This document shows positions 1 to 41,669 of a DNA stretch of 41,669 bases, piece by piece. How positions within the stretch are numbered: position 1 is the stretch's first letter; every line of letters begins with the position of its first letter. Made by a program: the position numbers and the translations under genes. The stretch spans positions 1-41,669 of the IMG/VR virus record IMGVR_UViG_3300010885_042165. One strand, written 5' to 3'. Source of the stretch: a virus. The notes below the pieces were generated by a model that was not told where the DNA came from, did not search any database, and was given only the letters and a program-made list of their open reading frames with translations.

Positions 1-93
1 CCACCCCCCACAATTATCACAACAAGCTTTAATAATAACCTCGGCGTCCCCATCCCTACAACGAAGTTGCTCGATTAAATCTTTAACTTTCAT
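1..93 (-). CDS. Partial second copy of the small early protein at 41388-41639
   Basis: Only the first 31 codons are present because the window edge cuts the gene. The start ATG (complement of 91-93) has an AAGGAG ribosome site just upstream. The sequence is the same as the 5' end of the complete gene at 41388-41639 and is duplicated only because the circular genome overlaps itself here. It should not be counted as a separate gene. Confidence 0.9.
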   Translation of the reverse strand, partial: MKVKDLIEQLRCRDGDAEVIIKACCDNCGGW

Positions 94-123
94 CCAAATC
101 TCCTTAAAAGTTACGACTGCCAA
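1..123. repeat. Terminal direct repeat, left copy
   Basis: These 123 bases are identical to 41547-41669. The repeat cuts through a leftward gene and its leader and has no element structure of its own, so I read it as the overlap of a circular or circularly permuted assembly rather than a biological repeat. A true short terminal repeat cannot be excluded from sequence alone. Confidence 0.95.
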
Positions 124-130
124 TCAGTCG
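114..130 (-). other. Small hairpin at the start of the leftward early transcript
   Basis: CGACTG (114-119) and CAGTCG (125-130) form a perfect 6-bp inverted repeat with a 5-base loop. It lies just downstream of the leftward promoter at 140-167, so it would form at the 5' end of the early mRNA, about 20 bases before the start codon at 93. It could protect the 5' end or be a small operator. Confidence 0.4.
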
Positions 131-139
131 ATAAGGGCA

Positions 140-167
140 ATTATACGGTTTTTTGTGAGTTTGTCAA
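140..167 (-). promoter_or_regulatory. Leftward early promoter
   Basis: Read on the minus strand there is a perfect -35 box TTGACA (167-162) and a perfect -10 box TATAAT (145-140) with a 16-bp spacer. It points to the early gene starting at 93 (= 41639), followed by the bet-like and exonuclease genes. Unlike the three other strong leftward promoters, its spacer has no ACAAGTATA-type operator, so it may escape that control. Confidence 0.8.
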
Positions 168-178
168 CTTTTTTTTAC

Positions 179-186
179 GGCCAACC
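179..186 (+). repeat. GGCCAACC dispersed octamer (first of 16 copies)
   Basis: Forward copies start at 179, 231, 6039, 8865, 12862, 16613, 24485, 27747, 30428, 32642, 33020, 38003 and 40829. Reverse copies (GGTTGGCC) start at 11095, 15823 and 30446. The wider consensus is roughly (A/G)CGGCCAACCT. Copies in genes fall in all three reading frames (GQP, AN and RPT are all encoded), so the DNA word rather than a peptide is conserved. About one copy or fewer is expected by chance in this AT-rich genome. Near matches also occur, for example around 20540, 23437, 28172 and 33797. Confidence 0.85.
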
Positions 187-225
187 TATTTTTTATTAAA
201 AAAACCATATGCGTGTGAAAAAAAC

Positions 226-255
226 TTTACGGCCAACCCGTTTTTAATGTAAAAT
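226..255 (+). promoter_or_regulatory. Probable rightward promoter containing a GGCCAACC site
   Basis: TTTACG (226-231, four of six bases matching TTGACA) and TAAAAT (250-255) are separated by 18 bp, upstream of the gene starting at 292. The second GGCCAACC copy (231-238) lies inside it. The copies at 179 and 231 are both preceded by TTTAC and start exactly 52 bp apart, about five helical turns, so a protein bound to both could sit on one face of the DNA. The promoter call is moderate and the regulatory reading is inference. Confidence 0.5.
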
Positions 256-291
256 AGACTTTCTATTAATAAAAAAGAAAGGTTTTAATAA

Positions 292-516
292 ATGAATGAT
301 TTAACGATTTCGCATGAAAAAATAAGTGAATCAATCGCCGCGCTAAGTAAAATTGTTTCAACGTTGAACGTTGTTAAAATTATGCAAGAGACTGGTTTAA
401 GCAGGGCTGAAATTTTACATTTCACAAAAGACAACGGCGGCGGTGCTAAGGTTAAAACGGTTATTGCTCTTCAGCGTTATGTTGATGACTGGAGTAGTGA
501 GATTTTAAAAAGATAA
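292..516 (+). CDS. Small putative helix-turn-helix DNA-binding protein
   Basis: This 74-residue protein is the first gene of the rightward block. Residues of about 27-46 (VVKIMQETGLSRAEILHFTK) look like a helix-turn-helix, with a GLSRAE turn and recognition-helix pattern, followed by a basic Gly-rich link (DNGGGAKVK) and another helix. The ribosome site AAAGAAAGG precedes the ATG. Its place beside the divergent promoters suggests a Cro- or Ner-like early regulator, but I do not recognise a named family. It could act at the GGCCAACC pair upstream or at the palindromic operators of the early block; neither is shown. Confidence 0.6.
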   Translation: MNDLTISHEKISESIAALSKIVSTLNVVKIMQETGLSRAEILHFTKDNGGGAKVKTVIALQRYVDDWSSEILKR

Positions 517-531
517 ATAAGGTAATTATCT

Positions 532-1506
532 ATGCACTATTACCAATTCAATATCGCTGACTATAAAAAGGATACAAGCCACTTAACAACGCTTGAGCAT
601 GGCATTTATAGACAGCTTTTAGACCTTTATTATCTCGAAGAAAAACCAATACCCAAAGAAACCCAGTGGGTTATTCGTCGGTTAAGGTTGGGTTCTGATT
701 CGGATATTTTGGCTTTAAATAATGTGTTAAATGACTTTTTCAGGCTTGAAAATGACGGCTATCATCAAGCTAGGTGCGATGAAGACATAATGAATTACCA
801 CGCGCAATCTGAAAAAAATAGGGCTAACGGCAAAAAGGGAGGGAGGCCAAAAAAAGAACAAATTACAACAGAAACAAATGGTTGTGAAAAACAGGAAAAC
901 CCAGAAAAAACCCAGTGGGTTAATTTGGCTAACCCAAACGAAACCCAAACGAAAGGCAACCAAGAACCATTAACCATAAACCATAAACCAATAACCATAA
1001 ACCAAAGTTCAAAAACAAAAGAAGCGCAATCGCAAGCGTTTGACGCACCACCTATCAAAAAACGCAAAACAGTCGATTGGGATTGGACATCAAGGATTGT
1101 CGAGAGGTTTGGGGTGACAGAAGACTTGGCCAATGATTTTATCGACATTCGAAAAAGGGAAGGCTGGAAAATCAGCGACAGAATTTTTAATAATTTTTCC
1201 AATGAGGTGAAAAAGATAAATGAATCAGGCGTTTATCTTGCACAAAAAGACGCTTTTGCGTGGTGGGTCAAAAAAGAGTGGCGTGGATTTGAGGCGGACT
1301 GGTATTTGAAAAACCAAACAGGGGGAGTTAAAACAGAATACAAAAGAAAAGAAACAATCGAGGAGTGCATGGCTAGATTGTCTAAAAGTGAAAGTGCAAG
1401 GGCAGAATTGGATGTAACACCGCCAAAGAATGGCCTAGGCTTGCCAGTTTTTGATGATTTTGATAGTGATAACCCATTTACATACTATAAAAAAAATAAA
1501 GCCTAA
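532..1506 (+). CDS. DUF1376 (YdaU-type) phage replication protein
   Basis: The 324-residue protein opens with the DUF1376 pattern (MHYYQFNIADYKKDT, then LTTLEHGIYRQLLDLYY), common in phage replication proteins that sit where lambda O would be. Residues of about 100-115 are very basic (NGKKGGRPKKEQ), and a low-complexity linker rich in N, T, Q and K follows, containing a run of similar heptads (TINHKPITINQ). The C-terminal third (from about TVDWDW) is a second folded part ending near FAWWVKKEW. It probably binds the replication origin and recruits the host helicase, perhaps with the next gene. An alternating AACCATAA pattern near 967-1002 encodes part of the linker. Confidence 0.8.
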   Translation: MHYYQFNIADYKKDTSHLTTLEHGIYRQLLDLYYLEEKPIPKETQWVIRRLRLGSDSDILALNNVLNDFFRLENDGYHQARCDEDIMNYHAQSEKNRANGKKGGRPKKEQITTETNGCEKQENPEKTQWVNLANPNETQTKGNQEPLTINHKPITINQSSKTKEAQSQAFDAPPIKKRKTVDWDWTSRIVERFGVTEDLANDFIDIRKREGWKISDRIFNNFSNEVKKINESGVYLAQKDAFAWWVKKEWRGFEADWYLKNQTGGVKTEYKRKETIEECMARLSKSESARAELDVTPPKNGLGLPVFDDFDSDNPFTYYKKNKA

Positions 1507-1532
1507 AAACGGCGTTAAAATCGAAAATAGAG

Positions 1533-1556
1533 CATATCGAGTAACGGCGCGATATG
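1533..1556 (+). other. Inverted repeat between replication genes
   Basis: CATATCG (1533-1539) and CGATATG (1550-1556) form a perfect 7-bp dyad with a 10-base loop in the 77-base gap between two genes. There is no T-run after it, so it is not an intrinsic terminator. It could be an operator or an RNA processing site. Confidence 0.35.
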
Positions 1557-1583
1557 GTTAACAAAATTTAGGGGGAAACAAAA

Positions 1584-2111
1584 ATGACTAGACGTGACAA
1601 AATAAAACACCTTGTAACTGTATTATTTACCAAACATAACAAAGACTTATCGCTAGTAACAGAGCCATTGTTAGAAATTTGGGAAGCGTGCTTGCATCAA
1701 GTTGGCGACAAAGGTTTAGAACGTGCCATGCGCCACAGATTTGGCAAGTTTATGCCATCAGTTGATGAGGTTGAGATTGTTGGCTTGGATCTTGACGACT
1801 TTATACTGGCTGAGCGCATAGAAAACGCTTTCGATTTAGACGCGAAAGGCAAGCTAGAAACTTTGAATAACAAGTATTTTTACCGCGCGTTTTTGAAAAA
1901 AAAGCCTTTTCTGTCCAACGAAAAGGACAGAAAAAAACAGTGCGAAGTGTTGCGCGAAACAATCTTTAAAATGATGGATTACGGGTGTGCTGAAATACCA
2001 GCCGCATTGATTGAATCAGAATCAATTATGCCAATTTCAAAAGAAAAACAAGCTGAAAACCTTGCCAAACTTAAGCAACAATTGCCAAACTTATTCAAGA
2101 CATTACATTAA
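1584..2111 (+). CDS. Putative helicase loader (lambda P / G39P-like role)
   Basis: This 175-residue protein follows the DUF1376 replication gene, where many phages encode a helicase loader. Its N-terminal half (LLEIWEACL, then GLERAMRHRFGKFMPSVDEVEIV) has the pattern of small loader domains: helices ending in a pitting-the-origin style F-x-P-S-x-x-E motif. The C-terminal half is charged and helical with KEKQAENLAKLKQQLPNL at the end. The ribosome site is GGGGGAAAC. The assignment rests on position and this loose pattern; it may instead be an unrelated replication accessory protein. Confidence 0.4.
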   Translation: MTRRDKIKHLVTVLFTKHNKDLSLVTEPLLEIWEACLHQVGDKGLERAMRHRFGKFMPSVDEVEIVGLDLDDFILAERIENAFDLDAKGKLETLNNKYFYRAFLKKKPFLSNEKDRKKQCEVLRETIFKMMDYGCAEIPAALIESESIMPISKEKQAENLAKLKQQLPNLFKTLH

Positions 2112-2126
2112 AAAAAGGGGTAAAAA

Positions 2127-2807
2127 ATGATTAATTTAAAACAAATTAAAAAACTGGCAAAAAATGGTGATGTTGAAGCCCAATATACCTTGGGTAAGAT
2201 GCACTACAACGAAGAAATAGACGATGGATGTATGGCTGACGCGGAGGAATGGCTAAAAAAAGCTGCCGAACAAGGGCATATACTGGCGGCAGTAACGCTT
2301 GGAGATTGTTATGCTCACGGAGAACACGATGGCGAGCTACGTGACGAGGCTGAAAAGTGGTATAAAGTGGCTGCCGAAAAAGGACACCCCGACGCGCAAT
2401 TTATGATGGGGTATATGCTGGGACCGGGAAGTATTTCTTACACTAATCCAGAACCTAGCAACCCTGCAGAATCATTGAATTGGTACCATAAATCAGCCGA
2501 ACAAGATTATGCGCCTGCACAATATGCGCTATACAAAATATACAAATACGGGGAAATAGGGGTTAAGGCAAACGAGACCGAAGCCGTGCGCTGGATAAAA
2601 AAAGCGGCGGAACAAGGCCATGCCGATGCGCAATATTGGCTTGGCCATATGTATGAGAACGGCGAAGGAGTGGAACAGAGTGATGTCGAGGCTTTTCGCT
2701 GGTACACCAAAGCCGCCGAGCAAGGCATGGAGTTTGCGGAGCTTTGGTTAGAGAGTCAAAAACGGATAGCTATGTATAAAAAGAAACGTCTGGAGAGCGA
2801 GAAGTGA
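2127..2807 (+). CDS. Sel1-repeat protein
   Basis: The 226-residue protein is made almost wholly of Sel1-like repeats, about five, with the signatures A-x-x-W-x-x-K-A-A-E-Q-G-H and A-x-x-x-L-G-x-M-Y (for example EEWLKKAAEQGH, EKWYKVAAEKGH, VRWIKKAAEQGH, FRWYTKAAEQG). Sel1 repeats fold as alpha solenoids that bind other proteins. There is no signal peptide, so it should act in the cytoplasm. It starts after an AAAAAAGGGG ribosome site and overlaps the next GTG start. A second, shorter Sel1-like protein lies at 4314-4727. In a phage a host-protein-binding role is plausible but unproven. Confidence 0.85.
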   Translation: MINLKQIKKLAKNGDVEAQYTLGKMHYNEEIDDGCMADAEEWLKKAAEQGHILAAVTLGDCYAHGEHDGELRDEAEKWYKVAAEKGHPDAQFMMGYMLGPGSISYTNPEPSNPAESLNWYHKSAEQDYAPAQYALYKIYKYGEIGVKANETEAVRWIKKAAEQGHADAQYWLGHMYENGEGVEQSDVEAFRWYTKAAEQGMEFAELWLESQKRIAMYKKKRLESEK

Positions 2808-2974
2808 ATAAACACTTACAACACTTTAAAAACATACTGTTATTTATTGGAGTCGTGGCTTTAATTGTCCACTCAATAATTACACACCAACACATTAAAG
2901 CTATTGAATCAAATAACAAAGTTAGCCATGAACTTGTAGAAGCAATTAAAGAGAACAACAAGAAAAAACTATGA
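2804..2974 (+). CDS. Small single-span membrane protein, GTG start
   Basis: This 56-residue gene starts with GTG overlapping the stop of the Sel1 gene (GTGA), the usual sign of coupled translation. Residues of about 10-27 (NILLFIGVVALIVHSIIT) form one membrane helix, followed by a charged, probably coiled tail ending in NNKKKL. It has the shape of a small inner-membrane protein such as an i-spanin, but it is far from the lysis genes. The frame stays open for 65 codons past its TGA stop (see 2975-3172). Confidence 0.55.
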   Translation: MNKHLQHFKNILLFIGVVALIVHSIITHQHIKAIESNNKVSHELVEAIKENNKKKL

Positions 2975-3172
2975 CCGCGTTTTATAATTTGCTTAGGCAC
3001 CAGCAACTTTAGCAATAAAAACAAACTTTTAGGTGTTGTTGGGAGCGAAATAGGCACCATCCCAATACAAGGCGATTTGTTTCATGTTGACAAGCAGATT
3101 GAATTAACCGCTAATCAAACCGAATCAGGTAGAAGGCGTGTATTAAACTTGACTAAAAAAGACTTTTTTTAA
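2975..3172 (+). pseudogene. Open frame after the TGA of the membrane gene; probable gene remnant
   Basis: Directly in frame after the TGA at 2972-2974 there are 65 sense codons (starting PRFIICLGTSNF and ending RRRVLNLTKKDFF) with natural-looking composition and no ATG. An out-of-frame ATG at 2971 overlaps that stop (ATGA) but meets TAG after 13 codons. The simplest reading is a small gene started at 2971 that suffered a one-base indel, leaving its body in the frame seen here. Readthrough of TGA is the alternative. I recognise no family. Confidence 0.35.
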
Positions 3173-3181
3173 GTAGCACGC

Positions 3182-3210
3182 TTGACAAACCGCAATGCAC
3201 TGATTAAAAT
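3182..3210 (+). promoter_or_regulatory. Strong sigma70-type promoter in a gene-poor region
   Basis: TTGACA (3182-3187) and TAAAAT (3205-3210) are separated by 17 bp. A start near 3217 would place the first transcribed bases at GTCGCCA (3218-3224), which can pair with the strong fold downstream. No gene follows for about 370 bases, so the product may be a non-coding RNA or a long leader. Confidence 0.6.
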
Positions 3211-3216
3211 TCAAAC

Positions 3217-3450
3217 GTCGCCATTATCTTTTACTCTCTACTTAATCAAATTTTTTGTTTATGTTGATTGTTAACCGATTTTCAGCGTGGCGACACAGAT
3301 TTTGAGGCTAGCATGGGTGCGCCACGCTTTACTCGCAAGACTTAATTACTCTTGCGACAGCAATGCGGTTGTAGTTTTGGCATAATTAACCAAAGCAAAC
3401 CGTAGGTTTAAGGTCGATTCCTTTTTAGCTTCACCGAGCAAAAAAATAGT
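3217..3450 (+). ncRNA. Candidate structured RNA with competing helices
   Basis: The stretch has a perfect 8-bp inverted repeat GCGTGGCG (3285-3292) / CGCCACGC (3320-3327) and, close behind, TCGCAAG (3333-3339) / CTTGCGA (3351-3357). TGGCGAC (3288-3294) is also perfectly complementary to GTCGCCA (3218-3224) at the predicted 5' end, so two helices compete, as in riboswitches and attenuators. A T-run after 3421 is weak. One short frame (3271-3345, TTG start, 24 codons) also reads like protein, so this could instead be decayed coding DNA. No known RNA family is recognised. Confidence 0.35.
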
Positions 3451-3478
3451 TTGCAAGAAAGTAAAATTAGTGTATAAT
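3451..3478 (+). promoter_or_regulatory. Promoter of the cysteine-repeat gene
   Basis: TTGCAA (3451-3456) and a perfect TATAAT (3473-3478) have a 16-bp spacer. Transcription would begin near 3485, giving a leader of about 100 bases before the ATG at 3586. That leader is highly structured. Confidence 0.6.
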
Positions 3479-3481
3479 CGG

Positions 3482-3584
3482 TTTTGTTGGTGTGATGCCC
3501 GACAAAATAAGCCTTTTTAAACTAGTAGTCTGTTGGGTAACCATTCCCTGCATCACCAGACTACTATTTTAAGAGGGCTTTTTT
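3482..3584 (+). promoter_or_regulatory. Structured leader: terminator-like hairpin hiding the ribosome site, with complementary loops
   Basis: Hairpin A pairs 3482-3490 with 3499-3507 (9 pairs, one wobble) and has loop 3491-3498. Hairpin C pairs 3509-3532 with 3557-3580: 24 positions with one mismatch and two wobbles, including the perfect TAGTAGTCTG/CAGACTACTA core. A T-run follows at 3579-3584, directly before the ATG. The ribosome site AAGAGGG (3571-3577) is inside this stem. GTGATGC in loop A (3492-3498) is perfectly complementary to GCATCAC in loop C (3550-3556), so the loops could kiss. If transcription starts near 3485, hairpin A loses its first three pairs. The features fit a translation or termination switch; the ligand or partner is unknown. 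Confidence 0.5.
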
Positions 3585-3585
3585 C

Positions 3586-3813
3586 ATGGCTAAAACACAA
3601 ATATTCAAGGATTACAAATCTTTTTTAAAAAGGGAAGATAAGTCTATCAATGGGGTAAACAGATATTTTGCAAAAAGGTATGGTATTGACTTAGATTTGG
3701 ACAACGGGAATAAAGGTTGTTGGAATTGTGTGGATTGTTGGGATTGTTGGGATTGTGTGCGTTGTGTGGATTGTGGGGGTTGTGGGGGTTTAAATGGAGA
3801 AAATCATGGCTAA
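3586..3813 (+). CDS. Cysteine-triplet-repeat small protein
   Basis: The 75-residue protein has a basic N-terminal half (MAKTQIFKDYKSFLKRED) and a tail with cysteine at every third residue: positions 45, 48, 51, 54, 57, 60, 63 and 66, mostly with W, D, N, V or G between. The DNA is a 9-bp type tandem repeat of TGTTGGGAT-like units (about 3718-3785), so copy number could change by slippage. Regular Cys spacing suggests metal binding, a disulfide ladder, or a Cys-based relative of pentapeptide-repeat helices. I recall similar short proteins in phages of other Gram-negative hosts but know no function. It is translated from the structured leader above. Confidence 0.65.
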   Translation: MAKTQIFKDYKSFLKREDKSINGVNRYFAKRYGIDLDLDNGNKGCWNCVDCWDCWDCVRCVDCGGCGGLNGENHG

Positions 3814-4321
3814 AACAAAAGAGTATGTAGAAGCAGGCAGTATACACAAAGACTGCGGCGGTATTTATAGAAAAAATGGTAGTTGTAGTTGCAATATAAG
3901 CCCCCCGTGTTCCGTATGCACAAGCGTGGAGCTTATTTGCCAAAAGTGTGACTTTGTACTAGAGCAGGAAGATTATGATTATATTCCTGATCGGGATATA
4001 TTAAGTACACCGCCCAGCAAGCCTGTTGTTAAAAAAAGTACAGAATGTGAAAAAGAAACAGATGACGGGACAAAATATTATGTTGAGAAATATTTTGACA
4101 CTTATCCTGACGGAGTTATTAAGAAAAACTTAACCAAATCAGAAGCAAAAGCTTTCGTTTCAATGCAAGAGCGAGGCGATAGAATGGTAGGCCGTGGGTA
4201 TAAGGTGGTCTATTATATTAAAAAAGAAATCAACGGTTTAACAGATTTAGAGCATCAAGAAAAAATCGCAAAAGACGGCGACGTGGTTTGTGTGGATTTA
4301 ACTGGAGGTTTAAATGATTGA
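3806..4321 (+). CDS. Zinc-ribbon-like protein of unknown function
   Basis: I chose the ATG at 3806, which has GGAG (3796-3799) at the right distance, over the ATG at 3794; the resulting protein has 171 residues. Like the gene before it, it starts MAKT. Cysteines at 17, 27, 29, 35, 38, 45 and 48, with the pairs CSVC and CQKC ten residues apart, form a likely zinc ribbon. The C-terminal two thirds are a separate soluble part (KYYVEKYFDTYPDGVIKKN, then VVYYIKKEING). It overlaps the cysteine-repeat gene by 8 bp and the next gene by 8 bp, so the three are probably cotranslated. Confidence 0.65.
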   Translation: MAKTKEYVEAGSIHKDCGGIYRKNGSCSCNISPPCSVCTSVELICQKCDFVLEQEDYDYIPDRDILSTPPSKPVVKKSTECEKETDDGTKYYVEKYFDTYPDGVIKKNLTKSEAKAFVSMQERGDRMVGRGYKVVYYIKKEINGLTDLEHQEKIAKDGDVVCVDLTGGLND

Positions 4322-4727
4322 TTTTAAAAAATACTTTAGCGGATGCAAGTTAACGAAACGCCAACGCCGACTAATTAGAAAAAGCGTTTGGAAGCTAACA
4401 GATTATTTTGAGTTTCCAGAAGAAATACCTCTGCAGATTGGGTATATTTACAACGATACTGATGGTTTTTATGGCGTAAAACCAAACAAAACTCGTGCCG
4501 AAAAATTTATAAAAATGTCTGCTGAAAAAGGTTCGCACCTTGGAATGGAGGCTTATGGTCTTTGGCTTTATGACAGAGGTTATTATAAGGCCGCGCTGAA
4601 TTGGCTAGAGAAGAGCGACACTTTTAACGATTTTGATTTTTTTGAAGAGCTTAACGAGAAAATCGCTGAACAAAAAAACAAGGCTAGTTATGAACTCAAA
4701 CCCCAAAAAAACATTCAATACTATTAA
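4314..4727 (+). CDS. Short Sel1-like repeat protein
   Basis: The 137-residue protein has a basic start (GCKLTKRQRRLIRKSVWKL) and then about two Sel1-like units (YNDTDGFYGVKPNKTRAEKFIKMSAEKGSHLGM and AYGLWLYDRGYYKAALNWLEKS). It overlaps the previous gene by 8 bp. It is smaller and more diverged than the Sel1 protein at 2127-2807 and is probably an independent adaptor-like protein of the same fold. Its tail (ELKPQKNIQYY) is unstructured. Confidence 0.6.
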   Translation: MIDFKKYFSGCKLTKRQRRLIRKSVWKLTDYFEFPEEIPLQIGYIYNDTDGFYGVKPNKTRAEKFIKMSAEKGSHLGMEAYGLWLYDRGYYKAALNWLEKSDTFNDFDFFEELNEKIAEQKNKASYELKPQKNIQYY

Positions 4728-4745
4728 AAACAGAGAGGGATTGTA

Positions 4746-4818
4746 ATGAAAGTTAAAGATTTAATATAAAAGTCTTGATGATGCTTATAAAAAACTTTTG
4801 CAATTAAATGGAGAGTGA
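4746..4818 (+). pseudogene. Frameshifted remnant related to the start of the early gene at 41388-41639
   Basis: ATGAAAGTTAAAGATTTAAT at 4746-4765 is identical, base for base, to the first 20 bases of the leftward gene starting at 41639; both read MKVKDLI. Here a stop (TAA at 4767-4769) follows at once. After a frame shift the sequence continues as KSLDDAYKKLLQLNGE and stops at 4818, just before the next gene. It looks like a short gene of the same N-terminal type broken by one indel. A ribosome site (AGAGGG) is still present. Confidence 0.45.
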
Positions 4819-4819
4819 A

Positions 4820-5149
4820 ATGAATTTAGCAGAGCAAGTAAGGCACATGCACGATATAAGGACGCATTATAGGCTTGCGCGTATTGACTCCGACCTAGAA
4901 TCGGAACTTAAATACTATGTCACGCATACGTTAAACGCCGCAGTTTACTTTTTAGACATGAATGACGATTACGAGCCAGAAACGTTTTTAGGGAAAATAG
5001 ATTGGTTTGCCTGTCGAAATAAGTCACATTCTGACGCTGAAAAGGTAGCCAAGAAGCACGGATTTATAACTGAATTGGTAGGCCTTGAAGATGTTCTCGG
5101 GTTTGAGCTGGCATACCCAATAAAAGCACTTAAAATAACTTGGGATTAA
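4820..5149 (+). CDS. Hypothetical phage protein
   Basis: The 109-residue protein is read from the ATG at 4820 with GGAG six bases upstream; an ATG at 4808 is in frame but has no ribosome site. It is acidic and soluble, with MNLAEQVRHMHDIRTHYR at the start and a central run DMNDDYEPETFLGKIDWFACRNKSHSDAEKVAKKHGF. I recognise no domain. Its start lies right behind the broken small gene at 4746-4818 and it is followed by the Ntn hydrolase gene, so it belongs to the rightward accessory operon. Confidence 0.6.
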   Translation: MNLAEQVRHMHDIRTHYRLARIDSDLESELKYYVTHTLNAAVYFLDMNDDYEPETFLGKIDWFACRNKSHSDAEKVAKKHGFITELVGLEDVLGFELAYPIKALKITWD

Positions 5150-5182
5150 AAATGGGTTAATAAATAAAAAAAAGGAATTACA

Positions 5183-5716
5183 ATGACAACAATCGCTTTT
5201 GATGGTAGGTTTCTTGCTTCTGACAAGCAAGCAACCTCTAATTCAACAATCGTAGAAAATAATGCAAAAAAACTGTTCATGCCGTCAAAAAATGACAATT
5301 GGCGATTAAATGGCTATAAAATAGTTGCATTTGCAATTTGCGGAAACCAAGGATGTGAAACGGAAATTAAAGACGCTTTAAACATAGAAGGAAACGGTTT
5401 AACTTACAAAACAGAACTTGTTGAAATCAGTGATTTTGGGTTAATGGCAATTACTGATGATTTACGTTGCATTCATGTCAACAAAGAAAAAGATAAAAAA
5501 ACAGCTATTATTTGCGAAATTGAAAATAAAAATTATGCAATGGGCTCAGGTTCAGCATTTGCGAATTCTTACTTGAAAATCAATATGTCAGCGCAAGATG
5601 CCGTTTTTTATGCTTCAAAATTGGATGTTTACTCAGGCGGTGGCGTTGACGTAATTGATCTTTTCAAACTTGAAGATGGTATATTTACGTATGAACAAGA
5701 AATTATTGACAGATAA
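5183..5716 (+). CDS. HslV/proteasome-like Ntn hydrolase
   Basis: The 177-residue protein matches the HslV (proteasome beta) fold along its length. After Met removal the N-terminus would be Thr (MTTIAFDG), the catalytic nucleophile of the family. ASDKQAT (Asp14) corresponds to AGDGQAT of HslV, and NNAKKLF (Lys29-Lys30) to NVKKV, with the same 16-residue spacing from Asp to Lys as in HslV. AFAICGNQG matches the next strand, and YAMGSGSAFA the late GSGG motif. Known members are threonine peptidases; HslV needs the HslU ATPase, which is not encoded here. It may be a free-standing peptidase or use a host unfoldase. It starts after AAAGGAATT and ends the rightward accessory block before a terminator. 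Confidence 0.75.
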   Translation: MTTIAFDGRFLASDKQATSNSTIVENNAKKLFMPSKNDNWRLNGYKIVAFAICGNQGCETEIKDALNIEGNGLTYKTELVEISDFGLMAITDDLRCIHVNKEKDKKTAIICEIENKNYAMGSGSAFANSYLKINMSAQDAVFYASKLDVYSGGGVDVIDLFKLEDGIFTYEQEIIDR

Positions 5717-5771
5717 CTTATTTTAGGTTAACATGATTTCTCTTTTAAATTCCCAAATTAAAAAGTTTAGA

Positions 5772-5810
5772 CAGCCCAGACCCTAAAAAGTTTGGGCTTT
5801 CTTTTTGTTT
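5772..5810 (+). terminator. Intrinsic terminator between accessory and late genes
   Basis: AGCCCAGA (5773-5780) pairs with TTTGGGCT (5791-5798; one G-T wobble) around a 10-base loop, followed by the T-rich run TTTCTTTTTGTTT. It separates the accessory operon from the methylase and head genes, so a new promoter should lie in 5811-5853; TATACT at 5815 is a possible -10 box. Confidence 0.75.
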
Positions 5811-5853
5811 AATGTATACTTTAAATGTAACTTACTAATTTTTAGGTATAAAA

Positions 5854-6855
5854 ATGCCGATTCCGTACATGGGCAGTAAAGCCAAAATCGCTGAAAATTT
5901 AATGAATGAAATAACGCTTAACAACCCACAAGCAGATACGTTTATTGACCTCTTTGGAGGCGGTGGCGCAATGAGCGAGGAAGCGTTACGCAGAATGCAA
6001 TTTAAGCGCGTGATTTACAATGAATTAAATGCAGGCGTGGCCAACCTTATGCGAAAAATACAGGTAGATGGAATAACGCCAGAATTTTATGAATGGGTGA
6101 GCCGTGACGAATTTCAAGAAATTAAAAACGGCGATTGTTGGAGGGCTGGATTGATTAAAACCTGTTGGAGCTTTGGCAATAATCAGAAGTGTTATTTATA
6201 TGGTAAAGATGTAGAATATTACAAAAAAGCGTACCATGATTTAGTTGTGAGTGGCCTTGATACGCGTGATTTTATGCAAAATTATGCGCAAGAGTATGTG
6301 CTGAAAAAGCATGGCATAAATGAGCCTTGCATTATAAATATGCCAACCGCAAATAATATTCAACAAAGACGCTTGCAAGTACGGGGCGATTTAAATAAGT
6401 ATGAAAAATCTTGTAAACTAACTCAAATTAGGCTATTGCAACAATTGCAACACTTGAAAAACTTGGAAAGCTTGCAAAACTTGCAAAACTTGCAAAACTT
6501 GGAAAGCTTGGAACGCTTGCAAAGCTTGCAAAGCTTGCAAAGCTTAAACGTGCTTGAAACGTTCAATCAAAACGCTTTTGAGTTTGACTTAAGCATTTAT
6601 TATAAGGATAAAACTGTGATTTATCTTGACCCACCTTACGCAGGCACAAAGGAATATCAAGAGAAAATGCAGGCCAACATTGACCACTTTGCAAGCTTAG
6701 GATTTACTGTTTATTTAAGTGAATACAAAAACCCTAATCCTGACTTATGGCAAGAGGTTTTTAGTACTGAAAAACGCGATACAATGTCACAAAATAAAAG
6801 CAGGGTAAAAATAGAAAGATTGTTTAAAAATGTCATACGACCTAAAGTCAATTAA
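5854..6855 (+). CDS. Dam-type DNA adenine methyltransferase with an internal triplet-repeat insert
   Basis: The 333-residue protein is a D12-class N6-adenine methyltransferase. The N-terminus MPIPYMGSKAKIAENL fits the class, FIDLFGGGGAMSEE (about 31-44) is the SAM-binding motif, and DPPY at about 259-262 is the catalytic motif IV. Between them residues of about 195-231 form a run of L-Q/E-N/S triplets (for example LQNLQNLQNLESLERLQS) coded by 9-bp repeats. This is the zone where target recognition normally sits, so variation in repeat number could tune DNA contacts. It probably protects phage DNA from host restriction. It is the first gene after a terminator and overlaps the next methylase by 26 bp. 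Confidence 0.85.
   Translation: MPIPYMGSKAKIAENLMNEITLNNPQADTFIDLFGGGGAMSEEALRRMQFKRVIYNELNAGVANLMRKIQVDGITPEFYEWVSRDEFQEIKNGDCWRAGLIKTCWSFGNNQKCYLYGKDVEYYKKAYHDLVVSGLDTRDFMQNYAQEYVLKKHGINEPCIINMPTANNIQQRRLQVRGDLNKYEKSCKLTQIRLLQQLQHLKNLESLQNLQNLQNLESLERLQSLQSLQSLNVLETFNQNAFEFDLSIYYKDKTVIYLDPPYAGTKEYQEKMQANIDHFASLGFTVYLSEYKNPNPDLWQEVFSTEKRDTMSQNKSRVKIERLFKNVIRPKVN
6436..6546 (+). repeat. 9-bp tandem repeat inside the Dam gene
   Basis: Units such as TTGCAAAAC, TTGGAAAGC and TTGCAAAGC follow each other about twelve times in frame. Gains or losses of a unit keep the frame and only change the length of the Leu-rich insert. Interleaving of the AAC and AGC versions suggests repeated duplication. 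Confidence 0.85.
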
Positions 6856-7741
6856 AAAGCAATTTGCAGAAAAAGGCGTTTTTTACACGCCATTAGAATT
6901 GGCAAATAAGCTTAAAAATTTGGCTGGAATAAATAATATAATAAGCGTTTATGACCCAACCTGTGGCCGTGGTGGTTTGCTAAGCGTATTTAATGATTGT
7001 GTAAAAAAGTACGGCGTTGAAATTGACCAGAACGCAGTTAATGATTGTAGCTACTTAAAAAATTCAAATATTAAACATGGTGACACTTTAGAGCTTGACC
7101 ATTTTGAAGGGTTAAGCTTTGATTTAGTAATAGCAAACCCGCCTTTTTCAGTAAAATATGACCCAGAAAAATTTATAAATTACACGGAATGTCCAACTGT
7201 ACCCAGCAAATCAAGAGCGGATTATGCGTTTATTTTGCATTGCCTTGATAAAATATCAAGCGATGGCGTGGCCGTGGTTTTGAATGCAATGGGCGTTACT
7301 TACCGCTTAGGACGTGAGGGAGAAATTAGACAATGGCTATTACAAAACAATAAAATAGAAAAAGTTGTTTACTTTGATGGAAACACTTTCGTAGATACAA
7401 AAATACCAACCGTTGCTTTTGTTATGCGTAAGAATCGCAATTCAAATAACGTTACTTTTTTATGCGATAAAACAAATAAATCAAAAAATATTACACTTAA
7501 AGAAATACAAAGCAATGATTACAATTTGAGTAAAAATTTATACTTACCAGATGATATTATTGAAAAAGAAAAAATAGACCCATTCCAGCTTGAAATAGAT
7601 ATTCAAGACAAGATAATAAAAGCACTTGATGCACAAATAAAAATAACAAAAACGATTGTTGATAATTTTGGCTTAGATAAAAAACATTTGAAAGATTTTT
7701 TAAATAAAATTCAACAGGTTGTAGATAAATATAAGGAGTGA
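6830..7741 (+). CDS. N6-adenine DNA methylase (HsdM/type I-like)
   Basis: The 303-residue protein has KGVFYTPLELANKL near the start (typical of N6 methylases), motif I DPTCGRGGLL (residues of about 42-51), and motif IV NPPF with a following SRADYAFILHCL. These place it in the HsdM-like gamma class. It lacks the long N-terminal helical domain of complete HsdM subunits and no specificity subunit is adjacent, so it may be a stand-alone modification enzyme. A predicted helical tail (IIKALDAQIKITKTIVDNF) could be for pairing. It overlaps the Dam gene by 26 bp and is followed by terminase after 3 bp. Confidence 0.8.
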   Translation: MSYDLKSIKKQFAEKGVFYTPLELANKLKNLAGINNIISVYDPTCGRGGLLSVFNDCVKKYGVEIDQNAVNDCSYLKNSNIKHGDTLELDHFEGLSFDLVIANPPFSVKYDPEKFINYTECPTVPSKSRADYAFILHCLDKISSDGVAVVLNAMGVTYRLGREGEIRQWLLQNNKIEKVVYFDGNTFVDTKIPTVAFVMRKNRNSNNVTFLCDKTNKSKNITLKEIQSNDYNLSKNLYLPDDIIEKEKIDPFQLEIDIQDKIIKALDAQIKITKTIVDNFGLDKKHLKDFLNKIQQVVDKYKE

Positions 7742-7744
7742 AAA

Positions 7745-8176
7745 ATGGCGCTTACAGCAAAACAAGAAGCGTTTTGTCAAGCAATCGCCGATGGATTGAG
7801 CCAAGCCGATGCTTATAGACTGGCTTATAACGCAGCAAAAATGAAGCATGAAACAATACAAAAAAGAGCATCAGAATTAATGAAGCACGGGGAGGTTAAG
7901 GGTAGGGTTCAAGAGCTAAATAGTAAGCTTGAAAATAAGCAATTGTGGACTCGTGAGCAGTCAGTTACAACAATCATGCTCGGCCTTCAAACAGCTAAAA
8001 CTAATAATAAGCCCATGGAAATTTTTAAGGGCGTTGAGTTGCTTAATAAAATGTTTGGGTATGATGCACCGACTAAACACGATGTTGATGTAAAAGCATC
8101 GATAAATTCAAGAATAATTGTTGTCGAGGCGGTAGCTCCAAAGGATTATGACAATGAAGCCACAGATACCGATTAA
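7745..8176 (+). CDS. terS: Terminase small subunit
   Basis: The 143-residue protein begins ALTAKQEAFCQAIADGLSQADAYRLAYNA, the typical terminase_2 (PF03592) N-terminal helix-turn-helix that recognises the packaging site. KHETIQKRASELMKHGEVKGRVQEL is the central helical part used for oligomer formation. It directly precedes and overlaps the large subunit gene by 29 bp, as is usual. The ribosome site is AAGGAGTG, 4 bases from the ATG. Confidence 0.9.
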   Translation: MALTAKQEAFCQAIADGLSQADAYRLAYNAAKMKHETIQKRASELMKHGEVKGRVQELNSKLENKQLWTREQSVTTIMLGLQTAKTNNKPMEIFKGVELLNKMFGYDAPTKHDVDVKASINSRIIVVEAVAPKDYDNEATDTD

Positions 8177-9410
8177 GCTTGCTGAATCTTTTAAAAATAT
8201 GCACACAAACCAATACGACACAATAGTTTGGCATGGCGGGCGAGGTTCTGCTAAATCGCAAGCGTTGGCATTGGTCGGATTGCTAGAGTCTTACATGGAC
8301 GATGGAATTATTTTATGCGCTCGAGAAATTCAAAAATCAATCAATGACTCGATCTATGCGTCCATTGTGTCCTGCATCAAATGTCACGATTTGGAAGATG
8401 AATTCCACGTGATAAATACAGAAATCATCAATAAAATTACAGGCGCAAGGTTTACGTTTTCTGGTTTAAAAACAAATATATCAAGTATAAAATCGATTAA
8501 CAAGCTAAGGGTTGTTTTAGTTGATGAAGCGGAAAACGTAAGCCAAAATTCATGGGATGTAATTAGACCAACGCCTCGTTATAACAATACGAGATTGTAC
8601 GTTGTATTCAACCCACGCTTTGAAACAGATCCAACGTGGAAAGAGTTTTGCAAAGAAAAAGACGATAACACTTTAATAACAGAAATAAATTGGCGAGATA
8701 ATCCGTGGTTTCCAGCGTCATTAGAAAAGCAAAGGCAAAGAGCATTAAAAGGCGACCTAGACAGGTATAATTGGATTTGGGAAGGTGGTTTTTTAAGAGT
8801 ATCAAACAGTTCAATTTTAGGTAAAAATCTTGATTATAGATATTTTGAAGTAGATGAAAGTTACGGCCAACCTTTAATCGGTATTGATTGGGGGTTCGCC
8901 CAATCGCGCAATGTGGTTGTTGAGTGTTATGTTAAAGGCCGTGACCTGTACGTTTACAAGTGCGGAATTGGTGCTGGTGTGTCTGTTTTAGATACCCCGT
9001 CTTGGCTTATTAGGCACGTGCCACTTGTTAAAGAAATTGTCAGTTATGCCGACTGTGCAAGACCTGAAATTATCGATCACGTTAACCGTTCGCTATTCCA
9101 ACGAAACAACCCAATGATTAATCCTGTTAAAAAAGGTGCTGGTAGCGTCGAGCAGGGTGTTACTTTTCTGTTATCATTTGATAAAATAGTTATAAATACA
9201 AAAGCTTGCGAGACCAATCAAATGTATAATGATATGATTAGTGAGCTGAATGGTTACAGCTATAAAGTAATCGACAAAAACACACCGCAAGAGGTCGTTA
9301 CAAATCAGATACAAAAGGGGAGCGATGACGTGGCCGATGCCATACGTTACGCGCTTGAGCCTATAATCCACAAAGCCGATACAAAGAGTTTCGCTTTCGC
9401 AACGGGATAA
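8148..9410 (+). CDS. terL: Terminase large subunit (PBSX type)
   Basis: The 420-residue packaging motor has the ATPase Walker A GGRGSAKS (about 30-37) and Walker B VVLVDEAEN (Asp126-Glu127), then the RNase H-like nuclease with GIDWGF (Asp247), YADCARPEII and a C-terminal DDVADAIRYA. Together these fit the Terminase_3/PBSX family. It pumps DNA into the prohead through the portal, encoded next. A GGCCAACC copy at 8865 lies in the nuclease part. The start at 8148 overlaps the small subunit; an ATG at 8154 is also possible. Confidence 0.95.
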   Translation: MTMKPQIPIKLAESFKNMHTNQYDTIVWHGGRGSAKSQALALVGLLESYMDDGIILCAREIQKSINDSIYASIVSCIKCHDLEDEFHVINTEIINKITGARFTFSGLKTNISSIKSINKLRVVLVDEAENVSQNSWDVIRPTPRYNNTRLYVVFNPRFETDPTWKEFCKEKDDNTLITEINWRDNPWFPASLEKQRQRALKGDLDRYNWIWEGGFLRVSNSSILGKNLDYRYFEVDESYGQPLIGIDWGFAQSRNVVVECYVKGRDLYVYKCGIGAGVSVLDTPSWLIRHVPLVKEIVSYADCARPEIIDHVNRSLFQRNNPMINPVKKGAGSVEQGVTFLLSFDKIVINTKACETNQMYNDMISELNGYSYKVIDKNTPQEVVTNQIQKGSDDVADAIRYALEPIIHKADTKSFAFATG

Positions 9411-9413
9411 ATA

Positions 9414-10637
9414 ATGAATATTTTTGAAAGATTTGTAGATAAGGTTTTTGGCAGGACTGGCAATAAGCGTGGGCTACAATCCGCAGAGTTTACGTTCGAA
9501 ACAGAGCCAATCAACTTTCGCGCGAAATATTCCAAGGGTATGTCAATACCAACGCAAGCGGTTAACAAAGTAGCAAGCGCGGTTAGTTCGATGCAGCCAA
9601 AAGCGGTGAACGGAGAAGGCGAAGCGATTAAGCATAAATTGCTCGATGTCTTGCTTAAAACGCCAAAAGGTTACGAGGCATTGATGTTTAAAGTGAGCGA
9701 GGATCTGCATTGGGGCGGCTATGCGCTTTTAGTGTTTGTCGGCAACTCCAACTCAGAGGCTTCAAAGGTAGATTACATCAAGCCTGAAAAGGCTACATTT
9801 TCGCTGAATGCTTATGATGAAATAGAATACATCACGATAATCAACGAAAAATATTCAGATACTTATTACGACAAAGATGGACGTTATTTGAGCAATGACG
9901 GACTTAAAGAGCTTGTTTTGATTAAAACACAGACAGAATTACCGATTTTGAAGCAGGTTGAAACAGAAATCTCAATATTAAGCGATGGCCTTAATAGAAA
10001 CGGGGCATTGCTTCAAAACGCGGGTCGGCTGTCGATGGTATTCAGCTATCAAGACAATGCAAGCGCGGACGAAACAGAAGCACGAGCGGCGGCAATAAAC
10101 CGCATGGTTCGTGGAAAAAACTTTGGGGGCGTTGCGGTAACTTCTGGTATGGGCGCGCCTGTGGATATTAAAGAGTTCGGCCTAAGCCCACGCGACATGG
10201 ACTTTAATGCGCTTTATGATCTATGCAGGAAAGAGGTGTTTTTAAGCTGTGGCGTACCAATTGCACTGGTATCAAGCGAGGCAAGTACTTATAACAATAT
10301 GGCCTCTAGCTCATCAGATTTTTACACTGGCACGGTTGTGCCTATGGCCAATTACATACTCAAACATATAAGCAGGGTTAACTCCTATCGTGCAAAGGAT
10401 GAAGTTACGATTGTGTGTGATACGTCTGAGATTGACGCAATCAAGATACAATCTGCGCAGGTTGTTAAAGTGCTGGATGAGTCAAAATCAATCACGGTCA
10501 ATGAAAAACGAGCAATACTAGGCTATGAAGCCATTGATGGAGGGGATGCTTTACTTGTTGAATCGCGTTACGTGCCGATTGATGAGTTAGGGTTGGTTGA
10601 GCCGAGTGCCGGTAAGGATAAGGATAAGGATAAATGA
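9414..10637 (+). CDS. HK97-type portal protein
   Basis: The 407-residue protein has the order and signature of the HK97 portal family: a basic start, IPTQAVNKVASAVSSMQP, LLKTPKGYEALMFKVSEDLHWGGYALL and, near the C-terminus, CRKEVFLSCGVPIALVS and AVVKVLDESK-type helices (AQVVKVLDESKSITVNEKRAILGYE). It forms the twelve-subunit ring through which DNA enters and leaves. It follows terL by 3 bp. The tail ends in KDKDKDK, coded by a GGATAA hexamer repeat just before the stop. Confidence 0.9.
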   Translation: MNIFERFVDKVFGRTGNKRGLQSAEFTFETEPINFRAKYSKGMSIPTQAVNKVASAVSSMQPKAVNGEGEAIKHKLLDVLLKTPKGYEALMFKVSEDLHWGGYALLVFVGNSNSEASKVDYIKPEKATFSLNAYDEIEYITIINEKYSDTYYDKDGRYLSNDGLKELVLIKTQTELPILKQVETEISILSDGLNRNGALLQNAGRLSMVFSYQDNASADETEARAAAINRMVRGKNFGGVAVTSGMGAPVDIKEFGLSPRDMDFNALYDLCRKEVFLSCGVPIALVSSEASTYNNMASSSSDFYTGTVVPMANYILKHISRVNSYRAKDEVTIVCDTSEIDAIKIQSAQVVKVLDESKSITVNEKRAILGYEAIDGGDALLVESRYVPIDELGLVEPSAGKDKDKDK

Positions 10638-11311
10638 CTTCAGAGCAAGAAGAGCAAGATAGGCTTGATCTTGAGTTGCTTGCGTTACTTCTAACCTATC
10701 CGGCAATTAAGTTAATCGATTTGAATTACGGACGGACTTTATCCCAAGCGGATATTGACAAAGCAACTAAACAATTGGCCGATGCACGGCTTTACGGATG
10801 GGATTATGTGAAAAACAACTCAATCGATGCAAAGCTGGGCGAAAAAGTCTACAATTCAAACGATGCACAAGCTTGGGCGATCGCATCAATACCTTGGCTC
10901 ATTCAATCGCGTGACGAAATTGCAAATCAAGCGATTGAATCCTATGATGAAAAATTGACAATTGAAGAAAAAGACCGTATCGTTCAAAAAACGCTCGATA
11001 CACGCAGGCAAGGACGCGCTGAATCGTATGCTAACACTGCTGTAAATCAATCAGTCGAGATGGCAAAGTTTGGATTAGTTGGCTTGCTAGCAGGGGTTGG
11101 CCTAAAGACAGCAAAAAAGACTTGGCGAACGGTTGGAGACAAAAAGGTGCGAAATTCTCACGAAAAAGCAAATGGCCAAAGTGTTGGATTGACAGAATTT
11201 TTCGAGATTGGCGGTTATGATATGATGCACCCAAGAGACATTAGAGCACCTTTAAAAGAGACCGCTAACTGCCGATGTTCAACTGTTTACAATATAAAAT
11301 GGAGCAAATAA
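10634..11311 (+). CDS. Mu F-like minor head protein
   Basis: The 225-residue protein has the F-like C-terminal domain: TRRQGRAESYANTAVNQSVE, then KTWRTVGDKKVRNSHEKANGQ and MHPRDIRAPLKETANCRCSTVY. The R-x-S-H and N-C-R-C motifs are the usual marks (PF04233). Proteins of this family sit at the head-portal region and help in assembly. The N-terminal third is helical. It overlaps the portal gene by 4 bp (ATGA) and the fibre gene by 1 bp. Confidence 0.85.
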   Translation: MTSEQEEQDRLDLELLALLLTYPAIKLIDLNYGRTLSQADIDKATKQLADARLYGWDYVKNNSIDAKLGEKVYNSNDAQAWAIASIPWLIQSRDEIANQAIESYDEKLTIEEKDRIVQKTLDTRRQGRAESYANTAVNQSVEMAKFGLVGLLAGVGLKTAKKTWRTVGDKKVRNSHEKANGQSVGLTEFFEIGGYDMMHPRDIRAPLKETANCRCSTVYNIKWSK

Positions 11312-12300
11312 TGGATGCAAAGAACGTAAGCATACCAAATGGTATTTTTAAAGAATTCCCAAACGCGACAAATTTAGAGCAAATCTTAGCAATGATTAAT
11401 GAGAAAGTTGCTGAGGGCGGCACGGGTGGATCAACAACCGTAAGCGTGGGTACAACCACGACGGGCGAGGCTGGTACGGATGCAAGCGTTTCGAATAGCG
11501 GCACGGCAACCGCCGTTGTGTTGGATTTCACGATACCCCGTGGCAATCAAGGCGTGAATGGCGTGAATGGCGTGAATGGCGTGGACGGTGCGGATGGTGC
11601 GGATGGTGCGGATGCAGTAAACCCTATCTTTTCAATAGGCGACGTGACGCAAGGAGCGACCGCAAGCGTATCAGTGACTGGAACGTATCCAAACTTGGAT
11701 CTTAATTTTGTTTTAGTGAAGGGTGATACAGGCGCACAGGGGCCACAAGGTATACAAGGGATACAAGGGCCGGCATTTGTACCAGCAGATGGTTCAATCG
11801 TTCGCGCAAAGCTTGAAACGCAGTTGCTGAACGAAATAAAACACGACCAAGCCGTAATCACATGGACAGGCAGCCAAACGGTCAATAACAACGTATCGTT
11901 TAACATTGTCTCTTTGCTAACCAACGCTTCAATCACGCGCAATACAATTGGCCTTGTTTTGAATGAAGCGACTGACTTGTTTACATTAACTGCGCGAAAT
12001 TATGATGAGAACATAAGAGTTGTTTGCAGGTTAAATGGCACAATTGGTGGTACAGCAGGTACACCGCGTGAGTTTTTTGTAGAATTAACTAGGCCCGGAG
12101 TTGCTGGGGCGTTGCTGATACGTGATACGATAACGAAAATAAACGACTCAAACATCAACAACAGACAGGTAGCTTTCGATACGTATGTTGTTGGTGGAAC
12201 AACAGATTTATTTTTCACCCAAGGTTTTGAAATAAAAATCAACAATAACTCAACGCAAACACTCACCCTAACGGGCTTTACGTTGTTATTTTTCGGTTAA
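11311..12300 (+). CDS. Collagen-like virion fibre, probably on the head
   Basis: The start at 11311 (MDAKNVSIPNG) has GGAG six bases upstream; the protein has 329 residues. Two Gly-X-Y blocks are visible: GNQGVNGVNGVNGVDGADGADGADA and, later, GDTGAQGPQGIQGIQGPA, which would form triple helices. The last 150 residues are beta-rich (ITWTGSQTV, then FFVELTRPGVAGALLIRD and LTLTGFTLLFFG), as expected of a trimeric jelly-roll-like tip. It lies between the F-like gene and the protease, so I infer a capsid-attached fibre that may bind cell surfaces; a tail position is less likely. Confidence 0.65.
   Translation: MDAKNVSIPNGIFKEFPNATNLEQILAMINEKVAEGGTGGSTTVSVGTTTTGEAGTDASVSNSGTATAVVLDFTIPRGNQGVNGVNGVNGVDGADGADGADAVNPIFSIGDVTQGATASVSVTGTYPNLDLNFVLVKGDTGAQGPQGIQGIQGPAFVPADGSIVRAKLETQLLNEIKHDQAVITWTGSQTVNNNVSFNIVSLLTNASITRNTIGLVLNEATDLFTLTARNYDENIRVVCRLNGTIGGTAGTPREFFVELTRPGVAGALLIRDTITKINDSNINNRQVAFDTYVVGGTTDLFFTQGFEIKINNNSTQTLTLTGFTLLFFG
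11551..11614 (+). repeat. 9-bp tandem repeat coding Gly-X-Y
   Basis: GGCGTGAAT is repeated three times, then GGCGTGGAC and GGTGCGGAT three times, coding GVNGVNGVNGVDGADGADGAD. It is the third in-frame 9-bp repeat array of this genome, so length of the collagen-like shaft could vary by slippage. Confidence 0.85.
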
Positions 12301-12312
12301 AAGGTTAAAAAC

Positions 12313-12978
12313 ATGATAATCAAAAAATCATTTGAAATTAAAAGCATAGGCGGAGACGGCGGCTTTAAGTGGGAGGGCTATGCTTCTGCTTATGGCATCG
12401 TTGATACTTATGATGACGTTGTCGAAAAAGGGGCATTTGCAACGCAAAAAGGACAAACAATCCCAGCTTACTTGGAACATCAAACAGAAATCGGCAAGAT
12501 TAAAATAATCGGGGAGGACGATTACGGCTTGAAAGTTGCTGGTGAGTTACCACCTGACGACATCCAAGATCCCCGAGTAGGCAAGTTATCTGAGCGGTTA
12601 AGATGGTTGATGCGTGATACAGAAACAGGTTCAATCGAAATGAAAATGAGCGTTGGCTTTTATCTTAGAGACTTTGTTAATGAAAAATCAGGCGATAAAA
12701 ACATACGACGCATTACAAAGGGCGAGCTTGTCGAGGTATCACTTGTTGCTAACCCAGCAAATGCTGGCGCGATTTTGACTGATTACAAAAGCGATAACGT
12801 ATTGACTGTTGATGATTTTGAAGGGTTGGATATCCGTGAATTTGAGCGAATTTTAAGAAGCGGCCAACCTTTATCTAAAGAGTTATCTAAACGTATCGCT
12901 TCGATCGCAAAAAAAGATACGCAAAATTTTGAAGTAAACGTAAAAGCAATTGCTGATATTTTTGCTAAATACACATAG
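12313..12978 (+). CDS. Prohead maturation protease (HK97 family, S78/U35)
   Basis: The 221-residue protein fits HK97 prohead proteases: FKWEGYASAYGIVDTYDDVVEKGAF at the start, AYLEHQTEIGKI with the catalytic His, and ELVEVSLVANPANAGA with the catalytic Ser. It cleaves scaffold and capsid N-terminal segments during head maturation and cleaves itself. The capsid gene follows. No separate scaffold gene is present, so the N-terminal delta domain of the capsid (rich in helix, see next gene) probably serves as scaffold. A GGCCAACC copy is at 12862. Confidence 0.9.
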   Translation: MIIKKSFEIKSIGGDGGFKWEGYASAYGIVDTYDDVVEKGAFATQKGQTIPAYLEHQTEIGKIKIIGEDDYGLKVAGELPPDDIQDPRVGKLSERLRWLMRDTETGSIEMKMSVGFYLRDFVNEKSGDKNIRRITKGELVEVSLVANPANAGAILTDYKSDNVLTVDDFEGLDIREFERILRSGQPLSKELSKRIASIAKKDTQNFEVNVKAIADIFAKYT

Positions 12979-12980
12979 AC

Positions 12981-13041
12981 GGCGTGATGCTGTGCATTAA
13001 ATGGCGTGATGCCAAACTTAAACTTAAACTTAAATTAGGAG
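12981..13041 (+). promoter_or_regulatory. Repeat-bearing leader of the capsid gene
   Basis: GGCGTGATGC occurs twice (12981-12990 and 13003-13012), 22 bp apart, followed by AAACTT three times (13014-13031) and the ribosome site TTAGGAGC. This 69-base gap is the widest in the head operon and precedes its most highly expressed gene. The A/T repeat leaves the leader unstructured, which would favour ribosome loading. No promoter boxes are visible. Confidence 0.4.
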
Positions 13042-13047
13042 CTTATT

Positions 13048-14232
13048 ATGAGCGCAGAATTAGTAACTGAAATTGAGAAAAACCTTAAAGCTTTGCATGA
13101 AAAGCACGATACAACGAGTTCTGAATATAAAACAATGCATGAAAAAATCAAGTCTGATGTAATTGAACTTGCAAAATCAACGCAAATCGCAGAGCTTGCA
13201 AATAAATCTCATTTAGAGCGTATTGAAGCTTTAGAGCAACGCATCGCTGAAACAAAATCAAGCCGTGATGTTAAGCCAGAAGACGTTTTATCTGTAATTG
13301 ATAAAGTTGTTGCAAAATCACGCGGACAAGTTGAGTTTGCAGAGCTTGTGACAAAAGCCCAAACAGCAAGCCAAGCATCTTTTGGCGGCGTTTTGGTAAA
13401 TGAAGATATTGTTAGTAACATTATAGTGTCATACATCAAAGACAGTTCGCCCATGATGCAATATGCAAACGTTGTGACTATCCCACGTGGCAGCTCAAGC
13501 ATCAAACTTGCCAAGAAAACTTTAAACCTTGGTGCTAAATTTAAAGGCGAGTTACAAACTGGCGGAGAAACAAGCGCAAGCTATGAAACGGTTAGCGTGA
13601 ATCTATCGCGGATTGGAGCTAGCAACGTAATTACTGAGGAGTTGCTTCAAGGTCAATTATTAATCAATGAATCTACTATTTCTCGTGATTTGTTGGACGA
13701 CATTAGTTATCAAATTCAATACGCAACATTGCGCGGTGATGGGTTATCTAAACCAAAAGGCTTGCTAAAAGAAAAATTCTTGTTGGATACAGCATACCCT
13801 TCGAATGGTCAATTAACACCAACCCCAGCACCGACAAAAGTAACTTTGTCAGATTTGATCTATTTGCAAACAACGTTTACCTATGAAAAATATCGCGAGA
13901 AAGGAAATTATTTCATGTCTTACAAGACATGGGCTGATTTGGCGACAGAAAAAGGAGCGGACAATCACTTTGTTGACTTGACTAACTTGATGCTCGGAGA
14001 CAAAAAAATCGTTATTATCGGCGAATTAGACTATGGCCTATCGCCAACTTCATTGCCAGTTTTATTTGGCGACATGAATAAAGCTTATACAATTGTTATT
14101 AATGGCAATTATCGCGTACTGGTTGATAATATGTTCGACACAGACAAGGGCTTAACTAAAATTACGGCTTCAACGTTCGCAGGCGGCCACGTTGTTGACG
14201 AAGAAGCGATTCGCGCAATCAAAGGAGCTTAA
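13048..14232 (+). CDS. Major capsid protein (HK97 fold)
   Basis: The 394-residue protein has a charged coiled N-terminal part to about residue 115 (EIEKNLKALHEKHDTTSSEYKTMHEKI, then LERIEALEQRIAETK), the HK97 delta or scaffold domain, and then the core: FGGVLVNEDIVSNIIVSYIKDSSPMMQYANV, IPRGSSSIKLAKKT, RGDGLSKPKGLL and the late YRVLVDNMF. The order and length match HK97-type capsids. The adjacent protease should remove the first part. Ribosome site TTAGGAG. Confidence 0.92.
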   Translation: MSAELVTEIEKNLKALHEKHDTTSSEYKTMHEKIKSDVIELAKSTQIAELANKSHLERIEALEQRIAETKSSRDVKPEDVLSVIDKVVAKSRGQVEFAELVTKAQTASQASFGGVLVNEDIVSNIIVSYIKDSSPMMQYANVVTIPRGSSSIKLAKKTLNLGAKFKGELQTGGETSASYETVSVNLSRIGASNVITEELLQGQLLINESTISRDLLDDISYQIQYATLRGDGLSKPKGLLKEKFLLDTAYPSNGQLTPTPAPTKVTLSDLIYLQTTFTYEKYREKGNYFMSYKTWADLATEKGADNHFVDLTNLMLGDKKIVIIGELDYGLSPTSLPVLFGDMNKAYTIVINGNYRVLVDNMFDTDKGLTKITASTFAGGHVVDEEAIRAIKGA

Positions 14233-14233
14233 A

Positions 14234-14617
14234 ATGATCAAGAAAAATTACTCAACCGAATTACGCTCATTCAAAGTGGCGGCTGGAACAAAGTTTGATT
14301 TAAAAACGTTAAAGGACGTTCCTCGTGATTTTTATGTGACGATCGATGGAGCGGCAGCATTGTCTAACATTGTTTTTACTGAGAGCAAAGGATCGACAAA
14401 CAACATCGTTCCTCTCGAACGCTTAATCTTTAACATTCATGACGTAGCATCAGGTTATATTGTTCCTGCCCAGCTAACTAACGTTTTTAACACAACAGTG
14501 GTTCCAGCTGGTGGACAGTTAAACGTTGGTATTTACACTTCTGCACAGCACGACGAAATTACATGTTCAGCTGCTGTTGTTTACAATTTCGTTTGCCACA
14601 AAGACGAAGTGAAATAA
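14234..14617 (+). CDS. Small head protein, possible decoration protein
   Basis: I use the ATG at 14234, with AAAGGAG just before the capsid stop; the longer frame from 14192 lies inside the capsid gene. The 127-residue protein is beta-rich with no Cys clusters (SFKVAAGTKFDLKTL, VASGYIVPAQLTNVFN, VPAGGQLNVGIYTSAQ). Position after the capsid gene and strong ribosome site suggest a decoration or stabilising protein made in large amounts. I do not recognise a family. A strong hairpin follows. Confidence 0.55.
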   Translation: MIKKNYSTELRSFKVAAGTKFDLKTLKDVPRDFYVTIDGAAALSNIVFTESKGSTNNIVPLERLIFNIHDVASGYIVPAQLTNVFNTTVVPAGGQLNVGIYTSAQHDEITCSAAVVYNFVCHKDEVK

Positions 14618-14625
14618 TTGAAAAA

Positions 14626-14653
14626 CGGGCTAATTTGTTGCTAAATTAGCCCG
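14626..14653 (+). terminator. Strong hairpin after the capsid genes
   Basis: CGGGCTAATTT (14626-14636) and AAATTAGCCCG (14643-14653) form a perfect 11-bp stem with a 6-base loop. No T-run follows (ACTTAAAAAAGG), so it is probably a weak or attenuating terminator, or an RNA-stabilising end for the capsid message, rather than a full stop. Confidence 0.6.
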
Positions 14654-14670
14654 ACTTAAAAAAGGATTTA

Positions 14671-14889
14671 ATGATGCGCGACAGACATTTTGCATTTTTA
14701 TTAGCATTTTTTGGTGGATGGCTCGGCCTACAGAATTTTTACTTGGGCAATAAGGTCTTGGGTTTTGTTTGTGTATTTTTTTGTTGGACTTTATTACCAG
14801 CAGTTTTTAGCTTTTTCCACGCGATCGATATCCTATGCTTAACAAAAAAAGAGTTTGATGCAAAGTACAACAAGGGGGATTTATCATGA
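14671..14889 (+). CDS. TM2-domain membrane protein
   Basis: The 72-residue protein fits the TM2 domain (PF05154): RDRHFAFLLAFFGGWLGLQNFYLGN, a short link, then a second membrane helix VLGFVCVFFCWTLLPAVFSFFHAID. The G-x-x-G-x-x-x-F-Y-L-G motif is clear. TM2 proteins are small inner-membrane proteins of poorly known function. Here it lies between capsid and connector genes behind a hairpin, as expected of a cargo gene (moron) inserted in a structural operon. It overlaps the next gene by 4 bp. Confidence 0.75.
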   Translation: MMRDRHFAFLLAFFGGWLGLQNFYLGNKVLGFVCVFFCWTLLPAVFSFFHAIDILCLTKKEFDAKYNKGDLS

Positions 14890-15089
14890 AATTAATCGCC
14901 AAAAAATATTTTGTTTTTATGAAAGATAAAGAGCGAGCCCAAGCCAAAGAAGGCGATTTAATCGATGTCGAAAACAAGCAAGAGGCATTGCATTTGGTTT
15001 ATATTGGATTTGCAGACGCTTACCAAGAGCCTGAAATAGAGCAAAAAATCACAAAAAAAGGCTCAAAAGATGAAAAGATTGGATCATGA
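14886..15089 (+). CDS. Small hypothetical structural-region protein
   Basis: The 67-residue protein (MKLIAKKYFVFMKDKERAQAKEGDLIDV) starts inside an ATGA overlap with the TM2 gene and overlaps the connector gene by 20 bp. It is charged and soluble. A beta-strand start followed by a helix and a Lys-rich tail recalls the small proteins often coded between capsid and connector genes. No family recognised. Confidence 0.55.
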   Translation: MKLIAKKYFVFMKDKERAQAKEGDLIDVENKQEALHLVYIGFADAYQEPEIEQKITKKGSKDEKIGS

Positions 15090-15729
15090 ATCGGCAACTT
15101 TGATTGATTATAAAGCTTTTTTGCTGCCAAAACTGAAAGAGATATTGCGGATTTTAGACAATGAAACAGATGCGCAGTTTGGTGCATTGTTGCAAATATC
15201 TTTAGGTTTGATAGAGAGATGGACTGGATTAACTCTTGCAGAGCGTAATTTCACTTATAGCTATTCAAGCCCTGAGCAATCTAGACTAAAGTGCCACGAA
15301 AAAATCCTTCCGATTTCAAGAACGCCGATTTTTAAGGATTCTATCTTGGGATTAAAGCTTAATTTTGTTGACTCACCAAGCATAAATGTCGATTGTCAAA
15401 TAGAACCTATGGATTCTTATGGCGAGGTTTTTATTGGCGAGAACAGTAATATAAACTTGGCAGATAGCCTTATAATCAATGAAAACTTCCCTTTAACGCT
15501 TGAATACAAAGCAGGCTATAAAGAGGTTGAAGGCGTTTGGGCTTGCCCTGCTGAATTACAGCAAGCCATTGTTAGCTTGGCCGCTTACATGTACACAAAT
15601 CCAGCTGATTGTGACTCCAGCGGTTGCAGTTGTGGTACGTCCTCAAACGGCATAAAAGTTCCAAGTGAAACGGCTTTATTGATTGATGGCTTTCTTGTGA
15701 AAAGGTTTGACTATGGCATGTACTTTTAA
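15070..15729 (+). CDS. Head-tail connector (HK97 gp6-like adaptor)
   Basis: The 219-residue protein has the helical N-terminal half of gp6-type connectors (LLPKLKEILRILDNE, LLQISLGLIERWTG), a beta-rich insert and the final PAELQQAIVSLAAYMYTNP helix. It would ring the portal. An odd Cys-rich insert (DCDSSGCSCGTSS) precedes the last segment. It overlaps the next gene by 17 bp. Confidence 0.7.
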   Translation: MKRLDHESATLIDYKAFLLPKLKEILRILDNETDAQFGALLQISLGLIERWTGLTLAERNFTYSYSSPEQSRLKCHEKILPISRTPIFKDSILGLKLNFVDSPSINVDCQIEPMDSYGEVFIGENSNINLADSLIINENFPLTLEYKAGYKEVEGVWACPAELQQAIVSLAAYMYTNPADCDSSGCSCGTSSNGIKVPSETALLIDGFLVKRFDYGMYF

Positions 15730-16117
15730 GCGAGTTAAAACTTGGCAACTTTGCTACAGTGACTTAAAGAACAGATGCACGGTTGTTGGGCGTAATATGT
15801 CGCCTAACCACCCCGATGCAGTGGTTGGCCAATACAACACACTTAATGATTTGTTTGCTTTTTATGGCGCGGTCGAAACAAAAAAAGGAGTGACTAACTC
15901 AAGCGGATTGGCATTAGGCGACAACGTTACACACAAGATTTATGCGCGGTATCGTGACTGCCAATCTTTCGTTTTTGACGTGAAAAAGCACAGGATATCG
16001 ATTAAAAATAAACTATACTCGATTGAAAGCATTGAGAATTTAAACGATGATGATGTCACGCTTATTTTTTATTGCAAACAAGAAGGCGACACAACAAACT
16101 TGGGGAGCCACTCATGA
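15713..16117 (+). CDS. Head-tail joining protein
   Basis: The start is the ATG at 15713 with AAAAGG upstream; the 134-residue protein has a beta-barrel pattern typical of the phage head-tail joining family (PF05521): ALGDNVTHKIYARY, FVFDVKKHRISIKNKLYSIESIENLN, DDVTLIFYCKQ. It closes the head after DNA packaging. A reverse GGCCAACC copy lies at 15823. It overlaps the connector gene and touches the next gene by 4 bp (ATGA). Confidence 0.75.
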   Translation: MACTFKRVKTWQLCYSDLKNRCTVVGRNMSPNHPDAVVGQYNTLNDLFAFYGAVETKKGVTNSSGLALGDNVTHKIYARYRDCQSFVFDVKKHRISIKNKLYSIESIENLNDDDVTLIFYCKQEGDTTNLGSHS

Positions 16118-16488
16118 GTAACTCGTTTATTTTTAACGTTGCGCGGCTTATCAATGCTGTACACAAAAAGCACGCTATAACCCTGAAAAAAGACCTTGTA
16201 TCAGGCTTAACAACGGGCAAACGAAGTGGGCGAGTTTATCGCATAAAAGGCCGTGATCATCAAGCATCCGCCCCCGGTGAAATGCCTGCGAAAATAAGCG
16301 GTACGCTTGCAAAATCTGTTAAATATCGATTAAAAACTAAGCAAATCGAGCTTGGCGAAACCGCTTTTTACGCTGGATTTTTGGAGCTTGGCACGGCAAG
16401 AATGGCCGCGCGGCCACACATTAAGCCAGTAATTGAAAATGGCATGGATAACCTTGAAAAACTTTATGCGAAAGAGGCCATTAAATGA
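16114..16488 (+). CDS. HK97 gp10-like tail completion protein
   Basis: The ATG at 16114, in an ATGA overlap with the previous gene, gives 124 residues. RSGRVYRIKGRDHQASAPGEMPAKISGTLAKSVKYR and FYAGFLELGTARMAARPHIKPVIE are the usual marks of the gp10 family (the Y-x-x-x-x-E-x-G-T-x-x-x-x-A-R-P pattern). It joins tail to head. It overlaps the next gene by 4 bp. Confidence 0.85.
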   Translation: MSNSFIFNVARLINAVHKKHAITLKKDLVSGLTTGKRSGRVYRIKGRDHQASAPGEMPAKISGTLAKSVKYRLKTKQIELGETAFYAGFLELGTARMAARPHIKPVIENGMDNLEKLYAKEAIK

Positions 16489-17582
16489 TTAGCCAAGTCG
16501 ATATTTTGCGCCAATTAAACATTTATCTTCCTTTTGTTACGGCAGATTTTGAGTTATCAACAAGTGTAATTGATTGTTTTGTGGATAACTCAAGCGGCAA
16601 AACGCTGATTGTGGCCAACCTTGCTGACGCGTCCAACGTATTTATTGACAGGCACTATCACTTAAAAGGCGCGTACTTAACCAACCCAATCACATCAATT
16701 CAAGAAGTGGCCACAGGCTTTTATCAAGTTGATTTTGAGAATTATCACAACCTGACAATGCCAAAGCTTGAAAAAGACAATAAGGTTGTGCGATTGCGTG
16801 GGGCTGAAACGATAGATTATGAATTTAGCCAAGTGATTGATGAGTATTCAATCATAGTTAAATCGCCCACGCCTATCATTGCCGACGTGCAATTGTGGGG
16901 GCTTAACAGTGAAACTTGCTGGATGTTATGCGTTGAAAAAACAGGCAATACGGCCACTTTTGAAGCTGGCCCAGGTTATGCGTATAACGGCACAGTCGAG
17001 GCAGAAAATCTTCAACTTACAGGGCAAAACGTTTATATTGCACCAGCGCGAGAATCGGTGATGGAATTTTACTCACAGACCGCGCAAGACAAAAAAGCTT
17101 GCTACATTGTTTTTGGGGATCGTGCGACGTTGTCAAACAACAAAAACGATGCAGGCGAGACCAGTCGCAATGCTGGAAAAGAAAGCGAAGATTTGCGCGT
17201 AAGTACTGATATTGATCTCTTTGTTGTTTACCCTGCTGACCCAGCCGACGAAAAACATATAAAGGCAACAATTGACGCCTATACTAAGACTTATGATAAT
17301 CTAAACAAGTGCTTATATGGCCATACGCGCTTTAAAAACGACAGGCAAATCACGCCAACATCAAGCGGTTATGTTGCGATAACCGACGATGCGAATTATG
17401 TGCATCAATATTCATACCAAGCAATTGATTTTATTAACATAGTTGACAATGGTTTATATTATAATCTGGCGCAAGATGACGAAGTTTTAAGGCAAATTAA
17501 CATTGATTTGAGGTTTAAAACCGAGTTTGACGGTGATTTGAGTGATGTTTTAACGGCAAGTGTTAAATTAGACGGGGGATAA
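16485..17582 (+). CDS. Tail terminator / Mu gp37-like protein, enlarged
   Basis: The 365-residue protein is in the place of Mu gp37, before the sheath. Its central to C-terminal part (SEDLRVSTDIDLFVVYPADPADEKHIKATIDAYTKTYDNLNKCLYGH, then INIVDNGLYYNL) looks like a tail-terminator fold. The N-terminal 190 residues are an extra beta-rich region (FENYHNLTMPKL, YEFSQVIDEYSIIVKS), so it is about twice the size I expect for gp37. The extra part may be a collar or a second copy. A GGCCAACC copy is at 16613. Function is inferred mainly from gene order. Confidence 0.5.
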   Translation: MISQVDILRQLNIYLPFVTADFELSTSVIDCFVDNSSGKTLIVANLADASNVFIDRHYHLKGAYLTNPITSIQEVATGFYQVDFENYHNLTMPKLEKDNKVVRLRGAETIDYEFSQVIDEYSIIVKSPTPIIADVQLWGLNSETCWMLCVEKTGNTATFEAGPGYAYNGTVEAENLQLTGQNVYIAPARESVMEFYSQTAQDKKACYIVFGDRATLSNNKNDAGETSRNAGKESEDLRVSTDIDLFVVYPADPADEKHIKATIDAYTKTYDNLNKCLYGHTRFKNDRQITPTSSGYVAITDDANYVHQYSYQAIDFINIVDNGLYYNLAQDDEVLRQINIDLRFKTEFDGDLSDVLTASVKLDGG

Positions 17583-17583
17583 A

Positions 17584-17790
17584 ATGGAAATTAAACAGTA
17601 TTTAGACAGAAAAGGGCTTGCGGTTTTTGTTGAGTTTAGCGATGGCATAGCAATAAACAAAGAGCATCGGCAGGCGATTAAAAACGGGTTACTAGAGGAG
17701 GTGGAAACGGTAACAAAAGAGGAAGTAATCGAAACACACACATTAAAGAAAGGCAATAAAAAATGGCATCAATCAGACAACCAGTCGTAA
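17584..17790 (+). CDS. Small hypothetical tail protein
   Basis: The 68-residue protein (MEIKQYLDRKGLAVFVEFSDGIAINKEHRQ) sits between the tail terminator and the sheath, the place of Mu gp38, but I see no sequence match to that family. Its C-terminus is Glu/Lys rich and overlaps the sheath gene by 28 bp. The ribosome site is GGGGGATAAA. Confidence 0.5.
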   Translation: MEIKQYLDRKGLAVFVEFSDGIAINKEHRQAIKNGLLEEVETVTKEEVIETHTLKKGNKKWHQSDNQS

Positions 17791-19346
17791 GTGTTAACCT
17801 TATCCCCGAGCTATCCAAAGTAAGCCTAGGCCAACGCCGTGGCTTGATTGTGGGTACAGTAGCAGACGATAAGGCTGGCATTTTTGGAACAGGCACGACC
17901 AAGTTTTTACAGGAGAGCCAAGCCGTATCATTTGAATCAAAAACAGACGAGGAGTTGATTGGCTTGTTCGGCGTGGGCCGCTTGTATCACACAATCAAAC
18001 AGGCCATTGCTGGCGGTAACAAGGCGTTTCCTTTTGACGTTTTGTTGGTTAAAAACGCCGTATCAACCGACACATCAACGCTTGAATTTGTTGGCAACGC
18101 AACGACAAAAGGCACATTATCGCTTAATATTTTTGATGATGCGCAATTCGGCATAAAGGTTGATTACGCAATTGGCGATACACCATTACAGGTAGCAACA
18201 AAGGTTTATAACGCGGTTCAATCGCGTGAAAACAAGCCATTCTCATTATCTTTGTTACCATTGGGATCAGTAAAATTCACTTGGTTAGACGGGTTCAATA
18301 CAGCGTCAACGCCATTCCATATCAAATGCAATGACGGCGGTTTAGCACCCGTTTTAACGCATGACACCACGACTAAACCAACACAGCCTAACGTTAGCCT
18401 GTTTGATATCGTTGGTGACCAAAGATACACCACGGTGTTGTGGCCTGATTACTATGGGGATAGCGTGCAAAACGTTTTAATCCCATTCTTGCGCGATCGT
18501 TTGAATGTTTACAATAACATTTTGGACGGTATCGGCTACACTTCAAAAACAAGTACCTTGGCCGCTTTGATTTCTGAAACGGCTACTTATCAATCTGAGG
18601 GTGTTGTTATCACTGGCCACCGCTTAATTGATGGCGTATTTGATGCCTCGATTGGCGCGGCTGATACGCAATTCCCAGACGGCATGGTAGCGTTTGGCGC
18701 GTTCGCGATTGATCGCACAGCGGTTGAAGGTGCTATCCTGACTGACATCATTAGTGGGGCTGAAGGATTGGCGGATTACACGGGGGGCGCGGCACTTGCA
18801 AGCTTGCCATATCATAATATCCCCATCAATAACACCACGCCAAACAACCCAGCATGGTACTTCTCGCTTGAAGAACAACGTACATTAAAAGAGAATAACA
18901 TCTCAACATTGGGCGTGAATTCTGCTGGCAATACCAATATCATCGGCGATTGGGTGACATTGTGGAAAACTGATACAGCAGGAAATCCTAATAACGTTTG
19001 GACGCCGCTTGAGCATATCCGCACCAGCTCGATTGTTCGCGAGTACTTTGAATCTTCGGCACGGACGCGCTTCGGCAAAACACGCATGACAAATGGTGAC
19101 ACTGTCATTGGCCGTTCGATGGTTAACAAAGCACTGGTTGAAGTTTGGGCTGAAAGGGTCTTTCAAAAACTTGGAGACTTAGCTTTAGTGACTGCTGGCG
19201 CGTTGGCACTTGAGCAATTTCAGAAACGATTAAGCGTGGTATTGAACACTCGACAAGGCGAGATTTTAATCAATTCAGAAGTCGAGATTGTGACCCACGT
19301 TGGCATCATTAACTTTAACTTGCGCGTAACCACCCAATACAAATAA
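17763..19346 (+). CDS. Contractile tail sheath protein (Mu gpL-like)
   Basis: The 527-residue protein matches Mu-type sheath proteins: VSVNLIPELSKVSLGQRRGLIVG near the start, a large central domain with GDQRYTTVLWPDYYGD, ITGHRLIDGVFDASIG and YHNIPINNTTPNNPAWYFSLEEQRTLKENNIS, and the C-terminal RLSVVLNTRQGEILINSEVEIVTHVGIINFNLRV. It wraps the tube and drives contraction. This is the clearest sign that the phage is a myovirus. Confidence 0.92.
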   Translation: MASIRQPVVSVNLIPELSKVSLGQRRGLIVGTVADDKAGIFGTGTTKFLQESQAVSFESKTDEELIGLFGVGRLYHTIKQAIAGGNKAFPFDVLLVKNAVSTDTSTLEFVGNATTKGTLSLNIFDDAQFGIKVDYAIGDTPLQVATKVYNAVQSRENKPFSLSLLPLGSVKFTWLDGFNTASTPFHIKCNDGGLAPVLTHDTTTKPTQPNVSLFDIVGDQRYTTVLWPDYYGDSVQNVLIPFLRDRLNVYNNILDGIGYTSKTSTLAALISETATYQSEGVVITGHRLIDGVFDASIGAADTQFPDGMVAFGAFAIDRTAVEGAILTDIISGAEGLADYTGGAALASLPYHNIPINNTTPNNPAWYFSLEEQRTLKENNISTLGVNSAGNTNIIGDWVTLWKTDTAGNPNNVWTPLEHIRTSSIVREYFESSARTRFGKTRMTNGDTVIGRSMVNKALVEVWAERVFQKLGDLALVTAGALALEQFQKRLSVVLNTRQGEILINSEVEIVTHVGIINFNLRVTTQYK

Positions 19347-19358
19347 GGATAATTAAAA

Positions 19359-19757
19359 ATGGCAAATATTGAATTATATGACGTTTATTTAAATGGCGAT
19401 GAAGTCATTACTGGTGCTGATTCTGTGACTTACACGGAATATTACGGCAAGGGGGAGGCCAGAACCGCACACGGCGGTGGTAAAATTATTACCTACTTTG
19501 TCAGCAAACTTGACGATCAACGCCAAACCATTAAATTTAAAGTGCCTGTTGGAATAGGTTCTGTAAATAACGCCAGAAAATTCAGGGAGGCACTTGCAAA
19601 AGAAAATATCGGTGAACATACAATTAAACTCAAGCCTCGAATGGAAGGCCGCGATACTTTGACATTTAGAAATTGCGGCAACACAGATAATGGAGAGGTT
19701 AACGTTTCTGATGATAATTCCACTGAATTTACATTTGAAGGCATACAAGTCATTTAA
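19359..19757 (+). CDS. Tail tube protein (Mu gpM-like)
   Basis: The 132-residue protein fits the Mu M / Tail_tube family (PF10618). It has LYDVYLNGDEVITGADSVTYTEYYGKGEARTAHGG, a central IKFKVPVGIGSVNNARKF helix turn, and the final SDDNSTEFTFEGIQVI. It stacks in rings inside the sheath. The gene follows the sheath by 12 bp and should be strongly expressed (ribosome site AAGGATAA). Confidence 0.9.
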   Translation: MANIELYDVYLNGDEVITGADSVTYTEYYGKGEARTAHGGGKIITYFVSKLDDQRQTIKFKVPVGIGSVNNARKFREALAKENIGEHTIKLKPRMEGRDTLTFRNCGNTDNGEVNVSDDNSTEFTFEGIQVI

Positions 19758-19768
19758 AAGGATAAATC

Positions 19769-20230
19769 ATGCATATTTTAGAACTAAAAAAGCCGTTTGA
19801 GCTGGACGGCGTGACTTATGATGCGGTGACTTTGCAGTTGCCTGAATCTATCAGTAAGCAACAAAAAAGCGCGCTGGTTAAATTCAAATCGTTTATTGAA
19901 CACGCCGACCGCAAAGCACAATTCGCAATGGCAGAAAAAGCTGGCGTGTTGGCCGATATTGCCTCACGTGAAACAACAAAAGAAGTTGTTACACAAGACG
20001 ATGGCGAAAAGGTAACAGCCGAAGTTGCGCAAATGATGGTTATGTACCCTCTTTCGGACAAAAACTTTATTTTTGAGCTTTACGAAAGTTTTATCGAGCT
20101 GAGAAAGTTGGTTAAGCCTATCATTCAATACGATGGCGAGAATTTAAACGATTTGGCGTTTGAAGGCATTGATTTTAATGATTTATTAAATATCGCGGCA
20201 ACATTTAGCGTGGTTTTTATCAAGAGCTGA
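19769..20230 (+). CDS. Tail assembly chaperone (Mu gp41-like), upstream frame
   Basis: The 153-residue protein (MHILELKKPFELDGVTYDAVTLQLPESIS) fits the Phage_TAC/gp41 type: a short beta part, a helical middle and the end FEGIDFNDLLNIAATFSVVF. It lies between tube and tape measure, where nearly all tailed phages place a frameshifted chaperone pair. The stop at 20228-20230 is bypassed by a -1 shift in the longer product (next entry). It binds the tape measure before tube growth. Confidence 0.8.
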   Translation: MHILELKKPFELDGVTYDAVTLQLPESISKQQKSALVKFKSFIEHADRKAQFAMAEKAGVLADIASRETTKEVVTQDDGEKVTAEVAQMMVMYPLSDKNFIFELYESFIELRKLVKPIIQYDGENLNDLAFEGIDFNDLLNIAATFSVVFIKS

Positions 20231-20427
20231 TACTGATTGACGAGAGGCTGGAGCTTGCATTGGTTCTGGCCTCTTCTAGCGATGGGCAGGTATCAGTGGA
20301 ATACGCCCAAAAAATGAGTGGTGAAGATTTAATTAAGTCGTTGAAATATTATCAAATAAGGAACAAAGCGTTGAGTAACAATAAGCCCATGCCAGCTTAC
20401 GATCAAATAAAAAGGGATATAAAATGA
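20209..20427 (+). CDS. -1 frameshift extension of the tail chaperone
   Basis: The -1 frame is open from 20209 (after TAG at 20206-20208) to TGA at 20425-20427. It encodes YQELILIDERLELALVLASS and later GEDLIKSLKYYQIRNKALS, ending in an ATGA overlap with the tape measure gene. Upstream and extension share only 20209-20230, so the shift must be there; the only run is GTT TTT A at 20213-20219, giving ...VVF-YQEL... A fusion of about 217 residues from 19769 is expected as the minor product. The helical extension should bind the tape measure. The slip site is not a canonical X-XXY-YYZ heptamer. Confidence 0.75.
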   Translation, partial: RGFYQELILIDERLELALVLASSSDGQVSVEYAQKMSGEDLIKSLKYYQIRNKALSNNKPMPAYDQIKRDIK

Positions 20428-22421
20428 GTTCGAGTACAAATATAAATTACACACTAAGCGCGATTGACAAGATTACGCCTGTACTCAAAGACATTGAAAA
20501 GCTCTCAAAGAAGGTACAGGCCAGCTTAAAAATGACAGCAAGCGTTACGGCCAACACGCAAAGCGCAAGCGGTGCAATTAGTAAGCTTGCCAAAACACCT
20601 CTTAAAATAAACGGCGCAGTATCGGTGGATACAAGCGAGATTGATGCGGCCATAGCTAAAGCAAAAAAAGCAAGCGCGGATATTAGAAACGTTAGCTTTG
20701 GGTTAAACGGAATCACTACCACGAAAAAATTTGGCAACAATGGCAACAATATGACCATCTCAGAAAGTTCGATGCCTTCAATTCCGGGACTTGGCTGGGC
20801 AGCTGGTGCTGCTGCCGTTGGATTAGTGGCTAAGAAATCTGTGCAGGTGTTTGCTGACTTAGAAACAGAGCAGTACAAACTGGCAAAAACTTTGGGCGTT
20901 GGGCTAAAGAGCGACAAGCTCAAAGCTTACACAGCAGAAATGCGCAAGCTTTCAATTGAAGTAGGTATGTCAAACGAAGAATTGACTGAACAGGCTACTC
21001 AGTTCGCTAAAGTAGATAGCTCAAGAAGCGCAGAGCAGCTCGCAAAAATGGTTAAAACAGCGGCGGCGAATACAAAAGAGTGGGAGGTTGACATTGGACT
21101 TATTGTCAAAACAATGAGTTCATTGCAAGATACCTTCAAGATGACCGATAAGCAAGTGGCCGATACGATGGATAAAATCGGTATGCTTGGCGATGAAATG
21201 GGTATTCTATCCGAAGCTTACATTGTCGATTTTATGGCAACAAACGCGGCGTTAATGTCGACAAGTGGCTTTAATGCAGATCAAATTTTGGCAATTGCTG
21301 CAGCAGCTGGTGAGGCACAGGTGCAAGTTAGCGAGGCTGGTAACATGATTAAGGTGTTGTCAAAAGAATTAAGTAAGATAAGTAACGAGGATTTAGGAAC
21401 GTTGGGAATCAACGCCGATGTGTTTAGAAAAATGGGCAAGCCAGAACAAATTGACGCGGTTCTTATGGGCTTGAATAGCATTGTTAAACAAACTGGCTTA
21501 ACAGAGGAACAATTGAATAATCTTGACGCAAAAGGCCGACAAGAATTGTTTATGAAGCAAGGCGCAAAAATGGGCGTGGACGTATCCCAGCTATTTTCGT
21601 CGATTGTTGGCAATAACTATGACGATGTGATAGGTAGGATAGCGGCGCAATACGGAAAGAGTGAAAAAGCCAAAAATTTGATGGGCGACCCAAAAAACTA
21701 TGAAGGCCGTGCTATGAAAGGTTTGGCTGGTGAAGCTGAAACCGCAAACGGTAAATTCTCTAGGCTCAAAGCTTATGTAATGGCTGGACTTTCAGACATT
21801 GGCGGAGCTTTTTATGAGGCCTTTGCTGGTGATTGGATTATGCCCTTGTGGGATTCGATTGGTGGCAATTTTAGCCGTGTTTTTGCGTTGTTTGGAGACG
21901 GGGCTGGGAATGCGACTGGTGCGTTGGAGGTCTTAAAATTTGCTGTCGGCGGAATAGCTGGTGTGATCAAGGTACTTGCGGTCGTTTTTGAAGTTGTTTT
22001 TCTAGCAATAAAGGGTATAGTTGAAGTCGTTGTAAATTTGTTTATGCTTGATTTTATGGGCGCGATTGATGCAATATCAACAAGATTCAACGACTTTTTG
22101 AATATTTTTAAATTAGGTTCTACCGAAGTCGAAACGAAAATCACGAGCGTTCAAAAAACAACGGCACCAGTCGTTGCGCAAGCTTTGCCAAACAGTAATG
22201 TTGGTGGAATGTCTTACGACGTAGCGCAAAAATTAGCATTTTCGCAGGCTCAAACAACAAACACGGCCAAACAAGCAACAAATGCCCAAACAATTGATAT
22301 TGCAAGCAAAAACATTTTACAAGCGTCTAATTTTATGTTGCAAGCAGCTCAAACGCCAGTCAAGGTGCAAACGACAGCGGCCACGCCATTGGCTGGATTA
22401 GGCGATCAAGGGAGAGGTTAA
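20424..22421 (+). CDS. Tail tape measure protein
   Basis: The 665-residue protein has the expected order: a long helical N-terminal part (IDKITPVLKDIEKLSKKVQ), a TP901-type core (VFADLETEQYKLAKTLGVG, IDAVLMGLNSIVKQTGLTEEQLNN) and hydrophobic segments at about 505-550 (LKFAVGGIAGVIKVLAVVFEVVFLAIKG). It spans the tube lumen and sets tail length; the hydrophobic parts may enter the host membrane. A short tape for a myovirus suggests a tail shorter than that of Mu-length relatives, by inference only. It ends TAATG, overlapping the next gene by 1 bp. Confidence 0.9.
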   Translation: MSSSTNINYTLSAIDKITPVLKDIEKLSKKVQASLKMTASVTANTQSASGAISKLAKTPLKINGAVSVDTSEIDAAIAKAKKASADIRNVSFGLNGITTTKKFGNNGNNMTISESSMPSIPGLGWAAGAAAVGLVAKKSVQVFADLETEQYKLAKTLGVGLKSDKLKAYTAEMRKLSIEVGMSNEELTEQATQFAKVDSSRSAEQLAKMVKTAAANTKEWEVDIGLIVKTMSSLQDTFKMTDKQVADTMDKIGMLGDEMGILSEAYIVDFMATNAALMSTSGFNADQILAIAAAAGEAQVQVSEAGNMIKVLSKELSKISNEDLGTLGINADVFRKMGKPEQIDAVLMGLNSIVKQTGLTEEQLNNLDAKGRQELFMKQGAKMGVDVSQLFSSIVGNNYDDVIGRIAAQYGKSEKAKNLMGDPKNYEGRAMKGLAGEAETANGKFSRLKAYVMAGLSDIGGAFYEAFAGDWIMPLWDSIGGNFSRVFALFGDGAGNATGALEVLKFAVGGIAGVIKVLAVVFEVVFLAIKGIVEVVVNLFMLDFMGAIDAISTRFNDFLNIFKLGSTEVETKITSVQKTTAPVVAQALPNSNVGGMSYDVAQKLAFSQAQTTNTAKQATNAQTIDIASKNILQASNFMLQAAQTPVKVQTTAATPLAGLGDQGRG

Positions 22422-23749
22422 TGGAATCAGTAGATTTATTAGACGGTTCTTTTAAGGGAATTGATTTTTATGTTAAGGACGATGAAGGACTGACTACGTT
22501 TGGCCGCAAGTTGGCCATTCAAGAGTACCCAAACACAAGCGAGCAGTTTGCCGAAGATGTCGGAGGTTTTGCGCGTAATTTTAACCTGACAATATTTTGG
22601 ACTGGCTCACGCGCAATTGAGGATAGCCAGTCATTCATACGGGCTTGCGAGTTCGAAGGTTTCGGTTTGTTGGTACTGCCAATTTTGGGCGAGTTCACGG
22701 TAAAAGCTGGCGAGTGTAAAATCAATTACACGCCCAATGATACAATCAATTACGTTGAAGCCACCGTGGCTTTCCACGAATCACGTAAAGAGGCTGGGTT
22801 TGTCGAAGATGTAGATACACTGAACCAGTGCTTACAATCGGGATATAATGCGCAAAAAAGCATGACAGATTTGTTTGATTTGACTTGGTTGAATGAATAC
22901 ACCGACTTGCTTAAAAAAATAGCAGTATTGACCGATGTCGAGGCTATGATTAACAGCATGATACGCATTGCGCGTACCACCACTGCTCCATTGCGTGAGT
23001 TCTTTTATGCCGTTGACTTGGTAGCCGGCAACATAAATTTTATTTTAGAAGAAGACCAGTTGGCCACCCAGCTGGACAGGGTTTACACTTCGTTAAGTGC
23101 TGGTTTGGTTGGGTACGAAACAAAAGAACTGCTGGATACTATTACGTCCGAAACTGACAATTACGAATCCACTTTAAGCACGGATTTAACGCTTGATAGC
23201 GGTGAATTGTCGAGCCAATCGAACGCGACTTATTGGCCAAGCGATACCGCCACGCGCATAGAGCGAAACAGAACGCGCCAATTGATGGCTGAATACCACC
23301 GCGCAAGCCTTGTTAATCTGGGCTATCAAACCCTCCCGAGCGTAATCTATGATACTGATTCAGAAGCCATAGCTTCTAAAAAATCGCTTGAGTTAAGCTA
23401 TCAAAAGTTGTTTATTGGCGAGACCGTTATAGCAAACGGCCAGCCTTTATTGGAGACAAAAGAGGTTAGCGAGTATTTGACCAACAATGCCGTGTTTGAT
23501 GAAGTCAATCGCACACGAAAAGCGAGCTTAGTCACGCAAGAGGCAAGCGAAAACGTGCGCTTCAAGATTGAAACAGTGGACTTTGGTCGGCTTGATGTAA
23601 ACATACACAGCGCAAGCTACTTGACCGAAGCTGAAAAGCTTAATAACGAGCTTGAATTGGTTGATTTCAGTCGTGTTTTGCGTGACCAAAACAAACGCGC
23701 AACGTACAACATAAACGGCCAATTTGAAGCAATACGACGGGTGCTATAA
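22421..23749 (+). CDS. Mu gpN-like baseplate / DNA circularisation protein
   Basis: The 442-residue protein fits the DNA_circ_N family (PF07157): FKGIDFYVKDDEGLTTFGRKLAIQEYPNTSEQFAEDVGGFARNF, then GFGLLVLPILGEFTVKAGECKINY and VEATVAFHES. In Mu the N protein is a tail/baseplate component. The C-terminal half is helical (LGYQTLPSVIYD, KASLVTQEASENV). It overlaps the preceding and following genes by 1 bp each (TAATG). Confidence 0.85.
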   Translation: MESVDLLDGSFKGIDFYVKDDEGLTTFGRKLAIQEYPNTSEQFAEDVGGFARNFNLTIFWTGSRAIEDSQSFIRACEFEGFGLLVLPILGEFTVKAGECKINYTPNDTINYVEATVAFHESRKEAGFVEDVDTLNQCLQSGYNAQKSMTDLFDLTWLNEYTDLLKKIAVLTDVEAMINSMIRIARTTTAPLREFFYAVDLVAGNINFILEEDQLATQLDRVYTSLSAGLVGYETKELLDTITSETDNYESTLSTDLTLDSGELSSQSNATYWPSDTATRIERNRTRQLMAEYHRASLVNLGYQTLPSVIYDTDSEAIASKKSLELSYQKLFIGETVIANGQPLLETKEVSEYLTNNAVFDEVNRTRKASLVTQEASENVRFKIETVDFGRLDVNIHSASYLTEAEKLNNELELVDFSRVLRDQNKRATYNINGQFEAIRRVL

Positions 23750-24870
23750 TGAAATTTACAGTACAGCTGAATGACCAGCCCTACGTTGAATTCACAAAGC
23801 TTACTTTTAGCCGCTCAATTGATGTAAACGTTGGCCAATTTAGCCTTGATGGCACGTATAAAAGCGATTCACCGCAGGCATTGGCTGGCGATAACATTAA
23901 GATATTTTTTGACGGTAAAATCGCGTTTACTGGTGTTATTGATAAGATAAGCATCAAGAGTTCTCGCGATGGAACAAAGGTTACATACAGTGGCCGCGAC
24001 CTTCTTTGTGATGCGGTCGATTCAAGCGTTCCTGATTCAGTCAAGGTTCAAAAGGGTGAAATATCGCTTAAATCAGTCTGCGAAAAATACTTGAAGGCAC
24101 TTGGCCTTGAATTGAAGGTTGCCGATAACACAAAAGAAAAGGTTGGCAACAAGCCAGTGCGCAAGCAAGAAACCAACGACGGGCAAAAGATGTTGCATCA
24201 ATTAAGCAAGTACGCAGCGACCTATCAAGCGTGGCTTGTGGCTGATGAGGAAAGCAATTTAACGATCATGCGAGCTGGTGAGTTAGACCTTGACTGCCCA
24301 TTTTATTACTTGAAAAATGGCAATGGCAAAAACAATATCCTAGACGCAAGCCTTGATGTTGACACCACCCAGATTTTTAGCAAGGTTAAAGTACGGGGAA
24401 AGGGTTCAATCGCGTTTGACGTATCAACACAATCAACGGATGATGTTGTTGATATTAGCGGCTCATTCTATGATGATGACGCGCGGCCAACCCGTTATCT
24501 TGAAATAAAATTGGCGGATACAGTATCAGCTCAGACTGCTAAAAAACGGGCGATTGATGAAGTCAATATGCGCAAGGCCAAGGCTTTTGATTACCGAATC
24601 GAGACCAATTTTTTCAACACACGCGATGGTGGAATGGTTAAGATTGGCGGCGTTTGTATGGTAGAGGATGAGATACGCAACGTGAGCGGACGCATGATTA
24701 TCCGCGCTTTTGATGTGACTTTTGACCGAGAAGGAGGCACGTCCACAAGCCTATCATTTGCCCCACCAGAGGCTTATTCAATTGTCGACATAGAAGATAT
24801 TCCACCGCAAAAAACTAAGAAAAAAAGGCACTTAAAAGTGCACAATAAACGATACCAAGAGAAGGAATAG
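23749..24870 (+). CDS. Baseplate hub protein (Mu gpP/gp44-like)
   Basis: The 373-residue protein opens with the hub pattern MKFTVQLNDQPYVEFTKLTFSRSIDVNVGQFSLDGTY and has VTYSGRDLLCDAVDSSVPD and the late GGVCMVEDEIRNVSGRMIIRAFDVTFDREGG, as in Mu gp44 and phage P2 D-like hubs. It forms the trimer at the tube tip, with gp45 below it. A GGCCAACC copy is at 24485. The tail end is very basic (TKKKRHLKVHNK). Confidence 0.88.
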   Translation: MKFTVQLNDQPYVEFTKLTFSRSIDVNVGQFSLDGTYKSDSPQALAGDNIKIFFDGKIAFTGVIDKISIKSSRDGTKVTYSGRDLLCDAVDSSVPDSVKVQKGEISLKSVCEKYLKALGLELKVADNTKEKVGNKPVRKQETNDGQKMLHQLSKYAATYQAWLVADEESNLTIMRAGELDLDCPFYYLKNGNGKNNILDASLDVDTTQIFSKVKVRGKGSIAFDVSTQSTDDVVDISGSFYDDDARPTRYLEIKLADTVSAQTAKKRAIDEVNMRKAKAFDYRIETNFFNTRDGGMVKIGGVCMVEDEIRNVSGRMIIRAFDVTFDREGGTSTSLSFAPPEAYSIVDIEDIPPQKTKKKRHLKVHNKRYQEKE

Positions 24871-24871
24871 C

Positions 24872-25357
24872 ATGATTGACATTGCAAAAATAGACGAATC
24901 CAAACAATCGGGCGACCAGAACACGCTTGTTAGCGGTGACGGCAAAGTAGGGGTGGCCGCACAATGTTTGGCGCAAGTCGGTACGGCATACCGACCTAAA
25001 AAAGGTGCGCTTGCGGTATCGTTGGCCGTGGCTGGTAACAGCGGAAACAGTGCTATAATCCCTTTAGAAACAAGTAAAAAGGTTGTGTTGGCAGAAGGTG
25101 AGAGTGCGTTTGGTAACTTTGACGCTGGGTGTTACATGATTTTTCGCAACGATGGATCAATCCAAAGTTTTGGCGAATGGAAACACAAGGGCAATGTATC
25201 GGTCAATGGTAACTTGACCGTGACTGGTGACTTGACCGTAACTGGCCAAACACAATCGGAGACAATTTCTGCGAGCTCTGCCACAATTGACGGAATTGGT
25301 TTTTCAAATCACAAACATTCAAACCCCGAAGGTGGGAACACTGGGGGGCCTACATAA
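24872..25357 (+). CDS. Baseplate spike protein (Mu gp45-like)
   Basis: The 161-residue protein has the OB-like N-terminal part (QNTLVSGDGKVGVAAQCLAQVG, IPLETSKKVVLAEGE) and a beta-helix made of repeated strands (GNVSVNGNLTVTGDLTVTGQTQSETIS). It ends in NHKHSNPEGGNTGGPT: the H-x-H motif near the tip is the metal-binding apex known from gp45 and P2 gpV. It pierces the outer membrane. It follows the hub gene by 1 bp. Confidence 0.9.
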   Translation: MIDIAKIDESKQSGDQNTLVSGDGKVGVAAQCLAQVGTAYRPKKGALAVSLAVAGNSGNSAIIPLETSKKVVLAEGESAFGNFDAGCYMIFRNDGSIQSFGEWKHKGNVSVNGNLTVTGDLTVTGQTQSETISASSATIDGIGFSNHKHSNPEGGNTGGPT

Positions 25358-25827
25358 TGCAAGATTTAGAAAAGACAATGGACAGCAACGGCCTATTTGT
25401 TTATACAGTTAAAAACGGCGATTTAGGCACGGTGGACGGGTTCGAGGAGGCGATCAAAGTCAGTTTGTTTAGCGATGCACGGCGTGACGAATCGCAGATA
25501 AAATCACCAATCGCCCGTGGTGGCTGGGTTGGAAACTTGCTGAATGAAGACAGGAATCGAGAGCTGGGAGGTCTTGTTTATTTGCTCGACAAATCACGAT
25601 TAACGCTTGATGTAATCGCCAAAGCACGACAATACTGCTATCAATCGCTTAAGTGGATGATTGAAGACCGAATTTGTCGAGACGTGCGCATTGATGTAAA
25701 ATCAGAAAAGCAACGACGATTAATCATTAATATTCAATTTGTTGGCCGCGATGGCTCAGAATTTGATTATACATACACTTGGGATAAAACAAATGCCTTT
25801 ACGAACGGTCCGCATATCAAGCCTTGA
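25357..25827 (+). CDS. Baseplate wedge protein (Mu gp46-like)
   Basis: The 156-residue protein matches the gp46 / GPW-like wedge pattern: GLFVYTVKNGDLGTVDGFEEAIKVSLFSDARRDESQIKSPIARGGWVGN, RELGGLVYLLDKSRLT and VDVKSEKQRRLIINIQFVGRDG. It links wedge to hub. It overlaps gp45 by 1 bp (TAATG) and the gp47 gene by 35 bp. Confidence 0.88.
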   Translation: MQDLEKTMDSNGLFVYTVKNGDLGTVDGFEEAIKVSLFSDARRDESQIKSPIARGGWVGNLLNEDRNRELGGLVYLLDKSRLTLDVIAKARQYCYQSLKWMIEDRICRDVRIDVKSEKQRRLIINIQFVGRDGSEFDYTYTWDKTNAFTNGPHIKP

Positions 25828-27115
25828 GAACCTTGCGCTTAATAGAATCAAAGAGTTAGAGCCGCGCATTGATAGCACGGTGTATGGCTCAATCACCACA
25901 AACTTAATAAGAAGCTTGGCCGTTGCAGTCCACCCTCTCACGTACCTTGCGCAGGATATTTTAGACGACGCTTTCCCCCAAACGGCCAAAGGCGAGGCAC
26001 TCGATAAGTTTGGCCAGCTCGATAGCGTCGAGCGCAAGCAAGCAAGCCAATCAATCGGGAAGATAAGCGTGTTTGGCACCCTAGGCGCGACCGTGCCGCT
26101 TGGTGAAGAGTTTGATGCGGATAACGTTACTATTTACACCAAAAATCCAGCGACAATCGAATCGGTGACATTGACAATCACAAGCATAAGCTCGGCCAAC
26201 GGTGTGGTGACATGCCAAACTTTCGGGGAGCATTGGCTTGCACGTGACGCAACGGTGAGTGTATCGACAAGTGAACCTCTTTTAAACGGCACCCACAAAG
26301 TCATTGCGCTGGTTGATGGCCTTGGCTTTAAGTTTGAAATTGAAGACAAAAATACCATTGCGCCATTATTGGCAGGCACTGTAAGCATGCAATACGCGGT
26401 GATTGATGCGCTTTCAAAAGACAGCGGAATCGAGCAGAATGTGGCTGGGGGCGTGGCTTTAAGCGGTGATTATGAAGCCTATTTGACTTATAACGGAATG
26501 AGCGGCGGAGCAGGCGCGGAATCTGACGCGGATTATTCACAGCGGATTATTGCCACACGTAACTTAATCGAGGGCGTGTTTAACGCCCCACAAGTGGCAT
26601 TGGCAGCGTTATCGGTCGAAGGAAATACTCGTTCGTGGGTTGTTTCACCGCTTGATGGCGTGTTTGGCGGCACCGAGGGAGTGGCAGGTTACAAGCCCCA
26701 GCCGGGACAAGTTTGCGTTTATGTGATGCGTGACAATGATACAAACCCTTTGCCAAATCCAAGCGTACTATTAGCGACACGTGGCGCGATTGTTGAAAAA
26801 GGCAAAATGCCAGTTCACACAATTAAAGAGGATATTTTTGTTTTCTCGCCAACGCTCACGCCGTGCAACTTCACGATCACAGGTTTGGTGCCAGATACTG
26901 CTGGCATGCGGACAGCGATTACAAACGAATTGGCCGCATTTATTGCGGATTATCTGTCGTTCGAAGAACCTTTAAGCGTTAACCAGCAGATAAGCATAAT
27001 CACCAACACGCGCGACGCGCAAGGCAACAAGACCACGCAATTCAACGTAACAAACGGAGCTTTTGATGCTGGTAGCGGCGGCTTGCTAACATTTGGGGCT
27101 GTATCATGGGAATAG
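25793..27115 (+). CDS. Baseplate J-like protein (Mu gp47-like)
   Basis: The start is the ATG at 25793 (MPLRTVRISSLENLALNRIKE); the longer frame from 25739 has no good ribosome site. The 440-residue protein has the Baseplate_J pattern: AKGEALDKFGQLDSVERKQAS, a central beta domain, and SGGAGAESDADYSQRIIATRNLIEGVFNAPQVALAALSVEGN. It forms the wedge arms that respond to receptor binding. It overlaps gp46 by 35 bp and gp48 by 10 bp. Confidence 0.9.
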   Translation: MPLRTVRISSLENLALNRIKELEPRIDSTVYGSITTNLIRSLAVAVHPLTYLAQDILDDAFPQTAKGEALDKFGQLDSVERKQASQSIGKISVFGTLGATVPLGEEFDADNVTIYTKNPATIESVTLTITSISSANGVVTCQTFGEHWLARDATVSVSTSEPLLNGTHKVIALVDGLGFKFEIEDKNTIAPLLAGTVSMQYAVIDALSKDSGIEQNVAGGVALSGDYEAYLTYNGMSGGAGAESDADYSQRIIATRNLIEGVFNAPQVALAALSVEGNTRSWVVSPLDGVFGGTEGVAGYKPQPGQVCVYVMRDNDTNPLPNPSVLLATRGAIVEKGKMPVHTIKEDIFVFSPTLTPCNFTITGLVPDTAGMRTAITNELAAFIADYLSFEEPLSVNQQISIITNTRDAQGNKTTQFNVTNGAFDAGSGGLLTFGAVSWE

Positions 27116-27882
27116 CTATCGAGTACAATGCGCTGGGTTTGCCATTGCTAGACGGCAAGCCTGTGGGGGAGCGTGGCACGTTAAATACAAGTGTTGATTA
27201 TTTTGATTACACGCCCAGCCTTGATGAAGCCGTTTTTTGCTCAAAAATATTCAATAATTCAATGCCTTGCGGTAAATATTGGGAGGCTCATAACGTACCA
27301 AACACCCCTGATTATGCGTTAAGCGTTGGCGTGGGGGAAATGATAGCGGTTGTTTTTGCTTATCAGGCTTATTTAAGAAAAGAGCTTGATATTGATACAA
27401 CCGAGGATTTAATCAGTGACTGGGAGGAAAGCGTGGGATTGCCCGAGCCTTGCTCGCTTTCAAGCGCACAAACAATCGAAGAGCGGCGTGAGTTGGTTAA
27501 ATTGCACCTTCGCAAAACGCCAATTGTGACTGTTGCTGGTTTTGAAGAAATTGTTTTAAAATTAACAGGCTATGATGTTATTATATTGCCTAGACGTTCA
27601 AGTTCAAACGTTTACAACGAAGGATTTGACGAGGCTTGGCTTGACTTCACAGAGTTTGGCGGACTTTATGGCGATAGGTTCACGTTTGATGTTTTTGTTG
27701 ATTTTTCAGACAATCAGTTCGGGCTGGATATTGACGAAATCGAGACGGCCAACCTTGACGAATACTTAAGACCACCCTATTTAATTGAGTGCGTATTCAA
27801 CAAAATAAAACCAGCCAACAGCCTTGCAGTCTATCATTACGATTCAACACTTTATCAATCAATCAAGGAGTTACAACCATGA
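27106..27882 (+). CDS. Baseplate protein (Mu gp48-like)
   Basis: The 258-residue protein matches gp48 / P2 I-like features: FCSKIFNNSMPCGKYWEAH, LISDWEESVGLPEPCSLSSAQTIEERRELVKLHLRK and VAGFEEIVLKLTGYDV. It connects the wedge to the tail fibres. A GGCCAACC copy is at 27747. It overlaps the fibre gene by 4 bp (ATGA). Confidence 0.85.
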   Translation: MGIAIEYNALGLPLLDGKPVGERGTLNTSVDYFDYTPSLDEAVFCSKIFNNSMPCGKYWEAHNVPNTPDYALSVGVGEMIAVVFAYQAYLRKELDIDTTEDLISDWEESVGLPEPCSLSSAQTIEERRELVKLHLRKTPIVTVAGFEEIVLKLTGYDVIILPRRSSSNVYNEGFDEAWLDFTEFGGLYGDRFTFDVFVDFSDNQFGLDIDEIETANLDEYLRPPYLIECVFNKIKPANSLAVYHYDSTLYQSIKELQP

Positions 27883-28814
27883 AACAGTTCGGAATTTCAG
27901 GCAACTTAACGCCTTTCGAGCCTGCCAATCCAGCGCTGGATATACCAGACGGCGACCCTTTGGAAAATAAAAAAGTAACCAACCAAAGCATGAATGCGTG
28001 GTACGGCGAAATTGCAACAGCAATTCAAAACAGTGGCCAAACCCTAACTCCAATTGACGGGACGAGCCCAAACCCAAGCCAGCTTTGGCAGGCGATAAGC
28101 TCAAACTCATTCAATGGCAACCTGTTCATTGATGCAGGCGGTTCAACGGCGCAGGTTCGCAACTTAAAAGCGGCCAATCCAAACACTTACTTACCCCCAG
28201 CAATCGGCGGAGACCCGTCAAGTCACGAAACAAAAACGCAGTGGGCCGGATTTTGTTTCACGATGGAGAACGCTCAAAACGCGGAATACAATACGCCTGT
28301 AACCATTAATTTTAAGGACAAAAACGGCGTAACGGTTATGACTACGAGTTACGGACAGCCATTGGCGCAATTGCTCGGCATTGCTGGTGGATCGTATCAA
28401 GACTGTTTCATAAGTAAAATTGGTAACAATGAAGTACAACCTCGATATAGCTATCCGCCCTTTAATAAGGAATTTGAGGCATCGCAATATCAATCAGTCG
28501 AAGTAAACAATTACAGACCCTTCGGTAAAAATTTAACATTTCAGACAGGGCGGATAAATACAAACTCCGCAAGCACGACAGCTTTCAACAGAGTATTTTT
28601 TCAACGGCCAATGACTGTTTTAATCGGTGTTTTTGTTGCAAAAATATCATTTATCAATTCGGGTTCAGTAACTTCAGAGACTGGTGGTAGTAATATAAGA
28701 TTTTCCGATTTTGGAGATAATAGTGCAAGCTATTTTGATTACATTATATTTACACCAGAAAACACAAGGGCAACAAACGCACAATTTCACTGGTTCGCTT
28801 ACGGTTACTCTTAA
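27879..28814 (+). CDS. Tail fibre protein
   Basis: I take the ATG at 27879, with AAGGAG eight bases before, inside the ATGA overlap with gp48. The 311-residue protein has an N-terminal part that should attach to the baseplate (MKQFGISGNLTPFEPANPALDIPDGDP, NQSMNAWYGEIATAIQ), a middle part (QVRNLKAANPNTYLPPAIGGD) and a beta-rich tip ending FHWFAYGYS. It lies where Mu S lies and should bind the host receptor. It is short for a fibre, perhaps a spike-like form. Confidence 0.75.
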   Translation: MKQFGISGNLTPFEPANPALDIPDGDPLENKKVTNQSMNAWYGEIATAIQNSGQTLTPIDGTSPNPSQLWQAISSNSFNGNLFIDAGGSTAQVRNLKAANPNTYLPPAIGGDPSSHETKTQWAGFCFTMENAQNAEYNTPVTINFKDKNGVTVMTTSYGQPLAQLLGIAGGSYQDCFISKIGNNEVQPRYSYPPFNKEFEASQYQSVEVNNYRPFGKNLTFQTGRINTNSASTTAFNRVFFQRPMTVLIGVFVAKISFINSGSVTSETGGSNIRFSDFGDNSASYFDYIIFTPENTRATNAQFHWFAYGYS

Positions 28815-28826
28815 AAAGGAAATAAA

Positions 28827-29552
28827 ATGAAATACTTATACAGCTTTGAATTGTTTTTACCTTTAAAAAGCTACGAAGAAAAAGAAGGTTATGACGAAAT
28901 CAGTCAAGACGCTTTTAATGCTATTTTTGAAACACAATCGAAAAATTCAGGCTCAGGCCTTTACTTGCGCAAAAACGGCGAGTCAATCGAGTTAGTACGG
29001 CGCAATGGCAATGATACAAGCCCTGTTGCTGACTTAAAGGACGTTGTTTGGGTCGATGGAGCTTACTTGCCAACACGCCCAAGCCAAGCTCATGAATGGA
29101 ATGGCACGGCGTGGGTTGTTGATGCCGATGTTGAGGCTGAAATGAAAGCGCAAGAATTGGCCAATCTTAAAGCCGATTTATGCGCAAAAATAGACGCACG
29201 AGCGATTGAAGTCGGAGATTCAAAGGTAAAAAGCAGCGTTTACTTAACCATAGAGTACCAACGAAACTTAAGCGATGCCAAAGCATGGCAGGAGGCTGGA
29301 TATACTGGCGAACCGCCTTTATCAGTCAAAACAGGCGCAGAATCACACGGCCTAACATACCAAGAAGAGGCTGAATTGATTTTGCGCGAATCCGCAACGG
29401 CAGAAGGTTTTATCGAGACCTTGCGGACGTGGCGCATGGCGGCAAAGGGCGTTCAAGGCATTCAAGGCGCGACAACGGTCGAATCGGCGCAGGCAATTTA
29501 TGACGATGCCATTGCTGATTTAGATCTCGCGCTGGAAAAAGGTAAAAGCTGA
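28827..29552 (+). CDS. Tail fibre assembly-like protein
   Basis: The 241-residue protein follows the fibre gene, where Mu-type phages code fibre assembly chaperones. It begins YLYSFELFLPLKSYEEKEGYDEIS, has AHEWNGTAWVVDADVEAEMKAQELANLKADLCAKIDARA (the common W-N-G-x-x-W-V-x-D link into a helix) and ends in a helical region. The fold pattern is that of fibre chaperones or distal tail proteins. It may instead be part of the virion. Confidence 0.6.
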   Translation: MKYLYSFELFLPLKSYEEKEGYDEISQDAFNAIFETQSKNSGSGLYLRKNGESIELVRRNGNDTSPVADLKDVVWVDGAYLPTRPSQAHEWNGTAWVVDADVEAEMKAQELANLKADLCAKIDARAIEVGDSKVKSSVYLTIEYQRNLSDAKAWQEAGYTGEPPLSVKTGAESHGLTYQEEAELILRESATAEGFIETLRTWRMAAKGVQGIQGATTVESAQAIYDDAIADLDLALEKGKS

Positions 29553-29561
29553 CGAATATTT

Positions 29562-29927
29562 ATGATCCCGATCCATCATGATATAAAAGTTTTTTTGGCT
29601 GGGGTATGCGGTGGCTTAATTTCTGCTTTTTTTTTAAAAAACAAAAACGCAAGAAATGCGATTATTGACGCGATTGTGGGCGGTGTTTTTGCTTTTTTTG
29701 CAATTGATGCAACTTTAAATATCATTGAAATAATGGTTAACGGCGTTTTTGCGTTTGGCCGAATGTTTTTCAAAAAGGCCGATTACGTAAAATTCATATC
29801 ATTTTTGATCGGGGCATTTTGGGAAGGCTTGATGTGCTTTGTGCGCGATGTGCCAAAAAAAACATGGCCTTTTTTTGTTGAGATAATAAACAAGAAATTA
29901 GGGTTAAAAAACAAAGACCCACCATAG
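29562..29927 (+). CDS. Membrane protein, candidate holin
   Basis: The 121-residue protein has two or three membrane segments: about 8-24 (KVFLAGVCGGLISAFFL), 34-60 (IIDAIVGGVFAFFAIDATLNIIE), and about 80-95 (FISFLIGAFWEGLMC), with a basic tail ending KKLGLKNKDPP. It directly precedes the endolysin gene, the usual holin place. Its ribosome site is weak, as expected for a timed lysis protein. The holin family cannot be named. Confidence 0.55.
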   Translation: MIPIHHDIKVFLAGVCGGLISAFFLKNKNARNAIIDAIVGGVFAFFAIDATLNIIEIMVNGVFAFGRMFFKKADYVKFISFLIGAFWEGLMCFVRDVPKKTWPFFVEIINKKLGLKNKDPP

Positions 29928-29959
29928 TTTAATCAACCAGTAAAAAAGGAGAAGTAACC

Positions 29960-30394
29960 ATGAAATTGACTGAGCACTTTACTTTGGCAGAGGCGACCGT
30001 AACAAGCCAAAAGGCTGATAACACCCCCACGCCAGCGCACCTTGAAAACATCAAAAAAACAGCCGCCCAGCTTGAAAAAGTCAGGGAGGCCTGTGGCAAC
30101 GTGCCTTTAAAAATCAATTCATTTTATCGATCGGCGGCTGTAAACAAAGCAGTCGGTGGTTCGCCAACATCGGCGCATTCAATCGGCTATGCCGTTGATT
30201 TTAACGCATCAGGCTTAACGGTTGCTGAGGTCTGCGAAAGAATCAATAAAGCAGGCATCAAGTACGACCAGCTGATCGATGAGAAGAACGCAAGCGGTGG
30301 TACTTGGGTGCATATTTCTTTTGATCCACGTTACCGTGGACAACACTTGAAAATGCGTGTTGTTAATGGCAAAAGTACATACACGCCAGCTTGA
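29960..30394 (+). CDS. Endolysin, peptidase M15 (D-Ala-D-Ala carboxypeptidase-like)
   Basis: The 144-residue protein fits Peptidase_M15_3 (PF08291). SFYRSAAVNKAVGGSPTSAHSIGYAVDFNA holds the first zinc ligands (H and D in SAHSIGYAVD), and GGTWVHISFDP holds the last His. It should cut the peptide bridges of peptidoglycan at lysis. There is no signal peptide, so export relies on the membrane protein encoded next to it. The ribosome site AAAGGAG is strong. It is the last rightward gene. Confidence 0.9.
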   Translation: MKLTEHFTLAEATVTSQKADNTPTPAHLENIKKTAAQLEKVREACGNVPLKINSFYRSAAVNKAVGGSPTSAHSIGYAVDFNASGLTVAEVCERINKAGIKYDQLIDEKNASGGTWVHISFDPRYRGQHLKMRVVNGKSTYTPA

Positions 30395-30420
30395 TTGAAC
30401 AGTCAAGTAATCCTTGATAG

Positions 30421-30453
30421 TTAAAAAGGCCAACCTCTTAATCAAGGTTGGCC
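30421..30453 (-). terminator. Bidirectional terminator with GGCCAACC stems
   Basis: GGCCAACCT (30428-30436) pairs perfectly with AGGTTGGCC (30445-30453) around an 8-base loop. On the minus strand a T-run (TTTTT, complement of 30423-30427) follows, so it best ends the leftward early operon. On the plus strand only GCATTTATT follows. It lies between convergent operons and is built of an inverted pair of the dispersed octamer. Confidence 0.85.
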
Positions 30454-30460
30454 GCATTTA

Positions 30461-30829
30461 TTAATCTATTGTAAAAATTACGTGGTCTACTATGTCGCCA
30501 ATTACAGACTCATGGCTTGGTACTATTTTCCAGCCGTTTAGCTTCTTAGATCCGACAATGTTAAAAGGTAAATTTTTCCCTTTTTTGGCTTTGATGATTT
30601 CCCATTCTGCGTCAGTCAGATCGCAAAGATCCATTACTTTATAAAAAGCCTGACCTTTATAGCCACTTGCCTTTTCTGCCTGTGACATAAGCTCTAAATC
30701 CGACAATTCATCATTTAGTGCATAAGCGTTAACCAAATCTTGGCGAGCCTGATGGCAAGTTATTTTAAAATCAGTTCTATGGCCGCAAAAATTGTAATAG
30801 TAAGACAATGGCACTTTTAATTCTTTCAT
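30461..30829 (-). CDS. Hypothetical early protein
   Basis: The start is the ATG at 30829 with the conserved leader TTTAAGGGGATTTAAAATG; the longer frame reads through the leader. The 122-residue protein (MKELKVPLSYYYNFCGHRTDF) has a helical middle and a beta-like end (WKIVPSHESVIGDIVDHVIFTID). No domain is recognised. It is the last gene of the leftward block and shares its leader type with the genes starting at 31240, 34386 and 34906. Confidence 0.55.
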   Translation of the reverse strand: MKELKVPLSYYYNFCGHRTDFKITCHQARQDLVNAYALNDELSDLELMSQAEKASGYKGQAFYKVMDLCDLTDAEWEIIKAKKGKNLPFNIVGSKKLNGWKIVPSHESVIGDIVDHVIFTID

Positions 30830-30874
30830 TTTAAATCCCCTTAAAGTTTTTATAAAAAAGTTTGGCAGCAAAGG

Positions 30875-31240
30875 TTAAACGATTAGCATTTTTTCCAAAA
30901 CGCAAAGCGGTTCTCCGCGCTTGCGTTTTTTGTATGCCGTGAAAATCTCCCCAGAAAACTCGCGGGCTTGCGCCCAAATATCCGCAGTTGACTCGGCCCA
31001 ATCGATTATGTATTTTATATATTGATTTTCATAAAACCACCTTGCGCGTTTAATTAAGTCTTGTTTTTTTAAAAAGCGTTCAACCTCTGCAACCCCCAGT
31101 CCGTTTAATTTATTTTCTAGATGTTCTTTAAAAGTATCACTGCGCACAATTTCCTGCGCTTCTACTTTTGCGATTTGTTCGATACTTTCGAGGGTTATCC
31201 CTCGTGTCGCTAATGTTTCGCTTAATGTTAAAATTCGCAT
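30875..31240 (-). CDS. Hypothetical early protein under an operator-bearing promoter
   Basis: The 121-residue protein starts at 31240 (MRILTLSETLATRGITLESIEQIAKVEAQEI). It is helical and charged throughout, with AEVERFLKKQDLIKRARWFYENQYIKYIIDWAESTADIW in the middle. No family recognised. Its leader has the AAGGGGATTTAA block and, further up, the third copy of the operator-bearing promoter (31299-31327). Confidence 0.55.
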   Translation of the reverse strand: MRILTLSETLATRGITLESIEQIAKVEAQEIVRSDTFKEHLENKLNGLGVAEVERFLKKQDLIKRARWFYENQYIKYIIDWAESTADIWAQAREFSGEIFTAYKKRKRGEPLCVLEKMLIV

Positions 31241-31298
31241 AATTAACTTAAATCCCCTTAAAGTTTTGAACCAACCGTGTGCTGATTCGATAAAATGA

Positions 31299-31327
31299 AT
31301 TATATACATGTATCGGGTACTTGTCAA
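31299..31327 (-). promoter_or_regulatory. Leftward promoter with a degenerate operator (third copy)
   Basis: TTGACA (31327-31322) and TATAAT (31304-31299) are both perfect with 17-bp spacing. The operator reads ACAAGTA-CCCGA-TACATGT, an imperfect form of the palindrome at the other two copies. It drives the genes at 31240 and 30829. The weaker dyad suggests looser control. Confidence 0.8.
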
Positions 31328-31356
31328 ATCCTTTTTTAATTTAATCGAAAAATAAT

Positions 31357-31536
31357 TTAAGATTTTTTTCTTGGGTTGTTGTTTATAAAATTATTTCCAT
31401 TTATCAACAATGGCATACCTAGTTTTTTTCTTAAAAAATTACTTACACTTAACCCTTCTTTTTTAGCCGTTTCTTGGAAAAAAGCTTTTTCATCCGTAGT
31501 TAACGTAAGTTCTGCTTTAATTTGTTTTTTTCTCAT
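31357..31536 (-). CDS. Ribbon-helix-helix DNA-binding protein
   Basis: This 59-residue gene is easily missed. It reads MRKKQIKAELTLTTDEKAFF and then QETAKKEGLSVSNFLRKKLG: a beta-strand (KAELTLTT), helix A (DEKAFFQETAKKEG) and helix B (SVSNFLRKKLG), the ribbon-helix-helix pattern of Arc/CopG-type repressors. The last 15 residues are Asn/Lys rich. It starts 3 bases after the methyltransferase stop. Its end lies 30 bases before an operator-bearing promoter, so it is the best local candidate for the protein that binds the three palindromic operators; this is inference. Confidence 0.7.
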   Translation of the reverse strand: MRKKQIKAELTLTTDEKAFFQETAKKEGLSVSNFLRKKLGMPLLINGNNFINNNPRKKS

Positions 31537-31539
31537 TTT

Positions 31540-32367
31540 TCACTTTCTAAAGATTAAAATATTTTGATGGTTTTTGATGATTTTCTTTGACTTATCAAAG
31601 AGGTTCGCATGGTATGTTTTACCAAAAGTATTCGTGACAAGTATCATTTCATTGTACAAATGAAATCCTGCCATTTCCGCTGTGCGTATCGTATCACCCA
31701 CAAAGTCAACCATATTTCCACGCTTATCTCGAAAGTTTCCAACCGTAAACGCGCAAAACTTATTAAGCTTCAATGCCTTATAACACTCGCGAAATATTTT
31801 ATCGTAACGCACCAAAAATTCATCGTAACTTTTTAGGTTGCTCAAATCGTCGGCTTGCTCGGAATAAACCTCAACGTCAAAATAAGGAGGGCTTGTTTGA
31901 ATGAAGTCGATTGATTCGGGCGATATGTAATCACCGATATTCTCGCTTGATTCGTGAAAGTAAATAGGCTCAAGCTTGCCAATTGTGAGTGATTCGTCTA
32001 TCGCTTGATATTGAGTTGAGTTCTCTTCTAACTGCTCTAAACGTACATCAAAGCCAAAATAAGCACGGCCTTTTAAAGCGGCCACAACGCCCCTTACACT
32101 ACCGCCAGCAAATGGGTCAAGCACAACGTCACCGCTGGCACTGAAAAGGTTGTAAAGGTACTCACACTGGGCATTGTTGTACTTGCTGATTCCTGCATTT
32201 ATGCCAAAGTCTTTGTTGAACGTTATACCATCGTCCCGGCCTTTCGTGCTGTCGATATAAGCGTCCCAAAATCGCCCACGCAATACATGCTCTCGCTTGG
32301 CTGACATAAAAACGCTGACGGGGGAACGTTCGTCTTCAAAAGTATAATCAAATATCGCTAAATCCAC
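31540..32367 (-). CDS. DNA methyltransferase (N4/N6 type, TSPPY)
   Basis: The 275-residue protein has SAM-binding motif I DPFAGGSVRGVVAA, GFDVRLEQLEEN, and catalytic motif IV TSPPY; these occur in the order of the SAM domain first, then the catalytic loop. The C-terminal half (CAFTVGNFRDKRGNMVDFVGDTI) fits the N6_N4_Mtase family. The TSPPY form occurs in N4-cytosine and some N6-adenine enzymes, so the base is not settled. It overlaps the helicase gene by 20 bp and is the third methyltransferase of the genome. Confidence 0.8.
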   Translation of the reverse strand: MDLAIFDYTFEDERSPVSVFMSAKREHVLRGRFWDAYIDSTKGRDDGITFNKDFGINAGISKYNNAQCEYLYNLFSASGDVVLDPFAGGSVRGVVAALKGRAYFGFDVRLEQLEENSTQYQAIDESLTIGKLEPIYFHESSENIGDYISPESIDFIQTSPPYFDVEVYSEQADDLSNLKSYDEFLVRYDKIFRECYKALKLNKFCAFTVGNFRDKRGNMVDFVGDTIRTAEMAGFHLYNEMILVTNTFGKTYHANLFDKSKKIIKNHQNILIFRK

Positions 32368-33886
32368 TGTTCAAGCCCTCGATTAAGTCTTTCTTAATGT
32401 TTAAGTTTTTCATGATTCTGTTATCCATCGCGGATTCATCGAGCGATAAAATATCATAGACCGTCATTTCATTTTTTTGGCCAATTCGTTGGATTCGGCC
32501 TATCATTTGCTCGCGGTTTTTGTAATTAAAATCGGTATTAGCAAAGACAAGCTGGTGGCAAAATTGAAGGTTAAAACCCGTGCTCAAAATTTCGCTGCAG
32601 ATTAAAACGTCAAACTTTCCAGCCTCAAAATCGGCGACTGCGGCCAACCTATCTTTTTGTTTTGTTGCGCCATTTACAACGACAAAAGACTTTTTTAAGC
32701 CTGTCGCAACAAAGTCGATCGGGGCTAAAAATCGGCTTGCAACAATAACCTGCCCGTCCAGTTGATTGACTAAATCCACCGTGGCCTTGATGCGCTCGCT
32801 GTCGTTGTTAACAACCTGCTTATATTCTGCGTAAACGCCATACAAATCAAAAGTATTGATGTTAGCTTTGGCTAGTATATCGGCCAATTTATCGTCCAAA
32901 ACAACCGACTTTGCACGCACTTCTGCGCTGGGCTTGTAAGTCACTTGCTTAATGCTTAAATGAGGCAACACCGCAACCTCTTTCAACGTGCATCTAAAAA
33001 CAAACGGCGAAATAAGCGCGGCCAACCCTTTTAAATCACGATAGCCAACAACGCGATCATCTTTGCCTAATACTATGTATTTGTTGCAAAAATAATCTTG
33101 GCTGTCGGGTATCGTTTTTTCACCCAAAAAACGCAATTGATTGTACAAATCAAGGACTGATTTTGATATGACACTGCCTGATCCGATTATCTTTTTCTTC
33201 GCGTATTTTCGCAAAATAAGCATGCTTTCCGTGATGTTTGTGCCTTTGTTTTTGAAAACGTGACATTCGTCAACCACGATTCCAGCCTTGCCTTGCGCCA
33301 AAAAGTCCACGGCCTCGTTTAAATATTTCTCATTCTTTTGGCTGAATTTTTCGGCATTCATAAACTTAATAGTCAAGCCTTGCGATCCGTCAAAAAGCGC
33401 GACAGAATACCGCTCAAACTCTTTTTTTATCTGACTTAACAAGTCTTTTGGGGCAATAAACAACCAGTTACTAAAACCTTGTTGCGCGTGTAAAGTGTTG
33501 ATTGCGTCAATGTAAACGCGCGTCTTGCCCGTGCCTGCGTCCATGTACAAAACCGAGCCGTCAAGGCTTAGAACCTTGTTCAAGGCTAGGCTTTGGGTTG
33601 GATAAAGCCCACCTTTTGTCACAATTTCATGATTAACTGATTCTGTCTTGTTAAAAATATTGCCGGTTTTTTCAAAAACAAAACCAGCCTCTTTGGCCAA
33701 TATCCAGTCTGGTATAAGCGCGTACCGCTCACCATTCTCACCACGCCCACGCACAATCTGACATTGGTTTTTTGATAGCCAAAAAGGCTGGACGCAACGG
33801 CCAACAAGCGCGTCACCATCGATACGAATTAAATAAGCGTTCAAAGTTTCTTTTTCAACGCTTATTATTTTTGTCTTTATTTTCAA
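32348..33886 (-). CDS. SNF2-like DNA helicase
   Basis: The 512-residue protein has motif I MDAGTGKTRVYI, motif II DECH (GIVVDECHVFKN), motif III-like IIGSGSVISK, and the C-terminal VIVASRFL and QMIGRIQRIGQKNEMTVYDIL, the SNF2 motif VI. It is a double-stranded DNA translocase of the type many phages code in the early block, beside recombination genes. The start is TTG at 33886 within a TTGA overlap with the previous stop. GGCCAACC copies are at 32642 and 33020. Confidence 0.85.
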   Translation of the reverse strand: MKIKTKIISVEKETLNAYLIRIDGDALVGRCVQPFWLSKNQCQIVRGRGENGERYALIPDWILAKEAGFVFEKTGNIFNKTESVNHEIVTKGGLYPTQSLALNKVLSLDGSVLYMDAGTGKTRVYIDAINTLHAQQGFSNWLFIAPKDLLSQIKKEFERYSVALFDGSQGLTIKFMNAEKFSQKNEKYLNEAVDFLAQGKAGIVVDECHVFKNKGTNITESMLILRKYAKKKIIGSGSVISKSVLDLYNQLRFLGEKTIPDSQDYFCNKYIVLGKDDRVVGYRDLKGLAALISPFVFRCTLKEVAVLPHLSIKQVTYKPSAEVRAKSVVLDDKLADILAKANINTFDLYGVYAEYKQVVNNDSERIKATVDLVNQLDGQVIVASRFLAPIDFVATGLKKSFVVVNGATKQKDRLAAVADFEAGKFDVLICSEILSTGFNLQFCHQLVFANTDFNYKNREQMIGRIQRIGQKNEMTVYDILSLDESAMDNRIMKNLNIKKDLIEGLNSGFSDI

Positions 33887-34386
33887 GCGGATAATCTTTC
33901 TAATTGATTAACTTGCGCCAATTTTGCGCGTTTTGCAAGGTTCTTTTTAATTTCTTTTTTAATTTCTTTTGATTTTAGCTCGTCGGTCAAAGCCTTGAAA
34001 CTTCTTAACTGCGCCACGCCAACCGACATCCCATTTTTTAATCGGCGAGTGCTATCTTTAAACCAAAGACAGCTCGCTACCTCAAAGCATTCTTGGCCGC
34101 TCCAGTGGTTGCTCAAGCGAATCACTGACTTTGTGCCAACTTGTTGAAAGTAACAAGAGTCTCTGTATATATTTTCACCAACGTAAACAATATTATATTT
34201 TTTGCCGTTCAAAGAAATTGGGAATTTTTGCCATTTTTCTTTTTCTTTTGTGCCGAATTCTGCTTTAAATTCATTGCGGGTCAAGTTTTGGCGGCGGATA
34301 CATTCGTCAACCAATTTAAGCAAAGACAAGTCACCTTGTTTCCAAGTCACAAGCGTTTTTTCGTGAAAGTTGTCAATTGTAATCAT
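33883..34386 (-). CDS. Hypothetical early protein
   Basis: The 167-residue protein (MITIDNFHEKTLVTWKQGDLSLLKLVDECIRRQNLTRNEF) ends in a long basic helix (DELKSKEIKKEIKKNLAKRAKLAQ). A central part IYRDSCYFQQVGTKSVIRLSNHWSGQECFEVASCLWF looks like a beta-barrel. Its leader is AAGGGGATTTAAAATG and it is driven by the operator-bearing promoter at 34432-34460. It overlaps the helicase start by 4 bp, so both are probably made together. Unknown family. Confidence 0.6.
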   Translation of the reverse strand: MITIDNFHEKTLVTWKQGDLSLLKLVDECIRRQNLTRNEFKAEFGTKEKEKWQKFPISLNGKKYNIVYVGENIYRDSCYFQQVGTKSVIRLSNHWSGQECFEVASCLWFKDSTRRLKNGMSVGVAQLRSFKALTDELKSKEIKKEIKKNLAKRAKLAQVNQLERLSA

Positions 34387-34406
34387 TTTAAATCCCCTTA
34401 AAAATT

Positions 34407-34481
34407 TAAGTACTGCTTAATCAATAAAAGGATTATATACAAGTATAGTATACTTGTCAACACTTTTTTCATTCAATCGTA
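34407..34481 (-). repeat. 75-bp promoter-operator repeat, copy 1
   Basis: This 75-bp stretch is identical to 34926-35000. It holds the promoter at 34432-34460 and its palindrome. With the conserved leader that follows each copy (differing at about three bases), the duplicated control cassette is about 100 bp long. Confidence 0.95.
34432..34460 (-). promoter_or_regulatory. Leftward promoter with a perfect 19-bp operator
   Basis: TTGACA (34460-34455), 17-bp spacer, TATAAT (34437-34432): both boxes are perfect. The spacer holds ACAAGTATAGTATACTTGT (34439-34457), a perfect dyad of 9-base arms around one base that overlaps the -35 box. A repressor bound there would block the polymerase. It drives the gene at 34386 and the helicase and methyltransferase behind it. 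Confidence 0.88.
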
Positions 34482-34483
34482 TT

Positions 34484-34906
34484 TTAAGCAAACTCCCCCC
34501 AAAATTCAGATTCAACCCACGCGCGATATTGGGCATTTGCGCTTAAAAGTTCCTTCATTTTAGCCATCAAAATCCAACCTTTGGCTTGGCCATTAACAAT
34601 TTGTGACTTTGGCAACCATACTGTCTTAACCAAAGATTGGGCTGAGTTTGCCATCCAAACATCAAAAGCAACGGCTTTTTCTGTTTCTTTTGTCGGAGCT
34701 GGTAGCCTGAAAAACGCATTTTTTACGTCAGAAACTTCTTTGTGATCTGCTTGTTTATCTTTCAACCAAGCCCAAGCTTTTTTAAGACCGGCAGAAATAT
34801 AATCAACTGCTTTGCCGCCTTTGCCTGATTTTTTGCGAGTACCAAAAGCAATATCACCAGCGATTTTCCAAGCTAAAGTCATAACTGTTTTTTTCGCGTT
34901 TTTCAT
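34484..34906 (-). CDS. Hypothetical early protein
   Basis: The 140-residue protein (MKNAKKTVMTLAWKIAGDIAF) has a basic Gly-Lys stretch (GTRKKSGKGGKAVDYI), then a helical region (LKKAWAWLKDKQADHKE) and a tail rich in Trp and Ala (YRAWVESEFWGEFA). The basic start suggests nucleic-acid binding. I recognise no family. It has its own operator-bearing promoter (34951-34979) and the AAGGGGATTTAAA leader. Confidence 0.6.
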   Translation of the reverse strand: MKNAKKTVMTLAWKIAGDIAFGTRKKSGKGGKAVDYISAGLKKAWAWLKDKQADHKEVSDVKNAFFRLPAPTKETEKAVAFDVWMANSAQSLVKTVWLPKSQIVNGQAKGWILMAKMKELLSANAQYRAWVESEFWGEFA

Positions 34907-34925
34907 TTTAAATCCCCTTAAAGTG

Positions 34926-35000
34926 TAAGTACTGCTTAATCAATAAAAGGATTATATACAAGTATAGTATACTTGTCAACACTTTTTTCATTCAATCGTA
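34926..35000 (-). repeat. 75-bp promoter-operator repeat, copy 2
   Basis: Identical to 34407-34481. The lack of any difference points to recent duplication or strong selection, in a phage that also encodes Bet-type annealing and an exonuclease. Confidence 0.95.
34951..34979 (-). promoter_or_regulatory. Leftward promoter with a perfect 19-bp operator (second copy)
   Basis: TTGACA (34979-34974) and TATAAT (34956-34951) with a 17-bp spacer containing ACAAGTATAGTATACTTGT (34958-34976), as at 34432-34460. It drives the gene at 34906. Confidence 0.88.
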
Positions 35001-35034
35001 AATAATTTAAGATAAAACAAAAAGCGCAATAAAA

Positions 35035-35604
35035 TCATGCCTTAGGCAAAGTCACACCGCTTTGGCCTTGATACTTTCCGCCACGGTCGGCATACGAAAC
35101 ATCACAGATTTCGTCACTCTCGAAAAAAAGCACTTGCGCCACGCCTTCATTGGCGTAAATCTTAGCAGGCAATGGCGTTGTGTTTGAGAACTCCAGCGTG
35201 ACATAACCCTCCAATTCTGGCTCAAAAGGCGTTACATTGACGATGATTCCGCACCGCGCATAAGTTGATTTACCAAGGCAAACAGTCAACACACTGCGTG
35301 GTATTTTAAGGCGTTCAACGGTACGGGCAAGCGCGAAACTGTTTGGCGGTATGATGCAATAACCTTTCCCAGATACGGTGACAAAAGAGGATTCGTCAAA
35401 GTTTTTAGGGTCGATTATCGTGCTGTTGATGTTGGTGAATACCTTGAAGTCATCGGCACAACGAATATCATAACCATAGCTTGAAGTGCCATAACTGATG
35501 ACTTTATGGCCGTCTACTGTCTTGACTTGATTTGGCTCAAAAGGTTCTATCATGCCGTGTTCGATTGCCTGCCTGCGTATCCATTTATCTGATTTGATGC
35601 TCAT
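35035..35604 (-). CDS. dcd: dCTP deaminase
   Basis: The start at 35604 ([22 protein letters not shown]) follows GGGGGATTAAAC. The 189-residue protein is close in size to bacterial Dcd and shows its blocks: [63 protein letters not shown] and [11 protein letters not shown]. It turns dCTP into dUTP for dTMP synthesis (or, in some members, directly to dUMP). In a phage it shifts the nucleotide pool at replication; no dUTPase or thymidylate synthase is coded here. It overlaps nothing and is preceded by the RusA gene. Confidence 0.9.
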
Positions 35605-35606
35605 GT

Positions 35607-35984
35607 TTAATCCCCCATTTTTTCGATGAAAACCTCGCAATAACCTTTTCCGTCTCGGTCAACCCATACGCCAAAGTTATTGCCTTTTTTTATTGACAAT
35701 TCATATATTTGACTGTCGTCATTCCAAACACTGGCGTGGGTTAGAGCGTCAAAAAAGCATTTTTGAAAATTGTCAATATCGCGCTTGCGCCTGTCCTTTT
35801 GATGTAGCCAAACGGTCACAGCGACTGGGCTATCGCCAAAGCTTTTGATTTTAGCATTTTTGACAATAGCCAAAACTTCAAGCCGGTATTGTTGGCCGCG
35901 CTCCCCGATGTATTTAATGCCGTTCCTCCCGTTTTTGTAATAATGATTGATGCTGGGCGGATAAGGTAGCTTAATTTGAATCAT
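35607..35984 (-). CDS. rusA: RusA-like Holliday junction resolvase
   Basis: The 125-residue protein has the RusA marks: [17 protein letters not shown], then [29 protein letters not shown] with the three acidic residues of the metal site (D-x-D and D-D). The end is [16 protein letters not shown]. It cuts branched DNA made by replication and by the Bet/exonuclease pathway. The ribosome site GGGGAGAGT lies 3 bases from the ATG. Confidence 0.92.
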
Positions 35985-35999
35985 ACTCTCCCCTTTAAA

Positions 36000-36197
36000 T
36001 TAGTTATAAAAACCCGTCCACCCACACAAAACTACCAATAAAAACATCGTAAAAATTACAACCAAGCAACGCATAAGAATCAAATTTTCCCGGTCAATTT
36101 TCTTCTTATTGGCAACAAAATCAATCATTAATTCTCGGTACATGGACTGCAACTCTTCTGCTTTTTTGTCCTGCAAGTTAGCTTGTTCTGATGTCAT
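36000..36197 (-). CDS. Small coiled-coil protein with a C-terminal membrane span
   Basis: The 65-residue protein has a charged helical first half (MTSEQANLQDKKAEELQSMYRELM) and a membrane segment near the C-terminus (LMRCLVVIFTMFLLVVLCGWTGF). The tail-anchored form could place a small early factor at the inner membrane. The leader is AAAAGGGGATTAAAA. No family recognised. Confidence 0.55.
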   Translation of the reverse strand: MTSEQANLQDKKAEELQSMYRELMIDFVANKKKIDRENLILMRCLVVIFTMFLLVVLCGWTGFYN

Positions 36198-36230
36198 TTT
36201 TAATCCCCTTTTAAGTTAGGTGCCAATTGT

Positions 36231-36728
36231 TTATTTTTTCATTAACTCTTTAAAATCAAGTTCCAATGCCGCCAAATTCCAACCAAGGTGCCACGCATCA
36301 TATGGAATCATTGCGTGAACAGATCCAAAACTCTCAAAAAAACGGGTTATTGAGGCGTGTTCTAAATTTTTGAATGTGAATCTGACTGGAGCTTCATTGT
36401 TTGCATCGTATCGTTCAGTCGACCTTTTTGTCGCTTCAGCAATGTCCAATGCCGCCCTTTCTGTTATTTCCCTCATTCCGTCTAGCGTTCTATTTTTAGC
36501 CAGCAACGGGTCTTTTAAGCAAAAAAATGCGGCCATAATTGTCGTTGAAACGTGTTTGAACTGGGAATTATCTCCATGAACGTCTTGGCCAAGTCTAATT
36601 TCACCCCACGCGTATTCAGTTGCTATCCAAAAAGTCAGCGCACGATCATCACCAACTTCTTTATGACCACGAATAAACGCGATTGATGGCGCGGCATAGT
36701 ACTTTTTGCGCTTGCATTGTTTTCTCAT
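36231..36728 (-). CDS. Hypothetical early protein
   Basis: The 165-residue protein begins MRKQCKRKKYYAAPSIAFI and has a helix-rich middle (AAFFCLKDPLLAKNRTLDGMREITERAALDIAEATK) and a C-terminus rich in Trp and Leu (AWHLGWNLAALELDFKELMKK). I recognise no domain. It lies between the Type ISP pieces and the small membrane protein in the same leftward operon. Confidence 0.55.
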   Translation of the reverse strand: MRKQCKRKKYYAAPSIAFIRGHKEVGDDRALTFWIATEYAWGEIRLGQDVHGDNSQFKHVSTTIMAAFFCLKDPLLAKNRTLDGMREITERAALDIAEATKRSTERYDANNEAPVRFTFKNLEHASITRFFESFGSVHAMIPYDAWHLGWNLAALELDFKELMKK

Positions 36729-36756
36729 TATCGTTAACCCTTAAAAATAATTAAAA

Positions 36757-37488
36757 TCAAAAATCAAGATTAGGTAAGTCTCTAACAATTTTCATTGTTT
36801 CTAAGCTTACCGTTACAATTCTATGCAACAAAGAAAGTGGATACCTTGGATCTCCTACCGTTTCATTTGCCCAATCATTTGCATCATTAACAATACCGCT
36901 GTCTTTGTGAGTAGTCACGCTTTGACGCTCCATAACCCATTCAATAGCCGATTTTCCATTTACTACATAATCGTAAGCTTCTATAGGAATTCCTGATAAT
37001 GTTATGTATTCGTTATAAATGATTGTTGTTCTATCATTTTTTATACCCAAAGATTTTTGATGATCATTTGCTTTGCCAAACTTCATTTTTTCAACACGAT
37101 AAAGTTGTTTTTTATTTAAGCAACATCCAGTCATATTTTGCTTTAAATCATACTCTTTAACGTTTTCATAAGCGACATGAAGCTCCGCTAAATATCGACC
37201 AGCTAAACTAAACCTCCAAAAATCATATAAACTTTTAACCCTCGGTATGCGCGGCAATTCTTTGGTCAGATTGTCGGCAAAGCGCGTTTTGTAGTCTTCA
37301 CTTTGTAATAGGCCGTAAATGTAATAAAACAAATCTTCTTTGCTTATTTCACGGTACATATTTGTATTTTCAAAAACTTTATTTTTATAAAAATCAACAA
37401 AATGGGCAAGCCCAGCATCCGTTATCCCATCTTTTTTTACTGGCTTATCAGTTCCATCTTCATCAGAAAATAAATCTTGCATTATCAT
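36757..37488 (-). CDS. Orphan C-terminal domain of a Type ISP restriction-modification enzyme
   Basis: The 243-residue protein matches the C-terminal (Type_ISP_C) part of single-chain Type ISP enzymes such as LlaGI: ITDAGLAHFVDFYKNKV, KEDLFYYIYGLLQSEDYKTRFADNLTKELPRIPRVKS, FWRFSLAGRYLAELHVAYENV, the block YNEYITLSGIPIEAYDYVVNGKSAIEWVME, SGIVNDANDWA and the end VSLETMKIVRDLP. These blocks are recalled from known proteins; no search was run. The nuclease, helicase and methylase parts are missing: the gene is only the last 240 residues. The piece just upstream (37485-37667) continues the same protein in another frame. It could be a decoy, a recognition subunit for a phage methylase, or a relic. 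Confidence 0.7.
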   Translation of the reverse strand: MIMQDLFSDEDGTDKPVKKDGITDAGLAHFVDFYKNKVFENTNMYREISKEDLFYYIYGLLQSEDYKTRFADNLTKELPRIPRVKSLYDFWRFSLAGRYLAELHVAYENVKEYDLKQNMTGCCLNKKQLYRVEKMKFGKANDHQKSLGIKNDRTTIIYNEYITLSGIPIEAYDYVVNGKSAIEWVMERQSVTTHKDSGIVNDANDWANETVGDPRYPLSLLHRIVTVSLETMKIVRDLPNLDF

Positions 37489-37667
37489 TCTTTGTCCAAT
37501 TCTTGGTTAATATCGTATAAAAACAAAGGGAAACATTGACTATCGCCGTTAAAATGCAAATCTGGCAAACAATTCGCCATCAAAACAGAAAAATCTCCTT
37601 TTTTGCAATTAACTGTAATGACTAAGTTTCCGTACTCACCTACTCGGTCTTCTAGTTTATTTTTCAT
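37485..37667 (-). CDS. Adjoining Type ISP fragment, separate frame
   Basis: The 60-residue protein (MKNKLEDRVGEYGNLVITVNCKKGDFSVLMANCLPDLHF and then GDSQCFPLFLYD) matches the stretch that precedes the C-terminal domain in Type ISP enzymes, where a block ending QCFPL-Y is usual. Its stop overlaps the next start (ATGA at 37485-37488), so the two frames are contiguous with respect to the parent protein. Either one indel split a fragment or two coupled proteins are made. Start at 37667 follows AGAG. Confidence 0.6.
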   Translation of the reverse strand: MKNKLEDRVGEYGNLVITVNCKKGDFSVLMANCLPDLHFNGDSQCFPLFLYDINQELDKE

Positions 37668-37671
37668 AGCT

Positions 37672-37980
37672 CTAACTAAAAATCATTTTTTGAAGTTGTT
37701 TTTTTTCGGAGTTGGTTGGCGTTTTTACCGTGTATTTATTGCCATTTATTTGATAAATAAGCCCTCCTTTTTGAATTTGGACAATTGATTTATTAATAAT
37801 TTCTTTGTAAAGATCCATGCTGATACCATATCTTTCCGTAATTATTTTATTGATTTCAATATCCAAAAGTTCGTTTTCGTTGTAGGAAACTTCACCTTTT
37901 TCAAGATAAATTTTCTCACTAAGTAATTCAATATCGATACCCTCGACTATTGACACTAAAGATTGAAAATCAACCAACAT
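37672..37980 (-). CDS. Hypothetical protein upstream of the Type ISP pieces
   Basis: The ATG at 37980 has AAGGGG eight bases upstream; a GTG at 37989 is in frame but too close to that site. The 102-residue protein (MLVDFQSLVSIVEGIDIELLSEKIYLEKGEV) is acidic, with a central helix (ELLDIEINKIITERYGISMDLYKEIINKS) and a beta end (GLIYQINGNKYTVKTPT). It is followed after 4 bases by the first Type ISP piece, so the three form one unit. No family recognised. Confidence 0.55.
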   Translation of the reverse strand: MLVDFQSLVSIVEGIDIELLSEKIYLEKGEVSYNENELLDIEINKIITERYGISMDLYKEIINKSIVQIQKGGLIYQINGNKYTVKTPTNSEKKQLQKMIFS

Positions 37981-38001
37981 AAAAAACACCCCTTCAAGTT
38001 G

Positions 38002-38033
38002 CGGCCAACCTTTTTAGATTGGCCGTTTTTTTT
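38002..38033 (+). terminator. Plus-strand terminator with GGCCAACC stem inside the leftward block
   Basis: CGGCCAACCT (38002-38011) pairs with AGATTGGCCG (38016-38025) with one mismatch and a 4-base loop, followed by eight T. It works for rightward transcription only, although all genes here run left. It would stop antisense transcripts. The stem is built from the dispersed octamer. Confidence 0.8.
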
Positions 38034-38083
38034 GTTATAAATCAATTGTTATTTATTGCTGGGGGTTATATTTCTTTCTTTAA

Positions 38084-38791
38084 TCATTTTTTATTCTCCA
38101 TTTGTTCAATAGCCCATTTTAAATACACCTGTGCTTTTTTTAAATCTTCAAGACCGCTTTTGTGTTCATGTCGCCAAACGTATTTTAAAACGTCTTTCAA
38201 GCAAGCAATTTTAAATCCGTCACCGTGCATTGAGCTTGTCATTGCGCGAATTGCATCAATACATTCAATACCACCCTGCTTGTAATGACTAGGTGATGTC
38301 GGGGCGTTCTGTTGCTTGGCAGATAAGGCATCAACCAAATCGGCACGCTCAATCTTTTTTCTTTCAAAATCAACAAGCCCAAAAGCAAAATTTTCACATT
38401 CTTTTTCGCAAAAATCCAAGCCTCTAAAGTTTCTAAAAAGTCGGCAAGGTATGACTTCAATGCCAGATTCCATTTTCTTTCTTTTCTCATTGCTCATTAT
38501 TTCAAAATCATAACCATCGTAGCCATGGGCGCAATCAAAACCAAACCACCAAAATAGCTCATTGTCGTTAGTATTCAAGAAACTATCTTTTCCTGCATAG
38601 CTTATTCCCCCATGAACCTCTATTTGAGAAACATTATCTGCGCAACAATGGTCGTAATCCTCGCCAAAAAGAATGCTGTGAATTGGTACTGCGACATACC
38701 CGCATCGATGACCTTCGTCTGGGTACGCAATAACTTTTGCAACAAGACCAGCCTCTGTGATCCATTCTCTTTCTACTTTTAAATTTGTCAT
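38084..38791 (-). CDS. Phage protein with a C-terminal DUF3310 domain
   Basis: The 235-residue protein has two parts. Residues of about 1-150 (EREWITEAGLVAKVIAYPDEGHRCGYVAVP, then VHGGISYAGKDSF and WWFGFDCAHGYDGYD) are a domain common in phage early proteins. The last 75 (PSHYKQGGIECIDAIRAMTSSMHGDGFKIACLKDVLKYVWRHEHKSGLEDLKKAQVYLKWAIEQ) are DUF3310, as in T7 gp1.7, a nucleotide-metabolism protein. A nucleotide role fits with the dCTP deaminase in the same block, but is inferred from the family. Confidence 0.75.
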   Translation of the reverse strand: MTNLKVEREWITEAGLVAKVIAYPDEGHRCGYVAVPIHSILFGEDYDHCCADNVSQIEVHGGISYAGKDSFLNTNDNELFWWFGFDCAHGYDGYDFEIMSNEKRKKMESGIEVIPCRLFRNFRGLDFCEKECENFAFGLVDFERKKIERADLVDALSAKQQNAPTSPSHYKQGGIECIDAIRAMTSSMHGDGFKIACLKDVLKYVWRHEHKSGLEDLKKAQVYLKWAIEQMENKK

Positions 38792-38810
38792 TCTAATCCC
38801 CCTTTATTTT

Positions 38811-39785
38811 TTAGCGTTTTGAAAATGCGTGAGTTACTTTCATGTCAACCTTTAAGCCGTCCAAAATCAGGTTTTTTTCCATCAATTTGGCCATTTTCTG
38901 CAAGTTAGCATTGTCGATTTTAAGTAAAGTTTTCAACATTGGATTTGTGGCAATGTTTTTAATTATTGCCTCGATTGCCTTGTCTTCGTCGACTATTTCA
39001 GCCGACCATGTCTCGATGGTTTTCATGCCTTTTTGTGTTTGAATCAACTCGGGAACGATCGCTTCCGTTTGGGCGCAACTCAAGCTTAATTGCTGCTGTT
39101 GTTTTTGCGCTTCACGAGCTGCCATTTGTTTTTTTGCTGCCGCCTCAGCCTCGGCTTTTTTTAATTCTTCTTGCGCTTGCGCTTGCGCTTCGGCGTCGCC
39201 GGCCGCTTTTGCTTTTTCAATTTTTGCCTCGGCCTCCGCTTTTTCCTCGGACTGCTTTTTAGCAATAGCAGCCTGTTGTTCGGCATAAGCCTTATCTATT
39301 GCAGCCTGTTCCTCGGCCTGCTTTTTGGCCAATTCAGCCTCCGCCTCAGCCTTTTTTCTGGCAATTTCCGCGTTTTCTTTTTTTACCTTATTTTGCCACT
39401 CGCCGAGGCGTGATTTGGCTAAGTCTTTTATCTTGTCAGCCGTGGCAATTTCAGCCTTAAAAACGTCATCGATTGATTTCTTGTAACCCAAAATCGGGGC
39501 GGTGACGCTCTTTCTAGTGTTTTCTAAGTCATCAGAAACTGCTGTTATTTCTTTTAACAATTTCATGCAACTATCTGAATCATCTGGGTTTTGAATTGGT
39601 TGGTTATCGAGCAAAACTTCCAAATCAAATTCAAGATTTGAAATTTTGTCTGAAATTTCGCTGGGGATAACAACTCGTGGCAACTTGCTAAAATAAGCTA
39701 TTGAATCCATGGCGTTTAGCGTGGGGGTTTGAGGCAAATCCGCATCAAGATTTTGGGTTGGTACAATGTCAATTGAATTGTTCAT
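38811..39785 (-). CDS. DUF1351-like coiled-coil protein of the recombination module
   Basis: The 324-residue protein has a globular start, then ITAVSDDLENTRKSVTAPILGYKKSIDDVFKAEIATADKIK, which fits proteins found beside phage exonuclease genes, a 100-residue Ala/Lys/Glu coiled coil (EAEAELAKKQAEEQAAIDKAYAEQ and similar repeats), a QKQQQQLS link and a C-terminal helical domain. The coiled-coil DNA is repetitive. It follows the exonuclease gene and probably assists strand processing. It starts after AAAAGGAATT. Confidence 0.6.
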   Translation of the reverse strand: MNNSIDIVPTQNLDADLPQTPTLNAMDSIAYFSKLPRVVIPSEISDKISNLEFDLEVLLDNQPIQNPDDSDSCMKLLKEITAVSDDLENTRKSVTAPILGYKKSIDDVFKAEIATADKIKDLAKSRLGEWQNKVKKENAEIARKKAEAEAELAKKQAEEQAAIDKAYAEQQAAIAKKQSEEKAEAEAKIEKAKAAGDAEAQAQAQEELKKAEAEAAAKKQMAAREAQKQQQQLSLSCAQTEAIVPELIQTQKGMKTIETWSAEIVDEDKAIEAIIKNIATNPMLKTLLKIDNANLQKMAKLMEKNLILDGLKVDMKVTHAFSKR

Positions 39786-39813
39786 TTTAATTCCTTTTAA
39801 AGGGTGATAAAGC

Positions 39814-40407
39814 TTACAAATAGCGCGTTTTTAGTTGGTGAAAATCGAGTAAAGTGAAAAAGTCTTTGGTGTGGATTGGATCGTCATAAGCATGTATTTT
39901 ATAACTCCCGTTTGGCTTAAGCTGCAACGCCATCGAGCTTCTCACGATCACGGGTTCTTTTTGGCCTATAAGCAACTCTTGATAGCCAGCAAGCTGTATG
40001 CCCGTGTGCTTGGCCATTGTTGCAATTGTTTTGATGTCGATTAAAACCATTTTGCCGTTCAAATAGCCCGTTCTGTCGATTGTTCCAGCATAATCAAGTC
40101 GGGGGTGAAATAACTGCCTTTCGTTATAAACGACATGAAAGTTTGTATCCACCAAAAACTGCTTGTAGGCCTGAAAATAAGGCAGTGCCATGGGGTGAAT
40201 TTCTGATTCGTCACCCAAATCGCCCAAGTCGTAATGCTCACAAAGCGCATGCACATAATTGCCAAGTTCTGCCTTTTTGTGCAATACGTCGCGGTTTATA
40301 TGCGCAAAGTATGGTTCAGTGACGGCTTGCATGATTTGCGTAACACTATAAACGCGCTTGCCGTCGCGAAAGTACTCATGCGTCTCTGGGTTAAATGAAG
40401 TTTCCAT
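39814..40407 (-). CDS. PD-(D/E)XK exonuclease
   Basis: The 197-residue protein has SVTQIMQAVTEPYF and AELGNYVHALCEHYDLGDLG near the start, then LDYAGTIDRTGYLNGKMVLIDIKTI (the D...D-x-K active site) and TGIQLAGYQELL (motif QxxxY), a RecB/Cas4-type fold. It should act as a 5'-3' exonuclease together with the Bet-like annealing protein encoded just before it, as in lambda Red. Confidence 0.85.
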   Translation of the reverse strand: METSFNPETHEYFRDGKRVYSVTQIMQAVTEPYFAHINRDVLHKKAELGNYVHALCEHYDLGDLGDESEIHPMALPYFQAYKQFLVDTNFHVVYNERQLFHPRLDYAGTIDRTGYLNGKMVLIDIKTIATMAKHTGIQLAGYQELLIGQKEPVIVRSSMALQLKPNGSYKIHAYDDPIHTKDFFTLLDFHQLKTRYL

Positions 40408-40423
40408 GATTATCTGTAAAAAA

Positions 40424-41362
40424 TCAAAAAGGTTTTGGTTTTGTTTTGTTGGCTAAAGCGTAAACCGACCTCAATTCAGCAGTATTCAAAGAGTCAAAAT
40501 CAGTGTGGCTCAAATTGTGTTCCTCGCAAATTTCGCTAAAATCGTAACCAATTTCAATTAACTTTCTTTTTAAAAAGTTTCGGGCTTTATCCAAGTCTGC
40601 TTGATTTGTTTCGACAGCTTCAATAGCAACTGTGCTTTTACTTTCTTCAATTTGTTCTGGGGAGCTTGCCTTCACTGTATTTGTGGCTGGGGTTGTGGCT
40701 GGGGTTGGCTTGTCTTTAAGAGGCAATTTAAATTCTGATGCGCTTGCGCTTGGCTGCATCGGCGTAACGTCCTTTTCATAGTCTCCTCGCTCATACTCGT
40801 CCAACTCAATGATTCCGCTAAACCCAAAGGCCAACCTTGCGGCCTGAATCAGTGTTTTGTGGCGCATCATTCGGCGCGGGAACTTCTTCCAAGGCTCGCT
40901 TGTCCCAGCACATTCTGCAAAGTATTCAACGACTTCAATCGGGAATGTTCGATCCTTTCTGTGAATGATGCACTTTACCCATGCGTCACTGTCATTTCTT
41001 GAGAAATCGCCATAAAATTCAAAGCTAAAACCATTAAATTGTGGGTGGCTGTTAATAATCTTGATCCATCCGTCCACGCCAACAATCGGTTGAATTCCTC
41101 CTCCCTTGCTTGGGAAGGCATAAATTTCCTTCGTCCAAGGGTTGAGTCCGTATTGATTGCTGACAAGCAACAATTGCATCATTTGCTCGTCTGTTACCTC
41201 TGGGGCCGCAGTGGTTACCCATTCGCCTTTTTGGTTTTTGTAAGATTTGTCAGCCACTTTAAAGCAAGTGGCTTTTAATGACGACATCATCGACGTTGCG
41301 TCGATTGTCACGCCAAGGTTTTTGCCAAGTGTTTCTGTTAGTGTGATTAATGCGTTGCTCAT
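40424..41362 (-). CDS. bet: Bet/RecT-family single-strand annealing protein
   Basis: The 312-residue protein matches lambda Bet: DEQMMQLLLVSNQYGLNPWTKEIYAFPSKGGGIQPIVGVDGWIKIINSHPQFNG, followed by CIIHRKDRTFPIEVVEYFAECAG and PRRMMRHKTLIQAARLAFGF. It coats single strands made by the exonuclease and anneals them. Lambda Bet has 261 residues; the extra 50 are a Pro/Thr-rich link and a C-terminal helical part (LDKARNFLKRKLIEIGYDFSE), perhaps for partner binding. A GGCCAACC copy is at 40829. Confidence 0.92.
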   Translation of the reverse strand: MSNALITLTETLGKNLGVTIDATSMMSSLKATCFKVADKSYKNQKGEWVTTAAPEVTDEQMMQLLLVSNQYGLNPWTKEIYAFPSKGGGIQPIVGVDGWIKIINSHPQFNGFSFEFYGDFSRNDSDAWVKCIIHRKDRTFPIEVVEYFAECAGTSEPWKKFPRRMMRHKTLIQAARLAFGFSGIIELDEYERGDYEKDVTPMQPSASASEFKLPLKDKPTPATTPATNTVKASSPEQIEESKSTVAIEAVETNQADLDKARNFLKRKLIEIGYDFSEICEEHNLSHTDFDSLNTAELRSVYALANKTKPKPF

Positions 41363-41387
41363 TTTAAAGATCCTTATGTATTCTTAG

Positions 41388-41639
41388 TTAATATAAAACT
41401 ACCGCGCTAATGGCATCATCAAGGTCATCTTCACCAGTCCAATCTCCATTCTGCTCTATTTTTGGATATCGATAATTTTGAGAAAAACCCTCTGGGGTTT
41501 CTGCTTTGAAAACATCCTCGACTTCTGCTCCAATAAGTTCATATATCCACCCCCCACAATTATCACAACAAGCTTTAATAATAACCTCGGCGTCCCCATC
41601 CCTACAACGAAGTTGCTCGATTAAATCTTTAACTTTCAT
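41388..41639 (-). CDS. Small early protein, complete copy
   Basis: The ATG at 41639 with AAGGAG upstream gives 83 residues: MKVKDLIEQLRCRDGDAEVIIKACCDNCGGWIYELIGAEVEDV and an acidic end (GEDDLDDAISAVVLY). The MKVKDLIE-L...DAEV start is common in small phage proteins of unknown role. CCDNC may bind metal. It is the first leftward gene, behind the promoter at 140-167, and its first 20 bases recur in the remnant at 4746. The frame continues to the window end without a better start. Confidence 0.65.
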   Translation of the reverse strand: MKVKDLIEQLRCRDGDAEVIIKACCDNCGGWIYELIGAEVEDVFKAETPEGFSQNYRYPKIEQNGDWTGEDDLDDAISAVVLY

Positions 41640-41669
41640 CCAAATCTCCTTAAAAGTTACGACTGCCAA
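41547..41669. repeat. Terminal direct repeat, right copy
   Basis: Identical to 1-123. Joining the two gives a circle of 41,546 bp in which the gene at 41388-41639 and the promoter at 140-167 become adjacent. Confidence 0.95.

Follow-up and report, generated by a model that had tools for sequence, protein, structure and literature searches.

Type ISP restriction enzymes carry a nuclease, an SF2 helicase, a coupler, a gamma-class methylase and a target-recognition domain (TRD) on a single polypeptide chain. In the structurally characterized enzymes LlaGI and LlaBIII (PDB 5FFJ and 4XQK), the TRD is composed of a core, a 'jaw' and a 'guide'; the bases of the target are read by Loops I–III of the methylase together with Loops IV, V and VI of the TRD, and the guide steers the DNA with no role in target recognition (PMC4872093). 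In Helicobacter pylori, a Type ISP system divided among several reading frames has been described (HP0667–HP0669), in which HP0669, containing the methylase and specificity regions, is active without the remainder (PMC3936762). On the phage side, lactococcal 936-type phages have acquired one part of the restriction-modification repertoire, namely methylases, and are protected against restriction (PMC4190342).

The locus described here is found in a phage genome (IMG/VR record IMGVR_UViG_3300010885_042165), which was analyzed over its whole length as a single window of 41,669 nucleotides. The window carries a 123 basepair direct terminal repeat (positions 1–123 and 41547–41669), and its ends are bridged by a second assembly (L003) at 99.8–100% identity, indicating a complete, circularly permuted genome of 41,546 bp. 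Two short genes on the minus strand together occupy positions 36757–37667, as a first-pass annotation had proposed. ORF60 (37485–37667; 60 residues, ATG start) encodes a beta-hairpin/omega loop and Loop VI, corresponding to about residues 1334–1374 of LlaBIII, and ORF243 (36757–37488; 243 residues, ATG start) encodes free-standing core helices and the guide subdomain (LlaBIII about 1395–1575). The stop codon of ORF60 and the start codon of ORF243 overlap in a shared ATGA (37485–37488, minus strand), an arrangement that, judged from sequence, points to translational coupling; coupling is preferred over programmed frameshifting because the overlap contains no slippery heptamer. The identical two-frame split is present in L003, which rules out a local assembly error.

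Both ORFs match the Pfam Type_ISP_C family (PF18135) above its curated cut-off of 25.9 bits, ORF243 with an E-value of 7.4e-57 (193.4 bits; profile positions 162–341 of 342) and ORF60 with an E-value of 2.3e-07 (30.7 bits; positions 110–157). With such scores the match is not due to chance. The family is covered only in part by the pair, positions 1–109 being missing. Among relatives of solved structure, phmmer searches returned LlaGI (1e-33), LlaBIII (4e-31) and DrdV (3e-24) and no others. The same three proteins were recovered by Foldseek, with no further match below an E-value of 1, using an AlphaFold (AF2) model of ORF243 (pLDDT 91, pTM 0.85) whose predicted fold is the same as that of the corresponding region of LlaGI and LlaBIII. 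ORF60 searched alone against the PDB gave no match, and a search of BFVD yielded no free-standing structural relative, its sole match being an 821-residue methylase. A phage protein family of unknown function, PHROG 4840 (279 residues), spans both ORFs end to end (ORF60 at 9–60 and ORF243 at 69–278), the window differing in having two coupled genes. Among bacterial proteins, the PHROG 4840 profile matches best at the ends of Type ISP enzymes of full length from Moraxellaceae, and the family may therefore consist of enzyme C-termini and not true orphans.

For mapping the pair onto the published structures, a full-length relative was aligned to LlaBIII; the alignment reproduces the published residues D1318, Y1321 and N1360, and LlaBIII numbering is thus usable. 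ORF60, the homolog of the hairpin/Loop VI strip, has a histidine where LlaGI has H1368 and LlaBIII has N1360, and its assignment is also backed by alignment to the free-standing and split-locus modules described below. In ORF243, the homolog of the core helices and guide, the LlaGI guide residues that contact the DNA backbone align with lysine (K1473), lysine (R1508) and alanine (K1479). The same ORF keeps 61 of 62 near-invariant columns, defined as alignment columns conserved in at least 90% of 82 relatives. Unlike LlaGI and LlaBIII, the pair is phage-encoded and is divided between two chains. From the TRD it retains Loop VI, the final core helices and the guide, whereas a complete TRD also has the jaw and Loops IV and V; the coupler, methylase, helicase and nuclease are likewise missing. 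A scan of the entire 41.5-kb record found no further Type ISP_C piece, and the helicase and methylases that the phage does encode are stand-alone genes of types other than Type ISP. The pair is ordinary in its homology and unusual in its form, being neither a Type ISP enzyme nor a complete TRD, and a Loop VI strip with a guide would not be expected to read a site by itself.

The first-pass annotation had described a C-terminal Type ISP region with intact frames and well-kept key blocks, from which the nuclease, helicase and methylase domains are absent. Each of these points was borne out, with a strong profile match obtained where that annotation had allowed for none, and with no other Type ISP part detected genome-wide. 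Its view that the frames cover the last part of an enzyme also stands; its extension of that view to the whole target-recognition region does not, since Loop VI is the only one of the three base-reading TRD loops that is present.

A genome scan recovered 64 Type ISP loci, most of them single ORFs of about 1,650 residues. In four Neisseria loci (L069, L072, L076 and L082), the breaks in the enzyme fall precisely where the phage parts begin and end. Altogether we identified nine distinct loci split at a repeat tract, six from Neisseriaceae and three from Moraxellaceae (one of the latter in an Acinetobacter genome); the tracts are located at positions 7506 (L069), 4579 (L072), 7633 (L076), 6948 (L082), 1227 (L101), 1450 (L105), 7739 (L037), 1406 (L188) and 1013–1144 on the minus strand (L216). 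In these loci a large ORF crosses its own hairpin/Loop VI and then enters a tetra- or pentanucleotide tract that separates the methylase-TRD part from the guide. Past the tract, one frame leads directly into the guide and another leads into a second hairpin/Loop VI module, which ends near a separately startable guide ORF at ATGA- or TAATG-type junctions; four of the loci have a third hairpin/Loop VI module, reached through the remaining frame. The arrangement resembles a switch in which repeat length selects among two or three versions of one specificity module; the frames are read directly, and from them we infer slippage and switching.

ORF60 and ORF243 match the two units of these loci, including a methionine positioned shortly ahead of the 'DLF' motif of the guide, and share with the exchangeable Loop VI and guide units the same boundaries, their own starts and coupled overlaps. 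The part set carried by the phage is a match to units that appear to be exchangeable in some host loci. The closest precedent for the split loci is the Type I system NgoAV (PMC9577141), in which HsdS is split or fused by a poly-G tract; it differs from the phage pair in its type, in the domain involved, in its location on a host chromosome and in the absence of phage parts. The Helicobacter locus differs from the pair in retaining its methylase; its frameshifts are not repeat-borne, and its methylase and specificity domains stay together. No description of repeat-tract split Type ISP loci was found in the literature searched, which was mostly that readable without subscription.

Orphan Type ISP parts were also found in other phages. 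An 18-kb prophage record (L129) contains a coupled row consisting of a 237-residue guide, a 64-residue hairpin/Loop VI module and a 160-residue methylase fragment in which motif I is present and NPPY is missing (module and fragment at 6687–7363). In three records of 39–52 kb corresponding to Acinetobacter-type prophages (L157, L158 and L159), a 73-residue Loop VI module is ATGA-coupled to a 161-residue methylase fragment (5923–6623 in L157 and 5929–6632 in L158), and no guide is present anywhere in the two records of this lineage that were scanned. The 161-residue fragment shares 54% identity with its L129 counterpart and has the identical end point, before the catalytic NPPY; that it stops there in both lineages argues against a role in methylation. 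Between L157 and L158 the fragment has accumulated 19 synonymous and 8 nonsynonymous changes (pS 0.18, pN 0.02), indicating that the Acinetobacter-type fragment is under purifying selection. The combination of module and fragment is common to the Acinetobacter-type prophages and to a high-GC prophage (L129). Across the three lineages, the window included, the order and combination of parts differ, with overlaps of 1–4 nucleotides in the two other lineages. Orphan arrangements are rare, with the scan of 2.9 million viral contigs yielding three lineages. The module and fragment pair was present in 1 of 149 Acinetobacter genomes, and the orphan methylase fragment was found in none of 385 genomes of one alphaproteobacterial class.

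The genomic setting of the pair was examined in three short sister-phage contigs (L027–L029), in which the adjacent 165-residue gene is 61–62% identical to that of the window and another gene is 84–86% identical. The first-pass annotation had raised the prospect of relatives with a full-length gene at this site; the sister phages instead have no Type ISP piece beside the 165-residue gene, and none was present in the two of the three records that were scanned whole. The DUF3310 gene is also absent from the sister contigs, and the empty site is therefore approximate. GC content falls to 31–35% at 36.8–38.0 kb, as compared to a genome value of about 41%. GC3 is 0.26 for ORF243, 0.33 for ORF60 and 0.28 for the neighboring ORF105, versus 0.32–0.50 for the other phage genes tested, with the exception of an N6-methylase (0.26). 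The absence from sister phages and the AT-rich composition of the cassette together indicate an acquired accessory. ORF105 (37672–37989, minus strand) is a small gene of unknown function whose 3' end lies 4 nucleotides ahead of ORF60; its true start is likely the ATG at 37980, behind an SD-like GAAGGGG, and with its similarly low GC content it probably belongs to the cassette. It displayed no kinship with the orphan methylase fragment or with any family. An inverted repeat (CGGCCAA...TTGGCCG, 38002–38025) is located in the gap between the DUF3310 gene and ORF105, just before the cassette's ribosome-binding site. Elsewhere in the genome, a pair of 95 basepair direct repeats (34387–34481 and 34906–35000; 93% identical) flanks a Gp111-like gene; the two copies probably represent a promoter region that has been duplicated ahead of each of two early genes.

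The terminase large subunit (TerL) of the phage is 51% identical to that of a Psychrobacter phage, 54–55% identical to those of Moraxellaceae prophages and 35–39% identical to those of Neisseriaceae, a kinship that fits with, and does not prove, a host from a family in which split Type ISP loci occur. In a phylogenetic tree, the guide of ORF243 forms a lone long branch (0.64, versus a median of 0.27) near a Myxococcota-rich clade with low support; in this poorly supported position it does not appear to be akin to the split enzymes of Neisseria and Moraxellaceae. A megablast search of 11.7 kb against phages gave no match, and no diverged close copy of the window's cassette was found.

The explanation that we favor, while falling somewhat short of an even chance, is action in trans, in which the parts would target Type ISP enzymes of the host, either as poisons or through an exchange of specificity. 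The parts would be expected to dock at the sites occupied by the enzyme's own copies and some host loci encode the guide separately, which together favor such action in trans. It is also favored by the agreement of the phage boundaries with the units of the split loci, by the recurrence of orphan parts in two other prophage lineages, one of whose methylase fragments is under purifying selection, by the conservation and confident predicted fold of the guide, and by the TerL kinship; the rarity of the orphan arrangement and the lone long branch of the window's guide count against it. In this scheme two coupled polypeptides, ORF60 with its hairpin/Loop VI strip and ORF243 with its core-helix/guide block, would together supply an exchangeable Type ISP C-terminal part. 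These would dock on the host enzyme, where the host guide, a separate chain in some repeat-tract states, could be displaced or replaced by its phage counterpart. Restriction might then be poisoned by subunit mimicry, or the Loop VI-dependent specificity might be altered so that the host enzyme stops attacking the phage. We hold more tentatively to a broader form of the idea, in which free-standing, recombinable Type ISP parts of phages (Loop VI module, guide and the methylase fragment without its catalytic motif) would join in trans with enzymes of the host that are themselves made from separate, repeat-switched pieces, and would poison or retarget them as a form of anti-restriction by subunit exchange.

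Ranked next below action in trans, and in our judgment somewhat unlikely, is that the pair is a functionless relic: the 3'-terminal portion of a Type ISP locus gained by illegitimate recombination, with frames still open since its acquisition was recent. An accessory insertion that is missing from sister phages, with GC and GC3 values below those of the phage backbone that suggest a foreign origin, would fit such a history, and remnants of truncated Type ISP genes are frequent at other loci (L061, L093, L094, L095, L149 and L153). A relic would be less expected to display two tidy start codons, an ATGA coupling, an SD-like start on the upstream gene and 61 of 62 conserved positions, or to have its parts recur, recombined and re-coupled, in other prophages, where one of them is under purifying selection. 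The same anatomy that underlies action in trans could also serve as a weapon against superinfection, with the parts activating or re-aiming a resident Type ISP enzyme against competing phages, and swapping the Loop VI module should indeed change the base read at position +3 (H1368/N1360; PMC4872093). We consider this reading quite improbable, given that the cassette lies among replication and recombination genes and not lysogeny genes and that no integrase or repressor was recognized in the ORF list.

Two further possibilities had been raised by the first-pass annotation. One is that the pair serves as a target-binding partner for a phage methyltransferase, here considered as an HsdS-like specificity partner for an HsdM-like N6-adenine methylase (6830–7741, plus strand; PF02384, E-value 1.1e-39), a gene that directly follows a Dam-like D12 methylase. 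That enzyme has no TRD of its own and shares with the cassette an unusually low GC3 (0.257 versus 0.258). It is encoded in a different operon, however, and is HsdM-like (NPPF) and not Type ISP-like; moreover, with Loops IV and V and the bulk of the TRD core missing, the pair is not expected to read a site alone, and no N6_Mtase like that of the window was found in any of the four other records with orphan parts, one of which is an 18-kb fragment. We therefore regard such a partnership as disfavored and improbable. The other possibility is that of a decoy, for which an action directed at the host enzyme is retained in our favored explanation. A decoy on the DNA side, in which free pieces would bind and shield Type ISP sites on phage DNA, might draw on the retained Loop VI and the two retained backbone-contacting positions of the guide. 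Loops I–III, IV and V and the jaw are missing, however, and the guide does not read the target (PMC4872093), so that sequence-specific binding by the pair alone is not expected and a simple DNA decoy is very unlikely.

If the parts do act in trans, they would represent a counter-defense against single-chain, ATP-dependent restriction enzymes that operates by subunit exchange and not by DNA mimicry, and the Type ISP recognition lobe would be modular at the border between Loop VI and the guide. The window's parts differ from the genes described for the 936-type phages in having no catalytic domain. The border between Loop VI and the guide would be the cut point for engineering Type ISP specificity, and the split loci of Neisseria and Moraxellaceae offer a natural test bed. 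If the pair is instead a relic, the phage gene is ordinary.

Several additional candidates were considered as free-standing parts and set aside. The only tblastn matches of ORF243 in 50,697 phage records were two unannotated 'Listeria phage' contigs; in one of these (OR848216) the match is not an orphan, corresponding to a LlaGI-like ORF of full length that has a transposase-like gene on either side. A lax search added just two weak hits, neither of them Type ISP. Short Type ISP ORFs in L043, L059, L060, L061, L136, L137, L141 and L215 mostly reflected frameshifts, contig ends or insertion-interrupted genes. In L061 (3911–8711), a verrucomicrobial Type ISP gene is interrupted by a C5-methylase-like gene and a second gene, which look like an inserted restriction-modification cassette. 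A free guide-like ORF of 223 residues in a Lactobacillus MAG (L091) has an unrelated N-terminus and may be a relic. Apart from these candidates, four viral contigs (L014, L018, L023 and L148) encode a Type ISP protein of ∼900 residues that comprises the methylase and TRD without nuclease or helicase, and these proteins are possibly phage self-protection methylases.
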